From positions 1-64,000 of the forward strand of contig JAIXOO010000043.1 of the NCBI GenBank assembly GCA_027486765.1: 64,000 nt of DNA, read 5' to 3'. This DNA is from Saprospiraceae bacterium. GTDB lineage: Bacteria > Bacteroidota > Bacteroidia > Chitinophagales > Saprospiraceae. Shown here piece by piece: positions 1-64,000 of this stretch. The first letter of the stretch is position 1. Every line of letters starts with the position of its first letter. The notes below the pieces were generated by a model. It made no database searches. It was not told where the DNA came from and worked only from the letters and a program-made list of their open reading frames with translations. The position numbers were made by a program, and so were the translations under genes.

Positions 1-320
1 TCAAGTACCAAAAATTCGTTATTATCACCCAAAAAACGACCTCTATAGCCTAGAAATTTTATTCCTCTTGAATCGCTAAAATCGTAAGTGGTTTTGTGAA
101 TTACCCTATCTTCTGGAAGCTCCTCGTCATAGTAGGAAGCAACAATCTTATGCTCCCATATCAAGGCACAACCTTCTTCATAAAAAGTAATGACATCTGC
201 ACGAATATAACCATCAAAGTTACCACCAGCTACCCAATCAGTACGTGCTGTCATTTTGCCAATGTACGGCGTATTGAAGTGGAATGTTTTTGAATTTGGA
301 TGCCGTTGTTTTTGGATCAT
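1..320 (-). CDS. Hypothetical protein, 3' end outside window
   Basis: An open frame begins with ATG at 320 and runs off the left edge without a stop, giving 106 visible residues. The protein is hydrophilic, without a signal peptide or membrane segment, and is rich in aromatic residues (for example GGNFDGYIRADVITFYEEG, then RGRFLGDNNEF). I do not recognise the family. It begins 5 bp after the stop of the small secreted protein at 326-535, so the two may be co-transcribed. Codon use and composition look like real coding sequence, but length and C-terminus cannot be judged here. Confidence 0.55.
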   Translation of the reverse strand, partial: MIQKQRHPNSKTFHFNTPYIGKMTARTDWVAGGNFDGYIRADVITFYEEGCALIWEHKIVASYYDEELPEDRVIHKTTYDFSDSRGIKFLGYRGRFLGDNNEFLVL

Positions 321-325
321 AAGTG

Positions 326-535
326 TCAGCTTTTGTAGAAAAACTCCAACTGTGCCAAGCGTTTTTTAACCCGTTTGTTTTTCATGGGTTCAAACATTTC
401 GGCTTCCCGAAATAGTTTAAAAACACTTTCTGGGGCTATTAAAACTCGTTTAGTAAGGTCCGAATTGGGTACCTGGGCGTAAATAGGAACTGCTAAAAAT
501 AAGCTAAGGACAAGGGTGGAAAATTTATGGATCAT
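326..535 (-). CDS. Small secreted protein, about 69 residues
   Basis: A short reading frame with a clear signal peptide: a charged start, a hydrophobic core (STLVLSLFLAVPIYA) and a cleavage site after AYA/YAQ at about residue 21. About 48 polar, Lys/Arg/Glu-rich residues follow. I chose the ATG at 535 because it places the signal peptide at the N-terminus; an in-frame ATG at 547 adds MSLT. No family is recognised. It could be an exported peptide, or the N-terminal piece of a gene whose remainder lies in the frame at 1-320 (the gap is only 5 bp and the frame changes). Confidence 0.5.
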   Translation of the reverse strand: MIHKFSTLVLSLFLAVPIYAQVPNSDLTKRVLIAPESVFKLFREAEMFEPMKNKRVKKRLAQLEFFYKS

Positions 536-612
536 GGTTAGCGACATCTAGGTTTGGTTTTTACTTCCGCTAGGTTTGATTTTTTTTCAGCCAATGGACA
601 CGAAGTCATAAC

Positions 613-903
613 TTAGTCATTCGTTGTTCTTAAGCGATATTTTTCCGGTTTGGTCCCCGTTCGTTCAATCACTTTTCTAGCTTCCAAATCCAGTTTTACG
701 GTCTCCCCATACCATTGAACCCCGCCTTCAAAGGTATCCTTTACGTTGGCATACAATTGCTCCATCAACTCCGTATGCGTCAGCTCGGATTGGCTCAAAA
801 TAGCTAAAATCTGCTCCTTGATTACTTCGTATTTTTCCAGGGCAATGCGTTTGTTTGTCTTGCCTGGAAGAGGGTGGAGCGTTTGAATTTGTTCTCCTTT
901 CAT
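613..903 (-). CDS. DUF6958-family protein
   Basis: A 96-residue soluble protein. The segments KTNKRIALEKYEVIKEQI, LTHTELMEQLY and QWYGETVKLDLEARKVIER resemble a family I recall as DUF6958; the predicted fold looks like a small winged helix, but no function is known to me. The start at 903 overlaps the stop of the upstream membrane-protein gene (ATGA arrangement), so translation is probably coupled. A longer frame from 939 would run back into that gene and is unlikely. It is the last gene of the methyltransferase / DoxX-like / DUF6958 operon. Confidence 0.75.
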   Translation of the reverse strand: MKGEQIQTLHPLPGKTNKRIALEKYEVIKEQILAILSQSELTHTELMEQLYANVKDTFEGGVQWYGETVKLDLEARKVIERTGTKPEKYRLRTTND

Positions 904-1577
904 TTTTTTACAAATTGAGTAACAACGGTTATCAGCCAAGTCAAAAGCATTAAAACAGCACCCAATAATACAAAATTTATGGGAACAGATTTAGCGGATA
1001 ATAGATTGCCAATCATCGCATTTCGCAGTAAAACAACGCCAAAAAAGTAGAACAGCCCTAAATGCGTCCAAACCCTCCGGGTAGCAAACTCGGCATTATC
1101 GTCCAGGTAATTTTGAGGCTTAGGCAGGGCGATGAACTTGAGTTTATTCCAATCCCACAACAGCAGGTATATGTTCCCAAGTAGCATTAAAGAAGTGATG
1201 AGTTGAATACTGGTCGATTCAAATGAAAGTGTAATGACAAAAATATTGAGCACAATGGTGAAAAATGCCACCGCGCCTAAGGTGCTGAACACTTGAGACA
1301 TCAGCAGAAACCCGGCAATCAGCTGCCCCCAGCCGATAAAATGCCAATAGATCTCGGCCTGATACATGGCTTCAAAGAAGTGAGCAAGGGAATCGATTCC
1401 GGTACTTGCACCCGGCTCCGGCATAAACCTTTTCCCTTGGATCTTAAAAACACTCGCATAAACGAAAGAAGTCCCCAACAAATAGCGGAGTGAAATGGTG
1501 AAAAGTTGGAGGATTCTGTTTTGTTTAAGTTTTGAAATGAGTTGTTCCATGTTGATGGCTTGTGTACTAATCTTCAC
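900..1577 (-). CDS. DoxX-like integral membrane protein
   Basis: A protein of about 225 residues with several hydrophobic helices. An N-terminal helix containing RYLLGTSFVYASVFKIQGKRF resembles the DoxX/DoxD start, and four or five more membrane segments follow. The family includes small quinone-linked or uncharacterised membrane proteins. The first possible start is GTG at 1577, overlapping the stop of the upstream methyltransferase (GTGA); an ATG at 1550 would give a product nine residues shorter. The stop overlaps the start of the next gene by 4 bp. The double overlap argues for one tightly coupled transcript. Confidence 0.7.
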   Translation of the reverse strand: MKISTQAINMEQLISKLKQNRILQLFTISLRYLLGTSFVYASVFKIQGKRFMPEPGASTGIDSLAHFFEAMYQAEIYWHFIGWGQLIAGFLLMSQVFSTLGAVAFFTIVLNIFVITLSFESTSIQLITSLMLLGNIYLLLWDWNKLKFIALPKPQNYLDDNAEFATRRVWTHLGLFYFFGVVLLRNAMIGNLLSAKSVPINFVLLGAVLMLLTWLITVVTQFVKK

Positions 1578-2281
1578 CCGGAGTAATAAGAAGTTACCGC
1601 ATCCTGCCCGGTGTAGTTCGGGCCAGAATGATCATCTGCGCCCAGGTATTGAAGGTCGAATTTAATCGCCAGGCCTCCAACTCGCTCAAGCACCTTTCGG
1701 CGGGCATGATAGGCAATCCCTAATTGTTTGAACGACTTTTTTAGATAAGTGCTGGTATTTGTCCCTTGAATAACCAGGTTGTTCAAGTCGAGATTTGCCA
1801 CAAACCGACCGGATGGGTTTAGAGCAGCAATACTCCTTTCAATCACTTCTAATTTGTCACCGAGGTAGTGCAAACCGTGTACGCAGGTAATCAGGTCATA
1901 GTTTTGGGCGGGCATCCAGTCCAGGAGCGATGCAGATACAAACTCTACACAGGTAATGTTTTCATCCAGGGGTTGGAAACTATCCACCAGGTCGATTCCA
2001 GTGAGTTGAAGCAAGTGTTGTTGGCCGTGTTGCTCAAAGTATCGGGCCGTTTGAATCAAGGCGTTGCCCTGTCCACAGCACAAATCGAGCCAGGATGCTT
2101 GCCCATATGCGGCTATCTTGGCTGCCAGATATGCTTCGGGTTTGAACTTGAATTCCTGCTCGTAGCTGTTGACTCCACTGGCGTTTCTTTCCCGATTCAT
2201 GCGGGAGTTGGCAACAGTGGGCGACCAGATGAGTTGGGCTTCGGGAAGGAGGTTCATGTGGGAAGGTGGAGGTTTATTCAA
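1574..2281 (-). CDS. Class I SAM-dependent methyltransferase
   Basis: 235 residues. The glycine-rich motif I, LDLCCGQGNAL, at about 65-75 is the S-adenosylmethionine-binding loop of class I (Rossmann) methyltransferases. The acidic end of strand 2 (LTGIDLVDSF) and a motif IV-like segment (YDLITCVHGLHYL) follow in the expected order. The substrate cannot be read from the sequence; general annotation as a small-molecule methyltransferase is safest. The start may be 2281 or an inner ATG at 2257. It is the first gene of a three-gene operon with overlapping stop/start codons. Confidence 0.8.
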   Translation of the reverse strand: MNKPPPSHMNLLPEAQLIWSPTVANSRMNRERNASGVNSYEQEFKFKPEAYLAAKIAAYGQASWLDLCCGQGNALIQTARYFEQHGQQHLLQLTGIDLVDSFQPLDENITCVEFVSASLLDWMPAQNYDLITCVHGLHYLGDKLEVIERSIAALNPSGRFVANLDLNNLVIQGTNTSTYLKKSFKQLGIAYHARRKVLERVGGLAIKFDLQYLGADDHSGPNYTGQDAVTSYYSG

Positions 2282-2298
2282 AGAAAAGGATAAAAATA

Positions 2299-2649
2299 TT
2301 ATTCCGTAAAGATGAAATGGATTTCATCGGTTGATTTTTCGCTTAGGTTATGTTTTTGAACGTATTCATTTCTACACTTTGGGCAAATTGGTACTGCTAA
2401 TTGATTTAATTCATCAATATCCATAATATTGCTTTGCTCATTACGGGCCATTAAAAATTGATGATCTTGGTTCCATCCTTGATAAGCAAAATCTAGATCT
2501 GGTATAGCTATATCTCTTACTACAATGAGCAGCACTTCATTGTCATTGGGCACAGAATCATTTAGTATGGCTAGTATGGCGTCTTTAAGCTTTACAGATA
2601 CAAAACTGATGACTTGTTCGCTATGCTTTCGGCAGATAATCATTCCCAT
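2299..2649 (-). CDS. Hypothetical protein with C-terminal CxxC motif
   Basis: About 116 residues, no signal peptide or membrane helix. Near the C-terminus lies CPKCRNEY, a CxxC knuckle; with CRKH near the N-terminus it could bind a metal, but this is speculation. Predicted alternating strands (NEVLLIVVRDIAI, then QFLMARNEQ) suggest a compact alpha/beta domain. I do not recognise the family; small proteins of this type in Bacteroidota are sometimes immunity proteins. The ATG at 2649 is preferred over an upstream TTG at 2658; an ATG at 2643 is also possible. Confidence 0.5.
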   Translation of the reverse strand: MGMIICRKHSEQVISFVSVKLKDAILAILNDSVPNDNEVLLIVVRDIAIPDLDFAYQGWNQDHQFLMARNEQSNIMDIDELNQLAVPICPKCRNEYVQKHNLSEKSTDEIHFIFTE

Positions 2650-2719
2650 TGCAAGCAATTAAAAGGATTTAAAAATTTGATTGTCAATTAATTTTAAATC
2701 CACTCTTCCCTTCACACCC

Positions 2720-3259
2720 CTACCCAAAAACCTCCCGATACAACTCAAAACTATCCTGCAAAATCTTAACCGCCGTTTCCCGATCCAGAAACTCTTCCAC
2801 CACTACTGTTTTGTTCTCCAGTTTTTTGTAATCCTCAAAGAAGCTCCGCATTTCAGAAATAAAATGGGCCGGTAGTTCGGAGATGTCTTTGATGTGGCTC
2901 ACACTGGGGTCACCTGCGGCTACCGCAATGATTTTATCGTCGGCTTCACCGTTGTCGAGCATGCGCATGACCCCGATTATTTTGGCAGGAACAATACACA
3001 TGGGCACCACATCAATCTGGGATAGAATCAAAATATCCAAAGGGTCTTTGTCGTCGCAATAAGTCTGGGGAATGAACCCATAATTTGCTGGATAATACAC
3101 CGATGAGTACAGCACCCGATCCAATATTAAAAGGCCACTTTCTTTGTCTAGTTCGTATTTGGCCCGGGTTCCTTTGGGGATTTCAATGATGCCGTGGACA
3201 ATGTCTGGTAAATTGTCGCCAGGTGAAACATGATGCCAGGGGTTGAAGGAATTTTTCAT
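2720..3259 (-). CDS. ppa: Inorganic pyrophosphatase (family I)
   Basis: 179 residues, the usual length of bacterial soluble family I pyrophosphatases, which hydrolyse pyrophosphate to two phosphates in the cytoplasm and pull biosynthetic reactions forward. The metal-binding signature is visible as DDKDPLD at about 69-75. The N-terminal substrate-binding pattern [15 protein letters not shown] (about 25-39) and [11 protein letters not shown] (about 56-66) are intact. It lies 19 bp upstream, in the direction of transcription away from porP, whose stop is at 3279, and could be the last gene of the adhesin/porP transcript or a separate unit. Confidence 0.95.
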
Positions 3260-3278
3260 TTGATTGTTTTTGTTTGCT

Positions 3279-4235
3279 CTAGAAGAAAAACCGAGGGTTC
3301 TCGTAAATCACATCCCCCGAATTCCGCCCATTGATGAAGTAGCGCAGCACCACCTCCAGGCTACCATTGTTGTAGCGCCGCAACTCCGACAGGGTTGCAT
3401 CGTAAGACATGCCGATGAGCAAGTTTTTACCCATCTGTACACTGAACATACCCGATACTGATTCACCCACTCCCGATGCACTGGAACCACCCAAACGGTA
3501 GGATGCACCAAAAGTATACCGCTCATTAAAAATCAAGCTGAGGTTGGCATCCGCATCAAAAGGTGCACCTTTGACGTATTTGAGCAAGGTTTGTGGTTGC
3601 AATTTGATCTTCTCCCCCAGCGGAATCATCACCCCGGTCATCAGGAAAAAATGCGGCGTTTCGCGCGAAATGGTGCCGCTGCCATCCGCCAGGTCGATGC
3701 TCACGTTCAACAAACGTGGCGAAGACACGCCGATGTAAAAATTCTGCGCATCGTAATAAATGCCCGCTCCAAAATTGGGCACGTATTTGCTTTGCAAACC
3801 CGCCGGAATCGCCCCATCAATCGAGGTCGGCTGCGAGCCTTCTAACTCTGAAAAATTCATTTGGAAGTTGCGGATCGAGGTCATCAAACCCAGGTTGAGG
3901 TGCCCCCGAGGCGCGGGAATGCGGTAGGCATAGGCCAATTCCGCCGTATACTGCTTGGTGACGCCAATGGAGGCCAACGCAAAATTGGCCCCAATGCCTA
4001 CCCGGTTATTCAGCACGGGCATATTCAGCGAGAGGAGCTGCACCATCGGTGCCCCTTTGATGCCCAGCCATTGTTGTCTTACGAGCGCTGCGATGGAGAT
4101 GCCTTCGGCGTTGCCCGCGTAGGCTGGATTAAAGCCCAGTTTGTAATGCTGAAACTGGGTGAACTGGTTTTCTTGTTGGGCCTGCACCCCGCAGCCCAAG
4201 CCCAGAAGGATGAAAAGGATGTAGATTTTTCTCAT
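3279..4235 (-). CDS. PorP/SprF-family T9SS outer-membrane protein
   Basis: 318 residues with a signal peptide ([20 protein letters not shown]) followed by a beta-rich body with alternating aromatic strands and a C-terminal [10 protein letters not shown] ending in an aromatic residue, typical of an outer-membrane barrel. The early segment [20 protein letters not shown] is the hallmark of the Bacteroidota PorP/SprF family. Members are often encoded next to large proteins with type B T9SS tails and are thought to help secrete or anchor them (SprF with SprB in Flavobacterium). Here it follows the 2129-residue adhesin gene by 9 bp, so the two almost certainly work together. Confidence 0.93.
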
Positions 4236-4244
4236 AGCCTGTGT

Positions 4245-7200
4245 TTATCGCTGGATGACTAAAAATCCGTTTTTAGGCTTTTGTCCTTTGCCAAAATCAA
4301 GGATGTAGAAATAAGTGTCTGCTGGTAAATCTTCGCCATTGTAGGTACCCGACCAGGTGTTTTTGTAGGGCTTGCCCGATCGGAATACCTCATCGCCCCA
4401 GCGATTGAAGATGATGACCTGGCTTTCGGGGTACTCGGTATCGTCTAACAAACAAGGAATCGTAAAGACATCGTTGATCAAGTCATTGTTGGGTGTGATC
4501 ACCGAAGGGATTTTGCAATCCGCATCAGAACCAATTTCTATCGTCACTTCCGCTTGCGAGCAATCACAACCCGCACTACAGATTTGATACAAAAACTTGT
4601 CTTCGCCCACAAAATTGGTGCGTGGAGTGTAAGTAAAAATTCCATTCCCGGTGGCGGTAAGCGTACCATTAAACGGCTGCCTAATGATGCTCACCTGAGT
4701 ATTGGCAGGCACCGTATCGTTGAGCAGCACATTGATCGGGATGTCCAAGCCAAAACCTCCACTCACCAAGTCGTTTAAGGCTTTGGGTGAACGTTTGTAG
4801 TTGATCACCACCGTATCGCGGGAGTCCTTTCCACAAATGCCATTGTCCACCTCCCAGACAAAGCTATTTTCCCCAATCCGCAAATTGCGCACCTGCGCTT
4901 TGGGGTCCTCGGGGTTGGGGATGTTGATGCCTTGGGTAATGGCGGTCCAACGACCCCGACTGCCATCCGTAGGAATATCAGCATCCAACAGGATCACTGC
5001 TTCGTTGTTGCAGATGGATTGATCCCCTCCGGCGTAAGGGCCGGGATCAGAAATCAACACCAAAACCTCGTCGGTAATGTTTCCACAGCCACCCGCTTTG
5101 AGCGTCCAGGTGAATGCATACAGGTTGCCCGGTTGCATGCCCGTCACCCCGCTTAGAGGGTTAGTTGGGTCAAGAATCAGTACACCCAACAAGCCCTGAA
5201 CTTCCGACTGGCTCCAGGCTCCTGGGGCACTCGTGGAAGGCCGCGCATTGAGTTTGATCTCGCGGGAAAAACATGCTAAAATATCCGTCCCAGCAAAGGC
5301 CGTATCCGGTTTGTTGACGGTAATGATGATGTCGTCACTAGAGTAGTTGGTACAAGCACCACTCGAAAGCGCCCAACGGAAGGTATAGTTTTGGCCCCCC
5401 TTCAGGCCATTGACCAGGGTTTTGGCCAAACTTGGATCAACGATGCGCACACCGGTCGTATCACCATTCAGCAGGCTCCAGGTTCCCGTTCCAATTGCGG
5501 GTGCCTGCGCGCTGAGGGTAATCGGCGATTTTTCACAACCCAAAAGGTCTGCGCCAGCAAAGGCCTGCCCAGCGGGAATTTTGCTAAAAGAAATGGGGAA
5601 AGGCTCCGATACCCGGGAGTTACAAACTCCCAGTTTGGCCTGCACCGTAAAATTACTGATGCCTTCAGCAAAAGTACTCAGGTCGAGAATGTCAAAATCG
5701 GTGGTGGTACTCGTACCCAGGGCGCCGTTTGGCCCACTCCAGGTATACACCGCTCCTGCTGTGGCGGTACCAGGCCTTAGCGACAAACGCAGCCGTGCAT
5801 CAGCGCCACTGATGCACAAGGGACTATTGCCAACTAAAGATGGGCGGCGAGCGCCTGCTAGCACTTCCACCTTGGTCGTTACGATGTCCGATTTACAACC
5901 ATTGAGGGTAGCAAAAACGGAATAGGTGCCCGCATGTTGAGCAGAATCCGCTTCGGCAATGATTGGACTGGCCAAAGAAGAACTAAAATTCGGCCCGCTC
6001 CAATTGTAGGTAGCACCAGGCACAAACGTAGATTTTAACTCGATGGGTAAGCCCTGGCATACTGGCCCACTTGCGGAGGCCGTGAGGATGGGCTTGGGCG
6101 TAACCTGTAAAATAACTTCGCCAGACTCCCGCGAATTACAGCCATCAATGCTCACAAATACCGAATAGGTTCCCGAATCATCGGCTACCGATTGAGGAAT
6201 ACTGAAGCAAGGGGTTGTAGTCAGGAATACTCCTTTGTTGGGCGTCACCCAGTTGTACGTCACGGTGGTTCCTTGGTACGAATTGGTACAAAGGGTAATC
6301 GCGCCACCAACACAAAGGGGTTGTATGGTTGTTTCAGAAAGTTTCGGTACCGAGGGTATTGCTGGGGGGTCGTTTACACTGACCAATGTACTCACGGCTT
6401 CGGAGGTACAACCTCCCGCCGTGGTAATGACCACCGAATAATTGCCATTGTTGGCCTGAGTGGCATTGGGAATGGTAGCCTGAGCAGCATTGGCTGCAAA
6501 CCCATTCGGACCGGTCCAACTGTAACGGAAATTGCCATCATCGGCTGGAAAAAAGTTGGCCGATAAAATGATGTCCGTCGGGCCGGTTAAACATTTGGGG
6601 GCATTGTTGGTCACGTTAAAAATTCGAATGCTGGTGATGACTTCAACCGCAACCGAGTCCATTCCCACACAGCCTTCGGCACTGGTCACCTTTATTACAT
6701 AACGCCCGGAGTTGATCTGGCGAACATTGTCGATGGCCACCGTACTGCCTACGGAGCTAAAATTGTTGGGGCCCGTCCACTGGAACGCAGCATTCGGCGT
6801 TGCTGGGGTGACTTTTAGTTCCAGGCGACTGCTTTCACAAATGCTGGCCGAGCTGGCCGAGGCCTTGGGTTTGGGCTTGTCGTTGACCACAACCTCCAAG
6901 GCTTGCGAGAGTGTTGAACTACATTCCTGATTGGTCAGGTACAAACGCCAAGGGCCTTCCTGGGCATTGGTGACGTTGTTGAGGTCAAAACTGCTCACAG
7001 TGGTACGAAATTCTTCCAAAGCTGGACTTACCCAGGTATAAAATGAAGCCGTAGCATTGGTGCGTAGCGTGATTTTGCCACCTTCACAGGCTGCGCCTGA
7101 AGAGGTCAACTGTGGTTGAGCCGGGCGTATCAATACACTAACCGGGATAAAGGTTTGATCTGAAGCACAGCCAAAGCGCGAAACCACCAGGGTGTACACT

Positions 7201-10200
7201 CCCGCACTCGCCATGGTAGCGGCAGTGATAGCGGGGGGGGACTGGCTGGTGGAACTGTAGCCATTGGGCCCAGTCCATTGATAGGTGATGCCGGGGCCTG
7301 CCACCTCGGTGCCAAATACAATGGGTTCCCCTTCACAAACTGAAAAACTGGCTTTTTTAGGAATGGCCTGGGGCTTTTGGTAGATGCGAATCACCTTAGG
7401 TGCAGAAGGTAATGATTCACAACCGCCCGATTCAATGGTCAGGTAATAGTTGTCCTGGCTTTCCGCATGGGGTGCCCGAAGCGTCAGGCTGGGTACAACG
7501 GTCTGGCCGATTACCGTACCGTTGGGGGCTTCTCCTTTGTACCAACGGAAAACCACATTGGAGCCCGACGGGGCAATCGATGAAGTCAGCACGATGTCTT
7601 CAGCAGAGCAGTAATTTTCTTTGGTCAACAGTAAAGTGGGCGTCACTGGCAAGTCCTCAATCGAAACCTCCACCACACCGGTCGACTTGCAGCCGGTGAT
7701 CCCGGTGATTTCTACCGAATAAGACCCTGCGTTGCGCGAACTTACTTTGAGGATTTTGGGATTTTGTAAGTTGGAGGTAAAACCATTGGGGCCCGTCCAG
7801 CGGAAGGTAAAAACTGTGCCTCCGTTGGCCAGAGGTGGATTGGCAAACAAAGAAAGGGTGTCGTTGCCACACAAACCAGAATTGGCCGCCGGGGCTGGGC
7901 GCTCGTTTTCGATGCGCACGATGGTGGAGCAACGGGCGATATTCCCGGCGCGGTCGGTAACCGTCAAGGTCACATTTTGTACAGTTCCAGCTTGAGCGCA
8001 GGTAAAGGAATTGGGGCTGAGGCTGAGCGTGGGCGCACCGCAGTTGTCCGAACTTCCAGCATCAATCTCAGTAGCATTGATTTGTTCCGTTTCCAGTCCG
8101 GAAGGATTGACAAACAAGGTAGTGGCCTGACATTTGGCCACTGGTAATTCATTGTCCTTTACCGTCACTTTAAAAGTACAGGTATCGGCATTGCCCCCGG
8201 CGTCTTGAATGACGTAGGATACACGGGTTTCCCCTAAAGCAAACTGTACCCTCACACTATCTGGTGGCACGGGCATCCGAGTCGCAGTGATCGGGGTCGC
8301 CCCTTGAGCAGAATACAAGGGCAATACACTTGGGTAAGCGAGATTGGCAAAAATATACCCCTGGCGGTCAGTATCTCCGTCGTTGACAATCGCGGAAGGG
8401 ATACAGGGATTGACTCCTTCTCCAGCTTGCCCAGAAGGCGTACTGATGCGGCGGGGTGCTACACGCAGCACGATCACGCCGTTGGCGGCCCAGCGGTTAA
8501 AGGTATCACGAGGAATGCTGAGGTTCAACTGCCCAGCCTGACTGCAGGTGGCATCGCCCAGATTTGAATTGCCTAAAAAGCGGCCGTTTTCTCCAAAAAC
8601 TTCCAAAATGGCGTTGGGAGAATTGAAGTCACCTTTATAATTGACTACGATGCTGGCGTCGCCCGTTGCATTGGGCGCTACGTTGGTAAAATTCAGCACT
8701 TTTCCTCCCGCAATGTAGCTGTTCAAAGCTGCATTAAACGTGTAGGTCAAAAATGCACTGGTACTATCCAGGGGTAAGGTTCTGCTGTAACCACCCGCCA
8801 GGCTACAATTGTCGGTAGCAACGGGGCGGGGCAAAGTGAACGGCGCGGTGCAAGCCCCCGTGGCCAGAATCAGTTCAATATCCGGCGGGCAAACGATTTC
8901 GGGGCGCTCCCGGTCCCGCACGGTGATGGTATAATTACAGGAGTCGATATTGCCCGCACAATCTTGTACGTAGTAGGTGATGCGGTTGGCCCCAATATTT
9001 AAACTTACTTGAATGGGTACAAAGCCTGGGATGGTTTTGACTGCTTCATTGTTGATGCGGTAACGGTACAGGATGTCTTCGTTATTGGGTGCTGCAAAAG
9101 TGCAGATCTCGGTTACGGTCGGTGGCTGCAGCGTATAATTGGCCGTACATTGGCCCTGGTCAGTATTGATTTCAGCATTACTGGGGCAGTTGCTCAGTTC
9201 TGGGGCCTGATCATCGATGACTTGAAAAACGGCCACAGCGGTATCCCGATTGCCACATTCATCTTCCACTATGAAACGCACCCGCCGCTCCAAAATAACG
9301 CTGTCTCCGCTGGAGCAACGCAGTGTGGGGAAAGTCACCGCCCCACCACTTTGAGCATCCTGCAAAATCCAACGCAGAGCCGAGGCAGGTGTAGTACAAT
9401 TGTCGACTGCGAGGGCATTGCCCAAGCTGCTGATCCAGGTATTGAAACGGGCTTCGGCGTCCAGGCTTGCATCACAATTCAAAATCAAGTTGATGGGCGC
9501 ACGGGTAATCTCCGGAGCAGTGCGGTCGATCACCTCAATCCGCTGCTGATGGGTAATGAAGTTGCCACAACTATCCGCCAATCTCCAGGTACGCAGGACG
9601 ATGTAATTGTTGTCGCAACCTCCTCCTTGCAGCACGTCATTGAAGCTCAAATTGGCCTCTGTGAGTGTACTGCAGTTGTCGCTTAGGTTTTTAGGCTTGC
9701 CCGAAAAGGCAGGATCGTCACCAAAGCGGCAATCAATGATGGTATCCCGAGGGGGCGTAAAACTAGGCTTGACGTTGTCTACTACATAGATGATCTGTCG
9801 CTGCACGGCACTGTTGCCACATACGTCTTCACTTCGCCAGAGGCGCCGCAGCTCATAAGTTCCTTTACAATTGGGATCAGTCCCGTAGACGATTTCATCG
9901 GTAAAACTGAGGACGGGATCGGGGTCACAATTGTCTCTTAAAATGGGGATTCCTAAAATTTCAGGAATCTTGGCCACATTACAGGCGATAGTGGTATCCC
10001 GGGGAAATTGTCCAAAGGAAGGTGCGTCATTATCCGTGATCACAATCACCTGTCGGTAATCGCTGCGGTTGCCACATTTGTCGAAGGCGCGCCAGGTGCG
10101 TACAATTTTGCGGCGGTAAATACAGTTGCCACTGCCCAGGTCACTTTGATTGTATACTACACTTTCTAAGGCGCAGTTGTCTGTAACTTTTACCGTGGAG

Positions 10201-10634
10201 GTATCCGGGATAGGGTCTTTACACCCTAAAATCAGCGAGTCCGCAATGGAGGAGATGATTTTGGGCGCTTCATTGTCTCCGACGATGAAGACATAGGTGT
10301 CATTGGAAACGGTTTGACCGCCTTGATTGGTCACTGTAAAAGTCAGCCGCAAGGTATCCGCACATGGCCCTTTAAAAACAAAGGCTTCCGGTGGAGTAGG
10401 ATTAATGGTAACGGTATGGCCACTTTGTTGTGCAGGCAGTGTGACCTGTAGCTGTAAGGTGTTGAACCAGGTGCTATAGGCTGTATCTGCGTCTTCACAA
10501 GCTACAAGGGTTGTATCTTCCACCAGACGGGTCAGAGGGAAAAAACGGTCAGGCTGCTTGGCCTTTCCTGACAAAGCAGTGCCGAAAAGTAGGCATGTGG
10601 CCAGTATGGCGAGGAGGTAAAACAAATGCTTCAT
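4245..10634 (-). CDS. Giant HYR/Ig-repeat adhesin with T9SS type B tail
   Basis: 2129 residues. A signal peptide (about 1-23) precedes a long array. From about 30 to 900 there are HYR-like repeats with recurrent motifs such as DNCxxP, RxWRxxDxCGN and VxDxxxPE plus paired cysteines. From about 900 to 1800 there are Ig-like repeats with the recurring pattern FxWTGPNGF and SAGxYxVxV. A cadherin-like/PKD-like stretch (about 1930-2030) follows. The last 90 residues (PSVITPNNDLINDVF, FNRWGDEVF, TYFYILDFG) are the gliding-motility-associated C-terminal domain used as the type B T9SS sorting signal. The product should be exported and displayed on the surface or matrix for adhesion or gliding. PorP/SprF is 9 bp downstream. 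Confidence 0.93.
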   Translation of the reverse strand: MKHLFYLLAILATCLLFGTALSGKAKQPDRFFPLTRLVEDTTLVACEDADTAYSTWFNTLQLQVTLPAQQSGHTVTINPTPPEAFVFKGPCADTLRLTFTVTNQGGQTVSNDTYVFIVGDNEAPKIISSIADSLILGCKDPIPDTSTVKVTDNCALESVVYNQSDLGSGNCIYRRKIVRTWRAFDKCGNRSDYRQVIVITDNDAPSFGQFPRDTTIACNVAKIPEILGIPILRDNCDPDPVLSFTDEIVYGTDPNCKGTYELRRLWRSEDVCGNSAVQRQIIYVVDNVKPSFTPPRDTIIDCRFGDDPAFSGKPKNLSDNCSTLTEANLSFNDVLQGGGCDNNYIVLRTWRLADSCGNFITHQQRIEVIDRTAPEITRAPINLILNCDASLDAEARFNTWISSLGNALAVDNCTTPASALRWILQDAQSGGAVTFPTLRCSSGDSVILERRVRFIVEDECGNRDTAVAVFQVIDDQAPELSNCPSNAEINTDQGQCTANYTLQPPTVTEICTFAAPNNEDILYRYRINNEAVKTIPGFVPIQVSLNIGANRITYYVQDCAGNIDSCNYTITVRDRERPEIVCPPDIELILATGACTAPFTLPRPVATDNCSLAGGYSRTLPLDSTSAFLTYTFNAALNSYIAGGKVLNFTNVAPNATGDASIVVNYKGDFNSPNAILEVFGENGRFLGNSNLGDATCSQAGQLNLSIPRDTFNRWAANGVIVLRVAPRRISTPSGQAGEGVNPCIPSAIVNDGDTDRQGYIFANLAYPSVLPLYSAQGATPITATRMPVPPDSVRVQFALGETRVSYVIQDAGGNADTCTFKVTVKDNELPVAKCQATTLFVNPSGLETEQINATEIDAGSSDNCGAPTLSLSPNSFTCAQAGTVQNVTLTVTDRAGNIARCSTIVRIENERPAPAANSGLCGNDTLSLFANPPLANGGTVFTFRWTGPNGFTSNLQNPKILKVSSRNAGSYSVEITGITGCKSTGVVEVSIEDLPVTPTLLLTKENYCSAEDIVLTSSIAPSGSNVVFRWYKGEAPNGTVIGQTVVPSLTLRAPHAESQDNYYLTIESGGCESLPSAPKVIRIYQKPQAIPKKASFSVCEGEPIVFGTEVAGPGITYQWTGPNGYSSTSQSPPAITAATMASAGVYTLVVSRFGCASDQTFIPVSVLIRPAQPQLTSSGAACEGGKITLRTNATASFYTWVSPALEEFRTTVSSFDLNNVTNAQEGPWRLYLTNQECSSTLSQALEVVVNDKPKPKASASSASICESSRLELKVTPATPNAAFQWTGPNNFSSVGSTVAIDNVRQINSGRYVIKVTSAEGCVGMDSVAVEVITSIRIFNVTNNAPKCLTGPTDIILSANFFPADDGNFRYSWTGPNGFAANAAQATIPNATQANNGNYSVVITTAGGCTSEAVSTLVSVNDPPAIPSVPKLSETTIQPLCVGGAITLCTNSYQGTTVTYNWVTPNKGVFLTTTPCFSIPQSVADDSGTYSVFVSIDGCNSRESGEVILQVTPKPILTASASGPVCQGLPIELKSTFVPGATYNWSGPNFSSSLASPIIAEADSAQHAGTYSVFATLNGCKSDIVTTKVEVLAGARRPSLVGNSPLCISGADARLRLSLRPGTATAGAVYTWSGPNGALGTSTTTDFDILDLSTFAEGISNFTVQAKLGVCNSRVSEPFPISFSKIPAGQAFAGADLLGCEKSPITLSAQAPAIGTGTWSLLNGDTTGVRIVDPSLAKTLVNGLKGGQNYTFRWALSSGACTNYSSDDIIITVNKPDTAFAGTDILACFSREIKLNARPSTSAPGAWSQSEVQGLLGVLILDPTNPLSGVTGMQPGNLYAFTWTLKAGGCGNITDEVLVLISDPGPYAGGDQSICNNEAVILLDADIPTDGSRGRWTAITQGINIPNPEDPKAQVRNLRIGENSFVWEVDNGICGKDSRDTVVINYKRSPKALNDLVSGGFGLDIPINVLLNDTVPANTQVSIIRQPFNGTLTATGNGIFTYTPRTNFVGEDKFLYQICSAGCDCSQAEVTIEIGSDADCKIPSVITPNNDLINDVFTIPCLLDDTEYPESQVIIFNRWGDEVFRSGKPYKNTWSGTYNGEDLPADTYFYILDFGKGQKPKNGFLVIQR

Positions 10635-10639
10635 ACCAA

Positions 10640-10774
10640 AACGGAAGTTATACGTTTTACGGATACCTTGAACACAGTGACTACAATATCAAAATGAATA
10701 TGGGATTCCTTTCGGACCAGGTTAGCGCAAATAGCGTGGCGGTGGACAATGTACAATTGGTCCATGGGATGTGA
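10640..10774 (+). pseudogene. Possible remnant: C-terminal end of a carbohydrate-binding domain
   Basis: On the plus strand, 45 codons ending in TGA at 10772 read like a genuine protein tail: NGSYTFYGYLEHSDYNIK followed by MNMGFLSD and VAVDNVQLVHGM. The closing DNVQLV resembles the last strand of galactose-binding-like carbohydrate-binding modules (CBM4/9 type). There is no start codon or N-terminal part; upstream lies the oppositely oriented adhesin gene. It may be the debris of a gene cut away by rearrangement, but chance similarity is possible. Confidence 0.25.
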
Positions 10775-10830
10775 TCGGTTTTTGGTCAATGCTCTTTAGG
10801 CTGCTCTAAAGTAGCAAAATATTTTGATAT

Positions 10831-10950
10831 AGTTGAGAAGGTTTAGGGAAGTTGAGAAGGTTTAGGCTCCGCGAGCGATTTTGACAATGTCCTTGTCTAA
10901 GTCGCTCGCGGAGCCTAAACCTTCTCAACCTTCCTAAACCTCCCTCAACT
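10831..10950. repeat. Palindromic element, GGTTGAG-arm family (copy 1)
   Basis: An inverted repeat with arms of about 48 bp (10831-10878 and 10903-10950) and a spacer of about 24 bp. The arms are built of AGTTGAGAAGGTTTAGG-type units and end inside at CTCCGCGAGCGA. Related elements occur at 22656-22734, 39860-39992 and 41129-41246. It sits between the convergent-looking ends of gltX and the start side of the adhesin gene and could act as a transcription terminator or mRNA-stabilising hairpin. Confidence 0.85.
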
Positions 10951-10955
10951 TTTTT

Positions 10956-12476
10956 TCAAATTACTTGATCGAACAAATCAAACGCTCTTTCCATCCGCCG
11001 CCGACATTCAACTTTGCCCAACAAAGCCATCATGTCGAATACTGCCGGGCCTTTCATCGTGCCAGTCAGTCCTACGCGTAAAATAGGTAAAACGTCGCCA
11101 AATTTCAAACCTGCTGCGTTGGTAAAACCCTCCACACAGGCCTGTACTGCGGCGGCATTGTAATCGGCCTGGCCGTCCAATTGCTCCAACAGTGGTGCAA
11201 AAATCGCCCGACTGCCATCAGTTTTCCACTTCTTGCGAATGGTTGCTTCATCAAAAACGGTAAAATCTTCAAAGAAGTACGCGCCATTTGTCCAGAAATC
11301 AGGAAACAGCACCACGCGCTCCTTCATCATCCCGACAAAACTGCGCAAATAGGCCTCTGTAGGTTGATGCCCATGGGCTTCAACGATGGGGCGAACGGTT
11401 TTGGCCAGTTCTTCCTCGCTACTGGCCATGATGTATTGTTGGTTGAACCACCTGGCTTTTTCAATGTCAAAACGTGCGCCAGATTTGCCGATTTTTTCCA
11501 CCGAAAAAGCTTCGGCCAGCTCGTCCATGCTGAAAATTTCTTGCTCAGTGCCGGGATTCCAACCCATAAAGGCCATAAAATTGACCATGGCCCGGGGATC
11601 AAAACCTGCTTCGCGGAAACCCACAAAAGAATCTTCCGGGGTTTCGCCTGTCCAGGACAATGGAAACACGGGAATACCCAGGCGAGTGCCATCACGTTTG
11701 CTGAGTTTACCCTTGCCATCCGGTTTGAGGATCAGGGGCAGGTGGGCAAAACGGGGCATTTCAGCTTCCCAACCAAAGGCGCGGTACAATAGGACGTGGT
11801 GCGCAGTGCTCGGCAACCACTCTTCGCCCCGAATCACGTGGGTGATTTTCATCAAACGATCGTCCACCACGTTGGCCAGATGGTAAGTGGGCATGCCATC
11901 ACCTTTGAGCATCACTTTGTCGTCGAGCTCATTGCTTTGGAAATTCACTTCACCCCGAACCAAATCCTGGATGTGAACGGTTTCACCTTCAGGTACTTTA
12001 AGGCGAATGACGTAGGGCGCACCAGAGTCCAGCCGTTGTTGGACTTCAGCGGCACTCAGGGTCAGGCTGTTGTTGAGGCGCGCACGGCTTTTGTAGTCGT
12101 ATTTAAAGGTGTCGTCGGCCTGGCGGGCGGCGTCCAGCTCTTCGGGCGTATCGAAAGCGTAGTAGCCCTGGCCATTTTCAACCAGCTTTTTGGCGTAGTC
12201 GAGGTAGATGGCTTTGCGGTCGGATTGCCGATAGGGGCCGTATTCGCCACCAAAACTCTGGCCTTCAGTAGGTACTATGCCAGCCCAGTGCAGGGCTTCG
12301 ATGATGTAATCTTCGGCACCGGGTACAAAGCGGGTTTGGTCTGTATCCTCAATGCGCAGGATAAAGGTTCCGCCGTATTTTTTGGCCAAGAGGTAGTTGT
12401 ACAATGCCGTACGGATGCCGCCTATGTGCAGGGCGCCGGTAGGACTTGGGGCAAATCGAACACGAATATTTTCCAT
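10956..12476 (-). CDS. gltX: Glutamyl-tRNA synthetase
   Basis: 506 residues, normal length for a bacterial discriminating or non-discriminating GluRS. It charges tRNA-Glu with glutamate in the cytoplasm. The class I HIGH signature appears as APSPTGALHIGG at about 8-19, and the KMSKS loop as KGKLSKRDG at about 255. The conserved RIEDTDQTR follows the first motif. The C-terminal anticodon-binding part is complete and ends in FDLFDQVI. A 120-bp palindromic element begins just 6 bp after its stop, which probably terminates its transcript. The ATG at 12476 fits the family N-terminus. Confidence 0.97.
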   Translation of the reverse strand: MENIRVRFAPSPTGALHIGGIRTALYNYLLAKKYGGTFILRIEDTDQTRFVPGAEDYIIEALHWAGIVPTEGQSFGGEYGPYRQSDRKAIYLDYAKKLVENGQGYYAFDTPEELDAARQADDTFKYDYKSRARLNNSLTLSAAEVQQRLDSGAPYVIRLKVPEGETVHIQDLVRGEVNFQSNELDDKVMLKGDGMPTYHLANVVDDRLMKITHVIRGEEWLPSTAHHVLLYRAFGWEAEMPRFAHLPLILKPDGKGKLSKRDGTRLGIPVFPLSWTGETPEDSFVGFREAGFDPRAMVNFMAFMGWNPGTEQEIFSMDELAEAFSVEKIGKSGARFDIEKARWFNQQYIMASSEEELAKTVRPIVEAHGHQPTEAYLRSFVGMMKERVVLFPDFWTNGAYFFEDFTVFDEATIRKKWKTDGSRAIFAPLLEQLDGQADYNAAAVQACVEGFTNAAGLKFGDVLPILRVGLTGTMKGPAVFDMMALLGKVECRRRMERAFDLFDQVI

Positions 12477-12610
12477 GAAAAAAGGTCGATAGAATTATTT
12501 TTCAAAAATTTCTGAAAAAAAATGCGCTATAGAGCAGCCCATTTTTAATTTTTTGCGTTATAGCATAAACAGCACTTACGCAATTTTGATCCACAAAAGT
12601 AAAAATTTAA

Positions 12611-12753
12611 GTGGCTCAATGGGGCGATAAAAAAATAAGTGTTCATTTTGCCAGAGAATTAGATAAGCAAACGGTTCATTTCAAGTGCCTTGTCTAATCC
12701 TTTGGCTCAAGAAAAATGAACACTTATTTTTGCCCTACTACTCAGGTGCAATA
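12611..12753. repeat. Palindromic element sharing the GGGGCAAAATGA / ATCGCCCC motif (copy 1)
   Basis: The segment starting ATGGGGCGATAAAAAAATAA (12619 on) pairs with an inverted arm ending TTATTTTTGCCCTACTAC at about 12740; inner arms around GAATTAGATAAGC and CTTGTCTAATCC also pair. The reverse complement of the left arm matches the block at 56631-56670 almost base for base and the ends of the element at 61688-61980. The rest of the 12477-12857 gap is AT-rich with no gene; the promoter of the deacetylase is probably at its right end. Confidence 0.75.
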
Positions 12754-12857
12754 CCAGTGGAATTCCTTTTCGGACTGGACTTAAGTACTGTTGATGATTT
12801 TTTTTATCCCGTGAACATCGGCATTGTTGCTCTTTGATGCAGCAATCCCAAAAAATT

Positions 12858-13517
12858 ATGCTTATGTATTTGATCAAGACACCCCACTTTATCCAAAACT
12901 TATTCCCCCATTTTACTTGGAGGATCCCCACCGAGGAAAAACAAATTTTTCTCACTTTTGATGATGGCCCTGTGCCCGAAGTTACCCCCTGGGTATTGGA
13001 ACAACTGAAACAATACAATGCCAAGGCCACCTTCTTCTGTGTAGGTGACAACATCAGCAAACATCCTGAAGTATTCCAACAAGTAGTGGATGCTGGCCAT
13101 GTTGTCGGCAATCACTCCATGAATCACCTCAATGGTTGGGTGACTGAAAACATCACTTATTTTCACAACATCCGCCAGGGTGCCAGCCAATCCAAATCCG
13201 TGCTATTTCGCCCACCTTATGGCCGGGTGACGCCCAAACAAACCCAGTTTTTGCTGCGGCATTACCGGATTGTGATGTGGGATGTGTTGAGTGGTGATTT
13301 TGATACCAACATTACGCCGGAGCAGGTGCTCAAAAACGTGGTTCAAAATGCTGGCCCAGGTTCCATCGTGGTATTCCACGACAGCATCAAATCGAAAGAG
13401 CGCCTGGAGTACGCATTACCAAAAGTGTTAGAATATTTTGCAGCCGAAGGTTACTCTTTCGATGCGCTGCATCCGCAGGAAATGTTCGAAACGGAATTGG
13501 TGCACCAACGTGCTTAA
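12858..13517 (+). CDS. Polysaccharide deacetylase (NodB homology domain)
   Basis: About 219 residues, one NodB domain. These carbohydrate esterase 4 enzymes remove N- or O-acetyl groups from chitooligosaccharide, peptidoglycan or exopolysaccharide. The five motifs are present: TFDDGP (33-38; catalytic Asp and metal Asp), HxxxH as GNHSMNH, RPPYG, WDVLSGDFD and a final VVFHDS with the catalytic His. No signal peptide is seen, so the protein is probably cytoplasmic or membrane-associated. I chose ATG 12858; 12864 or the upstream 12837 are alternatives, the segment MYLIKTPHF being the likely family N-terminus. Confidence 0.9.
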   Translation: MLMYLIKTPHFIQNLFPHFTWRIPTEEKQIFLTFDDGPVPEVTPWVLEQLKQYNAKATFFCVGDNISKHPEVFQQVVDAGHVVGNHSMNHLNGWVTENITYFHNIRQGASQSKSVLFRPPYGRVTPKQTQFLLRHYRIVMWDVLSGDFDTNITPEQVLKNVVQNAGPGSIVVFHDSIKSKERLEYALPKVLEYFAAEGYSFDALHPQEMFETELVHQRA

Positions 13518-13568
13518 CCCCCAGGCAAAATCGATTTACTTTGGCAATGCTTGATTATTTATTATAGA

Positions 13569-13596
13569 AAAGCCGCGGGGTTAGCTCTGCGGCTTT
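13569..13596 (+). terminator. Hairpin terminator between convergent genes
   Basis: An 8-bp perfect stem (AAAGCCGC / GCGGCTTT) with a 12-base loop, followed on the plus strand by ATGTTTTT. It lies 50 bp after the deacetylase stop and overlaps the last codons of the convergent LacI-type gene. The U-tract supports use on the plus strand. Confidence 0.65.
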
Positions 13597-14621
13597 ATGT
13601 TTTTAGGGGCTTCCCAAGTGGCTTTGCTGGAATTTCTCTCCACTAAGACCGAATTCAACACCATTTTTTCCACCCGAGGTTGCTTTCCTTTTTTTTCCAC
13701 CAAATCAAACAAGATAGCTGCAGCTTCCCTGCCCATTTCGAATGCAGGCTGGGTGATGGTGCTTAAGGAAGGATTTAAAAAGGCGGCGGTTTGCATGTTC
13801 GAAAAGCAAATCACTTTCAGATCTTCGGGAATATTCAAATTCAATTCCGCACAAATGGCATAAGTCGAAATTGCCAACTTCTCTACAGAAGCAAATACCC
13901 CATCAGGTCGATTCGGGTTACCTAACAATTGTCGGATCAGCTCGTTGTTTTTGGCATCGTCACCAGTACAAGACAAAATCAGGCGCTCGTCAGGCTCAAT
14001 ATTGTGCCTTTTTAAAGCATCAAGGTAGCCATTCATCCTTTTGTTGCTGATCGACAAATTGGGGGCAATGGTCAAAAAGGCGATGCTTTTGCAGCCATTT
14101 TCAAGCAGGTGTTCGGTAGCCTTGATGCCGCAGTTGTAATCATCCGTAGTTACCTTGGGGGCATCCATCTGCTCGGCGATGCGGTCAAAAAAAACCAAGG
14201 GTATCCCCTTTTCTTGTAAGGCTTCCAGATGGGTTGTAATAGAAGTTTGTTCCGATAAGGACATCATGATCCCATCTACCCGTCCGTTTTGCAATAGTTT
14301 GGTTATCGCCACTTCCTTTTGCATGTCCTCGTGGGTCAGGTAAATCAGCACATGGTACTCTTTTTCCTGGGCAATGGACTCGATGCCATTGATGACCGGG
14401 CCAAAAAAATCATTGACCACCTCCGGAATGACTACGGCAATGGTTTTACTTTTTTGTTTGCGCAAGCTGCTGGCGAGCGGGTTCACCTGATAGTTCAATG
14501 CCTTGGCTTTGGCTAGTACCCTGTTTTTGGTCTCAATGCTGATTTCATGGCTGTCGCGCAGTGCCTTTGACACCGTTGAAAAAGACAAGTTCAGCTCTTT
14601 GGCAAGTTGTTTGAGGGTCAT
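13581..14621 (-). CDS. LacI-family transcriptional regulator
   Basis: About 346 residues. The N-terminal helix-turn-helix (TLKQLAKELNLSFSTVSKAL) and hinge region (YQVNPLASSLRKQKSKTI) are typical of LacI/PurR, followed by a periplasmic-binding-protein-like sugar-sensing domain (from about 50 to the end). I chose ATG 14621, which puts the HTH at residue 2; ATGs at 14642 and 14657 would add residues that do not fit the family. It is divergent from the operon at 14793-17867, with a perfect palindrome ACAACGTTGT between them, so it probably controls that operon and itself in response to a sugar or sugar derivative. Confidence 0.92.
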   Translation of the reverse strand: MTLKQLAKELNLSFSTVSKALRDSHEISIETKNRVLAKAKALNYQVNPLASSLRKQKSKTIAVVIPEVVNDFFGPVINGIESIAQEKEYHVLIYLTHEDMQKEVAITKLLQNGRVDGIMMSLSEQTSITTHLEALQEKGIPLVFFDRIAEQMDAPKVTTDDYNCGIKATEHLLENGCKSIAFLTIAPNLSISNKRMNGYLDALKRHNIEPDERLILSCTGDDAKNNELIRQLLGNPNRPDGVFASVEKLAISTYAICAELNLNIPEDLKVICFSNMQTAAFLNPSLSTITQPAFEMGREAAAILFDLVEKKGKQPRVEKMVLNSVLVERNSSKATWEAPKNIKPQS

Positions 14622-14686
14622 GTTGAAGGATTGATGCGCCATTCCAAAGATAGGCAAGATTTGTAGGAATTGATGAAGAAGCTCCT

Positions 14687-14696
14687 ACAACGTTGT
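14687..14696. promoter_or_regulatory. Candidate LacI-family operator
   Basis: ACAACGTTGT is a perfect 10-bp palindrome with the central CG step typical of LacI/GalR operators. It lies in the divergent region, 66 bp from the regulator start and 97 bp from the start of the GlcG-like gene. The assignment rests on position and symmetry only. Confidence 0.5.
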
Positions 14697-14792
14697 CGCA
14701 AATAAATCCGGGCTAAAATGCAGGGAGCAGGCCATTTTTCTTGAATTTTACAGCAACAGCAGCAATACAAAACCTAAAATCAAGCGCAAGTC

Positions 14793-15227
14793 ATGGCTGA
14801 AATCATCAATCAATTATTTACGGCAATCGAAAAACTGATTCCCCAGTACATGGAAATCCCCGAGGATGAATGTATTTCGCACGGAAATTTGGCAGTGTGC
14901 ATCATTGATGACCAAGGACTTGTACACGGAAAAATGTTCGGAACCAATCGACCCAGGCTCCGGCAATCCTACAAAGTGGCCTGGACCAAAGCCAGCCAAG
15001 TGTGGCTTACTGGCGTAAAAACCGGTGCATACGAAAGGATGGTCTTCAACAAAGAGGTCGATGAAAATGCCAACGGCATTGAAGCACCCGACCTGATTGG
15101 TTGGGAAGGCGGCCAACCCCTAACCTTGCAAGATGGAAGTATATTGTCGGTTGGCTTCAGCGGCTTCAGGGGCGTGACCGATTTGGAAATAATGGTAAAA
15201 GCGCTGGCGATGATTGAAAAAGCTTAG
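14793..15227 (+). CDS. GlcG/HbpS-family protein
   Basis: 144 residues. The pattern AWTKASQVWLTGVKTGAYE followed by GGQPLTLQDGSILSVGFSG matches the DUF336 (GlcG/HbpS) family, whose members include the heme-binding HbpS of Streptomyces and the uncharacterised GlcG of glycolate operons. No signal peptide, so it should be cytoplasmic. It is the first gene of the operon with the aldo/keto reductase and the sugar isomerase-like gene, 49 bp upstream of the former. Its role there is unknown; binding of a small metabolite is a reasonable inference. Confidence 0.8.
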   Translation: MAEIINQLFTAIEKLIPQYMEIPEDECISHGNLAVCIIDDQGLVHGKMFGTNRPRLRQSYKVAWTKASQVWLTGVKTGAYERMVFNKEVDENANGIEAPDLIGWEGGQPLTLQDGSILSVGFSGFRGVTDLEIMVKALAMIEKA

Positions 15228-15276
15228 CTAATTTTAAAGCGCTTTTTTATTCTAAAATAGTAAAAACGATTCAACT

Positions 15277-16272
15277 ATGCAATATTTGCCAAGTCCCCAA
15301 CGGTACCAATCCATGGAATACCGCCGCTGTGGCAACAGTGGATTAAAATTGCCAGCCATTTCGCTTGGCCTGTGGCACAACTTTGGTCACATCGATGTAC
15401 TGGACAATGCCCGCAATATTTTGAAAGTTGCCTTTGACAATGGCATTACTCATTTTGATTTGGCCAACAATTACGGTCCTCCTGCAGGCTCAGCGGAAGA
15501 GAATTTCGGCAAAATTTTCAAAGATAATTTTGTGCCTTACCGGGATGAATTGATCATTTCCAGTAAGGCTGGCTGGGGCATGTGGCCAGGGCCTTATGGT
15601 GATTGGGGCTCCAAAAAATACCTGGTAGCCAGTCTGGATCAGAGCTTAAAAAGGATGGGACTAGACTACGTCGATATCTTTTATCACCACCGCCCTGATC
15701 CCGAAACGCCGCTGGAAGAAACCATGGGTACCCTAGATTTGATGGTTCGCCAGGGCAAAGCCTTGTATGTCGGCATTTCCAGCTATAAACCAGCCGAGGC
15801 GGCCCGAGCCTTTAAAATCCTGAAAGAACTGGGTACCCCTTGTTTGATTCACCAGCCCAGGTATTCCATGTTCGACCGTTGGGTAGAAGATGGATTGTTG
15901 GACGTGTTGGAGGAAAATGGTGTAGGCTGTATCCCCTTTTCACCGCTGGAACAAGGCCTTCTGACCAATAAATATTTGAAAGGGATTCCCGCTGATTCCA
16001 GAGCATCCAGCCATCGGGGCAATGGTGCCATTGAAGAAGACTTTGTTTCTGAAGACAAAATCAATAAAGTCCGCGAGCTCAATGTGCTGGCCGAGGCACG
16101 TGGGCAAAACCTTGCTCAAATGGCCCTGGCCTGGATCATGAAGGACCCCCGCATCACATCGGTACTAATCGGAGCCAGCAAGCCCGCACAAGTACTGGAT
16201 TCCATTGGCTGCCTCGCCAATTACGCTTTTAGCGAGGAAGAATTGAAGCGAATCAATACCATTTTAGGATAA
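15277..16272 (+). CDS. Aldo/keto reductase, YghZ/Gpr type
   Basis: 331 residues, one TIM-barrel oxidoreductase. The sequence closely follows the AKR14 group (E. coli YghZ, L-glyceraldehyde 3-phosphate reductase): start segment QRYQSMEYRRCGNSGLKLP, HFDLANNYGPPAGSAEENFG with catalytic Asp and Tyr, AGWGMWPGPYGDWGSKKYL, and a C-terminal NADPH-binding region (SVLIGASKPAQVLDSI). It reduces small aldehydes using NADPH. It lies 49 bp after the GlcG-like gene and 29 bp before the isomerase-like gene, in a probable LacI-controlled sugar operon. A role in sugar or methylglyoxal detoxification is inferred. Confidence 0.92.
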   Translation: MQYLPSPQRYQSMEYRRCGNSGLKLPAISLGLWHNFGHIDVLDNARNILKVAFDNGITHFDLANNYGPPAGSAEENFGKIFKDNFVPYRDELIISSKAGWGMWPGPYGDWGSKKYLVASLDQSLKRMGLDYVDIFYHHRPDPETPLEETMGTLDLMVRQGKALYVGISSYKPAEAARAFKILKELGTPCLIHQPRYSMFDRWVEDGLLDVLEENGVGCIPFSPLEQGLLTNKYLKGIPADSRASSHRGNGAIEEDFVSEDKINKVRELNVLAEARGQNLAQMALAWIMKDPRITSVLIGASKPAQVLDSIGCLANYAFSEEELKRINTILG

Positions 16273-16301
16273 CCTTTTCACCAGATCAATCCATCGCAAC
16301 C

Positions 16302-17867
16302 ATGCATCACTACAAAAAAACAAGTCACGTCAAATCTCTGTGGGTCTTTGTTTTTGCTACTGCTTTAATCACCTTATGGGGTAGCGATGCAGCGCTTGCG
16401 CAAAATGGAAAAGGAGTAAGCACGAAGTCGCCAATAATCTTGGCACTGAATGCTTACTCCTTTAATGATCTGCTTTTGGCCAAAGACCCCAGGGACAAAC
16501 AGACCTTGTACAGCCTGTTCAATTTAATGGATTGGTGTGCTGTGCAAAAAATTGCTGCGGTGGACCTCACTGGGTATTATTTCCCCAATTATCCCGCTGT
16601 TCCCTCCGATGAATACATTGCAAGGGTGCGCGATAAGGCAAAACAACTAGGTATAGTCATCAGCGGAACGGGTATTCGCAACAATTTTGCTTCCCCTGAT
16701 CCGGCAGTCAGGGCGGCTGATGTGGCTTTGGCAAAAAAATGGATTGAAGTGGCGGCCAAGTTGGGCGCACCGGTTTTGAGGTTGTTTGCGGGTGAAATTC
16801 CCAAAGGTTATGAAAACAAATGGGACGAAGTAGCGGCCTGGATGATTGACTGTTACAAGGAGTGCGCAGCGCATGGAGAGAAATACGGGGTTAAAATCGG
16901 CATTCAAAACCACGGCGACATGCTACAAACTGCCGAGCAATGCATCAAAGTGCTAAAAGCGGTAGACAGCAAATGGGCCGGTCTAATCGTGGACACGGGC
17001 AATTTTAAAACCCCTGACCCCTATGTGGACATTGAGGCGGTAGTTCCGTATGCGGTCAACTGGCAGGTGAAAGAAAGTGCTTTTGGCATCGGCAATGCCC
17101 TACGGACCGATTTTGTCCGCCTCATGGGCATTTTAAAAAAGACGGGGTACCGTGGTTATTTGCCCGTTGAAACCCTTTTGGTGAGGGGTAAACCTTACGA
17201 TCCGTTTGCCTTGGTGCCGGAAATTTTGAACGATTTGACCTTGGCGATGCAGGAGGTGTATCAGGGATCAAAAGCATATCAAGGGAAGCCCTGGAACCAG
17301 CAGGCCCAGCAAATTCCCGGTAAAATCCAATGCGAATGGTATGACCTGGGTGGCGAAGGCATTGCTTACCACGACCAGGACAGCATCAACAATGGTAGTG
17401 GAAAACTGAACCCGGCCAACGGCACGGCGCTCAATGAGTTCAGAATGTTTGAAGGGGTAGACATTTCGTACACCAAAGCGCGGGACATCGACAACTCTCC
17501 TTTCAATCTCGTTGAACCCACAATGGGCGAACTGTACACCGGATGGACCAGTCCAGGAGAATGGATCAACTATACCATCAATGTAAACCAAACTGGAACG
17601 TACACCCTCGGATTGATGTATACCGCCAGTGGGGACGGGAAAATAGCCTTGTTACTGGACGGAAAAGCATTGACTGCCGATCTCTTGGTTCCTTCTACCA
17701 AAAATGACCAGGAAACCATCGCCTGGCGACAGTGGCACCATTGGAACCGTTTGAACGCCATGGCTACATTCAAACTCAAAAAAGGGGTACATGTTTTGAC
17801 CTTGAAGACAGTCGCCAATGGCAACATGAATTACGATTATTTTGAGTTTACCCTCAAGCCACGTTGA
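16302..17867 (+). CDS. Secreted sugar isomerase/epimerase-like protein with CBM6-like domain
   Basis: 521 residues. An N-terminal signal peptide (hydrophobic VFVFATALITLWG, cleavage near ALAQN at about 34) directs export. Residues about 45-310 form a xylose-isomerase-like TIM barrel, with GAPVLRLFAGEIPKGYE, VKIGIQNHGDMLQTAEQ, GLIVDTGNF and GYLPVETLL as strand-end acidic residues expected to bind a metal. Residues about 330-521 look like a CBM6-type carbohydrate-binding module (IQCEWYDLGGEGIAYHDQD, GWTSPGEWINYTINV, TLKTVANGNMNYDYFEF). Isomerase barrels are usually cytoplasmic, so a secreted form fused to a binding module suggests work on free or polymer-bound sugars in the periplasm or outside the cell. 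Confidence 0.85.
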   Translation: MHHYKKTSHVKSLWVFVFATALITLWGSDAALAQNGKGVSTKSPIILALNAYSFNDLLLAKDPRDKQTLYSLFNLMDWCAVQKIAAVDLTGYYFPNYPAVPSDEYIARVRDKAKQLGIVISGTGIRNNFASPDPAVRAADVALAKKWIEVAAKLGAPVLRLFAGEIPKGYENKWDEVAAWMIDCYKECAAHGEKYGVKIGIQNHGDMLQTAEQCIKVLKAVDSKWAGLIVDTGNFKTPDPYVDIEAVVPYAVNWQVKESAFGIGNALRTDFVRLMGILKKTGYRGYLPVETLLVRGKPYDPFALVPEILNDLTLAMQEVYQGSKAYQGKPWNQQAQQIPGKIQCEWYDLGGEGIAYHDQDSINNGSGKLNPANGTALNEFRMFEGVDISYTKARDIDNSPFNLVEPTMGELYTGWTSPGEWINYTINVNQTGTYTLGLMYTASGDGKIALLLDGKALTADLLVPSTKNDQETIAWRQWHHWNRLNAMATFKLKKGVHVLTLKTVANGNMNYDYFEFTLKPR

Positions 17868-17929
17868 ATAGCAAGCCAAGAGTGTTTGTCTTTGACCGTA
17901 CGACAGGACATTTTGCTCGGAGGACATCA

Positions 17930-18066
17930 ATTGCCCCTGGCTTCAGCCTGGGGACAGAGGAAAACCCTCAGATTTGGGCTTTAGCCCTAGCTTGAAATTA
18001 AGGTTGGGGCTAAAGCCCGTCAAGAGAGGCAATCCCGATCCACGCGCTAAAGCACGTGGCAATTCA
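17930..18066. repeat. REP-like palindrome cluster (GGGCTTTAGCCC family, copy 1)
   Basis: Three consecutive hairpins: CCCCTGGCTTCAGCCTGGGG near 17934, GGGCTTTAGCCC / GGGGCTAAAGCCC at 17976-18019, and CCACGCGCTAAAGCACGTGG at 18040-18059. The inner GGGCTTTAGCC...GGCTAAAGCCC pair is also the core of the element at 58147-58405. It fills most of the gap between the isomerase-like gene and the convergent dtxR-type gene (17868-18114), so it may end both transcripts. Confidence 0.75.
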
Positions 18067-18114
18067 TGTCCTTCGTTTCTAGAGTACAAAAAAGGTCTGT
18101 AGTATGGGCTTTGG

Positions 18115-18789
18115 TTATGCCTTTTGCCGTTTTTGCACCAATAAATGTTCACAAACCTTGCGAGACAAGGTTTCTTCCCGGGTATTTTCCAGGCGGACCT
18201 TCATTGACTCATCGTATTCGTGCAAATCCAGCACCTCCAGTTCTGCACCCAAGCCCAAATGCAGGCGATCCAGGTACTGCAAAAAGGCCGGTGCGTGATC
18301 CTGTACCCCCACCACGATCACCTTATCCCCCATTTTTGATTCCGATAGTGGCGCTTGTTTGCGAAACGTAAAATTGCCCTCTGCATCGGGGATGGGATCG
18401 CCGTGCGGGTCAAATTTGGGGTAAGCCAGGTAAGTATCCAATCGTTTAATCAGTTCATCCGATTTAATGTGTTCCAGTTGCTCGGCAATATCATGTACCT
18501 CATCCCAGGAAAAGCGCAATTTATCCACCAAAAAAACCTCCCAAAGCCGGTGTTTGCGGATCAGCTCAGTGGCAATTCGGGCACCTTCATCGGTAAGGCT
18601 TACGCCACGGCGACTTTCGTAGAGAACCAGCCCTTTTTCATTTAGGCGTTTGATCATATCGGTCACCGAGGCGGCGCTGGTGTTCATGTCGGCAGCGATG
18701 GCGTTCGTGCTGGCTTTGGCACCACTATTTTCCGAAATTTTATAGATGGCTTTCAGGTAGTTCTCCTCGGTATGCGAGATATTGTCCAT
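18115..18789 (-). CDS. DtxR/MntR-family metal-dependent regulator
   Basis: 224 residues. An N-terminal winged helix (HTEENYLKAIYKISENSG, SAASVTDMIKRLNEKGLV) is followed by the dimerisation and metal-binding domain (GARIATELIRKHRLWEVFL, WDEVHDIAEQLEHIKSDEL) and a C-terminal SH3-like FeoA-type domain (about 150-220). Members sense Mn2+ or Fe2+ and repress or activate metal uptake genes. No metal transporter gene is next to it here; the neighbour 2 bp upstream is a LytTR response regulator, so the two are co-transcribed and may be linked functionally only by location. Confidence 0.93.
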   Translation of the reverse strand: MDNISHTEENYLKAIYKISENSGAKASTNAIAADMNTSAASVTDMIKRLNEKGLVLYESRRGVSLTDEGARIATELIRKHRLWEVFLVDKLRFSWDEVHDIAEQLEHIKSDELIKRLDTYLAYPKFDPHGDPIPDAEGNFTFRKQAPLSESKMGDKVIVVGVQDHAPAFLQYLDRLHLGLGAELEVLDLHEYDESMKVRLENTREETLSRKVCEHLLVQKRQKA

Positions 18790-18791
18790 GA

Positions 18792-19484
18792 TTATAAGAA
18801 ATTGAGCCGATTGAGTAGCGCCTGTTTGTGGCTGCGGCTAATGGGAATAACGGTTTCGGCGATGACCAAAGTGTTTTCCTCAATGTCTTTGATTTTGTCC
18901 AGATTGATGATGTACGAACGATGAACCTTGACAAAGCGTGGATCTTTCATTTTTGAATCGATCCCCTTCATGGTACCGTGAATGATGTGCCGTTTGCCAT
19001 TGGCAATGCGGATGGTCACGTAATCTCCCAGGTTCTCGAAAAAAAGAATATCATCCAAGCTGATGCGTACCAATTTTCCTTCTTCCCGGATGTACAGGTC
19101 TTTGGCCTCTTCTTTGTACTTCTGAATGCGGCGTTCGGCATCCAGAACTTTTTCGAGGGCCCGTTGAAACCGCAAAAAAGTAATTGGCTTTTTTAAATAA
19201 TCAATCACTTGATATTCAAAAGCTTCAAAGGCATATTCCGTTTTAGAAGAAGTAATGATGATGTGGGGAAAGCTGGAGAGGCGGTCCATAAATTCGATGC
19301 CACTCAGGCCGGGCATTTCGATGTCTAAAAAAATAAGGTTGACTTGTTCTGTATTCAAAAACAGTAAAGCTGCTTCGGCAGAAGTAAAGCTGGCTGCAAT
19401 TTCGATGTTCTCGGCGCGTTTGCACAAGTTTTCCATTGCAGTTCGGGACATCAGATCATCATCTACGATTATACATTTGAGCAT
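18792..19484 (-). CDS. LytTR-family response regulator
   Basis: About 230 residues. A receiver domain (1-120) carries the acidic pocket DDD at 8-10 and the phosphoacceptor Asp54 in LIFLDIEMPG. A LytTR DNA-binding domain follows (about 140-230; LVRISLDDILFFENLGDYV, FVKVHRSYIINLDKI). Such regulators work with membrane histidine kinases of the LytS/HisKA_7TM kind; no kinase gene is in this window. The ATG at 19484 is chosen because LKCIIVDDD is the canonical first strand; an upstream frame to 19517 adds 11 residues. It precedes the DtxR-type gene by 2 bp. Confidence 0.93.
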   Translation of the reverse strand: MLKCIIVDDDLMSRTAMENLCKRAENIEIAASFTSAEAALLFLNTEQVNLIFLDIEMPGLSGIEFMDRLSSFPHIIITSSKTEYAFEAFEYQVIDYLKKPITFLRFQRALEKVLDAERRIQKYKEEAKDLYIREEGKLVRISLDDILFFENLGDYVTIRIANGKRHIIHGTMKGIDSKMKDPRFVKVHRSYIINLDKIKDIEENTLVIAETVIPISRSHKQALLNRLNFL

Positions 19485-19597
19485 GGGAACGAACTTAGGT
19501 GTAATGTAGGAATACAATCAACCGCAGAATCTCAAAGGTAGTATTAATCGCTGGGAAGATGTTACTGGAAAGAACAATAATGTAAATGAGATGTCCT

Positions 19598-19649
19598 AAA
19601 AAAAAGTTGCCCACTTTAGAACCGTCTCACCGGCCTGAAGTGGGGCAAC
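19598..19649 (-). terminator. Rho-independent terminator
   Basis: Read on the minus strand, GTTGCCCCACTT pairs with AAGTGGGCAAC across about 20 bases and is followed by TTTTTTTT. It would end the transcript of the membrane-protein gene at 19942-20301. The remaining sequence of the gap 19485-19941 shows no convincing gene; a 65-codon minus-strand frame there overlaps the hairpin and lacks family features. Confidence 0.7.
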
Positions 19650-19941
19650 CAAACTTCCTATTCCCAAAACCCTTGACAATACACACCTAAGTGTGCAAGT
19701 TGCCAAGAATGTCTTATAAAAATCAACTGCTAATCGAGCAGTTTGATGTTCAGTGTCTATCGCTGACATCACAACTTCATTGTGACAGAACAAATATAGT
19801 GGTAGACTCTGAAACCGAGCTATTTTTTTAGATTTTTGGCAGGTTTCTTACGGCTTTTGGCAGGAAACTTTATTTTTTTGGGACTGTAAAAGTATTACAA
19901 CAATGATTGATAGTAAAACCTCAGGCTACCTGACGTATCTT

Positions 19942-20301
19942 TTACGTAATGTCCCAGAAAGAACGGGGTCTGCGCAACACGACCGTCGCCATGTAAATGG
20001 TATGGGAAAAATAAGCAACGGCCAGTGCAATCAAACAGAGCCAAGCCAGCGGATTGAAAAAATGTAAACCAATGGGCAGCACTACTCCCATTCCCAAAAA
20101 GAACCACAAATAAGTTTTGGCTGGCCGATAACGATGCCACCACCACAACTGTGCAGCACTGGTGATTTGGATACAGGCCAAGATAATGAGCGCCACAATG
20201 ACCACTGTTCGCCAGGGTTCCAAGGAAATAGCGAAAGCGAGTATTGCCAATAAAATGCCCTGTAACAACAGGTCAAGCTTCATGCGTAAGCGGGACACCA
20301 T
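19942..20301 (-). CDS. Small integral membrane protein
   Basis: 119 residues with about four hydrophobic helices (LLLQGILLAILAFAISL, TVVIVALIILACIQIT, YLWFFLGMGVVLPIG, LAWLCLIALAVAYFSHTI) and short charged loops. It should lie in the inner membrane. No family is recognised and no functional motif is visible. It stands alone between a terminator and a divergent protease gene. The start at 20301 (MVSRLRMKL) is plausible; an inner ATG (MKLDLLL) is an alternative. Confidence 0.65.
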   Translation of the reverse strand: MVSRLRMKLDLLLQGILLAILAFAISLEPWRTVVIVALIILACIQITSAAQLWWWHRYRPAKTYLWFFLGMGVVLPIGLHFFNPLAWLCLIALAVAYFSHTIYMATVVLRRPRSFWDIT

Positions 20302-20453
20302 AGTTTCAACAGAATTTATTGGGGCAAAAATAGCCCAAATAAATTAGACTTTCAATATTTTTTGAAAATACTGAAAATTTATTTTTCAACTAAGGAATGA
20401 AATATTGCGTTAAATTAGTTGAGGACTTGACAAAGTTGTTATTAATTCGTTAA

Positions 20454-22649
20454 ATGTTTGGATCAAAGCCCATGGAGCAGCATCAATTCGTTAAAAAAAC
20501 ATACTTTCAATCGTTTAAAGCGATGATTATGAAGTTTAGAGGACCAATATTTTTGTCGGTAGTAGTAGCCGGTTTTTTACTGGTGGCATTTTACCCACGC
20601 AAAGCAGCAGAAAGTGCCGAAAAAGACGCGGTATTGATGAAGTTGCTCGTATCATTTATGAACGAGCTGCATTTCGATCCAAAAACCATGGACGACAACT
20701 TCTCTGAAAAATTTTACACTCTGTATTTGGAATCGGTAGACCCCAGCAAGCGCTTCCTGACCCAGGAGGACACCAAAAAACTGGAAGCTTACCGTCTGAA
20801 ACTGGATGACGCTATTAATAACGGCAATTCCGATTTTTTTGATCTTTCGGTGAGTATGACGGAAGCGGCGCTGCAAAAAACGCAAACCTATTACCGCGAA
20901 ATCCTGGCTCAGCCCTTCGATTTCAATGTGAGTGATACCTACGAAACCGATCCTGAAAAACGAGCTTTCGCCAAAAACGACGCCGAGCTCAAAGAGATGT
21001 GGCGCAAAATGCTCAAATACGAGACCTTGGCGCGCATCATGGATAAAGAGGAAGGGCTAAAATCGGCCAAATCAGGTGAAGAAGCTGCGCCCAGCACCCC
21101 CGAAGCCATCGAAGCAGAAGCCCGCAAAGCGCTGCTGAAAAGTTATGATGACTGGTTCAATCGCCTGATCAAAACCAAACGTTCGGATCGTTTGAGCCTT
21201 TACCTCAATAGTTTCACCCACCTTTACGACCCACACACCGACTTTCTCGAACCTGCCGACAAACAGGATTTCGACTTGAGTATCTCCGGTCGCCTGGAAG
21301 GTATTGGTGCTCGCCTGCAAAATGTAGGAGATTATACCAAAGTATCCGAAGTAGTGGTAGGTGGCCCAGCCTGGAAAGGAAAAGAACTGCAAGAAAACGA
21401 CCTCATCCTGAAAGCCGCACAGGGCGACAATGGTGAATGGGTGGATTTCACCGGAATGTTGAGCAACGAGGTCGTATCCCATATTCGGGGTAAAAAAGGC
21501 ACCAAGGTGCGGCTACTGGTCAAAAAAGTGGATGGCAGCACCAAGGAAATCAACATCATCCGCGATGTAGTAGAATTTGAGGAAAGTTATGTGAAGTCTT
21601 TGATTTTGGAAGGCCCAACTCCGGAAGAAAAAATCGGCTACGTGTATCTGCCCAAGTTTTACGCCGACTTCCAACGCGCCGACGGCCGCTTTTGCGCCCC
21701 CGACGTAGCCAAAGAATTGGAAAAGTTGAAAGATGAAAAAGTCAGCGGAGTAATCATCGACCTGCGCAACAACGGCGGTGGTTCTTTGAACGACGTGGTG
21801 AAAATGTCAGGCTTTTTCATCGAGAGTGGCCCGATTGTACAAGTAAAAAGCCGCAGTGCCCAACCCGAAGTCAACTACGACCGCAACCCTGCTGTGCAAT
21901 ACGGCGGCCCACTGGTCATCATGGTGAATTCCTTCTCGGCTTCCGCTTCCGAAATTTTGGCTGCAGCCCTGCAAGATTATGGCCGGGCGGTGATTGTAGG
22001 GAGCAAATCAACCTATGGCAAAGGCACCGTACAACGGGTGTTCAGTTTGGATCAGGCCATCAGTGGTTATGAAGAATTCAAACCACTGGGCGACATCAAA
22101 ATCACGCTCCAGAAATTTTACCGCATCAATGGTGGCTCCACCCAATTGCGTGGGGTAACCCCGGATATTGTCCTGCCTGATTCTTACCATTACCTGCCCG
22201 TAGGAGAACGTGAGGAGGATTATCCGCTCAACTGGACGGAAATTCCGGCAGTATCATACAGCCAGAATGCTTATAAAATCAAAAACCTGGAAGAAATCAA
22301 ACGCCGCAGCAAGTCGCGGATTGAGCAAGACCCAGGTTTCCAAAAAGTGTTGAGCCAGGCCAAATACATCGAGGTAGAGCGCAAAAATTCTTCAGTAATG
22401 CTCAATATTGACCAGTTCCGCAAAGATGAAGCTGCTGAGGAAAAAATGGCCAATGACTTCCGCAATGCTTTCAAAGATGTAGTGAACAAAGGCGTGCGCA
22501 ACATCAGTTTGGACGAGCAAAAAATGAAAGCCAGCCCGGACAACGAAAAGACCCTGGCCCGCAATAAGGACTTCATCGACGGGGTTTCCAAAGACATCTA
22601 CATTCGGGAAACGCTGCGCATTATGCACGATATGATTGAGCAGAAATAA
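20454..22649 (+). CDS. Tail-specific (C-terminal processing) protease, Prc type
   Basis: 731 residues. An N-terminal signal or anchor helix (PIFLSVVVAGFLLVAFY, about 31-47) exports the enzyme to the periplasm. A helical N-terminal DUF3340-like region (about 60-240), a PDZ domain (about 265-350), the S41 peptidase core and a C-terminal DUF3340 region (about 590-725) follow the Prc/Tsp order. The catalytic Ser lies in SASASE at 495-500 and the Lys in YGKGTVQ at about 523. Prc degrades proteins with nonpolar C-termini and trims lipoproteins or cell-wall hydrolases. The true start could be an inner ATG nearer the anchor helix (residue 25 or 27). Confidence 0.93.
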   Translation: MFGSKPMEQHQFVKKTYFQSFKAMIMKFRGPIFLSVVVAGFLLVAFYPRKAAESAEKDAVLMKLLVSFMNELHFDPKTMDDNFSEKFYTLYLESVDPSKRFLTQEDTKKLEAYRLKLDDAINNGNSDFFDLSVSMTEAALQKTQTYYREILAQPFDFNVSDTYETDPEKRAFAKNDAELKEMWRKMLKYETLARIMDKEEGLKSAKSGEEAAPSTPEAIEAEARKALLKSYDDWFNRLIKTKRSDRLSLYLNSFTHLYDPHTDFLEPADKQDFDLSISGRLEGIGARLQNVGDYTKVSEVVVGGPAWKGKELQENDLILKAAQGDNGEWVDFTGMLSNEVVSHIRGKKGTKVRLLVKKVDGSTKEINIIRDVVEFEESYVKSLILEGPTPEEKIGYVYLPKFYADFQRADGRFCAPDVAKELEKLKDEKVSGVIIDLRNNGGGSLNDVVKMSGFFIESGPIVQVKSRSAQPEVNYDRNPAVQYGGPLVIMVNSFSASASEILAAALQDYGRAVIVGSKSTYGKGTVQRVFSLDQAISGYEEFKPLGDIKITLQKFYRINGGSTQLRGVTPDIVLPDSYHYLPVGEREEDYPLNWTEIPAVSYSQNAYKIKNLEEIKRRSKSRIEQDPGFQKVLSQAKYIEVERKNSSVMLNIDQFRKDEAAEEKMANDFRNAFKDVVNKGVRNISLDEQKMKASPDNEKTLARNKDFIDGVSKDIYIRETLRIMHDMIEQK

Positions 22650-22655
22650 TCCTGC

Positions 22656-22734
22656 GAAGTTGAGAAACTGAGGAGTTGAGAAGTTGAGTGCCACTCGCGG
22701 CAGCCAAACTTCTCAACTTCTCAACCTTCCCAAC
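22656..22734. repeat. Palindromic element, GGTTGAG-arm family (copy 2, short)
   Basis: Left arm GAAGTTGAGAAACTGAGGAG with further GTTGAGAAGTTGAG units (22656-22688) pairs with CAAACTTCTCAACTTCTCAACC (22704-22725) and the following CCCAACTTTT. The core is shorter than in the other copies and has a different sequence (GCCACTCGCGGCAG). It starts 6 bp after the protease stop and ends in a T-run, so it can serve as a terminator. Confidence 0.75.
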
Positions 22735-22742
22735 TTTTTTCC

Positions 22743-22750
22743 TACCTTTG
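22743..22750 (+). promoter_or_regulatory. Bacteroidota-type -7 box (TACCTTTG)
   Basis: TACCTTTG matches TAnnTTTG and lies 23 bp before the chosen start codon at 22774. A clear TTTG -33 box at the expected distance is not seen because the palindrome occupies that place. Confidence 0.45.
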
Positions 22751-22773
22751 CCCAGTCGACAACCCGAAAACGC

Positions 22774-23901
22774 ATGCAGCACCTGCTCCTATGCCTCCTT
22801 AGCTGTTTCAGCTGGCATTGTATTCAAGCCCAAATTTTTGTTCCTACATCATTGATGCCCAGGGCGGGCGATACCTTGTTGACCGCAGTAGACAATCTTC
22901 CCACTTACATCAAAAGTATTGGCTCAGGTCGCAACCAGCGCTGGGATTTTGCCATGCTAGAAGCACCCTATACCCGTAGTTCAGTGTGGAAACCCGCCGC
23001 CAAGGGAAGTGCTCCATCCCTCTTCAAAAACGCTGAGTATACTGCTCCGGTGGACGAACAAACCGAAGGTTATTACCGTACCCAGGGAAACGACCTGCTC
23101 TTGTTGGGGGCCGTGGGACCAGATCCGCTGAATTTGAGCCGCAAATCCGTATTGCGCTACAGCCCAGGGCTGGTAGAGCGCCGTTATGGCTTGCGGTACG
23201 GCGATGCATTCCAGGCAGATGCCAATTTGGTGCTGACGCTGGGGGAGGATGAAATTCCCAGTTGGTTTCGCAAAAAATTACCCGTCAGTCCCGATTCCTT
23301 GCGCCTGCGCGTGAGTTATGACCGCCAATACGACGTGGATAGCTACGGGCGAATGATTGTACCCGGCGGAATTTTTGAAGTGATCCGGGAACGTCGCATC
23401 GAAATCATTGAAATGCGCCTTGAAGTAAAAGTAGGCCGTAGACGTTGGCAGGAGGTAACCAAATCCGTTAAAGACAAGGAACTTCTGCGTACCCAAAAGA
23501 AAATTTCCTACCACTTTTATGCCAGCAGTTCCAAAGAACCCGTAGCGCGGGTCTGGATGAGCAGCAATGAAAAAAAGGTGCTGAAAATTGAGTTCAAACC
23601 CCGAGAACGAGAAAGTACCGTACAAAACATCGCCAGCGTACGCTCCGACATCTATGTGTCGCCGAATCCAGCCATCTCCAGCGTGCGCTTTGAGTTTTAT
23701 AACCTGCCTCCAGGAACCTACAAATTATCGATCTTCAACATCATAGGCCAAGAGGAATGGAGTAAAATGTACACCATCACTGGGAACTATGCCGAACAGG
23801 TCGATATTTCGCAACTCAAAAAAGGGGCTTATTTGTATAGTTTAAAGGACGAGCGAGGGCGGACTTTGAGTACAAAAAGATTGATGGTGATTCGGCCGTA
23901 G
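22774..23901 (+). CDS. Secreted protein with T9SS type A sorting domain
   Basis: About 375 residues. The ATG at 22774 gives a proper signal peptide (MQHLLLCLLSCFSWHCIQAQ); frames further upstream lie in the palindrome and are rejected. The central part (about 30-290) is a beta-rich domain that I do not recognise. The last 80 residues (SDIYVSPNPAISSVRFEFY, KLSIFNIIGQEEW, LKKGAYLYSLKDERGRT, KRLMVIRP) are the type A T9SS C-terminal domain, so the product is moved across the outer membrane and likely anchored on the surface. It could be co-regulated with the other T9SS cargo in the window. Confidence 0.88.
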   Translation: MQHLLLCLLSCFSWHCIQAQIFVPTSLMPRAGDTLLTAVDNLPTYIKSIGSGRNQRWDFAMLEAPYTRSSVWKPAAKGSAPSLFKNAEYTAPVDEQTEGYYRTQGNDLLLLGAVGPDPLNLSRKSVLRYSPGLVERRYGLRYGDAFQADANLVLTLGEDEIPSWFRKKLPVSPDSLRLRVSYDRQYDVDSYGRMIVPGGIFEVIRERRIEIIEMRLEVKVGRRRWQEVTKSVKDKELLRTQKKISYHFYASSSKEPVARVWMSSNEKKVLKIEFKPRERESTVQNIASVRSDIYVSPNPAISSVRFEFYNLPPGTYKLSIFNIIGQEEWSKMYTITGNYAEQVDISQLKKGAYLYSLKDERGRTLSTKRLMVIRP

Positions 23902-23929
23902 GAAGGGGATATTAGTACATAGCCAATTG

Positions 23930-26008
23930 TCAATGTAACTCCATTACCCGCACCTCAAAATCATCCACCCAGCCCTCCTTTTTATCCTCATTCCACAAAT
24001 AAACCTTCAAGCGGGAATTGGGTTTCAGCGCCGTTTTTGCCAATTCCACCTCATAATTCACCGGCCACCAATTGTCATACACCTTGATGAATTTGACTAC
24101 ATCCAGCGCCTGCCAGAAGTAGGCCCCTTCTGGGTTTTCAATCGAAATAACCAGTTTGCTTTGGGTGGCACTGGGTACATTGAGCAGGGCTTTGGCGACA
24201 ATGCGGATACCTGCTGCTTGTGTCTTGTCCAAAGAATCTAGTGGATAATTAAAGGTAGCAGAGAATTCATTAAAGCGATAGGCCCGTTTTCCCCGATGTT
24301 CTACACTCCCTGCGCTTTGCTCCCAATAGGCCATACTTCCTGCAAAGTCATTTAAACTTTGCAACAAAGTCGCACCCACCTGGTAGGCCTTGGGCTTTAC
24401 TTTTAGTTCATAAATCGCTAGGTTCAAGGCTTTGTTTTGGTAAATTGCTGGATTGGTCAGCGTATCGAGGTTGCGCACATAATCCGGTAAATCTGCATTG
24501 TTTAAACCACTCAAATACTGCGTGTGCCAATTTAAATACAAGTATTGCTTACGCCCATCCAGGCTATCAAAATCAACTTGTTCGAAACGCAAAAATTGAT
24601 CCTTTCGATTCGGACTAAACCCACTGTAATACGCTCCCAATCTTTGCTGCACTGGATCGGTGATGATGTAGCAAGGTTCATTTTTGTCAATAAATTGCTG
24701 ATACGTGATGGCCCGTTGGGCGGGGTATTGCACTTTTCGGGCGTATTGCATTTGTTGAATCGGGCTAATCAGCAACACGCTTAAAAACAATAGCGTAAAG
24801 AGCAATTTGAAAACTGGCGCTTTGCTGGGTAGGTAATAAAAGCCTGCAACCACAATTAGTCCGGGCATATAAGGTTTTTCAAAAAGCTGCCCATTGATAC
24901 TGTACAGAAATAGCGCGGCCAAAGTAAGGCCTACCAATATTTGCAATCCGTATTTTTTTTCCTCCACAAATTCACCAATGATTCTGGCCGCTGGCACCGC
25001 CGCCACCGGGATCAAAAACAAATAATGCCGGGGGTCCAAACACATCGGCACATATGCCTTGAGCGAAATGCTCATAAAGTTGGAGGCTAAAAAAAGCAAA
25101 AGTGCCGAACTGGCATAAAAACTCAGGGAATCGGCTTGTCTAAACAGTCTCAGGCCCTCTTTGCGAAACAGGTAAGCCCCAATAAATACAAAGCTGAACA
25201 GGATTCCTTCCTTACTCGTAAGGGCAAAGAAATCGTAGTACAAGCGTTTGAGCAATACCTGGGTGGATTGCTGATCGTAGCTACAAGCATTCAAATAACT
25301 GTTGCTGGCAATGGCGTCCAGGCGTTCTAAGAAGTTACCAGTCAATGCCCAAATCAGGGTGAAATATGCCCCTAGAAAAAGAACTCCGTAAATGATGGTA
25401 TAACCCCAAAATTTGAGGTGCCGCCGTTGGATTACGTCCACCAGCATCCAAACAAGGAGCATTGGCAAGGTCAATACAATGGTCTCTTTGGCCAGCCAGC
25501 CAAAGCCCAGAGCTGTTACCAAGCCCAGGGCATAGCGTTGGGGCTGGGATTGGTCACTTTGGTATTTGTACCGATCCACGATGAACACGGACAACATGAC
25601 CGCCAAAGCCACATAGATGTCGGGCATCAGTTTGTCCGAATAGTACAAAAGCCAATTGGAACAGGCGCTAAGCCCGAGCCCGATGGCGAGCGTAAAATTG
25701 GAATGTTGCCGCAATGCCACAAAAACCAGGTACAAAATCAAAAAGGTACAAAGTAAAGGGGATAAGGCTGAAGCAAAATCATTCACCCCAAAAAGTGCAT
25801 ACGCCAGGGCAGTTGGGATCAAAATCGCAAAGCGATAACTGTAATGATCTTTATAATCCACTTCTCCCTGTAAAAATGAATTGGCCAAACGGGCATAATG
25901 CAAATCGTCAAAACCATAGTGCCCAAAAAAAGCATACCCGTGGTGGGCAATTGTGAAAAGAATAAAAGCAGCAAGGATAAAATATGGGGTGAGTATATTC
26001 TTTCTCAT
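23930..26008 (-). CDS. GT39/PMT-like membrane glycosyltransferase
   Basis: 692 residues. About ten membrane helices in residues 1-440 and a soluble beta-rich C-terminal part (about 450-692, ending DDFEVRVMEL) that resembles a carbohydrate-binding fold. The first periplasmic loop contains GFDDLHYARLANSFLQGEVD, whose Asp-Asp pair corresponds to the catalytic acidic residue of the PMT/ArnT (GT-C fold) transferases that use polyprenyl-phosphate sugars. The acceptor may be a protein, lipid or polysaccharide. It faces the convergent T9SS cargo gene with a gap of only 28 bp. Confidence 0.8.
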   Translation of the reverse strand: MRKNILTPYFILAAFILFTIAHHGYAFFGHYGFDDLHYARLANSFLQGEVDYKDHYSYRFAILIPTALAYALFGVNDFASALSPLLCTFLILYLVFVALRQHSNFTLAIGLGLSACSNWLLYYSDKLMPDIYVALAVMLSVFIVDRYKYQSDQSQPQRYALGLVTALGFGWLAKETIVLTLPMLLVWMLVDVIQRRHLKFWGYTIIYGVLFLGAYFTLIWALTGNFLERLDAIASNSYLNACSYDQQSTQVLLKRLYYDFFALTSKEGILFSFVFIGAYLFRKEGLRLFRQADSLSFYASSALLLFLASNFMSISLKAYVPMCLDPRHYLFLIPVAAVPAARIIGEFVEEKKYGLQILVGLTLAALFLYSINGQLFEKPYMPGLIVVAGFYYLPSKAPVFKLLFTLLFLSVLLISPIQQMQYARKVQYPAQRAITYQQFIDKNEPCYIITDPVQQRLGAYYSGFSPNRKDQFLRFEQVDFDSLDGRKQYLYLNWHTQYLSGLNNADLPDYVRNLDTLTNPAIYQNKALNLAIYELKVKPKAYQVGATLLQSLNDFAGSMAYWEQSAGSVEHRGKRAYRFNEFSATFNYPLDSLDKTQAAGIRIVAKALLNVPSATQSKLVISIENPEGAYFWQALDVVKFIKVYDNWWPVNYEVELAKTALKPNSRLKVYLWNEDKKEGWVDDFEVRVMELH

Positions 26009-26104
26009 TCTCTATTTTTTCTCATTTATTTTAGCAGCTAATTGGGTTAAATTTAGAACGTTTACCGCTGGTTTTGTATACATTTAGCCAAGGAATTACT
26101 TTTT

Positions 26105-26860
26105 ATGAAACGATACTTCATCGAACTTGCCTACAATGGCACCCACTACTTCGGCTGGCAACGCCAACCCGGCAAGATTTCGGTGCAACAAAGCCTGGAA
26201 GAATCTATGGGTACCATTTTGGGCGCTGAACTGGAAATCACCGGCTGTGGCCGCACCGATACCGGGGTACACGCCAGGCAATACTTTGCCCATTTTGATT
26301 TTGAAGGCGAATTTCCAGCAGAGTTCGTGCGCCGGCTCAACAAGTTTTTACCCAAAGACATTGCCGTATTTCGCATTTTTGAAGTATTGCCCGAAGCCCA
26401 TGCCCGTTTCGATGCTTATCAGCGCAGTTACGAGTACCACCTGAGTTTTCGCAAAGACCCTTTTGTCGAACATTTGGCCTATTTTTATCCTTATAGCCAA
26501 CAGCCTGATCCAGCGCTCATGCAAGCCGCAGCTGCACTTTTGTTGCAATACCAGGAGTTCGCTCCCTTTTGCAAAAGCAACCACGACGCCAAAACGATGA
26601 TCTGCAACCTGACCCGTTCGGAATGGGTTTTTTATCCAGAGGAGCAGCGTGCAGTATTCCACATTACTTCCAATCGCTTTTTGCGGGGAATGGTGCGCTT
26701 GATTGTTGGCATGTGCCTGGGTGTCGGTACAGGGCAAATTACGCTGGAGGAGGTCAAAGCAGCGATGGAGGAACAATCCCGTTTGCGGAAGGCGACCAGT
26801 GCGCCTCCAGAGGGCTTGTACCTGGGGGGGATTTTGTATAAAACCGGGGATGAGAATTGA
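26105..26860 (+). CDS. truA: tRNA pseudouridine(38-40) synthase
   Basis: 251 residues, normal for TruA, which isomerises uridines 38, 39 and 40 of the tRNA anticodon stem. The catalytic Asp52 is in GCGRTDTGVHARQ. Other family patterns are present: YNGTHYFGWQRQP near the start, RSYEYHL (about 107-113) and NRFLRGMVRLIVG (about 198-210). The ATG at 26105 fits the family start MKRYFIELAYNG. It is divergent from the GT39-like gene with about 96 bp between them. Confidence 0.96.
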   Translation: MKRYFIELAYNGTHYFGWQRQPGKISVQQSLEESMGTILGAELEITGCGRTDTGVHARQYFAHFDFEGEFPAEFVRRLNKFLPKDIAVFRIFEVLPEAHARFDAYQRSYEYHLSFRKDPFVEHLAYFYPYSQQPDPALMQAAAALLLQYQEFAPFCKSNHDAKTMICNLTRSEWVFYPEEQRAVFHITSNRFLRGMVRLIVGMCLGVGTGQITLEEVKAAMEEQSRLRKATSAPPEGLYLGGILYKTGDEN

Positions 26861-26960
26861 AAACCTCAAGTGCTTTTTTCACCACCTAAGAAACCTTAGG
26901 CACTTAAGATGCACCTCAGCGAGTCGAGTAGTTTGAAAAATCATAAAATATTAGATCGCT

Positions 26961-28415
26961 ATGAAATCAAGCATTACTATCTTGTTGTTAGCCCTATCGG
27001 TATTTTTGGAAGGCTGGCAAAAACCTGCACCCAAGGAAAAACTCCCCAATATTGTGATCATTTTTATGGACGATTTGGGTTACGGGGACCTGAGCTGTTA
27101 CGGGGCAATGAATTACAAAACACCCAACCTGGATCAATTGGCTGCGCAGGGGATTCGTTTCACCAATTTCCTCTCGGCCCAACCCGTATGTTCCGCTTCG
27201 CGGGCCGGGCTGCTGACGGGCTGTTACCCCAACCGCTTGAACATCTCCGGCGCTTTGTTCCCCAATGCCAAGGTGGGTATCAACCCCGATGAAACGACCC
27301 TGGCAGAATTGCTCAAGCAAAAAAATTATGCTACGGGTATCTTCGGTAAATGGCACTTGGGCGATCACCAGAAATTTTTGCCACTCCAGCACGGCTTTGA
27401 TGAGTACTTCGGCATTCCGTTCTCCAACGACATGTGGCCAGTGTGGTACGATGGTAAACCAGCTACTCCAGAACAAAAAGGTAGATTTCAATTCCCACCC
27501 CTGGCTTTAATGGAGGGGAACAACAAAGTCGGGGAGATCAAAAGCCTGGAAGACCAGGGTTTACTGACCAAGCGCCTGACCGAACGCGCCGTTTCTTTCA
27601 TCCAAAAAAACAAAAGCAAGCCCTTCTTTTTGTACATGCCCAACCCCATGCCGCACGTGCCCATTGCGGCTTCTCCGGCATTTAAGGGCAAAAGTAAACA
27701 GGGTGAGTACGGTGATGTGTTGATGGAAATAGATTGGTCGGTCGGGCAAATTATGCAGACCCTGACCGCGAACGGACTGGATAAAAACACCCTGGTTATT
27801 TTTACCAGCGACAATGGCCCTTGGTACAATTTTGGCAACCATGCGGGTTCCAATGGTGGCTTGCGGGAAGGTAAAGGCACCTCGTTTGAAGGTGGGCTAC
27901 GCGTGCCCTGCATCATGCGCTGGAAAGGACGACTGCCCGAAGGTGTGGTGTGCAACCAATTGAGCTCTACCATTGATGTATTGCCAACCATTGCGGATAT
28001 GTGTAAAATTCCTCAACCTGCCAAAAGGATTGATGGGCGGAGCATGTTGCCCATTTTGGAAGGCAATCTGGAGTACGAGGTACGCAAAAACTTTTACTAC
28101 TACTACCGCCGCAATGACCTGCATGCAGTGCGAAGTGGGCATTGGAAACTGATTTTGCCGCACAAAGGCCGCTCTTACCTCAATCAAATGCCGGGTGAAA
28201 ATGGTTTTCCTGGTGCATCACCTGAAGATATTTCCTTCCCGATGGCACTTTACGATTTGCGGCGCGATCCGGGCGAGGCTTACGATGTACAAAACAAATA
28301 CCCTGAAGTGGTAAAGGCCCTGCTGCAAGTAGCAGAAGAGGCACGTGCAGACTTGGGGGATGACATCACTCAGCGGCCACGGACGAATGCACGGCCTAGT
28401 GGAGTGGTGGAATAG
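26961..28415 (+). CDS. Secreted sulfatase (formylglycine type)
   Basis: 484 residues. An N-terminal hydrophobic stretch (SITILLLALSVFLEG) acts as a signal peptide. The family start NIVIIFMDDLGYGDLSCYG carries the first metal Asp pair (37-38). The modification site is CSASR at 77-81: Cys77 would become formylglycine, which cleaves sulfate esters. GIFGKWHLGDH and FTSDNGPWYN complete the active site. It probably removes sulfate from polysaccharides in the periplasm or outside. No maturase or SusC/SusD pair is adjacent. The gene stands alone, 100 bp after truA and followed by a 240-bp palindrome. Confidence 0.93.
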   Translation: MKSSITILLLALSVFLEGWQKPAPKEKLPNIVIIFMDDLGYGDLSCYGAMNYKTPNLDQLAAQGIRFTNFLSAQPVCSASRAGLLTGCYPNRLNISGALFPNAKVGINPDETTLAELLKQKNYATGIFGKWHLGDHQKFLPLQHGFDEYFGIPFSNDMWPVWYDGKPATPEQKGRFQFPPLALMEGNNKVGEIKSLEDQGLLTKRLTERAVSFIQKNKSKPFFLYMPNPMPHVPIAASPAFKGKSKQGEYGDVLMEIDWSVGQIMQTLTANGLDKNTLVIFTSDNGPWYNFGNHAGSNGGLREGKGTSFEGGLRVPCIMRWKGRLPEGVVCNQLSSTIDVLPTIADMCKIPQPAKRIDGRSMLPILEGNLEYEVRKNFYYYYRRNDLHAVRSGHWKLILPHKGRSYLNQMPGENGFPGASPEDISFPMALYDLRRDPGEAYDVQNKYPEVVKALLQVAEEARADLGDDITQRPRTNARPSGVVE

Positions 28416-28443
28416 ACGCATACCAGATAATACATTCAAAAGA

Positions 28444-28685
28444 GACAATAATAGCAGCGCGGACGACGCGGATTAAGCGGATCTACGCGGATATTTTTCA
28501 CGCCTGCGGCGTGATGGGATAATATTGAGCCACAAAGGCACGAAGACACAAAGCCGCCAAGAAACGATTTTCGGTTTATCTAGCTTTGCGTCTTCGTGCC
28601 TTTGTGGCAAAAAAACTTTGCCGCAGGCAAAGCAAAATCCGCGTAAATCCGCTTAATCCGCGTCGTCCGCGCTGCTATTATTGTC
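28444..28685. repeat. Nested palindromic element, about 242 bp
   Basis: Outer arms of about 49 bp (28444-28492, 28637-28685) begin GACAATAATAGCAGCGCGGA and contain GCGGATTAAGCGGAT. A second pair nested inside is GCCACAAAGGCACGAAGAC / GTCTTCGTGCCTTTGTGGC (near 28529-28547 and 28590-28608). Small hairpins CACGCCTGCGGCGTG and CTTTGCCGCAGGCAAAG lie between the pairs. It fills most of the gap between the sulfatase gene and the convergent VOC gene. Confidence 0.88.
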
Positions 28686-28714
28686 GCTTTGGTCTCTCAA
28701 AAAACACAACCAGT

Positions 28715-29068
28715 CTAACCCTTTGAGCGAAGCCCCAGTCGATTCCCCTCCGTATCCAACAACACCGCCATGTACCCTTGCTCCGGCGAAATTTGCCGTT
28801 TTTCAATCAAAATTTCACCACCTGCAGGAGCCACTTTTTCCAAAATGCTGCTCAAGTCGGGATTGGCATTCAAGTAAACCAACACCCCATCCGTACTGGG
28901 TTTGTACACGCCCGAATACTGGCACAGGGCAAAACCGCCAGTCGTAAAAATGGCCATTTTGAACTCGCCCATGTCGAGCAACTGGGTTTTTTCTTCAAAT
29001 ACCGTTTCGTAGAAGGTTTGTGCCCGTTGGATATCGGTGGCTGGAATTTCAATCCAGGTTGGTTTCAT
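28715..29068 (-). CDS. VOC-family (glyoxalase-like) protein
   Basis: 117 residues in one vicinal-oxygen-chelate unit made of two beta-alpha-beta-beta-beta halves: PTWIEIPATDIQRAQTFYE at the start and GYMAVLLDTEGNRLGLRS at the end are family patterns. Such short members act as dimers in dioxygenase, isomerase, glyoxalase or resistance reactions; typical metal ligands are not all obvious here, so enzymatic activity is uncertain. It is transcribed toward the 242-bp palindrome, away from the terminator at 29094-29140. Confidence 0.85.
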   Translation of the reverse strand: MKPTWIEIPATDIQRAQTFYETVFEEKTQLLDMGEFKMAIFTTGGFALCQYSGVYKPSTDGVLVYLNANPDLSSILEKVAPAGGEILIEKRQISPEQGYMAVLLDTEGNRLGLRSKG

Positions 29069-29093
29069 GCTTGTTGGTTTTAGTGTTGGTAAA

Positions 29094-29140
29094 ATTAAAA
29101 AAAAAGCCCAAGTTGCCGATCCTAGTGCAACTTGGGCTTT
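29094..29140 (-). terminator. Strong Rho-independent terminator
   Basis: Perfect 14-bp stem (AAAGCCCAAGTTGC / GCAACTTGGGCTTT) with a 10-base loop, followed on the minus strand by nine Ts. It ends the transcript of the gene at 29160-30404 and insulates the VOC gene. Confidence 0.9.
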
Positions 29141-29159
29141 AAGTATAATGAGTGATTAT

Positions 29160-30404
29160 TTACACGAAATCTTCTCCTTCTTTTTCCTCATCCGAGTTTT
29201 GCGAAGCAGGTGCATTAGGGTCAATCTTCTTGCGAATGATCATGTAGATGTACCCGAATGCAATGGCCGCAGCGACAAAACCTACTATCCAACCCACAAC
29301 TGGCAAGTGAGATACCAAACGCAGACCGAGGAATAAGCCAATTGCAACCAGTGTAACGCCCCCACGGGTCCAGTTTTGATCTTTCAGTTTACGCCATTCG
29401 TATGCGGCAATGACCGCTGGCAGCGCTACCGAAGTACTCATCATGGCACCATATACCCCCATACCAATCACCCCAACCGGGATGCCAATAACGGTGATAA
29501 AAGCAACGCTGGCCAAAAACGGAATCCCAATCAGCAACATCGCACCCAGGCCCAAAGCTGGCCCTGCATTGCGGGAAGCTTGTCCGGCATAACGGCTGAA
29601 CATTTTATCTCCAAAAGCAATCAGCAGCAGGGTCATTAACAAGCCGCTGAACACCTGGAAGAAACCAATGCCACGTTTTACTTTGTGAGATACGTCGCCC
29701 AGTTTGTACTCCCAATCGGCCCAGTCTGGCTTTAGGGAAGTGTTATACGACGCTTTGACCCCATCGGCGAGTTTTCCACTAAAACTTGGGCTATGGTGTC
29801 CGGTCCAATATTTTACATTGCCACCAAAAAAGGCAGTCGAGCCTAAGATCAGTTTTTTTGCGGCGATTTCACTTTCGCCATTGATCCGGCCATTGATTTC
29901 AATGAACTCGGCTTTGGCTTCAATTCCACCTTCCACATTGCCATTGAGGTACAATTTACCACCAGCGATGTGAACTTTGCCGAGCACATTGCCATTGAGT
30001 CTAACTTCGCCGCCAGCAACGATCAAGTCGCCGCCGATGCTTACGCCCTCGTCAATGGTGATTTCGCCACCCGTTACGGTAAGGTCGCCTTTTACGTTTT
30101 CGGTCACCCGTACCTCACCACCCAGGATGCGTACATCGCCTTCACTTTGTGCGTTGAGTCGAATTTCGCCACCCGCCAGCAATACGTCCTGCTGAGTAGC
30201 GCCATTGACGCGGATTTTTCCACCCGCACTGACCAAATCGCCATTGATCTTGGCATTGATGTTCACATCGCCTGCGGCGACGTATATGTTGTTGGGTGCA
30301 TCTTTGGAAATGGTAACAGTTTTACCCGTTTTTACATCGGATGCTCCGGCGATTCCCACATTGAGCAGCAGGAAGCTAATGAGTAAGGTGCCCGTTTTTT
30401 TCAT
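29160..30404 (-). CDS. Polymer-forming (bactofilin-like) repeat protein with membrane domain
   Basis: 414 residues. After a signal peptide (MKKTGTLLISFLLLNVGIAG) residues about 30-195 consist of short repeats of the form GDVxxxGGExxLNG, expected to stack into a right-handed beta-helix as in bactofilins and other polymer-forming proteins. From about 245 to 395 there are four or five membrane helices (GLLMTLLLIAFG, AMLLIGIPFLASVAFITVI, and others), and a short acidic tail (NSDEEKEGEDFV). A repeat domain outside the cytoplasmic membrane joined to a membrane anchor suggests an envelope scaffold; the function is not known to me. Confidence 0.8.
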   Translation of the reverse strand: MKKTGTLLISFLLLNVGIAGASDVKTGKTVTISKDAPNNIYVAAGDVNINAKINGDLVSAGGKIRVNGATQQDVLLAGGEIRLNAQSEGDVRILGGEVRVTENVKGDLTVTGGEITIDEGVSIGGDLIVAGGEVRLNGNVLGKVHIAGGKLYLNGNVEGGIEAKAEFIEINGRINGESEIAAKKLILGSTAFFGGNVKYWTGHHSPSFSGKLADGVKASYNTSLKPDWADWEYKLGDVSHKVKRGIGFFQVFSGLLMTLLLIAFGDKMFSRYAGQASRNAGPALGLGAMLLIGIPFLASVAFITVIGIPVGVIGMGVYGAMMSTSVALPAVIAAYEWRKLKDQNWTRGGVTLVAIGLFLGLRLVSHLPVVGWIVGFVAAAIAFGYIYMIIRKKIDPNAPASQNSDEEKEGEDFV

Positions 30405-30597
30405 TCTTCAAAAATTGTGTCGGTGATGACTTACAAGTCGGTTATATGCCGGGCAAGTTGTTATCAAATCGTTAAGATGTCCAGTTTTTTCTCTGAAGGT
30501 GGGGATTTTATCGACGGTGGAGAGAAAGGTCTTGTTTTACACCTTATTATAATCAGGTCTATTTACTTGTTTATTCAAAAGTTATGCTGAATGAACA

Positions 30598-31593
30598 CTA
30601 AGCTTTCGTCTCCACGATCGACATCTTCACCCCCAAGTGAATGATCCGGCTCCCGGTGGGATTGATCGGATCCACACTTTTGCCAATGATGATGCCGTCC
30701 TCGGGCGCGTGGTATTCTCGGTTGAGCTTGCCAAAGATGCTGCGGACTTCAGCGACGAGTTGTCCTTTTTTAACCTCCTCACATACCCGGGGAATCACTT
30801 GCAAGATTCCCCCTTCATCGGTGTGCATCCAGTAGGAGCGTTGACAGAGCACAATTGGGGCGCTCGACACTATGATTTCCCCCTTCAGCATGTTGAGGTA
30901 ATAGATGACGTTGTTGATGCCTTGTAGGGCGTCTTCGATGACTTCGAATTGGAAAACGTGGGGGTCGCGCAATTCCAGGGTGATGGCATGGATGCCCAGT
31001 GAACTGGCTGCACCACGGAAGGTGCCATCGTTGGGTTTGTTGTGCAGAATGATCTCCGGGTTTTGCAGACGTGCCATCCAGGCGGTGATCTCCGAGTTCA
31101 TATCGGCACGAATGTACCAGGAGTTGACCCGCCCAAAACTGGCAGTGTGCAAATCGATCAGGTAGTCAAAATTTTTAAGGATGCGCTCTACGATGCGGTT
31201 GATGTATACCTCACTGACATTGCCATCGGGTTTACCTGGGGCAATGCGGTTCAGGTCAGCACCATCGTTGAAGCGGCGTGTCTCGCGCAGTAGCCCCGGT
31301 ACATTCATGACCAGCACCCCCACAATCGTTCCATGTAATTTATTCACATCAATGGTGCGAAACAGACGTTGAATCACCGGGATGCCATTCAGTTCATTGC
31401 CGTGAATCGCAGCAGTGAGGCCCAAGACTGGCCCATCGTGTTTGCCGCGCGCTACCATGATCGGAAGCAACACGGGTTCGCCAATGCCATTGTCACTGAG
31501 GTGCAGCCAATATTCGCCGATGGTTCCTGGAGCGGTGGTACCCAAATCCAATTGGGTGATGCCTTGACCAGCCAAACCCTTCAATTGCAGCAT
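30598..31593 (-). CDS. Succinylglutamate desuccinylase/aspartoacylase-family protein
   Basis: 331 residues with a zinc carboxypeptidase-like fold of the AstE/AspA family, which cleaves N-acyl groups from amino acids. The zinc ligands are seen in AIHGNELNG (His64, Glu67), with the family Arg motif RRFNDGADLNRIAPG and a further His in DLHTASFG. ATG 31593 gives MLQLKGLAGQ, a normal start; the longer frame to 31692 adds an odd hydrophobic leader that overlaps a terminator and is rejected. The C-terminal part (about 240-331) forms the lid-like beta domain with HAPEDGIIIG. Substrate unknown. Confidence 0.85.
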   Translation of the reverse strand: MLQLKGLAGQGITQLDLGTTAPGTIGEYWLHLSDNGIGEPVLLPIMVARGKHDGPVLGLTAAIHGNELNGIPVIQRLFRTIDVNKLHGTIVGVLVMNVPGLLRETRRFNDGADLNRIAPGKPDGNVSEVYINRIVERILKNFDYLIDLHTASFGRVNSWYIRADMNSEITAWMARLQNPEIILHNKPNDGTFRGAASSLGIHAITLELRDPHVFQFEVIEDALQGINNVIYYLNMLKGEIIVSSAPIVLCQRSYWMHTDEGGILQVIPRVCEEVKKGQLVAEVRSIFGKLNREYHAPEDGIIIGKSVDPINPTGSRIIHLGVKMSIVETKA

Positions 31594-31647
31594 AGGGTAA
31601 ATCGTTGTAAACAATAAAAATACTCTAAAGTGAATGGTAAGTATAAC

Positions 31648-31678
31648 AAAAAAAAATGACCTCCCAAATGGAAGGTCA
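31648..31678 (-). terminator. Rho-independent terminator
   Basis: On the minus strand the hairpin TGACCTT...AGGTCA is followed by nine Ts. It lies 230 bp beyond the stop of the oxidoreductase gene at 31907. The rest of the 313-bp gap 31594-31906 is AT-rich; I see no gene in it. Confidence 0.65.
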
Positions 31679-31906
31679 CGAATTACACTCACTAGTTTAT
31701 GAAACTTAAGCCGACTAAAATCATATTGTATGAAAGAATAACATCCGAAGTCTGGAAAAATTGCCTGTATGATACTTAAATTTTTCCTAAAATTCTAGCA
31801 TAACTGCTAAGAAAATGTGAAATCGGTAGTATTTCTCTCAAAAAATTAAAAACTTACAACTTAATAGACTCAATGAAGGCCAATTTGGTTGTTTGGATTT
31901 GAAAAT

Positions 31907-33145
31907 TTAGCTTTTTTTTAACCACATTTTAATCCAGAACCAAGGTTTGACCAATTTTTCGCGCAAATCGAAGTCAGTATACATCGCCGAAAAATACTCC
32001 AGGATCTTTCGGTTGCCATCGATGATATTTGATACGAAATTTAGTAGCAAAGGGTTACCAGCAATCTGCTGTAATTTGTAACTAAGCTTCATTTCCGACC
32101 CTAAAACTCGTTGAATACGAGTGTCATACGCAATTAAAAAATTTTCAGAAAAATTTTTCTGCTCTAAACAAAGTACCGCTTGCTCCGCTGCAATGAAGCC
32201 ACTGTAAAAGGCATTGCCGATGCCCTCTCCGGTAAGAGGATCAATGAGGTGCCCGGCATCACCCACCAACATAAAATGATCGCCTGAAATTCTGCGGGTT
32301 TTCGACCCCAGTGGCAGGCCATAACCTTCAAATTTGCCAATCAGTTCAGCATTTTTGAAGCGCGGGCTGATCGTAGGATCTTCGGTAATGATGCGGGTGA
32401 GTTCTTCCCTGAGGTTTACCTTACGGCGTTTGACGATATCGCTGCGCATGCCGATCCCTACATTGGTTTCACCATTGGGTAAGGCAAAAATCCAGAAGTA
32501 CCCGGGTGTGACGTTTTTGATGAAATGCAATTCAATGAAATTGTCGACGGGAATCTCACTCACATTGCGGTAATAAGCGCGTACCGCAGCGGCGTAGTGC
32601 TTCGGGTCTTTTTCCAGGCCCGCGTATTGTCGGCTAAAGGAAGAATGAGCCCCCGATGCGTCGATAAAGAGTTGACAATCAATTTGGATGTCTTTGCTGT
32701 GCAGGCGAAATCCCTGCTCGGTCCGCTCGTAGTTATCGATGGGTGTTTCCAATAAAAGTTGGATGTTGTCCCGGCGTTTCACTTCTTCGATCAAAAAATT
32801 ATCGAATTCCCAACGTTTGCAAACGTATCCGGGTGCCATTTTTTCATTGCGGACGTATCCGGGTTTAAATGGGATGTCTAGTTTTTTGCGATTGGGCGCC
32901 ACAAAACGCACGCCCCACACATCGGTTTGAATGGGTTCGGCGTGAAAGCGCTGCATGATTTCGGGGTCAAGGCGATTGAGTAAGGTGGTCACTTTGCCAC
33001 TGATGGCATCGCCACAGATTTTATCGCGGGGAAAAGAGGCCTTATCGACCAATATACAGGGAATGCCCAGGTAGCTTAACTTTAGGGCGGTTGCCACCCC
33101 TCCGGGGCCGGCCCCCATGATGCAGACATCAGTTTTGAGATTCAA
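31907..33145 (-). CDS. Geranylgeranyl-reductase-family FAD oxidoreductase
   Basis: 412 residues. The FAD-binding GAGPGG at 11-16 follows strand 1, and the conserved GDAGHLIDPLTGEGIGNA at about 285-302 binds the flavin ribityl chain. The segment FPRDKICGDAISG (about 38-50) is characteristic of geranylgeranyl reductase and related lipid or quinone hydroxylases. It probably reduces or hydroxylates an isoprenoid or polyene substrate at the membrane; the substrate is not evident. No partner gene of a carotenoid or menaquinone pathway is adjacent. The gene begins beside a GTTCCA-repeat region. Confidence 0.85.
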   Translation of the reverse strand: MNLKTDVCIMGAGPGGVATALKLSYLGIPCILVDKASFPRDKICGDAISGKVTTLLNRLDPEIMQRFHAEPIQTDVWGVRFVAPNRKKLDIPFKPGYVRNEKMAPGYVCKRWEFDNFLIEEVKRRDNIQLLLETPIDNYERTEQGFRLHSKDIQIDCQLFIDASGAHSSFSRQYAGLEKDPKHYAAAVRAYYRNVSEIPVDNFIELHFIKNVTPGYFWIFALPNGETNVGIGMRSDIVKRRKVNLREELTRIITEDPTISPRFKNAELIGKFEGYGLPLGSKTRRISGDHFMLVGDAGHLIDPLTGEGIGNAFYSGFIAAEQAVLCLEQKNFSENFLIAYDTRIQRVLGSEMKLSYKLQQIAGNPLLLNFVSNIIDGNRKILEYFSAMYTDFDLREKLVKPWFWIKMWLKKS

Positions 33146-33176
33146 GGCGGTAGAATTTGCTGTAATATCGGGAAAA

Positions 33177-33345
33177 GGTTCCAGGGTTCCAAGGGTTCAG
33201 GGTTCCATAGTTCCAGGGTTCCATAGTTCCATAGTTCCAAGGTTCCAGGGTTCCAAGGTTCCAAGGTTCCAAGGTTCCATAGTTCCAGGTTCCAGGGTTA
33301 GGTCGCCTGATTTCGAAAACCCAACCCTGGAACCCTGGAACCTTT
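33177..33345. repeat. GGTTCCA short-unit repeat array with inverted end
   Basis: About 15 imperfect copies of a 7-9 base unit (GGTTCCA, AGGGTTCCA, TAGTTCCA) run from 33177 to about 33297, then a short core (TAGGTCGCCTGATTTCGAAAA) is followed by inverted units CCCTGGAACCCTGGAACC. The same design of repeated left arm, core and inverted right arm as the GGTTGAG family suggests a related mode of growth. It lies between the oxidoreductase gene and the Lys/Ala-rich gene. Confidence 0.85.
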
Positions 33346-33442
33346 TAAAACAGTTACGGCGCTTGGAGGATGAGCCTCCCGCGCCGATAACTTACCAACC
33401 ATTATGAATCAATAGCTACTATAAATCTTTCTGAAAGCGGGA

Positions 33443-33913
33443 TTAGGCCGCTTTTTTAGCTGTTTTAAAAGCCTTTTTCGAGGTTTTACGCTCGGCCTTT
33501 GCTGTTTTTAAGTTGGCATCCAAACTTGCTTTCGCTTTGTCTTTGCCTTCTTTTTTCTTCAGTTTTTTAAAGGCTTTTTTCAACTCTTCCACTTGTTCGA
33601 TCGCAGTAACCCATTGCTTTTTTAGCGCTTTGATCTTCAGCTTGATGGCCTCCAATTTTGCTTTTGAGCTAGCTTTGGCTTTTGCCTTCTCTTTTTTTGC
33701 CTTCGCTTTTGCATTTACTGCATCTGGAGTTGGCGAAACTGGTGCAGTCAAATTGGCTTTTGCCTTGGTTGAAGCTCCAGCTTTAGGGCTATTTACTTTT
33801 GCAACAGGTTTTTTGGCTTCTTTTGGTTTGGTAGAAGCACCCTTTTTGCGGTCAGGACTAACATTATTTGCTTGGGTATCCTGAGTGGGTTCCATTACCT
33901 TTTTCTTTCCCAT
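33443..33913 (-). CDS. Lys/Ala-rich, histone H1-like protein
   Basis: 156 residues, about one third lysine and one quarter alanine. Residues 1-75 are a low-complexity basic stretch (KKPVAKVNSPKAGASTKAKA), and residues about 80-156 form a predicted long helix or coiled coil (LEAIKLKIKALKKQWVTAIE). Such proteins bind nucleic acid by charge, resembling bacterial histone H1-like proteins, but no defined family is recognised. Convergent with nothing close; the frame is supported by its strongly biased composition in only one strand and frame. Confidence 0.65.
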   Translation of the reverse strand: MGKKKVMEPTQDTQANNVSPDRKKGASTKPKEAKKPVAKVNSPKAGASTKAKANLTAPVSPTPDAVNAKAKAKKEKAKAKASSKAKLEAIKLKIKALKKQWVTAIEQVEELKKAFKKLKKKEGKDKAKASLDANLKTAKAERKTSKKAFKTAKKAA

Positions 33914-34031
33914 TAAAAATAGACTTTTACAAAGAATTAAACAATAGTTTACATTAAGTTAACACAAAGGTAAATGGAAAAAACCAAGAAGTAAATACCC
34001 CACTAAAAACTTAACATTGGAATTCAATGCT

Positions 34032-35468
34032 TTACTGTACCAATAGCTTGTTGTGCCAAATTCCTTGTGCAGAAAGCAGTTGTACCGAATAGATCCCTTT
34101 AGCCAATCCCCGCAAGGGAATATCCAGATAGGGATTGTTGATGTTGCTGCGGAAAATAATTTGTCCTTGCAGATTGGATACTACTACCTGGCCTGACTGG
34201 GGTAAACCCTCCAAGCGAGTAAACTCACGTGCTGGATTGGGGTACATGCGCACTGGTAAAGTGGGTAAATCCCTCGTACCTGTGGCAATTTGGGCCTGCA
34301 CCCCTGCAAAGAAAACCACCGCCTGAAGTACAGCAGGTTGTACACATTGACCATGATTTGCAGTGCTTAGTACGTCGACTGCTTTTACGTCTTTAGCGCC
34401 TCGCACTTGCATAATCGAGTCTGCCAACACACTATTCCGGTAGGTTACCTGGTCATCGGCTTTGCAATAAAACATCCGCGTAGGTGCCTTTGGTGTCCAA
34501 TCGTATACATCATTGTCGCGCATGGCCAACAAGAAAGGGTGATTCGGATTCTTGGAAATATTCTCCAACAAACTATCCTGAAACATCAAGCGAGAAATGG
34601 GTTTGCCGTGGCGTTTGCTCAAGGTATCGATCAACATTTGATTGAGGTCAGACAATCCAATTTCATGCCGATAAAACCGCATAGCCATGTCGGCATAGGG
34701 TTGTTTGAGCAGTTTTTCAATGTTGTCGTGTATCTTGTACATCTGGTTGTACGACAGCGCGACCCAGGCCGTATAACCTACATAATTATAAGGTTCATCA
34801 CTGGTTAAACGTTTGAAGGTTTCGCCGGAAATGCTGTAAGGGCCCGACAAGTGAGCAGCAGCACTCACCGGGAAAATTTGGCTGTAATTGCGTTCCAGTT
34901 CCCGATGCAAAGCCATTGAAGCATGCCCTCCTTGGGAATAACCCGTCAAAAAGAGTTGCCCGTTGAGCGGGAATTTTAGTTTTTCGGCAAACTCCTGGGT
35001 GGCATACAGCAAGTCGATGGCAGCGCTGGCCTCGGTGGCGGCATGTACATAAGGATGGAAGCCGCGAGATTCTCCCAGTCCCAAATAATCTGGGGCGATG
35101 GCAACATACCCCAAAGCGGCACCCACTCCAGCCAATTCCCAGCCACCTCGGCGCTCAGAAGGCACATCACTGGGGCCGTTTACGGTACCATGCTGGTAAC
35201 ACAGCAGCGGCAGTGCCTTATTTTCCACATCAGGAAACACCACCAATCCCGTAGCAGTATCTGGCTTGCCGTCGATCCCGGTAGTGAGGTACCAAACTTT
35301 GTAGGTAGTAATGCTGTACTGCACAAAAGGGCCGTAGGTCAGTGCCAATTCGTTTTTGGTGATGGCACCCATGGGGCGGGTTTTGATCAGGCGATTTTGG
35401 GCTTGTGTCACAGTGGTCAAAAGCAGGACACCAAAGATCAGGTTTAAAATGAGTAATGTTTTTTTCAT
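34032..35468 (-). CDS. Secreted lipase-like alpha/beta hydrolase with T9SS type A tail
   Basis: About 478 residues. A signal peptide (KTLLILNLIFGVLLLTTVTQAQ) is placed at the N-terminus by ATG 35468; 35477 or 35495 are longer alternatives. The hydrolase domain (about 50-385) has the nucleophile elbow TGYSQGGH (Ser about 185) and a late His in STANHGQC, like secretory lipases and related prolyl-peptidase-fold enzymes. The last 75 residues (VRMYPNPAREFTRLEG, VVVSNLQGQIIF, GLAKGIYSVQLLS) are a T9SS type A sorting domain. The enzyme should act on esters or acylated substrates at the cell surface. Confidence 0.87.
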   Translation of the reverse strand: MKKTLLILNLIFGVLLLTTVTQAQNRLIKTRPMGAITKNELALTYGPFVQYSITTYKVWYLTTGIDGKPDTATGLVVFPDVENKALPLLCYQHGTVNGPSDVPSERRGGWELAGVGAALGYVAIAPDYLGLGESRGFHPYVHAATEASAAIDLLYATQEFAEKLKFPLNGQLFLTGYSQGGHASMALHRELERNYSQIFPVSAAAHLSGPYSISGETFKRLTSDEPYNYVGYTAWVALSYNQMYKIHDNIEKLLKQPYADMAMRFYRHEIGLSDLNQMLIDTLSKRHGKPISRLMFQDSLLENISKNPNHPFLLAMRDNDVYDWTPKAPTRMFYCKADDQVTYRNSVLADSIMQVRGAKDVKAVDVLSTANHGQCVQPAVLQAVVFFAGVQAQIATGTRDLPTLPVRMYPNPAREFTRLEGLPQSGQVVVSNLQGQIIFRSNINNPYLDIPLRGLAKGIYSVQLLSAQGIWHNKLLVQ

Positions 35469-35485
35469 GGGCTTCATGAATTTAG

Positions 35486-36478
35486 TTAAAGGCAAATTAG
35501 TTGTTGATGAAAAATGGATTTTTCAGATGAAAAGTCCAATGTGGGATACTTACTTTCCAAACGTGTAATGTACTCAAGTTGTTGATGTAAAAATGTTTGA
35601 TGAGTGACAGTATCTGGATGCAGGGGGCGATGTTGAACCGCTCGATGTAGTTTTTCCAGCTCCTGAATTTGTATTTGGGTTGCTGCATCGAAAAATGCGT
35701 TTTGGAAATAGTCCCAAATGTAATCAGTAGCCTGGGCGTTAGGGTGAGCCAGGTCTTCGGCATAAAAACGATAATCCCGCAAGTCATCCATCAGCAGTTC
35801 ATAAGCTGGGAAATAATAAACCTGGGCGAAAGAACGACACAATTGTTCCGTGGCCAATAACAAAGTAGCCTTGCTGCGGGCATTTTCCACGATGCCCTCA
35901 CGCAGATAGCGAACAGGGCTTACGGTAATGATCACTTTTAACTCGGGACGTACCTCGAAACACGCTTCAAGAGCGGTACCGAGTGCCTCCACCGTTTCGA
36001 CCAGGTCCATCCTTCGCCGCTGAAAGTTATGCCCAGGTAGCTTGTGACAGTTGGAAACGATGCGTTTTTCCGCCAAATGATCCCACACATTAGCCGTACC
36101 CAAGGTCAAAATCAATACGTTTGCTTTTTGAAATTGAGCATGCGCAGCTCGCTGGGCCGATTCAATTCCAGTGAGGGCCTGATCAGAGGAAGGAGCCGAA
36201 AAACTTCCGTGGTGGTCAAAGCTATGCCAAAGCCCTTGGTATTCAAACAAATCAGCCACTTGGTAGGCTTTGGGTAGGCGTGATCTGGTCAAACTCAGCG
36301 CAACAGCGGAAGGATTAAACACAATACCCAGAGGATTGTAAAAACTCGAAAATTTACGCGCTGCCAAGCGTTGACCCATTTGTTCAACAAAACAAGAGCC
36401 AATGCCCAGAAAGTGATCGGCATAGCTCAATTGAAAAGGATAAACAGGAGGAGGCAAAACGCTCCGAAAGTGCTCCAT
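35486..36478 (-). CDS. GSCFA-family protein
   Basis: About 330 residues. The name-giving motif appears as GIGSCFVEQMG near residue 25, with LILTLGTANVW, ITVSPVRYLREGIVENARS and LAHPNAQATDYIWDYF further on. The family is almost restricted to Bacteroidota and resembles SGNH hydrolases with a catalytic Ser in GSC and a late Asp/His (DLAHPN). The substrate is unknown. ATG 36478 gives the normal start; a longer frame to 36550 adds 24 unrelated residues. It precedes the lipase-like gene, whose first possible start overlaps its stop by 10 bp. Confidence 0.85.
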   Translation of the reverse strand: MEHFRSVLPPPVYPFQLSYADHFLGIGSCFVEQMGQRLAARKFSSFYNPLGIVFNPSAVALSLTRSRLPKAYQVADLFEYQGLWHSFDHHGSFSAPSSDQALTGIESAQRAAHAQFQKANVLILTLGTANVWDHLAEKRIVSNCHKLPGHNFQRRRMDLVETVEALGTALEACFEVRPELKVIITVSPVRYLREGIVENARSKATLLLATEQLCRSFAQVYYFPAYELLMDDLRDYRFYAEDLAHPNAQATDYIWDYFQNAFFDAATQIQIQELEKLHRAVQHRPLHPDTVTHQTFLHQQLEYITRLESKYPTLDFSSEKSIFHQQLICL

Positions 36479-36592
36479 TTTGCTGCATTTGGTGGCTTCC
36501 ACAAATGAATTCGTAGGTTTTTTGCCAATTGACTCAACAATTTTATTCAATTTATCGTAAATTTCCTCGCCAAAATCATTGATAAACTGCTA

Positions 36593-37921
36593 ATGAGCCT
36601 ATTTGATCGACTGTTCAGAGCTTCCAATACAGGTGTTTCCTCAACCCAATTGGACATAAAGTTTGGCCGGTATTCGGATTCTTACAAAACTCCGCTGAAT
36701 TATCAGGCCTGGGAACAGTCACTGGCATTGTTTGAAGAAGACAAATACCTCGATGCCTACCGTGCATTTTTTCAGTACCTGCGCGATGAGCGGGAAGACA
36801 ATGTCCGTTGGTGGACCGAGGATGGGATCCTGCGTTTTGAATTGTATCAGGGATCAAAAAAAATAACTGGCTACGCCAACGAAGCAAAATTTCAGGCTGA
36901 ATCCAGAATCGCTTATTCGGAAGCGCTGAATGTTGGGTTCATGCGGCGGCTCATTGAGCGCAATTTTATCTTACAGTTCAGTCGTTTTGCCCTCGATCCC
37001 GAGAACAACCTGACGATTCTTTTTGACACGCCCAAAGTAGATGCTTCGCCCCACAAGTTGTACATCGCACTGCGCGAACTGGCGATCAATGCAGACAAGC
37101 AGGATGACTTACTACTGGATGAATTTAAAATGCTGCAAGCGGTGGAAGCAGATCACTTGCAGGAAATTCCACTCTTGGAAAAAGAAGCCAAGTATAGATT
37201 TACTCAGGAAGCCATCACCTCCACCCTGCGGGAAGTGCTGGAAGGCCCCCTCAACCGCGAACAGTACCCCGGCGCCATAGCTTATTTGTTGTTGAATCTC
37301 GTGTTTAAACTCGACTACCTGGTCAAACCCGAAGGGTACATGATGGAGGAATTGGAACGCATCCAACGGCAATATTTTACCAAAGACAACAAATCAAACA
37401 TCGATAAAAACCTCCTCTTGGCCAAAGACCTGCAAAAATTGTCGGAACGCCCCAAGGAGGAATTGTTTAAAGAAATGTACCGGGTGCGCAGCACTTTTGG
37501 CATCACTACTCCGGTCACCCATGACAAACTCGTAGCGCTCATAGATACCGAATTGCCCCAAATGGATTGGTATTGTGAAAATGGTTACCTCTCCGTTGCC
37601 ATGTCCATTACGGGTTATATTGTCAGCTCGGGCTTATTCAACTATGCCCTGCCCAAGCCTGACCGCGACCTGCTCCACCTCTACATGCAGATCACGGAGG
37701 GGGAGTATTTTCGTTCGCTGGGTTTCAAAAATGATTTTATAGATGCCAGTACTGGCACCATCAACCGGAGGGCCATTAAACGGGCGATTGATGACATTGT
37801 AGAAGAAAACAAAGCGCTGTTCCCACGGCTTAGCCCTCGTGTGAATGAAGTGGACTTTAGTACTTTGGCTAAATTTTGCCGGACCTACCTCTTAATGATC
37901 AAAAGTTTAGAGTTGAATTAA
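36593..37921 (+). CDS. Hypothetical protein, 442 residues
   Basis: A soluble, mostly helical protein with no signal peptide or membrane helix. An N-terminal part (about 1-160) contains YQAWEQSLALFEEDKYLDA, reminiscent of a single TPR-like helical hairpin, and a strand-rich WWTEDGILRFELYQGSKKI; the C-terminal part (160-442) is long helices. I recall no named family and no catalytic motif is visible. It is divergent from the GSCFA gene (114 bp between the starts) and 62 bp upstream of the Uma2 gene. Confidence 0.65.
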   Translation: MSLFDRLFRASNTGVSSTQLDIKFGRYSDSYKTPLNYQAWEQSLALFEEDKYLDAYRAFFQYLRDEREDNVRWWTEDGILRFELYQGSKKITGYANEAKFQAESRIAYSEALNVGFMRRLIERNFILQFSRFALDPENNLTILFDTPKVDASPHKLYIALRELAINADKQDDLLLDEFKMLQAVEADHLQEIPLLEKEAKYRFTQEAITSTLREVLEGPLNREQYPGAIAYLLLNLVFKLDYLVKPEGYMMEELERIQRQYFTKDNKSNIDKNLLLAKDLQKLSERPKEELFKEMYRVRSTFGITTPVTHDKLVALIDTELPQMDWYCENGYLSVAMSITGYIVSSGLFNYALPKPDRDLLHLYMQITEGEYFRSLGFKNDFIDASTGTINRRAIKRAIDDIVEENKALFPRLSPRVNEVDFSTLAKFCRTYLLMIKSLELN

Positions 37922-37983
37922 TTCACCCACACTTGTGTATTCGACTCAAAACGGTTAACTTGGATCGTGTTTAATCTTTAATC

Positions 37984-38544
37984 ATGACCACAACTCAACC
38001 AATCCGTAGAAAAATATCGGTAGCCCAGTACCACCGCATGGCCGAGACAGGTATCTTGACCGAAGACGACCGGGTTGAGCTATTGAATGGCGAAATAACA
38101 GAAATGAGTCCAATTGGCCCCACCCACACTGCTCATGTTAAAGGAATCAATCGAATCTTGTCAAGATTGCTAGAAGGTTTAGCTGTAGTTGGGGTGCAAG
38201 ATCCCATTTTGTTGAACGATTCGTCCGAACCCATTCCAGATATTTCCATTCTCCGGTGGAGAGCCGATGACTATTTGGAGGCTCACCCAACGCCACAGGA
38301 CGTTTTACTAGTTATCGAAGTTGCCGATAGTTCCGTGACCTTGGATCGAGAGGCGAAACTGCCCATTTATGCCAAAGCAGGTATTGCCGAATATTGGATC
38401 GTCAATATTCCAGGCAAAAAGGTGGAAGTTTACCGCACGCCGATCAACGACTATTATCGGGATGTTTTGATCTGCACCTCGGGTGATTTGATCGACCTCA
38501 AACCTTTTAATTTACAAGTCCAAGTTTCTTCGTTGCTAAAATAA
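37984..38544 (+). CDS. Uma2-family putative endonuclease
   Basis: 186 residues with the pattern of the Uma2 (DUF820) group of PD-(D/E)XK nuclease-fold proteins: N-terminal YHRMAETGILTEDDRVELLN, central PDISILR (catalytic Asp), VLLVIEVADSS with the catalytic Glu and YAKAGIAEYWIVN (Lys at an atypical place). The family is abundant in cyanobacteria and some Bacteroidota and its substrate is not established. It is 62 bp after the hypothetical gene and ends 5 bp before the stop of the convergent TolC-type gene. Confidence 0.85.
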   Translation: MTTTQPIRRKISVAQYHRMAETGILTEDDRVELLNGEITEMSPIGPTHTAHVKGINRILSRLLEGLAVVGVQDPILLNDSSEPIPDISILRWRADDYLEAHPTPQDVLLVIEVADSSVTLDREAKLPIYAKAGIAEYWIVNIPGKKVEVYRTPINDYYRDVLICTSGDLIDLKPFNLQVQVSSLLK

Positions 38545-38549
38545 GAGAT

Positions 38550-39857
38550 TTATTGTCCCATCGCTTTTTCCCAACGCAACTTCGCCACCAGGTAATTGTA
38601 CCAGGCACTCAGCGAATTGTTCTCCGCCTCGCGCAGCGAGAATTCCGTATTCAACAAGTCTGCAAAAAGTAGATTCCCACCAGCATATCTTTCTTTTTCC
38701 AACTCCACAATTTTACGTGCCGTTGCCAGGTTTTGCTGGGCGCTTTGCCATTGTACGACCGCGTTTTGCAGCGCAGTTTGGTTGGAGGCCACTTCGTAAC
38801 CAATGTCCTGGCGAATGCGCTCCAGATTGTGTTGGCTGAGCTGGTTTTGCAACTTCAACACTTCCAGGTTTTTTTGTTTGAGGTTGCCGTCAAACAAAGT
38901 GAAGTTGGTCTGTAAGCCAATGTATACTGCAGGGAACCACTTTTCCCAAACTGCAAAATTATTGCTCAAATGTTGCACCGATCCATTGGCAATGGCACTC
39001 AGGTTGGGACGATACTGTTCCTTAAGGCGTTGCTGATCGAGCAGGTTGATGGCCAGGCGTTGTTCTTCTTCTTTGAGCTCCCAACGCTGACCTGTGCTGG
39101 TAGCCGGGTTTGCCGTCAGGTCATTGGCAGGCGGTGCGATGCTGCCAACCTCCAACGGTGTGTCCAGGGGCAGACCTACGCGGTAGGCTAGGTTTTGGCG
39201 GCTAAGGCTGAGGTTGTTTTTAGCCTGATCCCGGGAGGCTTTACTATTGTCCCTTTCCAATTGGCTACGCTGCCCTTCAATGGGCAATAATGCCCCTACA
39301 TTCAGACGGTTTTGACTGATTTGTAAAAGTGACTCCGAGCGTTTGAGCTTTTCCTCCGCAATGGCCAGTTGCTCTTGCTTCAAAAACACATCGTACCAGG
39401 CTTCGGCAATGGTGAGTCGAAAATTGGCCTTTTGTTTCTCCAAAGTGGCTTCCTGCAACACTCTTTGCCCGTCTGCCCGCAACTGATCGCTACGCAAAGT
39501 GGGGTCGATGAGCGAATAACTGACATTGAGGCCACCAGTAATGTTAAAGACAGTACCAAAGCGCAGTTTTTGATCTTCGCCAGTACCAGCACCGCCGAAT
39601 GCTCCGGCTGGGATGATGGTGGTGGGCAAAACGAGGTTGCTGCGCAATTCACCATTGGCGCTTACAACCGGGCTACGGCGGGCATCAACTTTGTTGCGCT
39701 CCCCCTGGGCAATTTGGACTTGCAAATTTTGATTTTTCAAATCCAAACTATTGCTTTGCCCCAACGTAATGGCCTCCTCCAGGCTAATTACCCTTGGAGA
39801 TTGGGCACAAACAAATAAGGAGATCAAAAAGGATATGGTAAAAAGTAGTGGTTTCAT
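38550..39857 (-). CDS. TolC-family outer-membrane efflux protein
   Basis: About 435 residues. A signal peptide (MKPLLFTISFLISLFVCAQ) at ATG 39857 is followed by the two OEP repeats that form the trimeric barrel and periplasmic alpha tunnel: first repeat ISLEEAITLGQSNSLDLKNQ (about 22-41), second from about 230, with conserved coiled helices. The product is the outer-membrane channel of the tripartite exporter encoded upstream (ATPase, HlyD adaptor, permease), which are read in the same direction. The frame extends to 39950, but those residues lie in the palindrome. Confidence 0.92.
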   Translation of the reverse strand: MKPLLFTISFLISLFVCAQSPRVISLEEAITLGQSNSLDLKNQNLQVQIAQGERNKVDARRSPVVSANGELRSNLVLPTTIIPAGAFGGAGTGEDQKLRFGTVFNITGGLNVSYSLIDPTLRSDQLRADGQRVLQEATLEKQKANFRLTIAEAWYDVFLKQEQLAIAEEKLKRSESLLQISQNRLNVGALLPIEGQRSQLERDNSKASRDQAKNNLSLSRQNLAYRVGLPLDTPLEVGSIAPPANDLTANPATSTGQRWELKEEEQRLAINLLDQQRLKEQYRPNLSAIANGSVQHLSNNFAVWEKWFPAVYIGLQTNFTLFDGNLKQKNLEVLKLQNQLSQHNLERIRQDIGYEVASNQTALQNAVVQWQSAQQNLATARKIVELEKERYAGGNLLFADLLNTEFSLREAENNSLSAWYNYLVAKLRWEKAMGQ

Positions 39858-39859
39858 AA

Positions 39860-39992
39860 GTTGAGAGGTTGAGTAGGTTGAGATGGTTGAGGGAGGTTGA
39901 GGAAGGTTGAGGCTACCGCAGCGACCTAGACCTGATCTTGTCCAAGTCACTGCGGTAGCCTAAACCTTCCTCAACCATCTCAACCTTCCTCT
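39860..39992. repeat. Palindromic element, GGTTGAG-arm family (copy 3)
   Basis: The left arm is many GGTTGAG-type units followed by GGCTACCGCAGCGAC (to 39924). The right arm is GTCACTGCGGTAGCCTAAACC with TTCCTCAACCATCTCAACC (39947-39985). The spacer has GATCTTGTCC. It separates the permease gene (stop at 39994) from the tolC gene inside one operon and is very similar, in the same orientation, to the copy at 41129-41246. Confidence 0.9.
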
Positions 39993-39993
39993 A

Positions 39994-41115
39994 CTACGTT
40001 CTAAATATTGCCGATGGTTCCAATCCAGTAATCCTGCGAATGGCAAACAGGCTGCCAAACAGCGCAATGAATAAGGTAAGCGCTAAAAAACCAAACCGCA
40101 TCCACAGAGGGAATTCAAAAATGGTACCCGCCTGGGCGACTCCGACCTTAAATCCATTGACAAAGAAGTAGCCGATTAAAAAACCAATGATGGCTAAAAT
40201 CATAGCCTGCATCAAGATGAGGCGAATGATGTAGCCGTTGGTAGCCCCAATGGCCTTTAGCGTACCATAATCTCGAATGCGGTCGATGGCCGCAGAGTAC
40301 AACGTCAAGCCAATGATGACAAAGCCCACGATCAGTGCAAATACAATCAAGGTACCAAAAGACAGCGCGATACCACTGGAACTCAATACGGTCAAAATCG
40401 TCTCACGCGTAAAATCTTCACTGGCCCAGGCCCGTACCCCTTTCAGGTTTTGGTTGATGTAAAAAATAACCTGCTCACGGGAAACCTTGGGGTCCCAGCG
40501 CAACAAAAAAGCACTGGCCTGATTGTTGGGGATATTGCCAAGGTAGCGGGCTCTTTCAATGGAGGTAAAAGTGTAAGTCCCGCCAAAGGAACGCACCCCT
40601 TTGGTATTTCCCGCAATGAAGACTTTCTTGCCATTGATCTCAAAATAGTCCCCAATTTTGGCACTACCCAAAGCTTCGCGATCGAATACATCGGTAATGA
40701 CTGCTCCATCTTTAAGCATGTCTGCAGTGGTACCTTCGCTGAGCATCCAGGGGCCACCTGCACATTCGGGGTATTGTACACCAATGAGCACGACCCCGGC
40801 ATTTTTGCCATTGGCAAAACGGGCACCACCTGCAGCCAGCACTATCGGGCTGACCTGAACTACCCCCGGTACACTCGCCAGTTCACGCGCTTTGCGCATG
40901 TCCAAGGTAGCCAGGGAGTTGACGTCATTCGTGGTGTCGTCGACCACCCAGATGTACTGCTGATTGTTGCGCACCAATGCTGACATGGCGTTGGTCAGAA
41001 AGATAAAAATGCCACACTGCTGTCCGATCAGAAAAACCGAAAGGATCACGCCAAAGAGCGCACCCAAAGACTTGGCTTTGTCATAAAGCAAAAAACGAAG
41101 CGCAGTTTTGAACAT
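39994..41115 (-). CDS. FtsX-type ABC transporter permease (DevC/MacB-like)
   Basis: 373 residues. An N-terminal helix (SLGALFGVILSVFLIG) is followed by a periplasmic domain of about 200 residues (about 45-245) and three C-terminal helices (ALIVGFVIIGLTLYSAAI, ILMQAMILAIIGFLIGYFF, FLALTLFIALFGSLF) in the FtsX arrangement, with the coupling motif DYGTLKAIGATNGYI. It acts with the ATPase at 42235-42918 and the HlyD adaptor at 41248-42219. The order ATPase, adaptor, permease, TolC resembles the DevBCA-type exporters; the cargo is unknown. Confidence 0.9.
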   Translation of the reverse strand: MFKTALRFLLYDKAKSLGALFGVILSVFLIGQQCGIFIFLTNAMSALVRNNQQYIWVVDDTTNDVNSLATLDMRKARELASVPGVVQVSPIVLAAGGARFANGKNAGVVLIGVQYPECAGGPWMLSEGTTADMLKDGAVITDVFDREALGSAKIGDYFEINGKKVFIAGNTKGVRSFGGTYTFTSIERARYLGNIPNNQASAFLLRWDPKVSREQVIFYINQNLKGVRAWASEDFTRETILTVLSSSGIALSFGTLIVFALIVGFVIIGLTLYSAAIDRIRDYGTLKAIGATNGYIIRLILMQAMILAIIGFLIGYFFVNGFKVGVAQAGTIFEFPLWMRFGFLALTLFIALFGSLFAIRRITGLEPSAIFRT

Positions 41116-41128
41116 GATTTCTATTTGT

Positions 41129-41246
41129 GGTTGAGGAAGGTTGAGAAGGTTGAGAAGGTTGAGGCTACCGCAGCGACGTTGACGCGATCTTGTCCATGTC
41201 GCTGCGGTAGCCTAAACCTTCTCAACCTTCCTCAACCTGCTCAACA
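41129..41246. repeat. Palindromic element, GGTTGAG-arm family (copy 4)
   Basis: Left arm GGTTGAGGAAGGTTGAGAAG... ending GGCTACCGCAGCGAC, right arm GTCGCTGCGGTAGCCTAAACC with TTCTCAACCTTCCTCAACC; spacer contains GATCTTGTCC. It separates the HlyD gene (stop at 41248) from the permease gene (start at 41115). A pair with copy 3 lies on both sides of the permease gene in direct orientation. Confidence 0.9.
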
Positions 41247-41247
41247 T

Positions 41248-42219
41248 TTACTGATCCAATTCAATGACACATTCTACCCGGCTACCGATGAGCACTTTGC
41301 TGTTGTCGTCAAGGCGTACGTGAACTTCGCGCACCCGGCGGTCTTCCAGGTTGTCGGCCCGGTCGGAAAACAGCGACTTCTGTTTGAGGTATGCTCCGGT
41401 AAACACCACGGTACCGCGTGCCAGAATATTGCTTTCGCCCTGTGGACGGAGGTAGGCTTTGTTGCCATTTTTGACCCGGAGCGCAAACAATTCATCTATT
41501 TCACCAACGGCCAGATAGGCACCATCTTTGGCAAATTCGCCCAAGATCGTTTCGGTACCAATGTAATTTCCTGGTTTCACATCGCAAGAGAGGAAGGTAC
41601 CCGTCAGAGGTGCCCGCAGGCTTTTTTTGCCCAATTGAGTCTGGCTCAGACCGATGTCGGCCCGCAGTTCTTCCAATCTTGCCTCCTGTTGTTGGATGTT
41701 TGCTTGCTGCGCAGCGATTTGTTTTTGCAAATCTTCTACACTAAAGCGGCTATCATCCACACTTTGCTGGGTAGCAGCATTGCCTTGGAGGAGTTTGAGG
41801 TTGCGTTCGTAGGTATTCTGGGCGTTGGCCAGTTTTACTTTGATGGATTCCAGGTTGGCTTTGGTCGCAGTGATGGAGGCCTGCTGGGTTTTGATGCGAC
41901 TTTGGGTCTGATGCAATTGGGCGTTTTCAATTGACGATTCGAGGACCACCAATACATCTCCTTTTTTAACCCGGGCATTTTCAGCAAACAAGACCTCCTT
42001 GACAAAACCTGCTGTTTCTACATTGATGCTGATGATTTTGCCTTCGGGTTCGATGCGGGCAACGCCCACCACTTCTTTGACCTTCATGGTGGAATCGAGG
42101 GGGACTTCAGTTGAGGTCAGCGGCTCTTTTTCCGCAGCAGCGGAGTTCGCTTCTTTTTTATCCCCACAACTGCTCAATACTCCGAATAGGGAGATGAAAA
42201 ATAGATGTTTGGTTTTCAT
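41248..42219 (-). CDS. HlyD/MFP-family periplasmic adaptor lipoprotein
   Basis: 323 residues. The start MKTKHLFFISLFGVLSSCGD has a lipobox with Cys18, so the adaptor is probably a lipoprotein. A biotinyl-lipoyl-like half (KVKEVVGVARIEPEGKIISI, about 46-65), a long coiled hairpin (about 110-200), a second lipoyl half (SLRAPLTGTFLSCDVKPG) and a beta-barrel follow. Adaptors of this kind connect the inner-membrane ABC transporter to a TolC channel. It lies 15 bp after the ATPase gene and 132 bp before the permease gene, with a palindrome in between. Confidence 0.92.
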   Translation of the reverse strand: MKTKHLFFISLFGVLSSCGDKKEANSAAAEKEPLTSTEVPLDSTMKVKEVVGVARIEPEGKIISINVETAGFVKEVLFAENARVKKGDVLVVLESSIENAQLHQTQSRIKTQQASITATKANLESIKVKLANAQNTYERNLKLLQGNAATQQSVDDSRFSVEDLQKQIAAQQANIQQQEARLEELRADIGLSQTQLGKKSLRAPLTGTFLSCDVKPGNYIGTETILGEFAKDGAYLAVGEIDELFALRVKNGNKAYLRPQGESNILARGTVVFTGAYLKQKSLFSDRADNLEDRRVREVHVRLDDNSKVLIGSRVECVIELDQ

Positions 42220-42234
42220 GATATTGAAACTAGG

Positions 42235-42918
42235 CTAGTGATCAAATTTTTGTACCTGGGTCACGATTCCATTGTTGACCGCTACGATCCGGTGCGCGTA
42301 CTGCTCCAGGCGGGGGTCGTGCGTAACCACACATACCGCTTTGCCTTCATTCGCGAGATGGCGCAATTCCTGCATGACCACATCCAGGGAATCCTTGTCC
42401 AGCGAGGCGGTGGGTTCATCACAAAGGATCAATTTGGGATTGGTCACCAGGGCCCGAGCGATGGCGACCCGCTGCTGCTGCCCGCCGGAAAGTTGCTTGG
42501 GCAATTGTTTGCGCCGATCCATCATGTCGACCATCTCCAGGGCGGCATATGCACGCTTGCGGCCTTCAGTGTTGCTGACGCCCTGTAAGCGCATGGGCAT
42601 CATGACATTGTCTTCGGCAGAAAGGGGAGCAAGTAGGTTGAAACTTTGAAAAACGAATCCGATGGTGTTGAGCCGTAGCCGGGCCAGTTGGTTCTCATTC
42701 AGGCGGTTGATTTCCTGCCCGTCTACCCATAGTTGTCCTTGGGTAGGGTAGAGTACACAGCCCAACAGAGAAAGCAGCGTGGTTTTGCCGGATCCTGAAG
42801 GGCCGATGATCAGCAACAACTCCCCTTCATTCACCTGCATCGTGGTCGGCTGCAACGCTACGATTTCCTGATCTCCGACGCGGTATACTTTGTTGACATT
42901 TTCCAGTTTGGCAATCAT
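42235..42918 (-). CDS. ABC transporter ATP-binding protein (LolD/MacB/DevA type)
   Basis: 227 residues, one nucleotide-binding domain. Walker A GPSGSGKTT at 39-47, Q-loop FVFQSFNLLAPLSAEDNVM, signature LSGGQQQRVAIARALV at about 140-155, Walker B LILCDEPTASLD at about 163-174 and the switch His in VVTHDPRLEQYA. This group powers lipoprotein release or tripartite export with an FtsX-type permease. It is the first gene of the exporter operon; a perfect inverted repeat of 10 bp lies 23-49 bp upstream of its start, a likely regulatory site. Confidence 0.96.
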   Translation of the reverse strand: MIAKLENVNKVYRVGDQEIVALQPTTMQVNEGELLLIIGPSGSGKTTLLSLLGCVLYPTQGQLWVDGQEINRLNENQLARLRLNTIGFVFQSFNLLAPLSAEDNVMMPMRLQGVSNTEGRKRAYAALEMVDMMDRRKQLPKQLSGGQQQRVAIARALVTNPKLILCDEPTASLDKDSLDVVMQELRHLANEGKAVCVVTHDPRLEQYAHRIVAVNNGIVTQVQKFDH

Positions 42919-42941
42919 CAGGCGTGATTTACAATTTTTTC

Positions 42942-42967
42942 ACAATGAAAAATTGTGTTTTCATTGT
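42942..42967. promoter_or_regulatory. Candidate operator of the exporter operon
   Basis: ACAATGAAAA and TTTTCATTGT form a perfect 10-bp inverted repeat with a 6-bp spacer, just upstream of the ATPase start (42918). An overlapping repeat ACAATTTTTTCA / TGAAAAATTGT starts at 42931. The size fits a TetR- or MarR-type dimer. No such regulator gene is adjacent. Confidence 0.5.
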
Positions 42968-43071
42968 ATTTTAATGTAAAACTGGAAAAAAGGGAAAAGG
43001 TTGAGGGAATTGGGAAAAAAATAATCTAAAAAGAAAAAGGGCAAGACACGAACCTTTCGCCTCTCGCCCCT

Positions 43072-43231
43072 TAGGAACGGAAATAAAATAAAGTAACCAC
43101 TTGACTAGCTCTTTTTTGCTTTTGCTGCGTTGCTCGTCAGTTACGTAGTACACTATGCGCCTTCCTCGCGCCTTGCCAAATCAAAAAATAGCTCAGTCAA
43201 CTCGTTTACTTTGTTTCATTTCCGTTCCTTA
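43072..43231. repeat. MITE-like inverted repeat, about 160 bp
   Basis: Arms of about 50 bp: TAGGAACGGAAATAAAATAA... (43072-43117) pairs with the inverse of ...GTTTACTTTGTTTCATTTCC GTTCCTTA (43183-43231). The centre is GCTGCGTTGCTCGTCAGTTA followed by ACGTAGTACACTATGCGCC. It fills most of the gap 42968-43280 between the exporter operon start and the glucosaminidase stop; no other gene is seen there. Confidence 0.8.
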
Positions 43232-43280
43232 GCGCAGAAAATAATGGTAAAGCTCTTCGTATTCATCCAATTGAATTGGC

Positions 43281-44198
43281 TCAATCGTACTGATACAGTT
43301 CCAGATCTTCAATCAAATGGATTAATTTTTGGGCATATTTTTTGTCCGTAGCATAACCTGCTTTGGACAAACCATGTGCCCAATCGGTATAATTAGCGGC
43401 ACCAAATTTTTTCAAGCCCCGATACCGCGCTCCTTGCAGCAACATACTGTGCGAACGAAAACTTTCCCAGGCGGAGGGAAAAACCCTGAAAAAATCCTTG
43501 TGTGAATCATCGGTAAAATTGCGGCAGTGCCCCCGCCCGCATGTTCGCGAGAAGCACTTGATCCCAAAGTGGTTGTTGGCTTGAGCAGACAGTGGGCTTT
43601 CCCCCGCGTCACTTTCCAACAAACCCTGGGCCAAGGTGATGCTGGTTGGAATGCCGTATTTTGCTTGCTCACTTTTGGCAATGTCGGCAAAACGCTGCAC
43701 GTAGGCCAATTGCTTTTGGCGTTTGGCCTGGCGCTTGGTGGCGGGTTCGAACACCTCGTCTTGATCTGGAAAACTTACATTTTGGAAGGTATTGGCCAAT
43801 TCTCCCAGGGAATTGGCACGCGTGATGGCCGCAGCCCCTCGCCCGGGTGGCCGGCTCTCGACGGGTTTAGAAGCAGCCGAGGAGCGAGGCACAGCTGCCT
43901 CACCCTCGCTGCTAAAAGAGAGCATAGAAACGTTCATAGGATGTAATGGCTCTTTGGTGTTGGTGGTATTTTGGGCAATAGGTGTTGAACCTGGGCTCAG
44001 GCTTTGGATCTGTACCATGGGTTCAGCACTGTTCAGTTGTAGGTTTACGCTGAGTTCCCGCGAACTGAAGCCATATACCGCAATGGAACAAAGGGCAGTT
44101 TGAAACCAATAACGATTCACAGCTCGGCGCAAGTCGCGATGGGTTTGTTGTAGTTTGGATTGTACCACAGTCAGGTGATCGAGTTTGAAAGTTTTCAT
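43281..44198 (-). CDS. Glucosaminidase-domain peptidoglycan hydrolase
   Basis: About 305 residues. An N-terminal helix near 28-40 (FQTALCSIAVYGF) is a membrane anchor or signal. A linker region rich in Ser/Pro follows (about 60-150). The C-terminal domain (about 155-305) has the pattern FADIAKSEQAKYGIPTSITL and QGLLESDAGESPLSAQANNH with the catalytic Glu, then FRVFPSAWESFRSHS, as in FlgJ/Atl-type N-acetylglucosaminidases that cut peptidoglycan. ATG 44198 is preferred; a longer frame to 44282 adds 28 residues. Divergent from the OmpH gene with 254 bp between. Confidence 0.88.
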   Translation of the reverse strand: MKTFKLDHLTVVQSKLQQTHRDLRRAVNRYWFQTALCSIAVYGFSSRELSVNLQLNSAEPMVQIQSLSPGSTPIAQNTTNTKEPLHPMNVSMLSFSSEGEAAVPRSSAASKPVESRPPGRGAAAITRANSLGELANTFQNVSFPDQDEVFEPATKRQAKRQKQLAYVQRFADIAKSEQAKYGIPTSITLAQGLLESDAGESPLSAQANNHFGIKCFSRTCGRGHCRNFTDDSHKDFFRVFPSAWESFRSHSMLLQGARYRGLKKFGAANYTDWAHGLSKAGYATDKKYAQKLIHLIEDLELYQYD

Positions 44199-44360
44199 AG
44201 TTTTATGTTTTGGCAACTGTATAATCAGATCTTGTTTCAAAAACAACAATGCAAATAAAATAAAAACTTTTTGTTTTGTCAAACAAAAAATACATTTTGT
44301 TTTTTATTTTTCATTATCGCCTGATACAACCTCCCAAGGCCGAGGTTGCTCTTTAAGTGT

Positions 44361-44375
44361 TGTGACGTTGTCACA
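44361..44375. promoter_or_regulatory. CRP/FNR-like palindrome upstream of ompH
   Basis: TGTGACGTTGTCACA is a perfect palindrome around a central T, resembling a CRP-family half-site pair (TGTGA / TCACA) with a spacing of 5 instead of 6. It lies about 40 bp upstream of the -7 box at 44416 and could bind a CRP/FNR-type activator or a bZIP-unlike bacterial dimer. A second hairpin, CAACCTC / GAGGTTG at 44327-44348, lies between it and the glucosaminidase start. Confidence 0.4.
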
Positions 44376-44392
44376 GAATCTGCGTTTAATAA

Positions 44393-44423
44393 TTGGGAGA
44401 GTTGCGTACTCCGTCTAACTTTG
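44393..44423 (+). promoter_or_regulatory. Bacteroidota-type promoter (TTG-N20-TAACTTTG)
   Basis: TTG at 44393-44395 and TAACTTTG at 44416-44423 are 20 bp apart, matching the Bacteroidota -33/-7 promoter arrangement. The start codon of the OmpH gene is 30 bp downstream. Confidence 0.7.
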
Positions 44424-44452
44424 CACCTTAAATTTTGAAATCTGCTAAGGAA

Positions 44453-44962
44453 ATGAAAAAAATCACATTGGCTCTTGTAGCATTGCTTGCTGTATTCGGT
44501 TCAGTTTCAGCTCAAAAGTATGGACACCTTAACTATGGCAATTTGCTGAATGCCATGCCTGCGGTTAAAGACGCAGATAAACAATTGGAAGATTTCCAAA
44601 AGGCCTTGGTGGCGAAAGGAGAAGAAATGAGCACCAAGCTCAAGGACGGATATTTGGCCTATTTGAAGGAACAACAATCCGGCACCGTTTCTCCGGTCAA
44701 ACTCCAGGAAAAACAAGCCCAGTTGGAAGCTGAGCAAACCGCCATTCAATCGTATGAAGAGGCGGTGCGCAAACAAATCTCGGATAAACGGGAGGCATTG
44801 TTGAAACCAATCTTGGATCGGGTCAACAAAGCAATTGAGGATACAGCCAAAGAAAAAGGCTACACCTTGGTTTTTGACACCAGCTCCTTCAACGCCGTTT
44901 TGTTTGCCAAGGACTCAGAGGACTTATTCCCTGTGATCAAAACCAAACTAGGCATCCAATAA
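44453..44962 (+). CDS. OmpH/Skp-family periplasmic chaperone
   Basis: 169 residues. A signal peptide (MKKITLALVALLAVFGSVSAQ) is followed by the Skp/OmpH body: a short beta start (KYGHLNYGNLLNAMPAVKDA), a long charged coiled coil (about 45-125) and a C-terminal part (YTLVFDTSSFNAVLFA). Skp-type chaperones hold outer-membrane proteins in the periplasm before insertion by BAM. ATG 44453 is chosen because it starts the signal peptide; TTG at 44435 is six codons earlier. A promoter with good spacing is upstream. Confidence 0.93.
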   Translation: MKKITLALVALLAVFGSVSAQKYGHLNYGNLLNAMPAVKDADKQLEDFQKALVAKGEEMSTKLKDGYLAYLKEQQSGTVSPVKLQEKQAQLEAEQTAIQSYEEAVRKQISDKREALLKPILDRVNKAIEDTAKEKGYTLVFDTSSFNAVLFAKDSEDLFPVIKTKLGIQ

Positions 44963-45142
44963 GAGGGATTTCGGATTTGGGATTTGGGATTTCGGAGGGG
45001 CGTTGCATTTTTGAATAGAATAGATTCCGTCTTTTTCTATTCCAAGTGTGAAAAACTTATGGTTAAGGTTCATCATCCAATATAAAGCGCAACGCTCCAC
45101 CGAAATCCGCAATCCGACACCCGAAATCAAATAACTCATTTT

Positions 45143-46132
45143 ATGCTCAAAATTACCCCACGGAAAATTTGGAATGCGACGAAGGTGCTGGGCTCTTACT
45201 ACCTCAGTCGCCTGCTCCAAAAGCCAATTCAATGGGGTGTCCCTTTCAGCATTTCTATTGAGCCAACCACGGCTTGTAATTTACGTTGCCCCGAGTGCCC
45301 CAGCGGCCTACGGTCTTTTTCCCGACCTACGGGAAACTTGCGCTCCGATTTTTTTCGAAAAACCATCGATGACCTCCATCGCGACCTCTCCTTTCTGATC
45401 TTCTATTTCCAGGGTGAACCCTACATCAATCCCGATTTTTTGGACATGGTACAATATGCCTCCCAGCGCGGCATCTATACCATCACGTCGACCAACGGCC
45501 ACTTTTTGAATGAAGAAAATGCCCGCAAGACCATTGAATCCGGCCTGGATCGCTTGATCATCTCCGTGGATGGCAGTACGCAGGATGTATATGAACAGTA
45601 CCGCAAAAGTGGAAAGCTGGAGGTGGTGCTCCAAGGGGCCCGCAATGTGGTCAAATGGAAAAAAGAACTGAAGTCGAAAACGCCCCACCTGATTTTTCAA
45701 TTTTTGGTGGTTCGGCCCAACGAGCACCAAATTCCTGAAATTTACAAATTGGCCGAAGAAATCGGCATAGATGAGGTGAGGTTAAAAACGGCCCAAATCT
45801 ACGATTACGCCCAAGGCAATCCGCTTATCCCTAAGCAGGATCAATACTCCCGTTACCGCCGGCAAGCCGATGGCAGCTACCGGATCAAAAACCAATTGCT
45901 CAATCACTGTTGGAAATTGTGGCATGCCTGTGTGATCACCTGGGATGGCGTGGTAGTGCCCTGTTGTTTTGACAAAGACGCCAAATACCGCATGGGCAAT
46001 CTCCAGGAGCAATCACTCCGCGAGGTTTGGCAACAACAACCCTATCGGGAATTCCGCCAACAACTCATGAAAGGCCGGGATAAAATTGACATTTGTACGA
46101 ATTGTACGGAGGGTTGTAAGATTTGGGGGTGA
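45143..46132 (+). CDS. Radical SAM/SPASM-domain protein
   Basis: 329 residues. The 4Fe-4S cluster motif CxxxCxxC is seen as CNLRCPEC (Cys45, 49, 52), followed by a TIM-barrel core (FQGEPYINPDFLDMVQYAS, LIISVDGSTQDVYEQYRKSG). The C-terminal SPASM domain has Cys residues in NHCWKLWHACVITWDG, VVPCCFDKD and ICTNCTEGCKIWG for one or two extra clusters. Such enzymes modify peptides or act in cofactor and lipid pathways; no precursor peptide gene is seen next to it, so the substrate is unknown. Start ATG 45143 fits the context. Confidence 0.9.
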   Translation: MLKITPRKIWNATKVLGSYYLSRLLQKPIQWGVPFSISIEPTTACNLRCPECPSGLRSFSRPTGNLRSDFFRKTIDDLHRDLSFLIFYFQGEPYINPDFLDMVQYASQRGIYTITSTNGHFLNEENARKTIESGLDRLIISVDGSTQDVYEQYRKSGKLEVVLQGARNVVKWKKELKSKTPHLIFQFLVVRPNEHQIPEIYKLAEEIGIDEVRLKTAQIYDYAQGNPLIPKQDQYSRYRRQADGSYRIKNQLLNHCWKLWHACVITWDGVVVPCCFDKDAKYRMGNLQEQSLREVWQQQPYREFRQQLMKGRDKIDICTNCTEGCKIWG

Positions 46133-46350
46133 TGCTGCGCTAATTTTTTTCTCCGAATTATATTTGGTGTATAGCCACAATACCGATGAAGAATAGCCAT
46201 ATCCATTTTACCGCCCTTTCTAACAACATTTTTCAGTGTTTTTCCAAAATTTCACTCCGTCATACTTCTGTCATTGTTAAATAAAGTTTAAAAAAATTAA
46301 AAGAAAAAGATTGTATTCTTAATTGAAAGTCGCGACCTTTATCCTCACGT

Positions 46351-46376
46351 CGCTGAAATTACTCAGCGTCTTTTCT
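46351..46376 (+). terminator. Hairpin terminator-like element
   Basis: CGCTGA-aattac-TCAGCG followed by TCTTTTCT, 220 bp downstream of the radical SAM stop. Confidence 0.45.
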
Positions 46377-46392
46377 ATTGTGCAGTTGAAGT

Positions 46393-46426
46393 GTAGCCAT
46401 CCTAAGGCTACCAGCGGGATTTTTTC
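46393..46426 (+). terminator. Second hairpin with T-run
   Basis: GTAGCC-atcctaa-GGCTAC followed by CAGCGGGA and TTTTTTC. Two hairpins in about 80 bp in a gap of 538 bp (46133-46670) might end a small RNA as well as the radical SAM transcript; no RNA family is recognised. The remainder of the gap shows no gene. Confidence 0.4.
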
Positions 46427-46670
46427 TTGAGACCACTAGATTTTAATCGCTTTTTGTTTTTCTGAAATGTGTGAACCCTATCGCTTGTTGAAACACTGCG
46501 ATCGAGTAACGGCGCGCATTTTGGATTTTTACAAAAACACCTTTAACGCATTTTGAGCTTGTGCAGTTGGGGTAGTACATCACCTATTGTGTATGTGCCA
46601 CGTATTTTTTTCAGGGAAGCAATTGAACAGTAAGCAACCATATTTAAAGAGGCTTTCAAAACTCAGCAAA

Positions 46671-47606
46671 ATGTTATTCAAAATCATCCTGTCCGGTCAT
46701 CTGGAGTTCGGATCCGACAGAACATTTGAGCTCGCACTCAATATGTTTTTGCAACGTGCAGAAACATATTACAAAAACGACATCCTGCTGAAACCCGAGG
46801 AAGTTTTTATCTCGGAAAAAAGTATGCTCGACATTCCTCGGAGCATCACCAACAACGCTGCCGAAAAATCCTGGCGCAATACCGTACACCTTTTGGATAC
46901 CATGGCTCAATATGCCATTGCCGGCAACATCGGTGCATGGAAACTGGACAACGGATCAATGGTAGAACATGCCTTCATTGAACCCAAAGGCGACAAATCC
47001 GCTGTACAAACCTTTCTGCGTGGTCGTGAACTCCTGACCCAAGGGCAACAAAGTGAAGCCAAAGACGCACTGAGCAGTGCCATTGAAAAATACACCCGCA
47101 ACGCGTTAGCTTACGAGCGCAGAGGGTACGTCAACTACAAATTGGGCAACGTTGGTGATGCCATGTACGATTTCACCAAGAGTATCGATATTTATCCACA
47201 TAGCCCCGACGCTTACATGGGGCGTGCCATTGTGAATCTGCACCAGAAGAACTACGCTGCTGCTGCTGCTGACCTGGACATGGCCATCAGAACCTCAATT
47301 CCACACCAACCGATTCACTGGCGGGCACGTCGGATGAAGGGGGAGTGCCATGTTGAACTCAGTGAGTTTACCAAAGCTGAATTTGAGCTCAAACTGGTGA
47401 CCAACAAAACCTTCAAAGCAGAAGACTCCAATGCAGCATGGCAACCAACTGCGTATTACAACTACGGACGGGCCTTGTTCGGCATTGGTAAATACAAAGA
47501 GGCGTTCCAGGCTGCCAGCAAAGCGCGCACACTTACCCAGGAACCTTCTGCCGATTTGTTGCAATTCGTAAGTGCAGCTGCTGAAAAAGCAGGTGTCCCT
47601 AAGTAA
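46671..47606 (+). CDS. Tetratricopeptide-repeat protein
   Basis: About 311 residues. The N-terminal part (about 1-100) starts MLFKIILSGHLEFGSDRTFE and is not recognised. From about 115 there are three or four TPR units (TFLRGRELLTQGQQSEAKDA, AYERRGYVNYKLGNVGDAMYD, AYMGRAIVNLHQKNYAAAAAD, YYNYGRALFGIGKYKEAFQAA), which form helical protein-binding scaffolds. No signal peptide, so probably cytoplasmic. ATG 46671 is chosen over upstream TTG 46587 or ATG 46593. It is 17 bp upstream of pgeF and probably co-transcribed. Confidence 0.8.
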   Translation: MLFKIILSGHLEFGSDRTFELALNMFLQRAETYYKNDILLKPEEVFISEKSMLDIPRSITNNAAEKSWRNTVHLLDTMAQYAIAGNIGAWKLDNGSMVEHAFIEPKGDKSAVQTFLRGRELLTQGQQSEAKDALSSAIEKYTRNALAYERRGYVNYKLGNVGDAMYDFTKSIDIYPHSPDAYMGRAIVNLHQKNYAAAAADLDMAIRTSIPHQPIHWRARRMKGECHVELSEFTKAEFELKLVTNKTFKAEDSNAAWQPTAYYNYGRALFGIGKYKEAFQAASKARTLTQEPSADLLQFVSAAAEKAGVPK

Positions 47607-47623
47607 TTGTAGTGCGAGAACCA

Positions 47624-48382
47624 ATGGTGAATCTAGCGGGGAACTGCTACCTCCAACCCAGCATTTTTTCTTCTATTCCTGATCTGATTGCTGCGGAAAG
47701 CACCCGACACGGTGGGCTTAGCCAAGGGCCTTATGCTGCCCTGAATGTAGGGATTTCTACCGAGGATGACCCAGCAATAGTAGCGGAAAACCGCCGTATT
47801 TTTTTCAATAGTTTGGGTCTGAATCCAGGACAGGTAGCCAGTTCCTACCAGGTGCACGGCGATGCTGTGCTCAAAGTGGAAGCTCCAGGTCGGACGGATG
47901 GCTACGACGCCTTGATCACCCAGGTTCCCAACGTTTTTTTGACGGTGACCATCGCCGATTGTACCCCCATTCTCATTGCTGATCCGCGCACCCGCGCAGT
48001 AGCCGCCATTCACGCGGGCTGGCGGGGTACGGCTGCGGAGATTGTGCGCAAGACCCTCTCCCGAATGCAGGAAGAATACGGCAGCAATCCCAGCGACTGC
48101 TACGCCTACATCGGCACCTGTATTGACGAATGTTCCTTTGAGGTAAACGCAGACGTAGCCGATCATTTTGCCGCTGAGCACAAGCGCTGGGATGATGCCA
48201 TGCAAAAATATTTTGTGGATTTGAAAGCGGCCAATCGCGCACAATTGCTGGCTGCGGGTGTTCCCCATGCTCAAATTGAGGTGTCGCCCTACTCCACGGT
48301 GCTGCACAATGCGCACTTTTTTTCGTATCGGAAGGAAAATGGTGTGACGGGGCGGATGGTGAATTTGATTGGGTTGCTATGA
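47624..48382 (+). CDS. pgeF: Peptidoglycan editing factor PgeF (YfiH/DUF152)
   Basis: About 252 residues of the multicopper-polyphenol-oxidase-like YfiH fold. Family patterns: RHGGLSQGPYAALNVG, SSYQVHGDAVLKVE, TIADCTPILIADP (Cys with metal), AIHAGWRGT (His ligand) and CIDECSFEV (Cys). PgeF removes wrongly incorporated amino acids from UDP-MurNAc stem peptides, keeping L-Ala at position 1. ATG 47624 is preferred; GTG 47612 is 12 bp earlier. It follows the TPR gene with no gap to speak of. Confidence 0.92.
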   Translation: MVNLAGNCYLQPSIFSSIPDLIAAESTRHGGLSQGPYAALNVGISTEDDPAIVAENRRIFFNSLGLNPGQVASSYQVHGDAVLKVEAPGRTDGYDALITQVPNVFLTVTIADCTPILIADPRTRAVAAIHAGWRGTAAEIVRKTLSRMQEEYGSNPSDCYAYIGTCIDECSFEVNADVADHFAAEHKRWDDAMQKYFVDLKAANRAQLLAAGVPHAQIEVSPYSTVLHNAHFFSYRKENGVTGRMVNLIGLL

Positions 48383-48515
48383 GCGAATCTAGCGTATTCA
48401 CTTACTATCGTACAAGAGAGATTTAGATAATAAAAATTAAATTTCTATATTTCATAAGGATCACAATACCTTATTAGCTGCCGAAAAAAATTCCCAAAGG
48501 TTCCACCCCAAGCCC

Positions 48516-48523
48516 TACTTTTG
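48516..48523 (+). promoter_or_regulatory. Bacteroidota-type -7 box (TACTTTTG)
   Basis: TACTTTTG matches TAnnTTTG and lies 19 bp before the aminopeptidase start. A -33 TTTG at 19-21 bp upstream is not evident. Confidence 0.5.
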
Positions 48524-48542
48524 CACAAAAAAACACACCACT

Positions 48543-50339
48543 ATGCCACGCACTGCCCTTGCCGCCCTTCGCACCGCCCTCCAACGCCAGGAAATCGCCG
48601 CTTACATTGTGCCCAGCAACGACCCGCACCAAAGCGAGTACGTGCCCGAATATTGGAAGCTCCGCGAATGGCTGTCTGGATTTACGGGTTCGGCAGGTAC
48701 GCTGGTGATTACGGCTACTGAGGCGCAGGTTTGGACCGATGGGCGTTACTTTCTTCAGGCTGAGCAGGAGCTGGCCGGTGGCCCCTTTGTGCTCAAAAAG
48801 CAACAAGTGCCCCATGCTCCCGAGCACATCGACTGGCTGGTGGCCAACCTGCCTGCGGGTGCAGTGGTGGCTGGCGATGGCAAACTTTTTAGCATCCAAC
48901 AGCAGCGCTACATCGAAAAACGTTTTGCGACCAAAGGCATCGAATTTGATACCCAGCTCGATTTGTTGGGGCCACTCTGGGAGACTCGCCCGGCCTTGCC
49001 CCTCAACCCCGTGTTTGAGCAAGATACCTATTTTACCGGGCTGAGTCGTGCCGACAAATTGCAGGCGCTGCGTGCCGAAATGCAAGCGCAAGGCTGCACC
49101 CAACACCTGGTGTGTACCCTCGAAGACATCGCCTGGTTGCTCAACCTGCGCGGCAGCGACGTGGCCTACACGCCAGTTTTTGTAGCCTACCTGATCGTGG
49201 GTTTGGAAGATGCCTGCTTGTTCATCCACTCTGCCAAAGTGCCTGCGGATATTTATACCCAATTGCAGCAAGACAAAGTCCGCTTGATGCTGTACACGGG
49301 CATCGATGGGTTTTGTGCGGAAATGAGCGCCCGCGATACCATGCTGATCGATGCGGGTTCCTGTAGCGGGCACCTGTACCAACTGCTGAGCAAGGTGCGC
49401 ATCAAAGAGGGCGAACACCTGATTCGGCGGCAAAAGGCCATCAAAAATCACGCAGAAATTTACCATTTCAAAAGCGCCATGCGCAAAGACAGTGTGGCAC
49501 TTCTGCAGGCTTTTCGCTGGTTGGAAACTGCCTTGGCCAAAGGGGAGACCCCGAGTGAGTACGATTTTGCTCAAAAAATTGCCGCCTGCCGCGCCGAACA
49601 AAGCGACTACGTCAGCGAAAGTTTTCCGGCCATCATTGGCTACCAAGGCAATGGTGCCATCATTCACTACCGCCCCACCCAAGAGGGATCAGCCCGCATC
49701 AAACCCGAAGGAATGCTGCTGGTAGATTGTGGGGCACAGTACCGCGACGGCACGACCGACATCACGCGGACCATTGCCCTGAGTGAACCAAGCGCACAAC
49801 AACGCTTACATTTCACGCTGGTACTAAAAGGGATGATCGCCCTGAGCAGTGCGGTATTTCCCCGGGGTACCAACGGCATACAACTGGATGCCCTGGCCCG
49901 GCAACCCCTCTGGCAACAGGCCCTCAATTACAACCACGGCACCGGACACGGCGTCGGCGCATTCCTGAGTGTACACGAGCCCCCACAGGGTTTTGCCAGC
50001 AATGCTACGACCAGCCGAGGCACAACTGCCCTGGAGCCCGGCCACATATGTTCGAATGAACCTGGCTTCTACCTCGCCAATGAATACGGCATTCGGATTG
50101 AAAACCTGATCCTTTGTACGCCGCACGTGGAGAGTGAATACGGCGAGTTTTTGCGATTTGATACCCTAAGCCTGTTCCCGATTGATCTGAACTTGATTGA
50201 ACAGCATTTGTTGACTGCTGCGGAAGTGCAGTGGCTGAATGCTTACCACGAGCGGGTGGTAAAGGAGTTGTCGCCTGTACTTAGCGAGGAAGAGCTGAAA
50301 TGGTTGCTTGAAAAAGTTGCAGGATTCGATGTCGCTTGA
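48543..50339 (+). CDS. Aminopeptidase P (Xaa-Pro aminopeptidase, M24B)
   Basis: 598 residues, the long three-domain form. Two creatinase-like N-terminal domains (about 1-310) precede the pita-bread catalytic domain. Its five metal ligands are in VDCGAQYRDGTTDITRT (two Asp, about 395-410), GTGHGVGAFLSVHEPP (His), NEPGFYL (Glu) and IRIENLIL (Glu). It cleaves the first residue from peptides with proline in position 2. No signal peptide, so cytoplasmic. The C-terminal DUF5009-like extension (about 540-598) is typical of the long bacterial and eukaryotic form. Confidence 0.95.
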   Translation: MPRTALAALRTALQRQEIAAYIVPSNDPHQSEYVPEYWKLREWLSGFTGSAGTLVITATEAQVWTDGRYFLQAEQELAGGPFVLKKQQVPHAPEHIDWLVANLPAGAVVAGDGKLFSIQQQRYIEKRFATKGIEFDTQLDLLGPLWETRPALPLNPVFEQDTYFTGLSRADKLQALRAEMQAQGCTQHLVCTLEDIAWLLNLRGSDVAYTPVFVAYLIVGLEDACLFIHSAKVPADIYTQLQQDKVRLMLYTGIDGFCAEMSARDTMLIDAGSCSGHLYQLLSKVRIKEGEHLIRRQKAIKNHAEIYHFKSAMRKDSVALLQAFRWLETALAKGETPSEYDFAQKIAACRAEQSDYVSESFPAIIGYQGNGAIIHYRPTQEGSARIKPEGMLLVDCGAQYRDGTTDITRTIALSEPSAQQRLHFTLVLKGMIALSSAVFPRGTNGIQLDALARQPLWQQALNYNHGTGHGVGAFLSVHEPPQGFASNATTSRGTTALEPGHICSNEPGFYLANEYGIRIENLILCTPHVESEYGEFLRFDTLSLFPIDLNLIEQHLLTAAEVQWLNAYHERVVKELSPVLSEEELKWLLEKVAGFDVA

Positions 50340-50373
50340 ATTTGTCGTAAATTATAAGTATTTTTGAAAGAGT

Positions 50374-50787
50374 ATGGCTAGAGATCGATTTCATTACAAT
50401 GTTAAGGAAGCTTTGGAAAAGGATGGCTGGATTATTACCGCCGATCCTCTAGCGATACCTATTGGGATCACTACTATTGAAATTGACTTAGCCGCTGAAA
50501 TGGCTATAGGGGCGGAGAAGGACGGGCTAAAGATAGCTGTAGAAATAAAAAGCTTCCTATCTAAATCTCCAATTTCCGAATTTCATATGGCTATGGGGCA
50601 ATACGGAGATTATCGTGAAGCATTAGAGGAATCTGAACCTGAGCGAATCTTGTATTTGGCAGTACCAATTGAAATATATCGAACTTTTTTTCAAGCTCGA
50701 TTCATCAAAAAAAGGATCGAGCAAGAAAAGGTAAAACTAGTTGTTTACGAATCAGAAAACAAAAGCATTGTGGAATGGATAAACTGA
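50374..50787 (+). CDS. xisH: XisH-family protein
   Basis: 137 residues. It follows the cyanobacterial XisH proteins, first described as controlling factors for excision of the fdxN element in Anabaena: RDRFHYNVKEALEKDGW at the start, TIEIDLAAEMAIGAEKDG and IAVEIKSFLSKSPISEFH centrally, and a late YESENKSIVEWIN. The Asp in EIDL and Glu-x-Lys in VEIKSF correspond to a PD-(D/E)XK nuclease-like core. It overlaps xisI by 13 bp. There is no fdxN element or recombinase here, so an excision role is unlikely; the pair may work as a two-gene module of unknown role. Confidence 0.92.
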   Translation: MARDRFHYNVKEALEKDGWIITADPLAIPIGITTIEIDLAAEMAIGAEKDGLKIAVEIKSFLSKSPISEFHMAMGQYGDYREALEESEPERILYLAVPIEIYRTFFQARFIKKRIEQEKVKLVVYESENKSIVEWIN

Positions 50788-51113
50788 ATCTTTATCGCCA
50801 AACTATCATGGATGTTTTGGATGCCTATGTTGAAAAGCGTAAAGTTTCAGCAGATAATGCAGAAATGATCACGATTTTTGACCAAACTAAGGATCATTAT
50901 CAAGTCCTGGCAATGGGGTGGCGTAAATATGAACGTATTTACCTGGTCGTTTTTCACTTTGACATTAAGGACGGAAAAATTTGGGCTCAACAAAATGCTT
51001 CTGATTATGATATCATCGGAGATATTGAAGCAAAGGGAGTGCCTAAATCAGATATTGTTTTAGCCTTTCATGCACCCAGCATGCGTAAGTACACTGATTA
51101 TGCTGCAGCCTAA
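50775..51113 (+). CDS. xisI: XisI-family protein
   Basis: 112 residues: LNLYRQTIMDVLDAYVEKR, FDQTKDHYQVLAMGWRKYER, VVFHFDIKDGKIWAQQNASD and DIVLAFHAPSMRKYTDYAAA follow the XisI family. It always accompanies XisH and the start codon lies within the xisH reading frame (13-bp overlap), so both are translationally coupled. Sequence is small and compact with no enzyme motif; it may bind and control XisH, like an antitoxin or inhibitor, which is inference. Confidence 0.92.
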   Translation: MDKLNLYRQTIMDVLDAYVEKRKVSADNAEMITIFDQTKDHYQVLAMGWRKYERIYLVVFHFDIKDGKIWAQQNASDYDIIGDIEAKGVPKSDIVLAFHAPSMRKYTDYAAA

Positions 51114-51152
51114 AGTTATACGATCAAGGTTGATGAAATTTATCTAGGCATT

Positions 51153-51509
51153 CTAACTAATGTGCACATAAGCCCGCTCCACCACGCCGGCCAGGGGGGG
51201 ATTCTTTTTACTCAATTTCACTTCAATTTTAGTAGCAAAAGGAAACTGCATCTTTAGCCGGTTGTAAATGCGCTGCGCCAGGGTCTCGATCAGGCGGGTG
51301 GTCTTTTTCATTTCCATTTTGCAAATCTCGTAGATCATCTCGTAATTGACCGTGCCGGTGAGGTCGTCGGCCATGGTCGTCTCACGCATACTTTTGTCCC
51401 CTATTTGCACGTAAACATCTACAATGAAATACGTGTTAGTAAGTTGTTCTTCTTCATAGTAGCCATGATTGGCAAAAAACTGCATACCCTCTAGCGCAAT
51501 CGTCGTCAT
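51153..51509 (-). CDS. folB: Dihydroneopterin aldolase
   Basis: 118 residues, normal FolB length. The enzyme converts dihydroneopterin to 6-hydroxymethyl-dihydropterin in folate synthesis. Family marks are EGMQFFANHGYYEEEQ at the start (with the pterin-binding segment), TVNYEMIYEICKMEM and LIETLAQRIYNRL (Glu for pterin), and KNPPLAGVVERAYVHI near the end (catalytic Lys). It is convergent with xisI and divergent from the acyl-CoA dehydrogenase. Other folate genes are not adjacent, although pabB is 5 kb downstream. Confidence 0.94.
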   Translation of the reverse strand: MTTIALEGMQFFANHGYYEEEQLTNTYFIVDVYVQIGDKSMRETTMADDLTGTVNYEMIYEICKMEMKKTTRLIETLAQRIYNRLKMQFPFATKIEVKLSKKNPPLAGVVERAYVHIS

Positions 51510-51560
51510 AAAAGCGGATTTAACGGCGCGAAAATACTAAAACTGAGTAGGATAAATCCG

Positions 51561-51568
51561 TATTTTTG
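51561..51568 (+). promoter_or_regulatory. Bacteroidota-type -7 box (TATTTTTG)
   Basis: TATTTTTG fits TAnnTTTG, 46 bp before the start of the acyl-CoA dehydrogenase gene. Confidence 0.45.
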
Positions 51569-51614
51569 TAGATTGAATGAATAATTGCAATCCTAACCAC
51601 AAAAAACAAACAGT

Positions 51615-52838
51615 ATGTCCTTAGAAAATGGGGCGAGCACACCGCCAATTCAGAAGCGAGCACGTGAGGATCGCTTTCAGGGGCACGATTATTACAACAT
51701 TGACGAGCTGCTCAGCGAAGACCACCTCTTGGCCCGCGATGCAGTGCGTACCTGGGTCAAACAAGAAGTAACTCCCATCATTGAAGAATATGCAGATCGG
51801 GCACAGTGCCCCACTCATTTGTTCAAAGGACTGGCTGAAATTGGCGCTTTTGGGCCCAGCTTGCCCGAAGAATACGGCGGTGGTGGCATGGATGAAATTG
51901 CCTATGGCATCATCATGCAGGAGCTGGAACGTGGCGATTCCGGAATCCGCTCCATGGCCTCGGTACAAGGATCGCTGGTGATGTACCCGATCTACCGCTT
52001 TGGCTCGGAGGAGCAACGCCGCAAATACCTCCCCAAACTGGGCAATGGCGACTTCATCGGCTGTTTTGGCCTGACCGAGCCCGATCATGGTTCCAACCCC
52101 AATGGCATGGTCACCAACATCAAAGAAGATGGGGATTCCTACATCCTCAATGGAGCCAAAATGTGGATCACCAACTCCCCCCTTGCTGACGTAGCCGTGG
52201 TCTGGGCCAAAGACGAAGGTGGCGTAGTACGCGGCGTGATTGTCGAACGCGACATGAAGGGTTTTTCCGCTCCCGAAATTCATGGCAAGTGGTCACTGCG
52301 TGCTTCCATTACCGGTGAATTGGTTTTTGAAGATGTACGGGTGCCCAAAAGCAACATCCTACCCAATGTACAAGGCATGAAAGGGCCATTATCCTGCCTG
52401 TCCAAAGCCCGTTATGGCATCGCTTGGGGCGTGATTGGTGCCGCCATGGATTGTTACGATTCGGCGCTGCGGTATTCCAAAGAACGGATGCAGTTTGGCC
52501 GGCCCATTGGGCAATTCCAGTTGACGCAGAAAAAGTTGGCCGAAATGATCACCGAGATCACCAAAGCCCAACTGCTGGCCTGGCGCCTAGGTACGCTGGC
52601 CAACCAGGGCAAAGCGACCCCCGCACAAATCTCTATGGCCAAACGCAACAACGTACACATGGCCCTGGAAGTAGCCCGCGAGGCCCGGCAGATCCACGGT
52701 GGCATGGGCATCACCAACGAATACCCGGTAATGCGCCACATGATGAACCTCGAAACCGTGCTCACCTATGAGGGTACCCACGATATTCACCTGCTGATTA
52801 CGGGCCATGATGTGACCGGACTCAATGCTTTTCAATAA
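51615..52838 (+). CDS. Glutaryl-CoA dehydrogenase-like acyl-CoA dehydrogenase
   Basis: 407 residues with the three-domain acyl-CoA dehydrogenase fold. CFGLTEPDHGSNP and GAKMWITNSPLADV bind FAD, KERMQFGRPIGQFQLTQKKL and QIHGGMGITNEYPVMRH are family patterns. The catalytic base Glu386 lies in YEGTHDIH (385-392), the form found in glutaryl-CoA dehydrogenase, which oxidises and decarboxylates glutaryl-CoA to crotonyl-CoA in lysine and tryptophan breakdown. No other gene of that pathway is adjacent. A terminator-like hairpin follows at 52893. Confidence 0.92.
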   Translation: MSLENGASTPPIQKRAREDRFQGHDYYNIDELLSEDHLLARDAVRTWVKQEVTPIIEEYADRAQCPTHLFKGLAEIGAFGPSLPEEYGGGGMDEIAYGIIMQELERGDSGIRSMASVQGSLVMYPIYRFGSEEQRRKYLPKLGNGDFIGCFGLTEPDHGSNPNGMVTNIKEDGDSYILNGAKMWITNSPLADVAVVWAKDEGGVVRGVIVERDMKGFSAPEIHGKWSLRASITGELVFEDVRVPKSNILPNVQGMKGPLSCLSKARYGIAWGVIGAAMDCYDSALRYSKERMQFGRPIGQFQLTQKKLAEMITEITKAQLLAWRLGTLANQGKATPAQISMAKRNNVHMALEVAREARQIHGGMGITNEYPVMRHMMNLETVLTYEGTHDIHLLITGHDVTGLNAFQ

Positions 52839-52892
52839 AAAGTGAAAGCAAAAAGGTAATAATTTGACCGGAAACGGTAGTTTTGTAGGAGT

Positions 52893-52985
52893 GAAAGGCT
52901 TGGCTTTTGATCAGGGTCTGAGTGAAATTTTTGGTTAAAATTGAAATTTTCAGCTCTTCTCAGCGGCTAAGCCTTTCTTTTTTTA
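52893..52985 (+). terminator. Long-stem terminator-like hairpin
   Basis: GAAAGGCTTGGC at 52893-52904 pairs with GGCTAAGCCTTTC at 52965-52977 across about 60 bases, followed by eight Ts. It is 55 bp after the dehydrogenase stop. A TAGTTTTG box at 52878-52885 just before it might instead make the hairpin part of a short transcript of its own. Confidence 0.55.
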
Positions 52986-53079
52986 GGCAAATGGTATAAT
53001 TTGGGTATGAGAAAAGACCATTTGGCACTTTTTCAACGTTCCTTTTCCAATTAGGCAAACTATCCGAAAATACTGTTAT

Positions 53080-54291
53080 ATGAGGAGTGGACTATTCTTT
53101 TTTGGGGCCCTGGTACTTGTTTTCGGAGGAACCAGCAACTTTGCGCAAGCCCAGGAGCAAAAAATTCAACTCAAAAACGCGTCTTTTGAGGATACCCCTC
53201 GTCACAGCCAAACGCCGAGAGACTGGATCGACTGTGGCTTTCCCGGAGAGTCAGAACCAGATGTACAACCCAGCGGCGAGTTTGGGGTAACCATGCTGCC
53301 GCAAGATGGCGATACCTATCTGGGCCTGGTCGTACGCGACAATTCCACCTGGGAAAGGGTCAGCCAACGCCTGACTGGCCCCATGGAAGGGGGCAAATGT
53401 TATGAGTTCAGCATTTATTTGGCCAAAAGCCCACAATACCTGAGCCAGAGCCGGGTAACCGACGAAAAGGTGAACTATGTGCGCAACGCCAAAATACGGA
53501 TTTACGGGGGCTTTTCACCCTGCAGTCGTCAACAATTGCTGGCTGAATCGCCCTTGATCGGCGGCTACACTTGGCGGCAATTCAATTTCAAATTTGAACC
53601 TACCGACGATTTTACCTACATCACCTTTGAGGCATTTTATCAAACGCCCAATTTGTTTCCCTACAATGGCAATATCTTGCTGGACAATGCCTCGGCCTTG
53701 ACGATGGTGCCCTGTAAGGACAAACCACCAGTTGCAATCACCAAAACGATTACGCCACCTCCAGTGAAAGATACCTCGGGTGGTAAAGGCAATGGCCCCA
53801 AAAAGAATCCTCCGGTGATCGAGACCAATAAAAATACAGATCCTCCGGTGGTGGTTAGGGATCCAGTTAAGCCTCCGGTTACGAACACTACGGTGCCTAA
53901 ATCACCCAAAGTGGTAGAAAATCCAAACCTGGATACTTTGACCAATGTCAGCAAAGGCCAAACCATTCGGATTCGCTCCATTGTCTTTACCGTCAATGAT
54001 ACGACGCTCAATCGCAGTTCATATGTGGACCTGGATAAGCTGAACAATTTCCTCAAGACCAACAACAATATCGTCATCGAAATTGGTGGCCATACCAACG
54101 GGCTATGTGATGATTCCTACTGCAATAGTTTATCTTTGCGCCGGGCCAGAGTTGTGGCCAATTATTTGATCAAACATGGAACCACCGCTACACGTTTGCA
54201 GGTGAAAGGTTATGGAAAAACCCAACCCCTGTCGACCATTAAAAACGACCCCTTGAACCAAAGGGTGGAGATAAAAATCCTCGAATTGTAA
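53080..54291 (+). CDS. OmpA-anchored surface protein, tandem copy 1
   Basis: 403 residues. Signal peptide (GLFFFGALVLVFGGTSNFAQAQ), then a domain of about 190 residues starting KNASFEDTPRHSQTPRDW and ending YNGNILLDNASALTMVPC, which looks like a galactose-binding-type beta sandwich. A Pro/Lys/Thr linker (about 215-290) leads to a C-terminal OmpA domain (IVFTVNDTTLNRSSYVDLDK, IEIGGHTNGLCDDSYCNSLS, VKGYGKTQPLSTIKNDPLNQ) that binds peptidoglycan. The protein should anchor in the cell wall and bind a sugar or peptide ligand outside. First of three tandem paralogs. Confidence 0.85.
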   Translation: MRSGLFFFGALVLVFGGTSNFAQAQEQKIQLKNASFEDTPRHSQTPRDWIDCGFPGESEPDVQPSGEFGVTMLPQDGDTYLGLVVRDNSTWERVSQRLTGPMEGGKCYEFSIYLAKSPQYLSQSRVTDEKVNYVRNAKIRIYGGFSPCSRQQLLAESPLIGGYTWRQFNFKFEPTDDFTYITFEAFYQTPNLFPYNGNILLDNASALTMVPCKDKPPVAITKTITPPPVKDTSGGKGNGPKKNPPVIETNKNTDPPVVVRDPVKPPVTNTTVPKSPKVVENPNLDTLTNVSKGQTIRIRSIVFTVNDTTLNRSSYVDLDKLNNFLKTNNNIVIEIGGHTNGLCDDSYCNSLSLRRARVVANYLIKHGTTATRLQVKGYGKTQPLSTIKNDPLNQRVEIKILEL

Positions 54292-54334
54292 GTGTTGGAG
54301 CAGTTTCGTTGGTTCCGCTTTGAAATATCATCTT

Positions 54335-55468
54335 ATGTACAAGTTGTTTTTAGCTGTAGCCGTATTGTTCAGCTCAGTAGGGGCTGGTGTTTTTGCACAA
54401 GACACCTTGATTTACCTGCAAAATCCTTCGTTTGAAGATGCACCCCAGGCCAATCACTTGCCCAAAGGCTGGGTGAATTGCAACGCAGATGCAGCCCTGG
54501 CCCCAGATATCCAACCCAGCGGTGATTTTGGCGTCACTACTCCGGCTCAGCACGGCAAGACCTACATGGCCATGGTGGTACGCGACAACGAAACCTGGGA
54601 AAAAATCAGCCAAAAACTGAGCAAACCACTGAAAGGTGGCAAGTGCTACGAGTTCAAAATTTTCCTGGCGCGGAGTGAAAAATACATTGGTCAAAGTGAA
54701 GCCAAAGGGGGACAAGCCAATTATGGCACCCCGGCCAAACTCCGCATCTATGGCGGCTTCTCGGCTTGTGACCGCCAGTTCTTGTTGGCTGAAACCAACC
54801 TGATTGTACATTTCCGCTGGCTGGAGTACAACTTCCGCTTTGAGCCTACCGGCGATTATACCCACATTACTTTTGAGGCGTTTTACAAAACGCCGAATTT
54901 GTTCCCTTACAACGGCAACCTCTTGCTGGACAATGCCTCGCCCATTACGCCCATCACCGAAGACTGTGAGGAAAAACCGGAAGTAGCCAAGGTGACCCCA
55001 CCTAAAAAAGACAGCGTTGTTGCACCAGTAGCCACTACCCCTCCACCTGCGCCGATTCAGCCACCCGTGGCGGAGGCCAAAGTAGTGCTCAATCCCAACT
55101 TCAGCACCCTCAAAACGGAAGACCTCAGCAAGGGGCAAACCTTCCGCATGTCGAGCATCACGTTTGCGGTCAACGATACCCTCATCAATCGGGCTTCTTA
55201 CCCACAATTGGATGACTTGGTCCGATTTTTGACCAATAACCCAGCCGTACTCATCGAGATTGGTGGCCACACCAACGGCCTGTGTGAAGACAATTTTTGC
55301 AACCGTTTGTCCCAACGCCGGGCTGCCGCCGTCGGGAATTATTTGATCAGCAAAGGGGTTGTAGAAGGGCGCCTGGTGATGAAAGGCTATGGTAAAACAC
55401 AGCCGGTTTCAGCGCTGAAAAACGATCCAAAGAATCAAAGGGTGGATGTAAAGATTTTGGAATTGTAA
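54335..55468 (+). CDS. OmpA-anchored surface protein, tandem copy 2
   Basis: About 377 residues with the same plan as copy 1: signal peptide (MYKLFLAVAVLFSSVGAGVFAQ), N-terminal domain beginning NPSFEDAPQANHLPKGWVN, a shorter Pro-rich linker (about 220-255) and an OmpA domain (FAVNDTLINRASYPQLDDL, VKILEL at the end). The N-terminal domain is more diverged, with a different first disulfide region. ATG 54335 is used; TTG 54320 is five codons earlier. It starts 43 bp after copy 1, so all three copies may be one transcript. Confidence 0.85.
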   Translation: MYKLFLAVAVLFSSVGAGVFAQDTLIYLQNPSFEDAPQANHLPKGWVNCNADAALAPDIQPSGDFGVTTPAQHGKTYMAMVVRDNETWEKISQKLSKPLKGGKCYEFKIFLARSEKYIGQSEAKGGQANYGTPAKLRIYGGFSACDRQFLLAETNLIVHFRWLEYNFRFEPTGDYTHITFEAFYKTPNLFPYNGNLLLDNASPITPITEDCEEKPEVAKVTPPKKDSVVAPVATTPPPAPIQPPVAEAKVVLNPNFSTLKTEDLSKGQTFRMSSITFAVNDTLINRASYPQLDDLVRFLTNNPAVLIEIGGHTNGLCEDNFCNRLSQRRAAAVGNYLISKGVVEGRLVMKGYGKTQPVSALKNDPKNQRVDVKILEL

Positions 55469-55490
55469 AATAAATAAAACTCAACTGGTT

Positions 55491-56619
55491 ATGGAAAAAG
55501 CTAAACTCAGACTATTGGCCACGCTTTGCCTACTATTCGCGGGTGTTGTGTTGTATGGGCAACAAGGGATGATTGTGCTCCGCAATGCTTCTTTTGAGGA
55601 TCAGCCAAACCACAGTCAAACACCGAGGGAATGGATCGATTGTGGGTTTCCTGGTGAATCCGAGCCGGATATCCAGCCCAGTGGGGAATTTGGGGTGGAC
55701 TATGTTGCCTTATGAAGGCGATACCTATCTGGGCATGGTAGTACGAGACAACTCAACCTGGGAACGTGTAAGTCAGCGCCTCAGCAAGCCGATGGCCCAG
55801 GGCAGTTGTTATGAATTTAGTATTTACCTGGCCAAAAGCCCACAATACTTAAGCCAAAGCCGGACGACGGATGAAAGAGTAAATTATGTCCGCAATGCCA
55901 AACTGCGTATTTATGGGGGAAAGAATCCATGTGATCGCCAGCAATTACTGGCGGAATCAGAACTCGTCGGCAGTTACGACTGGAAGCGCTTTACTTTCAC
56001 CTTTGCTCCTGACGACAATTATACCTTCATCACCTTTGAGGCCTTTTATAAAACGCCCAACCTTTTCCCTTACAACGGAAACATTCTCCTGGACAATGCC
56101 TCAGCGATTGTTCCAATCACTTGTAAAGAGGGAATGTCAGCTTCTGTCAAAGAGGTTGCCGCATCATCAGATACTCTAGTTGGGCAAAACCGGAGCGGTT
56201 GGAAAGATAAAATATCCGATACCTTATCTGGGCAAAGTCCTTCGATCGTGGTAACAGCTCCAGTGGTTCCGAAATTTGTCAAAGGAGAGCCCCTGCCCCT
56301 CAAAGCCATCAAATTTTCTCCCGGCAGCAGCGACCTGCAACGCTCAGGATACGTGACCCTGGATAAATTGATCGAAACCCTGACCCTCAACCCGACGCTG
56401 GTGGTTGAAATCAGTGTACACCTCAATTACCGCTACGACAAAGCCGATGCCGAAGATCTTTCGGTGCAACGAGCGACCACCATCGAGCAATATTTGGTGG
56501 ATAAACTGGTCAAAAAAAGCCGCTTCAAGGTCCGTGGCTACGGCAATGGCCAACCGCTTAATGCGAAACAACTGAGTGATGCGGACGAGCGCGTCGAAAT
56601 CAAGGTGGCCGATTTTTAA
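55491..56619 (+). pseudogene. OmpA-anchored surface protein, tandem copy 3, frameshifted
   Basis: The first part (55491-55715) encodes MEKAKLRLLATLCLLFAG... up to DIQPSGEFGV and then stops; the rest, from TMLPYEGDTYLG to VEIKVADF at 56619, lies in the +1 frame. Compared with copy 1, one G is extra in GGGGTGG at 55692-55698; removing it joins GEFGV to TMLPYEG without any other gap and gives about 375 residues with signal, beta domain and OmpA domain. Either a sequencing error or a true inactivating frameshift. The remaining sequence shows no further stops, arguing for a recent or artefactual event. The linker is shorter than in the other copies. Confidence 0.85.
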
Positions 56620-56630
56620 AAAAGACTTGG

Positions 56631-56670
56631 TAGTGGGGCAAAATGAACATTTATTTTTTTATCGCCCCTT
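56631..56670. repeat. GGGGCAAAATGA...ATCGCCCC block (copy 2)
   Basis: A 40-bp block beginning GTAGTGGGGCAAAATGAACA and ending TTTATCGCCCCTT, nearly identical to the left arm of 12611-12753 (inverted) and to the joined ends of 61688-61980. The ends GGGGC / GCCCC pair, so it forms a short hairpin by itself. It follows the third OmpA paralog. Confidence 0.75.
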
Positions 56671-56760
56671 GTGACCCTACGACAAAAAACCTTTCTAAAT
56701 GTTTAGGGTATATGCAGGGCTTTAATTAGCCTTGCAGCAAAAACACACACCCGACATTGA

Positions 56761-58080
56761 ATGGTAGACCTATCGGCACCCACCTGGCATATATACCGCA
56801 ACAAGCTCGCTGACCCAGCGGCCCTGGAAGCTTTTAAAACCAAGCTGATCCAGTGGTTGGCCCGTTTTGAACAATTCAGCTACCTCGATTCCAATGGGCA
56901 CACCCAGGATGTGTATCAGGCTTATGATTTGCTGGTTGGAGCAGGTTGTTTGGATGCCATCCAAGCGCGGGCGGGGGAGGGGGCTTTTGAACAATTGACC
57001 CAATTCAAAAATCAGTACCCACAGGAATACCTCTTTGGGTATCTGGCTTATGACTTGAAGAACGAGTTGGAACAATTGGATTCCCGCCATCCCGACCCGT
57101 TGGAATGGCCAGATTTGTGCTTTTTTGTACCCGAACACCGCATCTCTGTGCAGGATCAGGTGCTGACGATCGCTTCAGCGACCCGGGCCCCTGAAGCCCT
57201 TTACCAGGAGATTCTACAAACCAAAGCCCAAGTCGCCAAAACAGCCAGAAAAATCGAGCTCCAGCCCCGCATCCAGCGAGAAGATTACCTGCACACCGTA
57301 GCACAAATTCGCCAGGAAATTGGCCGGGGGAACATTTATGAAATGAACTTCTGCCAGGAGTTTTATCATCCCGACTGCGATGTAGATCCTTTTGCCCTGT
57401 TCCAACACCTACGGCTCAAAACGCAGACACCCTTCGCTGCTTTTTTTCGCTGGCAAGCGCATTTTGCCCTCTGCGCCAGCCCGGAGCGCTTTTTGGCCAA
57501 ACGGGGGCAAAAACTGATTTCCCAACCCATCAAAGGCACCATCCGCAGGGGCCAAACCGAGGCAGAAGATGCTGCGCTCAAAACCGAATTGTTCCTCAGT
57601 CCCAAAAATCGCTCCGAAAACGTGATGATCGTAGACCTCGTGCGCAATGACCTGGCCCGCAGTTGCCAGCCGGGTACAGTGAACGTGGAGGAGCTTTTTG
57701 GCATTTATAGCTTCAACACCGTACACCAGATGATTTCGACGGTGACGGGTACTTTGTCCGCCGAAGTTTCAGCCATTGAAGCCATCAAAAGGGCTTTCCC
57801 GATGGGTTCCATGACGGGCGCGCCCAAGCTGCGCAGCATGCAATTGATCGAGCAATTGGAACGGAGCCGCCGGGGGCTGTACTCCGGAGCGATCGGTTAT
57901 TTTGCGCCGAATGGCGATTTTGATTTTAATGTGGTCATCCGCAGTTTGTTGTACCAGCAGGAAAGTGGGTACTTGTCCTTGCAGGTGGGTGGCGCGATTG
58001 TGTTTGACTCCGATCCCGAGGAGGAATATGCGGAGTGTTTGTTGAAGGCGGAAAGGCTGAGAGAGGTGTTGCGAAGCTGA
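56761..58080 (+). CDS. pabB: Aminodeoxychorismate synthase component I-like chorismate-binding enzyme
   Basis: 439 residues. The chorismate-binding core (about 180-435) has PIKGTIRRG at about 256, where the Lys in PIKGT marks PabB rather than TrpE (PIAGT), plus KNRSENVMIVDLVRNDLAR, GSMTGAPKLRSMQLIEQLE and GGAIVFDSDPEEEYAE. The enzyme makes 4-amino-4-deoxychorismate from chorismate and ammonia for p-aminobenzoate and folate. A PabA partner is not nearby. The N-terminal domain (1-170) is the usual TrpE-like part. With folB in the same region, folate supply is represented twice. Confidence 0.9.
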   Translation: MVDLSAPTWHIYRNKLADPAALEAFKTKLIQWLARFEQFSYLDSNGHTQDVYQAYDLLVGAGCLDAIQARAGEGAFEQLTQFKNQYPQEYLFGYLAYDLKNELEQLDSRHPDPLEWPDLCFFVPEHRISVQDQVLTIASATRAPEALYQEILQTKAQVAKTARKIELQPRIQREDYLHTVAQIRQEIGRGNIYEMNFCQEFYHPDCDVDPFALFQHLRLKTQTPFAAFFRWQAHFALCASPERFLAKRGQKLISQPIKGTIRRGQTEAEDAALKTELFLSPKNRSENVMIVDLVRNDLARSCQPGTVNVEELFGIYSFNTVHQMISTVTGTLSAEVSAIEAIKRAFPMGSMTGAPKLRSMQLIEQLERSRRGLYSGAIGYFAPNGDFDFNVVIRSLLYQQESGYLSLQVGGAIVFDSDPEEEYAECLLKAERLREVLRS

Positions 58081-58146
58081 TCATTTTTTGATCCTAAATG
58101 GGAACAACAAGGCAGGGGCGAATGATTCTAATTTTTAGTGCTGGCG

Positions 58147-58405
58147 CTGGTACAAGTCTTATGAAGTTTTTTGAAATAACCGTTCTCAAATCCTAGGCTC
58201 GAAGCGCATGAATTGCCTCCAGCTTTAGCTGGTGGATAAGCAGTGAACTCTAGTTTTTGGGCTTTAGCCCCATTTGCAAAATTGAGTTTTGGGCTAAAGC
58301 CCATTCAAGTTCTGGCCATTGATCCACCAGCTAAAGCTGGAGGCAATTCAATCGACAGGGCCTAAAGAACGGTTTTTTCAAAAAACTTCATCAGACTTGT
58401 ACCAG
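58147..58405. repeat. Nested palindromic element, about 260 bp, with REP-like core (copy 2 of GGGCTTTAGCCC family)
   Basis: Outer arms of about 45 bp: CTGGTACAAGTCTTATGAAG with following TTTTTTGAAATAACCGTTCT (58147-58188), inverse at 58365-58405. A second pair is ATTGCCTCCAGCTTTAGCTG (58211 on) against CAGCTAAAGCTGGAGGCAAT (to 58347). In the centre, TTTGGGCTTTAGCCC and GGGCTAAAGCCC (58257-58302) repeat the core seen at 17976-18019. It fills most of the gap 58081-58431 between pabB and the convergent madM. Confidence 0.9.
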
Positions 58406-58431
58406 CCAAGGTGGTTTTTCTTGTGATCACT

Positions 58432-59190
58432 TTAATAGAACATTCGAACAAGCAAAAACAACGCCGAAGGGCACAACAAACAGCCCAACCCCGTATAAAA
58501 CGTCGCCGTCATCGCCCCGTAAGGCACCAGTTTTGGGTCGGTAGCAGCCAGCCCTGCGGCCACCCCACTCGTGGTACCCATCAATCCACCGTAAATCATC
58601 GCTGCCTGGGGCGTATTCAAACCAATGAAGCGGGCCATCAAAGGGGTTCCAATCGTCACCAAAATGGACTTGACCACTCCGGCTGCGATGCTGATCGCCA
58701 CCACATCCGAACCCGCGCCAACTGCCGTACCCGTCACCGGACCCACCACAAAAGTGCAGGCACCCGCGCCAATGGTCGTGATGCTCGCCGCATCCTGATA
58801 CCCCATCGCAATGGCAATCACTGCTCCGGCAAAAAAGGACAAAACCACCCCCACCAGGAGCGAAACCACCCCGGCCAAACCCGTTTTTTTGATGATGCCA
58901 AAACTGACTCCCATCGCGGTGGAAACAATGGTAAAATCGCGGAACATCGCCCCACCCATCAATTCAAAACCCGACAACACCTTGATGTCGGCAATGCCCT
59001 TGCTGCCGCCCGTCGCCAACCCGGCAAAATAGGCCAGTACCAGCCCACTAAAAATGGCAATCGCCGAGCCAGGGATTTTTTTATTCGTCAAAATTTTGGA
59101 CAAATACTCTGCTGCAATCATCAGCAATCCCGTCACCAAAAAGGCTACGATGAGGCCATTTTTGACCAAAACTGTGGTAATGTAATCCAT
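58432..59190 (-). CDS. madM: Malonate transporter subunit MadM
   Basis: 252 residues with about nine hydrophobic helices. Glycine-rich motifs such as TIGAGACTFVVGPVTGTAVG and GGLMGTTSGVAAGLAATDPK are typical of MadM, the larger part of the two-subunit sodium/malonate symporter MadLM of Malonomonas rubra. It should take up malonate across the inner membrane together with MadL. The upstream madL ends 3 bp before it, so the two are coupled. No malonate decarboxylase genes are in the window, which leaves the fate of malonate open. Confidence 0.88.
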   Translation of the reverse strand: MDYITTVLVKNGLIVAFLVTGLLMIAAEYLSKILTNKKIPGSAIAIFSGLVLAYFAGLATGGSKGIADIKVLSGFELMGGAMFRDFTIVSTAMGVSFGIIKKTGLAGVVSLLVGVVLSFFAGAVIAIAMGYQDAASITTIGAGACTFVVGPVTGTAVGAGSDVVAISIAAGVVKSILVTIGTPLMARFIGLNTPQAAMIYGGLMGTTSGVAAGLAATDPKLVPYGAMTATFYTGLGCLLCPSALFLLVRMFY

Positions 59191-59193
59191 CGT

Positions 59194-59556
59194 TTATTCA
59201 GATTTGGGATTGAGTTTGGAGATCAAAGGCATGGTGGCGAGGCAAACGACCACGGGCACTATCCCGGCCAGGAGCGCCACCAATCCACTCGACAAGGCGA
59301 GTTTGGCATTCTGGGTAGCCGACATGGCCACGATGACCGGCAGGTACATTTTGCTCCAAAACACCACGCCTTCCTGCATTTCCAGGTGAAAACGCCCACG
59401 TTGTTCCAGCCAGTTTTGGGATAAAATGAGCAAAAGCATGGCGAAACCTACCCCGCCCACATTGGCGTTGATTTGGAGCAAGCGCCCCAGGGTTTCTCCG
59501 ATCAGTTGTCCGGTGATGTAGCAGGCGGCGAGTAGTGCAACTCCTCTGATGAGCAT
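59194..59556 (-). CDS. madL: Malonate transporter subunit MadL
   Basis: 120 residues with about four membrane helices (GVALLAACYITGQLIGETLG, GGVGFAMLLLILSQNW, YLPVIVAMSATQNAKLAL, VALLAGIVPVVVCLA), matching the small subunit MadL; the segment INANVGGVGFAMLLLI is conserved in the family. It acts with MadM. Divergent from the phytanoyl-CoA dioxygenase-like gene with 117 bp between the starts, so both units may share a regulatory region. First gene of the madLM pair. Confidence 0.88.
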   Translation of the reverse strand: MLIRGVALLAACYITGQLIGETLGRLLQINANVGGVGFAMLLLILSQNWLEQRGRFHLEMQEGVVFWSKMYLPVIVAMSATQNAKLALSSGLVALLAGIVPVVVCLATMPLISKLNPKSE

Positions 59557-59673
59557 GGTGAGTGGTATTTAATGGGGAAAGATAGTAGGAATTGCCAAAA
59601 AACGAATGCGAAGCGATTTTGGCAACGGCAAAAAAAATAAATTTCATTATCTTCATTTCCAAAATCAACCCAC

Positions 59674-60489
59674 ATGTCGCAAGTCAGTACCCTGCCCAAG
59701 TTGGACTCAACTTATGCCATCTCCGCCCAGCAACAAGCCGACTACCAAAAAAATGGCCATATCCTGCTGCGCAACATCCTTTCTGAGGAAGAAATGGCCG
59801 TTTACCGCGAAGTCATTGTCGACGCTGCCGATCGTTTCAATACCGAAAAGCGCAAAATGGAAGAGCGCGACACCTACGGCAAAGCCTTTTTGCAAATCAT
59901 GAACCTCTGGGAGGTGGACGAAGCAGTGCGCCACTACACCCTGGCCAAACGTTTTGCCCACATCGCCGCCGCATTGATGGGCGTAGAAAGGGTGCGTTTG
60001 TACCACGACCAAGCCCTGTTTAAAGAACCATCGGGCGGCCATACCCCCTGGCACCAGGATCAATATTACTGGCCCATCGATACCAATAATACCGTCACCA
60101 TGTGGATGCCCCTGGTGGACATTACCGTGGAAATGGGCATGCTCACCTTCGCTTCGGGTTCTCAGGAGTTGGGTTTCCTCGGCAACCTGGCCATCTCCGA
60201 TGATTCGGAAGCATTGCTCGGCAACCTGGTGAAAGAAAAGGGCTACCCCATCTCCCAACCCGCGACCATGAAAGCCGGCGACGCCACCTTCCACGCTGGC
60301 TGGACCCTGCACTCGGCACCGGGCAACAACTCGGCGACCATGCGCGAAGTGATGACCGTCATTTTCCTGGCTGATGGCTGTAAGGTGTCACAACCCAAAA
60401 ACAAACACCAGGAAGCAGACCACCAACGTTGGTTGATGTCCAAACCTGTGGGCAGCCTCATTGATTCGCCCCTCAACCCCCTGATCTGA
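59674..60489 (+). CDS. Phytanoyl-CoA dioxygenase-family protein
   Basis: 271 residues of the Fe(II)/2-oxoglutarate PhyH family. The iron ligands are His and Asp in TPWHQDQYYWP (about 125-135) and a later His in DATFHAGWTLHSAPGN (about 210-225); an Arg in ATMREVM binds 2-oxoglutarate. The family hydroxylates lipids, alkaloids or other small substrates. The stop overlaps the start of the downstream zinc alcohol dehydrogenase (TGATG), so the two act together: hydroxylation followed by oxidation of the resulting alcohol is a plausible pathway. Confidence 0.9.
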   Translation: MSQVSTLPKLDSTYAISAQQQADYQKNGHILLRNILSEEEMAVYREVIVDAADRFNTEKRKMEERDTYGKAFLQIMNLWEVDEAVRHYTLAKRFAHIAAALMGVERVRLYHDQALFKEPSGGHTPWHQDQYYWPIDTNNTVTMWMPLVDITVEMGMLTFASGSQELGFLGNLAISDDSEALLGNLVKEKGYPISQPATMKAGDATFHAGWTLHSAPGNNSATMREVMTVIFLADGCKVSQPKNKHQEADHQRWLMSKPVGSLIDSPLNPLI

Positions 60490-61592
60490 TGCGGTGCCAA
60501 GCCGCTATTGCCGATGGCAAAGGCCATTTTGTCATTGATGCAATCCAGATTGAAGCTCCCCAAGGCGACGAAGTCCTGATCGAAATCAAAGCCGCCGGGA
60601 TTTGCCATACCGATTGGGATTCCCAATCCTGGGGCAAAGCCCTCGTGATGGGCCACGAAGGCGCAGGCATTGTAGCGGCTTGTGGGCCGGAGGTAAGTAC
60701 CCTGCAGGTTGGCGATCCCGTGATGCTCAACTGGGCCATTCCCTGCTACAAGTGTTTCCAGTGCCTGGAGGGCAATCAACACCTCTGCGAACGCAACTCG
60801 GCGGTAACCGCAGGCAATAAAATTAGCGGTGGGCATGCTACTTTCAGCTCCACCACCTACCAGGGCCAAGCCATCGAACGAGCCTTCAGCCTGGGCACCA
60901 TGGCCGAGTTTGCGTTGGTACGCGAGGCCGCCTGTGTCAAAGTCCAGGTACCGATGCCCTTTTCCTCCGCCGCCATTGTGGGCTGTGGGGTGATGACGGG
61001 GTACGGCTCCGTGATCAATGCAGCGAAAGTCAAACCGGGAACTTCGGTAGTCGTGCTAGGTACTGGCGGCGTAGGGCTCAATGTGATCCAGGGCGCCCGC
61101 ATCGCCGGAGCAGGTAAAATCATCGCCATCGATGTGAATCCCGAACGCCTGGAAATGGCCAAAACCTACGGTGCCACCCATCTCCTCCTGGCCGATAAAG
61201 CCGATACGGGCTTGTTGCAAGCTGCCCAAACGGTCAGAACCATGACCGAAGGCCGCGGCGCCGATTATGCTTTTGAATGCACCGCCATCCCCGAACTGGG
61301 TGCAGCGCCCCTCGCCATGGTGCGCAATGCCGGCATGGCGGTACAGGTGAGCGGAATCGAGCAGGAGATCAACATCGACATGAACTTGTTTGAATGGGAC
61401 AAAATGTACATCAATCCCCTGTACGGCAAGTGTAATCCGCAACTGGATTTCCTCATCCTGCAAAAATTGTACGCCCGGGGCGTCCTCCTGCTGGATGAAA
61501 TGGTCACCCGGACTTATCCGCTTGCCGACCTCGCGCAGGCCTTCGCAGACATGCACGCGGGAAAGAACGCGAAAGGGGTGCTTGTTTTTTAA
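60489..61592 (+). CDS. Zinc-dependent alcohol dehydrogenase, class III-like
   Basis: 367 residues, MDR superfamily. The catalytic zinc ligands are seen in GICHTDWDS (Cys), MGHEGAGIVAACG (His, Glu) and a later Cys in VGCGVMTGYGSVINAAKV; the structural zinc motif appears in NWAIPCYKCFQCLEGNQHLC with four Cys. The NAD-binding motif is VLGTGGVGLNVIQ. It resembles class III enzymes that oxidise S-hydroxymethylglutathione or mycothiol adducts, but the substrate here is probably the product of the upstream dioxygenase. Start ATG 60489 overlaps the upstream stop. Confidence 0.92.
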   Translation: MRCQAAIADGKGHFVIDAIQIEAPQGDEVLIEIKAAGICHTDWDSQSWGKALVMGHEGAGIVAACGPEVSTLQVGDPVMLNWAIPCYKCFQCLEGNQHLCERNSAVTAGNKISGGHATFSSTTYQGQAIERAFSLGTMAEFALVREAACVKVQVPMPFSSAAIVGCGVMTGYGSVINAAKVKPGTSVVVLGTGGVGLNVIQGARIAGAGKIIAIDVNPERLEMAKTYGATHLLLADKADTGLLQAAQTVRTMTEGRGADYAFECTAIPELGAAPLAMVRNAGMAVQVSGIEQEINIDMNLFEWDKMYINPLYGKCNPQLDFLILQKLYARGVLLLDEMVTRTYPLADLAQAFADMHAGKNAKGVLVF

Positions 61593-61687
61593 AGGGTTCC
61601 AGGGTTCCGGGGTTGTCGACCAACTCTAAGTTTTATTAAGGCGAAGCGCCAAAAAGTTATATTCAAGCGACAAACTTTGGAACTTAG

Positions 61688-61980
61688 TAGTGGGGCAAAA
61701 TGATTGCTTAACGTGGGTTTTGAATTAATGGAATTGAAAATCAATTCGATAAATCCCAGACGAGGTGTTTTGCTGCCTGGAGGGCAGCTATCTTGGTAGA
61801 TAAAAGGTAATCGGGATATTGTTGCGGCTGCCCGGGGGGCAGCTATCTATAAGATTCTGTCAAAGATAGCTGCCCCCCGGGCAGCTAGGAACCATAAACA
61901 TTCCATTATTTCTACCAAGATAACTGCCCTCCAGGCAGTTTTAATTCAAAACTCACGTTACTTATTTTTTTATCGCCCCT
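61688..61980. repeat. Triply nested palindromic element, about 290 bp (copy 3 of the GGGGCAAAATGA motif at its ends)
   Basis: Outer arms carry GTGGGGCAAAATGA / TTATTTTTTTATCGCCCCT and AACGTGGGTTTTGAATTA / TAATTCAAAACTCACGTT. A second pair is TGCCTGGAGGGCAGCTATCT with TTGGTAGA against TCTACCAAGATAACTGCCC with TCCAGGCA. The innermost pair is GCTGCCCGGGGGGCAGCTAT against ATAGCTGCCCCCCGGGCAGC around ATAAGATTCTGTC. Just outside lie GGGTTCCAGGGTTCC (61594) and GGAACCCTGGAACT (61983), a further inverted pair of the GGTTCCA kind. The 427-bp gap 61593-62019 holds nothing else. Confidence 0.9.
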
Positions 61981-62019
61981 TAGGAACCCTGGAACTTAGA
62001 AACCCTCAAAACTCCTTAC

Positions 62020-62814
62020 ATGGAAACCCAATTTTTCACCACCCGAACCGCCGAACTAGTCGGCCTCCACTGGATCACCGTCAAAAGTAAGGCCCTGCAA
62101 AAACGCGCCGACATTTCTGTATTTGTGCCGCGTGGCGTAGCCCTGGAACCCGGCCTCCCCCTGGTCATCCTCTTGCACGGTGTGTACGGCAGCCACTGGG
62201 CCTGGACCGCTCAGGGGCAGGTCCATGAAACCGCCCAGCAACTGATCGACTGCGGCGAGATCGCGCCCATGATCCTGGCCATGCCCTCCGATGGCTTGTT
62301 TGGCGATGGCAGCGCTTATGTGCCGCACCAGCATGAGAATTACGAAACCTGGATTGTTGAGGATGTGGTGCAGGTGCTGCGCGAGCAATTCCCGCAGCTC
62401 ACTGTGGATTCGCCGCTGTTCATCAGTGGGCTGTCGATGGGGGGCTATGGGGCCTTGCGGCTGGGAGCTAAATATCCCGGGCTTTTCCGGGCTTTTTCGG
62501 GGCTGTCTTCGATCACCCATTTTGAGCAACTCCAATTGTTTGTGGCCGATTTTCCGGCCCTGCAAGCCGCCGCGCTGGAGCAGGATGGAGTGGTAGATTG
62601 GCTGCAAAAAAACCGGGCGCAACTGCCTGCCTTTCGTTTTGACTGCGGATCGGAAGACCTCCTCATCGAGTACAATCGGAGGCTGCATCAGGATTTGACG
62701 GCGCTGGGAATTCCGCACCAATACGAAGAATTTTCCGGAGGGCATTCCTGGGAGTATTGGCAAACCCACATTGCCAAAACCCTGCTTTTTTTTAATTCTT
62801 GTATAAAGTCATAA
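62020..62814 (+). CDS. Alpha/beta hydrolase, esterase D / S-formylglutathione hydrolase-like
   Basis: 264 residues. The nucleophile elbow FISGLSMGGYGALRLG carries Ser139; the acid and base are probably Asp in FDCGSEDLLIEYNR and His in FSGGHSWEYW near the C-terminus. The oxyanion-hole strand is VILLHGVYGSHWAW. The family contains esterase D, FrmB-like enzymes and trehalose mycolyltransferases. No signal peptide, so cytoplasmic. With the preceding dehydrogenase it could form a formaldehyde-type oxidation path (dehydrogenase plus thioester hydrolase), but a 290-bp palindrome separates them. Confidence 0.88.
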   Translation: METQFFTTRTAELVGLHWITVKSKALQKRADISVFVPRGVALEPGLPLVILLHGVYGSHWAWTAQGQVHETAQQLIDCGEIAPMILAMPSDGLFGDGSAYVPHQHENYETWIVEDVVQVLREQFPQLTVDSPLFISGLSMGGYGALRLGAKYPGLFRAFSGLSSITHFEQLQLFVADFPALQAAALEQDGVVDWLQKNRAQLPAFRFDCGSEDLLIEYNRRLHQDLTALGIPHQYEEFSGGHSWEYWQTHIAKTLLFFNSCIKS

Positions 62815-62830
62815 GTATCCAGGCACTTTG

Positions 62831-62838
62831 TAACTTTG
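62831..62838 (+). promoter_or_regulatory. Bacteroidota-type -7 box (TAACTTTG)
   Basis: TAACTTTG lies 19 bp before the start codon at 62858 of the permease gene, matching TAnnTTTG. No good -33 TTTG is seen at the usual spacing. Confidence 0.5.
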
Positions 62839-62857
62839 CCTCACAATTGTACTGCAC

Positions 62858-64000
62858 ATGCCTTTTTCTTTTCGATTGCACAACCAGGGATTGATTTGGC
62901 GGGTAGCCCGGCGCTATCTTTTTGCCAAAAAATCTACCAACATCATCAACCTCATCACGGGGATTGCAGTGTTTGGGTTGGCCGTAGGTACCGCAGCCCT
63001 GATCCTGATCCTTTCGGTGTTCAATGGTTTTGAAGAAGTCATCAATTCCTTGTACAGCAGTTTTAACCCCGACATCAAGATCACTCCCGCGCAGGGCAAA
63101 ACCTTTACGATTCAAGGCGAGTTGTACAAAAAACTGGAAAAAATTCCCGGCGTGGCCTTTGTCTCCCAAACCCTGGAAGAAGTCGCCTTTTTTGAATACG
63201 ACGGCAAGCAGGATTTTGGCAACCTCAAGGGCGTGGACGATAATTTTGTCAAAGTTACCCAGCTGGATTCCACCGTACGTGAAGGCTCCTACCAACTCCG
63301 CAACGGGGAGGTAGACATGGCGGTAATCAGCATGGAAATGCGCAACCAATTGGCCATCAACATCGATGATTTTATTTCGCCCCTCGTCGTCTACATGCCC
63401 AAACGCAAGGAAGCCGGGGCGCTGGATCAGCAATTTCGCCGCGACATCACTTACCCCGCGGGTACTTTTGCGGTCCAACAGGAGCACAATGGCCAATACG
63501 TGCTCACGACCCTGGATTTTGCCCGCGCCCTGCTCAACATGCCCGACGCCATCAGCGCCCTGGAAATCAAGATCAAGCCCGATGTCAATTCCCGGCAAGT
63601 AGTCAAAGCTATCTCCAAATTGCTGGGCCCCGAGTTTGTGGTCAAAGACCGTTACCAACAACAAGAGGCTTTTATGAAACTCATGCTCCTGGAAAAATGG
63701 ATGAGTTTTGCCATTGTCAGCCTGATGCTGCTGATGGTGGCCTTCAACATGATTGGTGCACTGTGGATGATTGTACTGGAAAAAAAGAAAGACATCGCCA
63801 TCCTCAAATCCATGGGTGCGCGCGACAACACCATCCGCAATATTTTCCTGGCCGAAGGCCTCTTGCTCACCGTACTGGGGGTTGTGCTGGGTTTTGCACT
63901 CGCCTTGTCGATTTATTTTTTGCAAAAACAATTTGGCCTCGTCGCCATGCCGGGCACCTTTGCCGTAGATGCCTATCCGGTGAGCATTCGTTTTATCGAT
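62858..64000 (+). CDS. LolC/LolE-type lipoprotein-releasing ABC permease, 3' end outside window
   Basis: 381 residues visible, open to the right edge. The start MPFSFRLHNQGLIWRVARRY and the first helix (NIITGIAVFGLAVGTAALIL type, about 30-55) are those of LolC/LolE-like permeases. A MacB-type periplasmic domain (about 60-270) follows, then the FtsX helices (AIVSLMLLMVAFNMIGALWM, coupling segment KKKDIAILKSMGARDNTIR, GLLLTVLGVVLGFALALS). It moves lipoproteins from the inner membrane to LolA with the ATPase LolD. The ATG at 62858 follows a -7 box. Confidence 0.9.
   Translation, partial: MPFSFRLHNQGLIWRVARRYLFAKKSTNIINLITGIAVFGLAVGTAALILILSVFNGFEEVINSLYSSFNPDIKITPAQGKTFTIQGELYKKLEKIPGVAFVSQTLEEVAFFEYDGKQDFGNLKGVDDNFVKVTQLDSTVREGSYQLRNGEVDMAVISMEMRNQLAINIDDFISPLVVYMPKRKEAGALDQQFRRDITYPAGTFAVQQEHNGQYVLTTLDFARALLNMPDAISALEIKIKPDVNSRQVVKAISKLLGPEFVVKDRYQQQEAFMKLMLLEKWMSFAIVSLMLLMVAFNMIGALWMIVLEKKKDIAILKSMGARDNTIRNIFLAEGLLLTVLGVVLGFALALSIYFLQKQFGLVAMPGTFAVDAYPVSIRFID

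Follow-up and report, generated by a model that had tools for sequence, protein, structure and literature searches.

A High-Copy Palindromic Repeat Family in Gene Spacers of a Saprospiraceae Bacterium and Its Probable Turnover at the DNA Level

Introduction

REPs, as characterized in the accounts cited here, are 20–40 bp long (PMC3733652) and are known as targets of IS elements (PMC3733652; PMC1525189). Bacterial MITEs, such as NEMIS, RUP, and ERIC, are described as non-coding, hairpin-forming sequences of 70–300 bp that often lie adjacent to genes (PMC3733652). Intergenic direct repeats of the heptamer TAACTGA have been recorded in Beggiatoaceae, Cyanobacteria, and five Bacteroidetes (PMC4679880). 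In addition, inverted repeats are described as mutating via template switching, a process termed quasipalindrome correction (PMC7202029). The persistence and change of repeated bacterial palindromes without an obvious transposase is the general question addressed in the current work.

The palindromes analyzed here share features with each of these systems, as far as the cited descriptions go. Like REPs, BIMEs, and REPINs, they are high-copy and intergenic or extragenic; however, REPs are tied to RAYTs and keep to the short range given above, whereas the copies of the present family measure 109–189 bp from arm to arm (median 128 bp, n = 61 copies) and have tandem-repeat arms. Their size, non-coding nature, proximity to genes, and hairpins are also those of MITEs, and the long inverted arms correspond to terminal inverted repeats. 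The ends, however, are variable tandem arrays instead of fixed terminal repeats, no target-site-duplication signal accompanies them, and no parent transposon was recognized in the regions read. The TAACTGA repeats are likewise short tandem units located by start codons, whereas the units described here are GTTGAG-based and form two inverted arms around a core (often a single arm in one genome, G004). Quasipalindrome correction fits the paired arm changes of the family, but in its description it is a mutation process and not the upkeep of a dispersed family. The family is apparently undescribed; no account of it was found in the literature searched, most subscription journals lying outside that search.

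The genome that contains the locus is referred to below as G000. G001–G003 are the congeners that carry the family, and G004 is the fifth genome of the genus, which we presume to be Haliscomenobacter. The close relatives in this genus allow a gap-by-gap comparison, which makes it possible to distinguish conversion at the DNA level from new insertion and from selection.

Results

The window, i.e., the whole stretch of 64,000 nucleotides that was analyzed, contains an exporter operon on the minus strand, with the genes in the order ATPase, HlyD-like, permease, and TolC-like. The ABC transporter ATPase gene (42235–42918, minus strand; ABC_tran, PF00005) and the HlyD-like adaptor gene (41248–42219, minus strand; Pfam matches below the cut-off) are separated by 15 nt. 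Between the stop codon of the latter (41248) and the start (41115) of the FtsX-type permease gene (39994–41115, minus strand; PF02687) lies a gap of 132 nt, of which element B (41129–41246) occupies all but ~14 nt. The gap of 136 nt from the permease stop codon (39994) to the ATG (39857) of the gene for the TolC-like outer membrane efflux protein (38550–39857, minus strand; OEP, PF02321) is occupied by element A (39860–39993). The initial annotation had reported both the 15-nt gap and the two palindromic elements beside the permease gene, and all of them are present as it had placed them. Neither element is assigned to a strand.

A and B are each ~120–135 bp long. In both, an outer arm of GGTTGAG-based tandem units leads to the core, GGCTACCGC(G)AGCGAC, and to a short asymmetric tip, after which core and arm follow in inverse form. 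The left arm of A (39860–39910) is built of GGTTGAG-type tandem units at a spacing of 8–10 nt, its core (39911–39960) reads GGCTACCGCAGCGAC...GTCACTGCGGTAGCC with the loop GATCTTGTCC, and its right arm (39961–39993) carries inverted, CTCAACC-type units. Among the 62 copies compared, this core and that of B (41163–41212) are each other's closest relatives. In the 64-kb window, the exact 13-mer CTACCGCAGCGAC was found only in A (once) and B (twice), and perfect matches to GATCTTGTCC were likewise confined to the two elements, with one in each; the combination of both sequences occurs only twice in the 7.72-Mb genome. The two elements had been described as being in direct orientation. They indeed match directly, with 85% identity over an inner stretch of 85 nt, but the inverted match (84%, 68 nt) is nearly equal, because each element is nearly symmetric and A therefore aligns to B almost equally well both ways. 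The direct orientation depends on the small asymmetric loop.

RNA folding yielded −87 kcal/mol (z = −13.5) for A and −84.6 kcal/mol (z = −16.6) for B, and none of 200 shuffled sequences was as stable as either element. This result, together with the genome-wide copies described below, rules out a chance similarity of A and B. A known Rfam RNA was also rejected as their identity, since no Rfam family matched the 64-kb window at its gathering score.

A and B belong to a palindromic repeat family that is non-coding, intergenic, and present in high copy number. Its members span ~110–190 bp and are composed of tandem GTTGAG-type units of 8–10 nt and a core GGCTACCGC(G)AGCGA, followed by the inverse of both. 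A third full copy is located within the window (10831–10951, no strand assigned; core GGCTCCGCGAGCGA...), and a fourth lies on the same contig just beyond it (C136:64520). Further copies elsewhere in the genome, which had been proposed as a check of the initial annotation, were found many times over. Copy number was taken from exact arm-core junctions, a measure that misses decayed copies: G000 has 306 junctions with GGTT units and 54 with AGTT units, and the resulting 360 junctions indicate up to ~180 two-armed copies. The corresponding numbers of GGTT and AGTT junctions were 243 and 128 in G001, 141 and 58 in G002, 14 and 137 in G003, and 0 and 0 in G004. A BLAST search with A in its own genome gave at least 80 hits among the best 40 of 269 candidates, many of which represent a single copy hit on both strands.

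Of 24 genomes searched with a covariance model built on 24 copies, four (its own and those of three congeners) contained the family at E values of 1e-4 or better, with counts and absences limited to the best 150 candidate places per genome at most, both strands counted. The family was thus present in three of the four congeners, or in four of the five genomes of the genus including its own. The arm-unit triple alone was found 387 times in its own genome and 111 times in G004. Among 41 genomes of the bacterial family (without G001–G003), any match to this triple was seen in six, and in the four of these other than G000 and G004 the numbers equaled or lay close to the reversed-pattern control (in G007, 26 vs. 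14). The arrays of G004 are mostly single arms with few palindromes (18 stretches read), which indicates that the palindrome is not the sole state. One locus of this genome (L235) holds a unit of ~80 bp, containing a GTTGAG array, in five head-to-tail copies. In addition, an exact 21-mer of the repeat family was found in 31 stretches of three assemblies labelled as Chitinophagales, Bacteroidota, and Saprospiraceae bacteria.

Other repeats are located nearby. Upstream of the exporter operon, at 43070–43232, there is a second repeat, ~163 bp long, whose inverted ends measure 27 nt (CTTAGGAACGG...); it has many copies in G003 and G001, and ~130 bp are absent at the orthologous place in G003. The palindromes at 33175–33342, 44966–45128, and 28458–28663 have the same architecture as A and B with a different unit, their arms consisting of degenerate tandem units (GGTTCCA, GGATTTC, and CGCGGATT around CACAAAGGCACGAAG). 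A small palindrome at 22656–22738 combines GTTGAG arms with a different core (GTGCCACTCGCGGCAGCC). Additional hairpin families were noted at 12631–12731, 58209–58350, and 61772–61938; judged by eye, two GGTTGAG sites of G003, namely A and L004, hold look-alikes of the first two.

The genomic placement was assessed for 61 distinct copies from 70 best-match loci, after duplicates and core-pattern misses had fallen out; because the loci were best matches, this sample leans to well-kept copies. The 60 copies with both neighbors comprised 38 between co-directional, 11 between convergent, and 11 between divergent genes. None of these 60 copies lay within a called gene under the final gene-calling rule, and under a looser rule that allowed GTG and TTG starts, 14 rows out of 121, in which a copy appears about twice, lay within an ORF. 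In 27 of the 38 co-directional pairs, neither edge of the copy was more than 15 nt away from the adjacent start or stop codon, and at least 80% of the gap was filled by the copy in 40 of 60 cases. Copies less than 3 kb apart formed 5 pairs against 1.5 expected, a figure inflated by B and by the second element in L013, both of which came from a neighbor's flank; this suggests a mild clustering of the family.

The two arms of a copy vary together. They were equal at a G/T position in 56 of 61 copies (p = 9e-12) and at an A/G position in 54 of 61 (p = 4e-6), and a paired one-base G indel agreed between the arms in 50 of 61 (p = 5e-7).

For the comparison of the same sites across relatives, the spacers were read after locating the flanks of a first set of 14 and a second set of 18 further copies, and A and B were added. 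The first set was chosen out of the 24 copies in alignment A1 and the second out of 40 fetched loci; L156 and L157, with flanks on different contigs, and L176, with one flank found, were left out of the latter. At the 31 evaluable sites, G003, the closest relative, had the same family in 6 cases, a different hairpin in 10, and nothing comparable in 15. The ten different hairpins are nine palindromes at or above the threshold score of 36 and site A, just under it with 34. The 15 others scored below 24; among them are L158, where a family copy has decayed, and L155 and L174, whose spacers hold other repeats. At the six shared sites, all 12 core-adjacent units were of the GGTT type in G000 and of the AGTT type in G003. 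The arm type is species-specific even at shared sites, and its change is concerted.

Judged by eye, the core differs and the GTTGAG arms are kept at L018 (in three species), L015 and L007 (G002), L159 (G003), L167 (G002), and site A. At L014, L030, and L177, G003 has foreign nested palindromes within remnants of GTTGAG arms. The interiors of the ten G002 copies first read vary by locus, although this variety overstates the average, the copies having been chosen partly for unusual arm spacing. The palindrome center of one G002 copy is occupied by an IS that has rve integrase domains, and another copy holds several nested palindromes. This IS (L214, 100–1900) is centered in a GTTGAG palindrome, has the ends TGTCTCGTCC, and is accompanied by a possible 3-bp CGA duplication.

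Palindromes of other families were present in G003 at 9 of 25 sites, compared with 14 of 89 pooled unselected spacers (p = 0.045) and 1 of 13 unselected G003 spacers (p = 0.12), where the sites included some flanking gene sequence and the baseline spacers none. This borderline enrichment is suggestive of the re-use of family sites by foreign hairpins, which could also come from independent insertions into a few DNA-tolerant spacers.

Site A is occupied by the family core in G000. In G002, GTTGAG arms enclose a CGGTCGCCGAGCGG-type core at this site, and in G003 the hairpin is an unrelated one next to the remnant AAGTTGAGAGGTT. The inverted-repeat scores of the three genomes are 58, 34, and 34, respectively, the latter two being just below the threshold of 36. 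The region is missing in G001, where a deletion reaches into the TolC-like gene. This genome of 1020 contigs shows deletions across the hairpin and its flanks at site A (L041) and at site L007 (L104), which may have arisen at the hairpins through faulty assembly or amplification and were left out. At site B, G000 and G001 have an orthologous copy that includes the GCGATCTTGTC tip, and G003 and G002 have only short gaps with no palindrome. Within 80 kb around the locus in G002, alignments longer than 150 nt were obtained only across the exporter operon.

As A and B are reciprocal closest relatives, one has probably copied the other. In the simplest history, B is the older copy here and A probably obtained its core from B, unless a single donor supplied both. 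Conversion is not generally biased toward short distances: none of the four other pairs less than 3 kb apart were mutual closest relatives, the mean of the five near pairs is unremarkable (p = 0.69), and only the A/B pair stands out.

Discussion

Based on the results of our analysis, we consider it probable that these palindromes form a REP/MITE-like family that resides in gene spacers and is turned over at the DNA level by ectopic recombination. Copies are gained and lost between species, the arms co-vary, the arm type changes in concert, and cores are changed at fixed sites; from these patterns, as opposed to directly observed events of conversion or excision, we infer a DNA-level turnover. 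In the proposed mechanism, a stall would occur at the hairpin or a cleavage near its tip, and the opposite arm or a different copy would serve as the source for its repair. Such repair would keep the arms complementary and homogenize them within a genome, and it would also exchange cores at a fixed site and admit other sequences into the center. An SbcD homologue above the curated cut-off is encoded in the genome, and SbcCD opens hairpins.

The leftover mismatches of the arms bear on the level at which they are kept matched, since these should lean to G-U if the transcribed hairpin is under selection. On the transcribed strand, the mismatches in the arms and outer core comprised 51 G-U and 41 A-C (p = 0.35), and with the inner core added the numbers were 73 and 71; RNA-level selection in the form of a G-U bias was rejected on this basis, and the upkeep looks to be at the DNA level. 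Within the limited power of this comparison, the matching of the arms points to a DNA-level process, e.g., template switching or arm-to-arm correction. Alternatively, the arms could stay matched by selection on the DNA structure or on a protein-bound hairpin.

More tentatively, a palindrome spacer might be a lasting slot. Its tip would time and again be cut or stalled and then refilled from other copies, from other palindrome families, or from IS, with the outer arms persisting and the core being replaced between species. We regard this extension of the proposed turnover as doubtful.

The family might instead be a non-autonomous transposon, MITE or REPIN-like, on which a transposase acts in trans, so that the differences between species would reflect ordinary insertion and loss. 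Its many copies, its long inverted repeats, and the sites occupied in one species and empty in another are in line with this explanation: L154, L162, L170, and L172 are filled in G000 and empty in G003, and have short spacers in G002 (~25–43 nt, span not read). We nevertheless hold trans-transposition to be rather unlikely. The flanks of 61 copies were as similar as permuted flanks, which rules out a MITE with a clear target-site duplication, though the fuzzy ends could hide a short one. None of the six Y1_Tnp loci of G000, found by a genome-wide transposase screen that covered the Y1 type, is flanked by family palindromes within at most ~1.5 kb per side; three of the six have lone GGTTGAG or GGTTTAG words with no family palindrome. 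The sole transposase found between the arms belongs to the IS in the palindrome center, which has its own ends. Moreover, plain insertion and loss leave the switch of arm type at shared sites unexplained.

An identity as RAYT-linked REPs was rejected both for the size of the copies (median 128 bp) and for the lack of such flanking (0/6 loci). Other palindromes do lie near Y1-type transposase loci (L037, 1109–1337 and 1988–2182; L036, 1164–1332; CTACAAATGTG..., GACCGGGGCTACGG...), and these are possibly REP families of their own.

Selection on an RNA element, whose hairpins would govern mRNA stability or relative expression within operons, the exporter included, appears improbable to us. The folds are very stable, 38 of 60 copies are located between co-directional genes, and a hairpin is found at site A in three species. 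On the other side, G-U mismatches do not exceed A-C ones on the transcribed strand, as described above; the asymmetric core is oriented with no strand bias relative to the direction of transcription (12 vs. 17), and 11 of the 60 copies occupy divergent spacers. Furthermore, 15 of the 31 sites have no comparable hairpin in G003, and B is missing from both G003 and G002. Intrinsic transcription terminators, suggested by GC-rich stable stems between genes and named in the initial annotation as the fallback reading of A and B, can be practically dismissed, as no terminator-like site was called at either element, both are located inside an operon, and a U-tract is rare: of 38 co-directional copies, only 3 have TTTT no more than 12 nt downstream and 2 have a T-rich tail.

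A role in tuning the exporter had also been suggested, along with a loss of the permease gene through recombination between A and B. A putative effect of the hairpins on the relative levels of the four exporter genes would be physically plausible. However, copies are also found between many other gene pairs in every gene orientation, which argues against a role dedicated to the exporter, and any effect on its expression would be a by-product and not the reason why the element is present. The permease gene itself is uninterrupted in all four genomes with a close orthologue (G000–G003), contrary to the suggested loss.

Conclusion

Overall, many start codons, including that of the TolC-like gene, are preceded by a spacer that the element takes up completely, and the element may therefore matter for expression by accident. 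If palindrome spacers do persist and are refilled in the manner outlined above, the slots of the chromosome would form a population, with contents open to exchange, that evolves in concert with no dedicated transposase.
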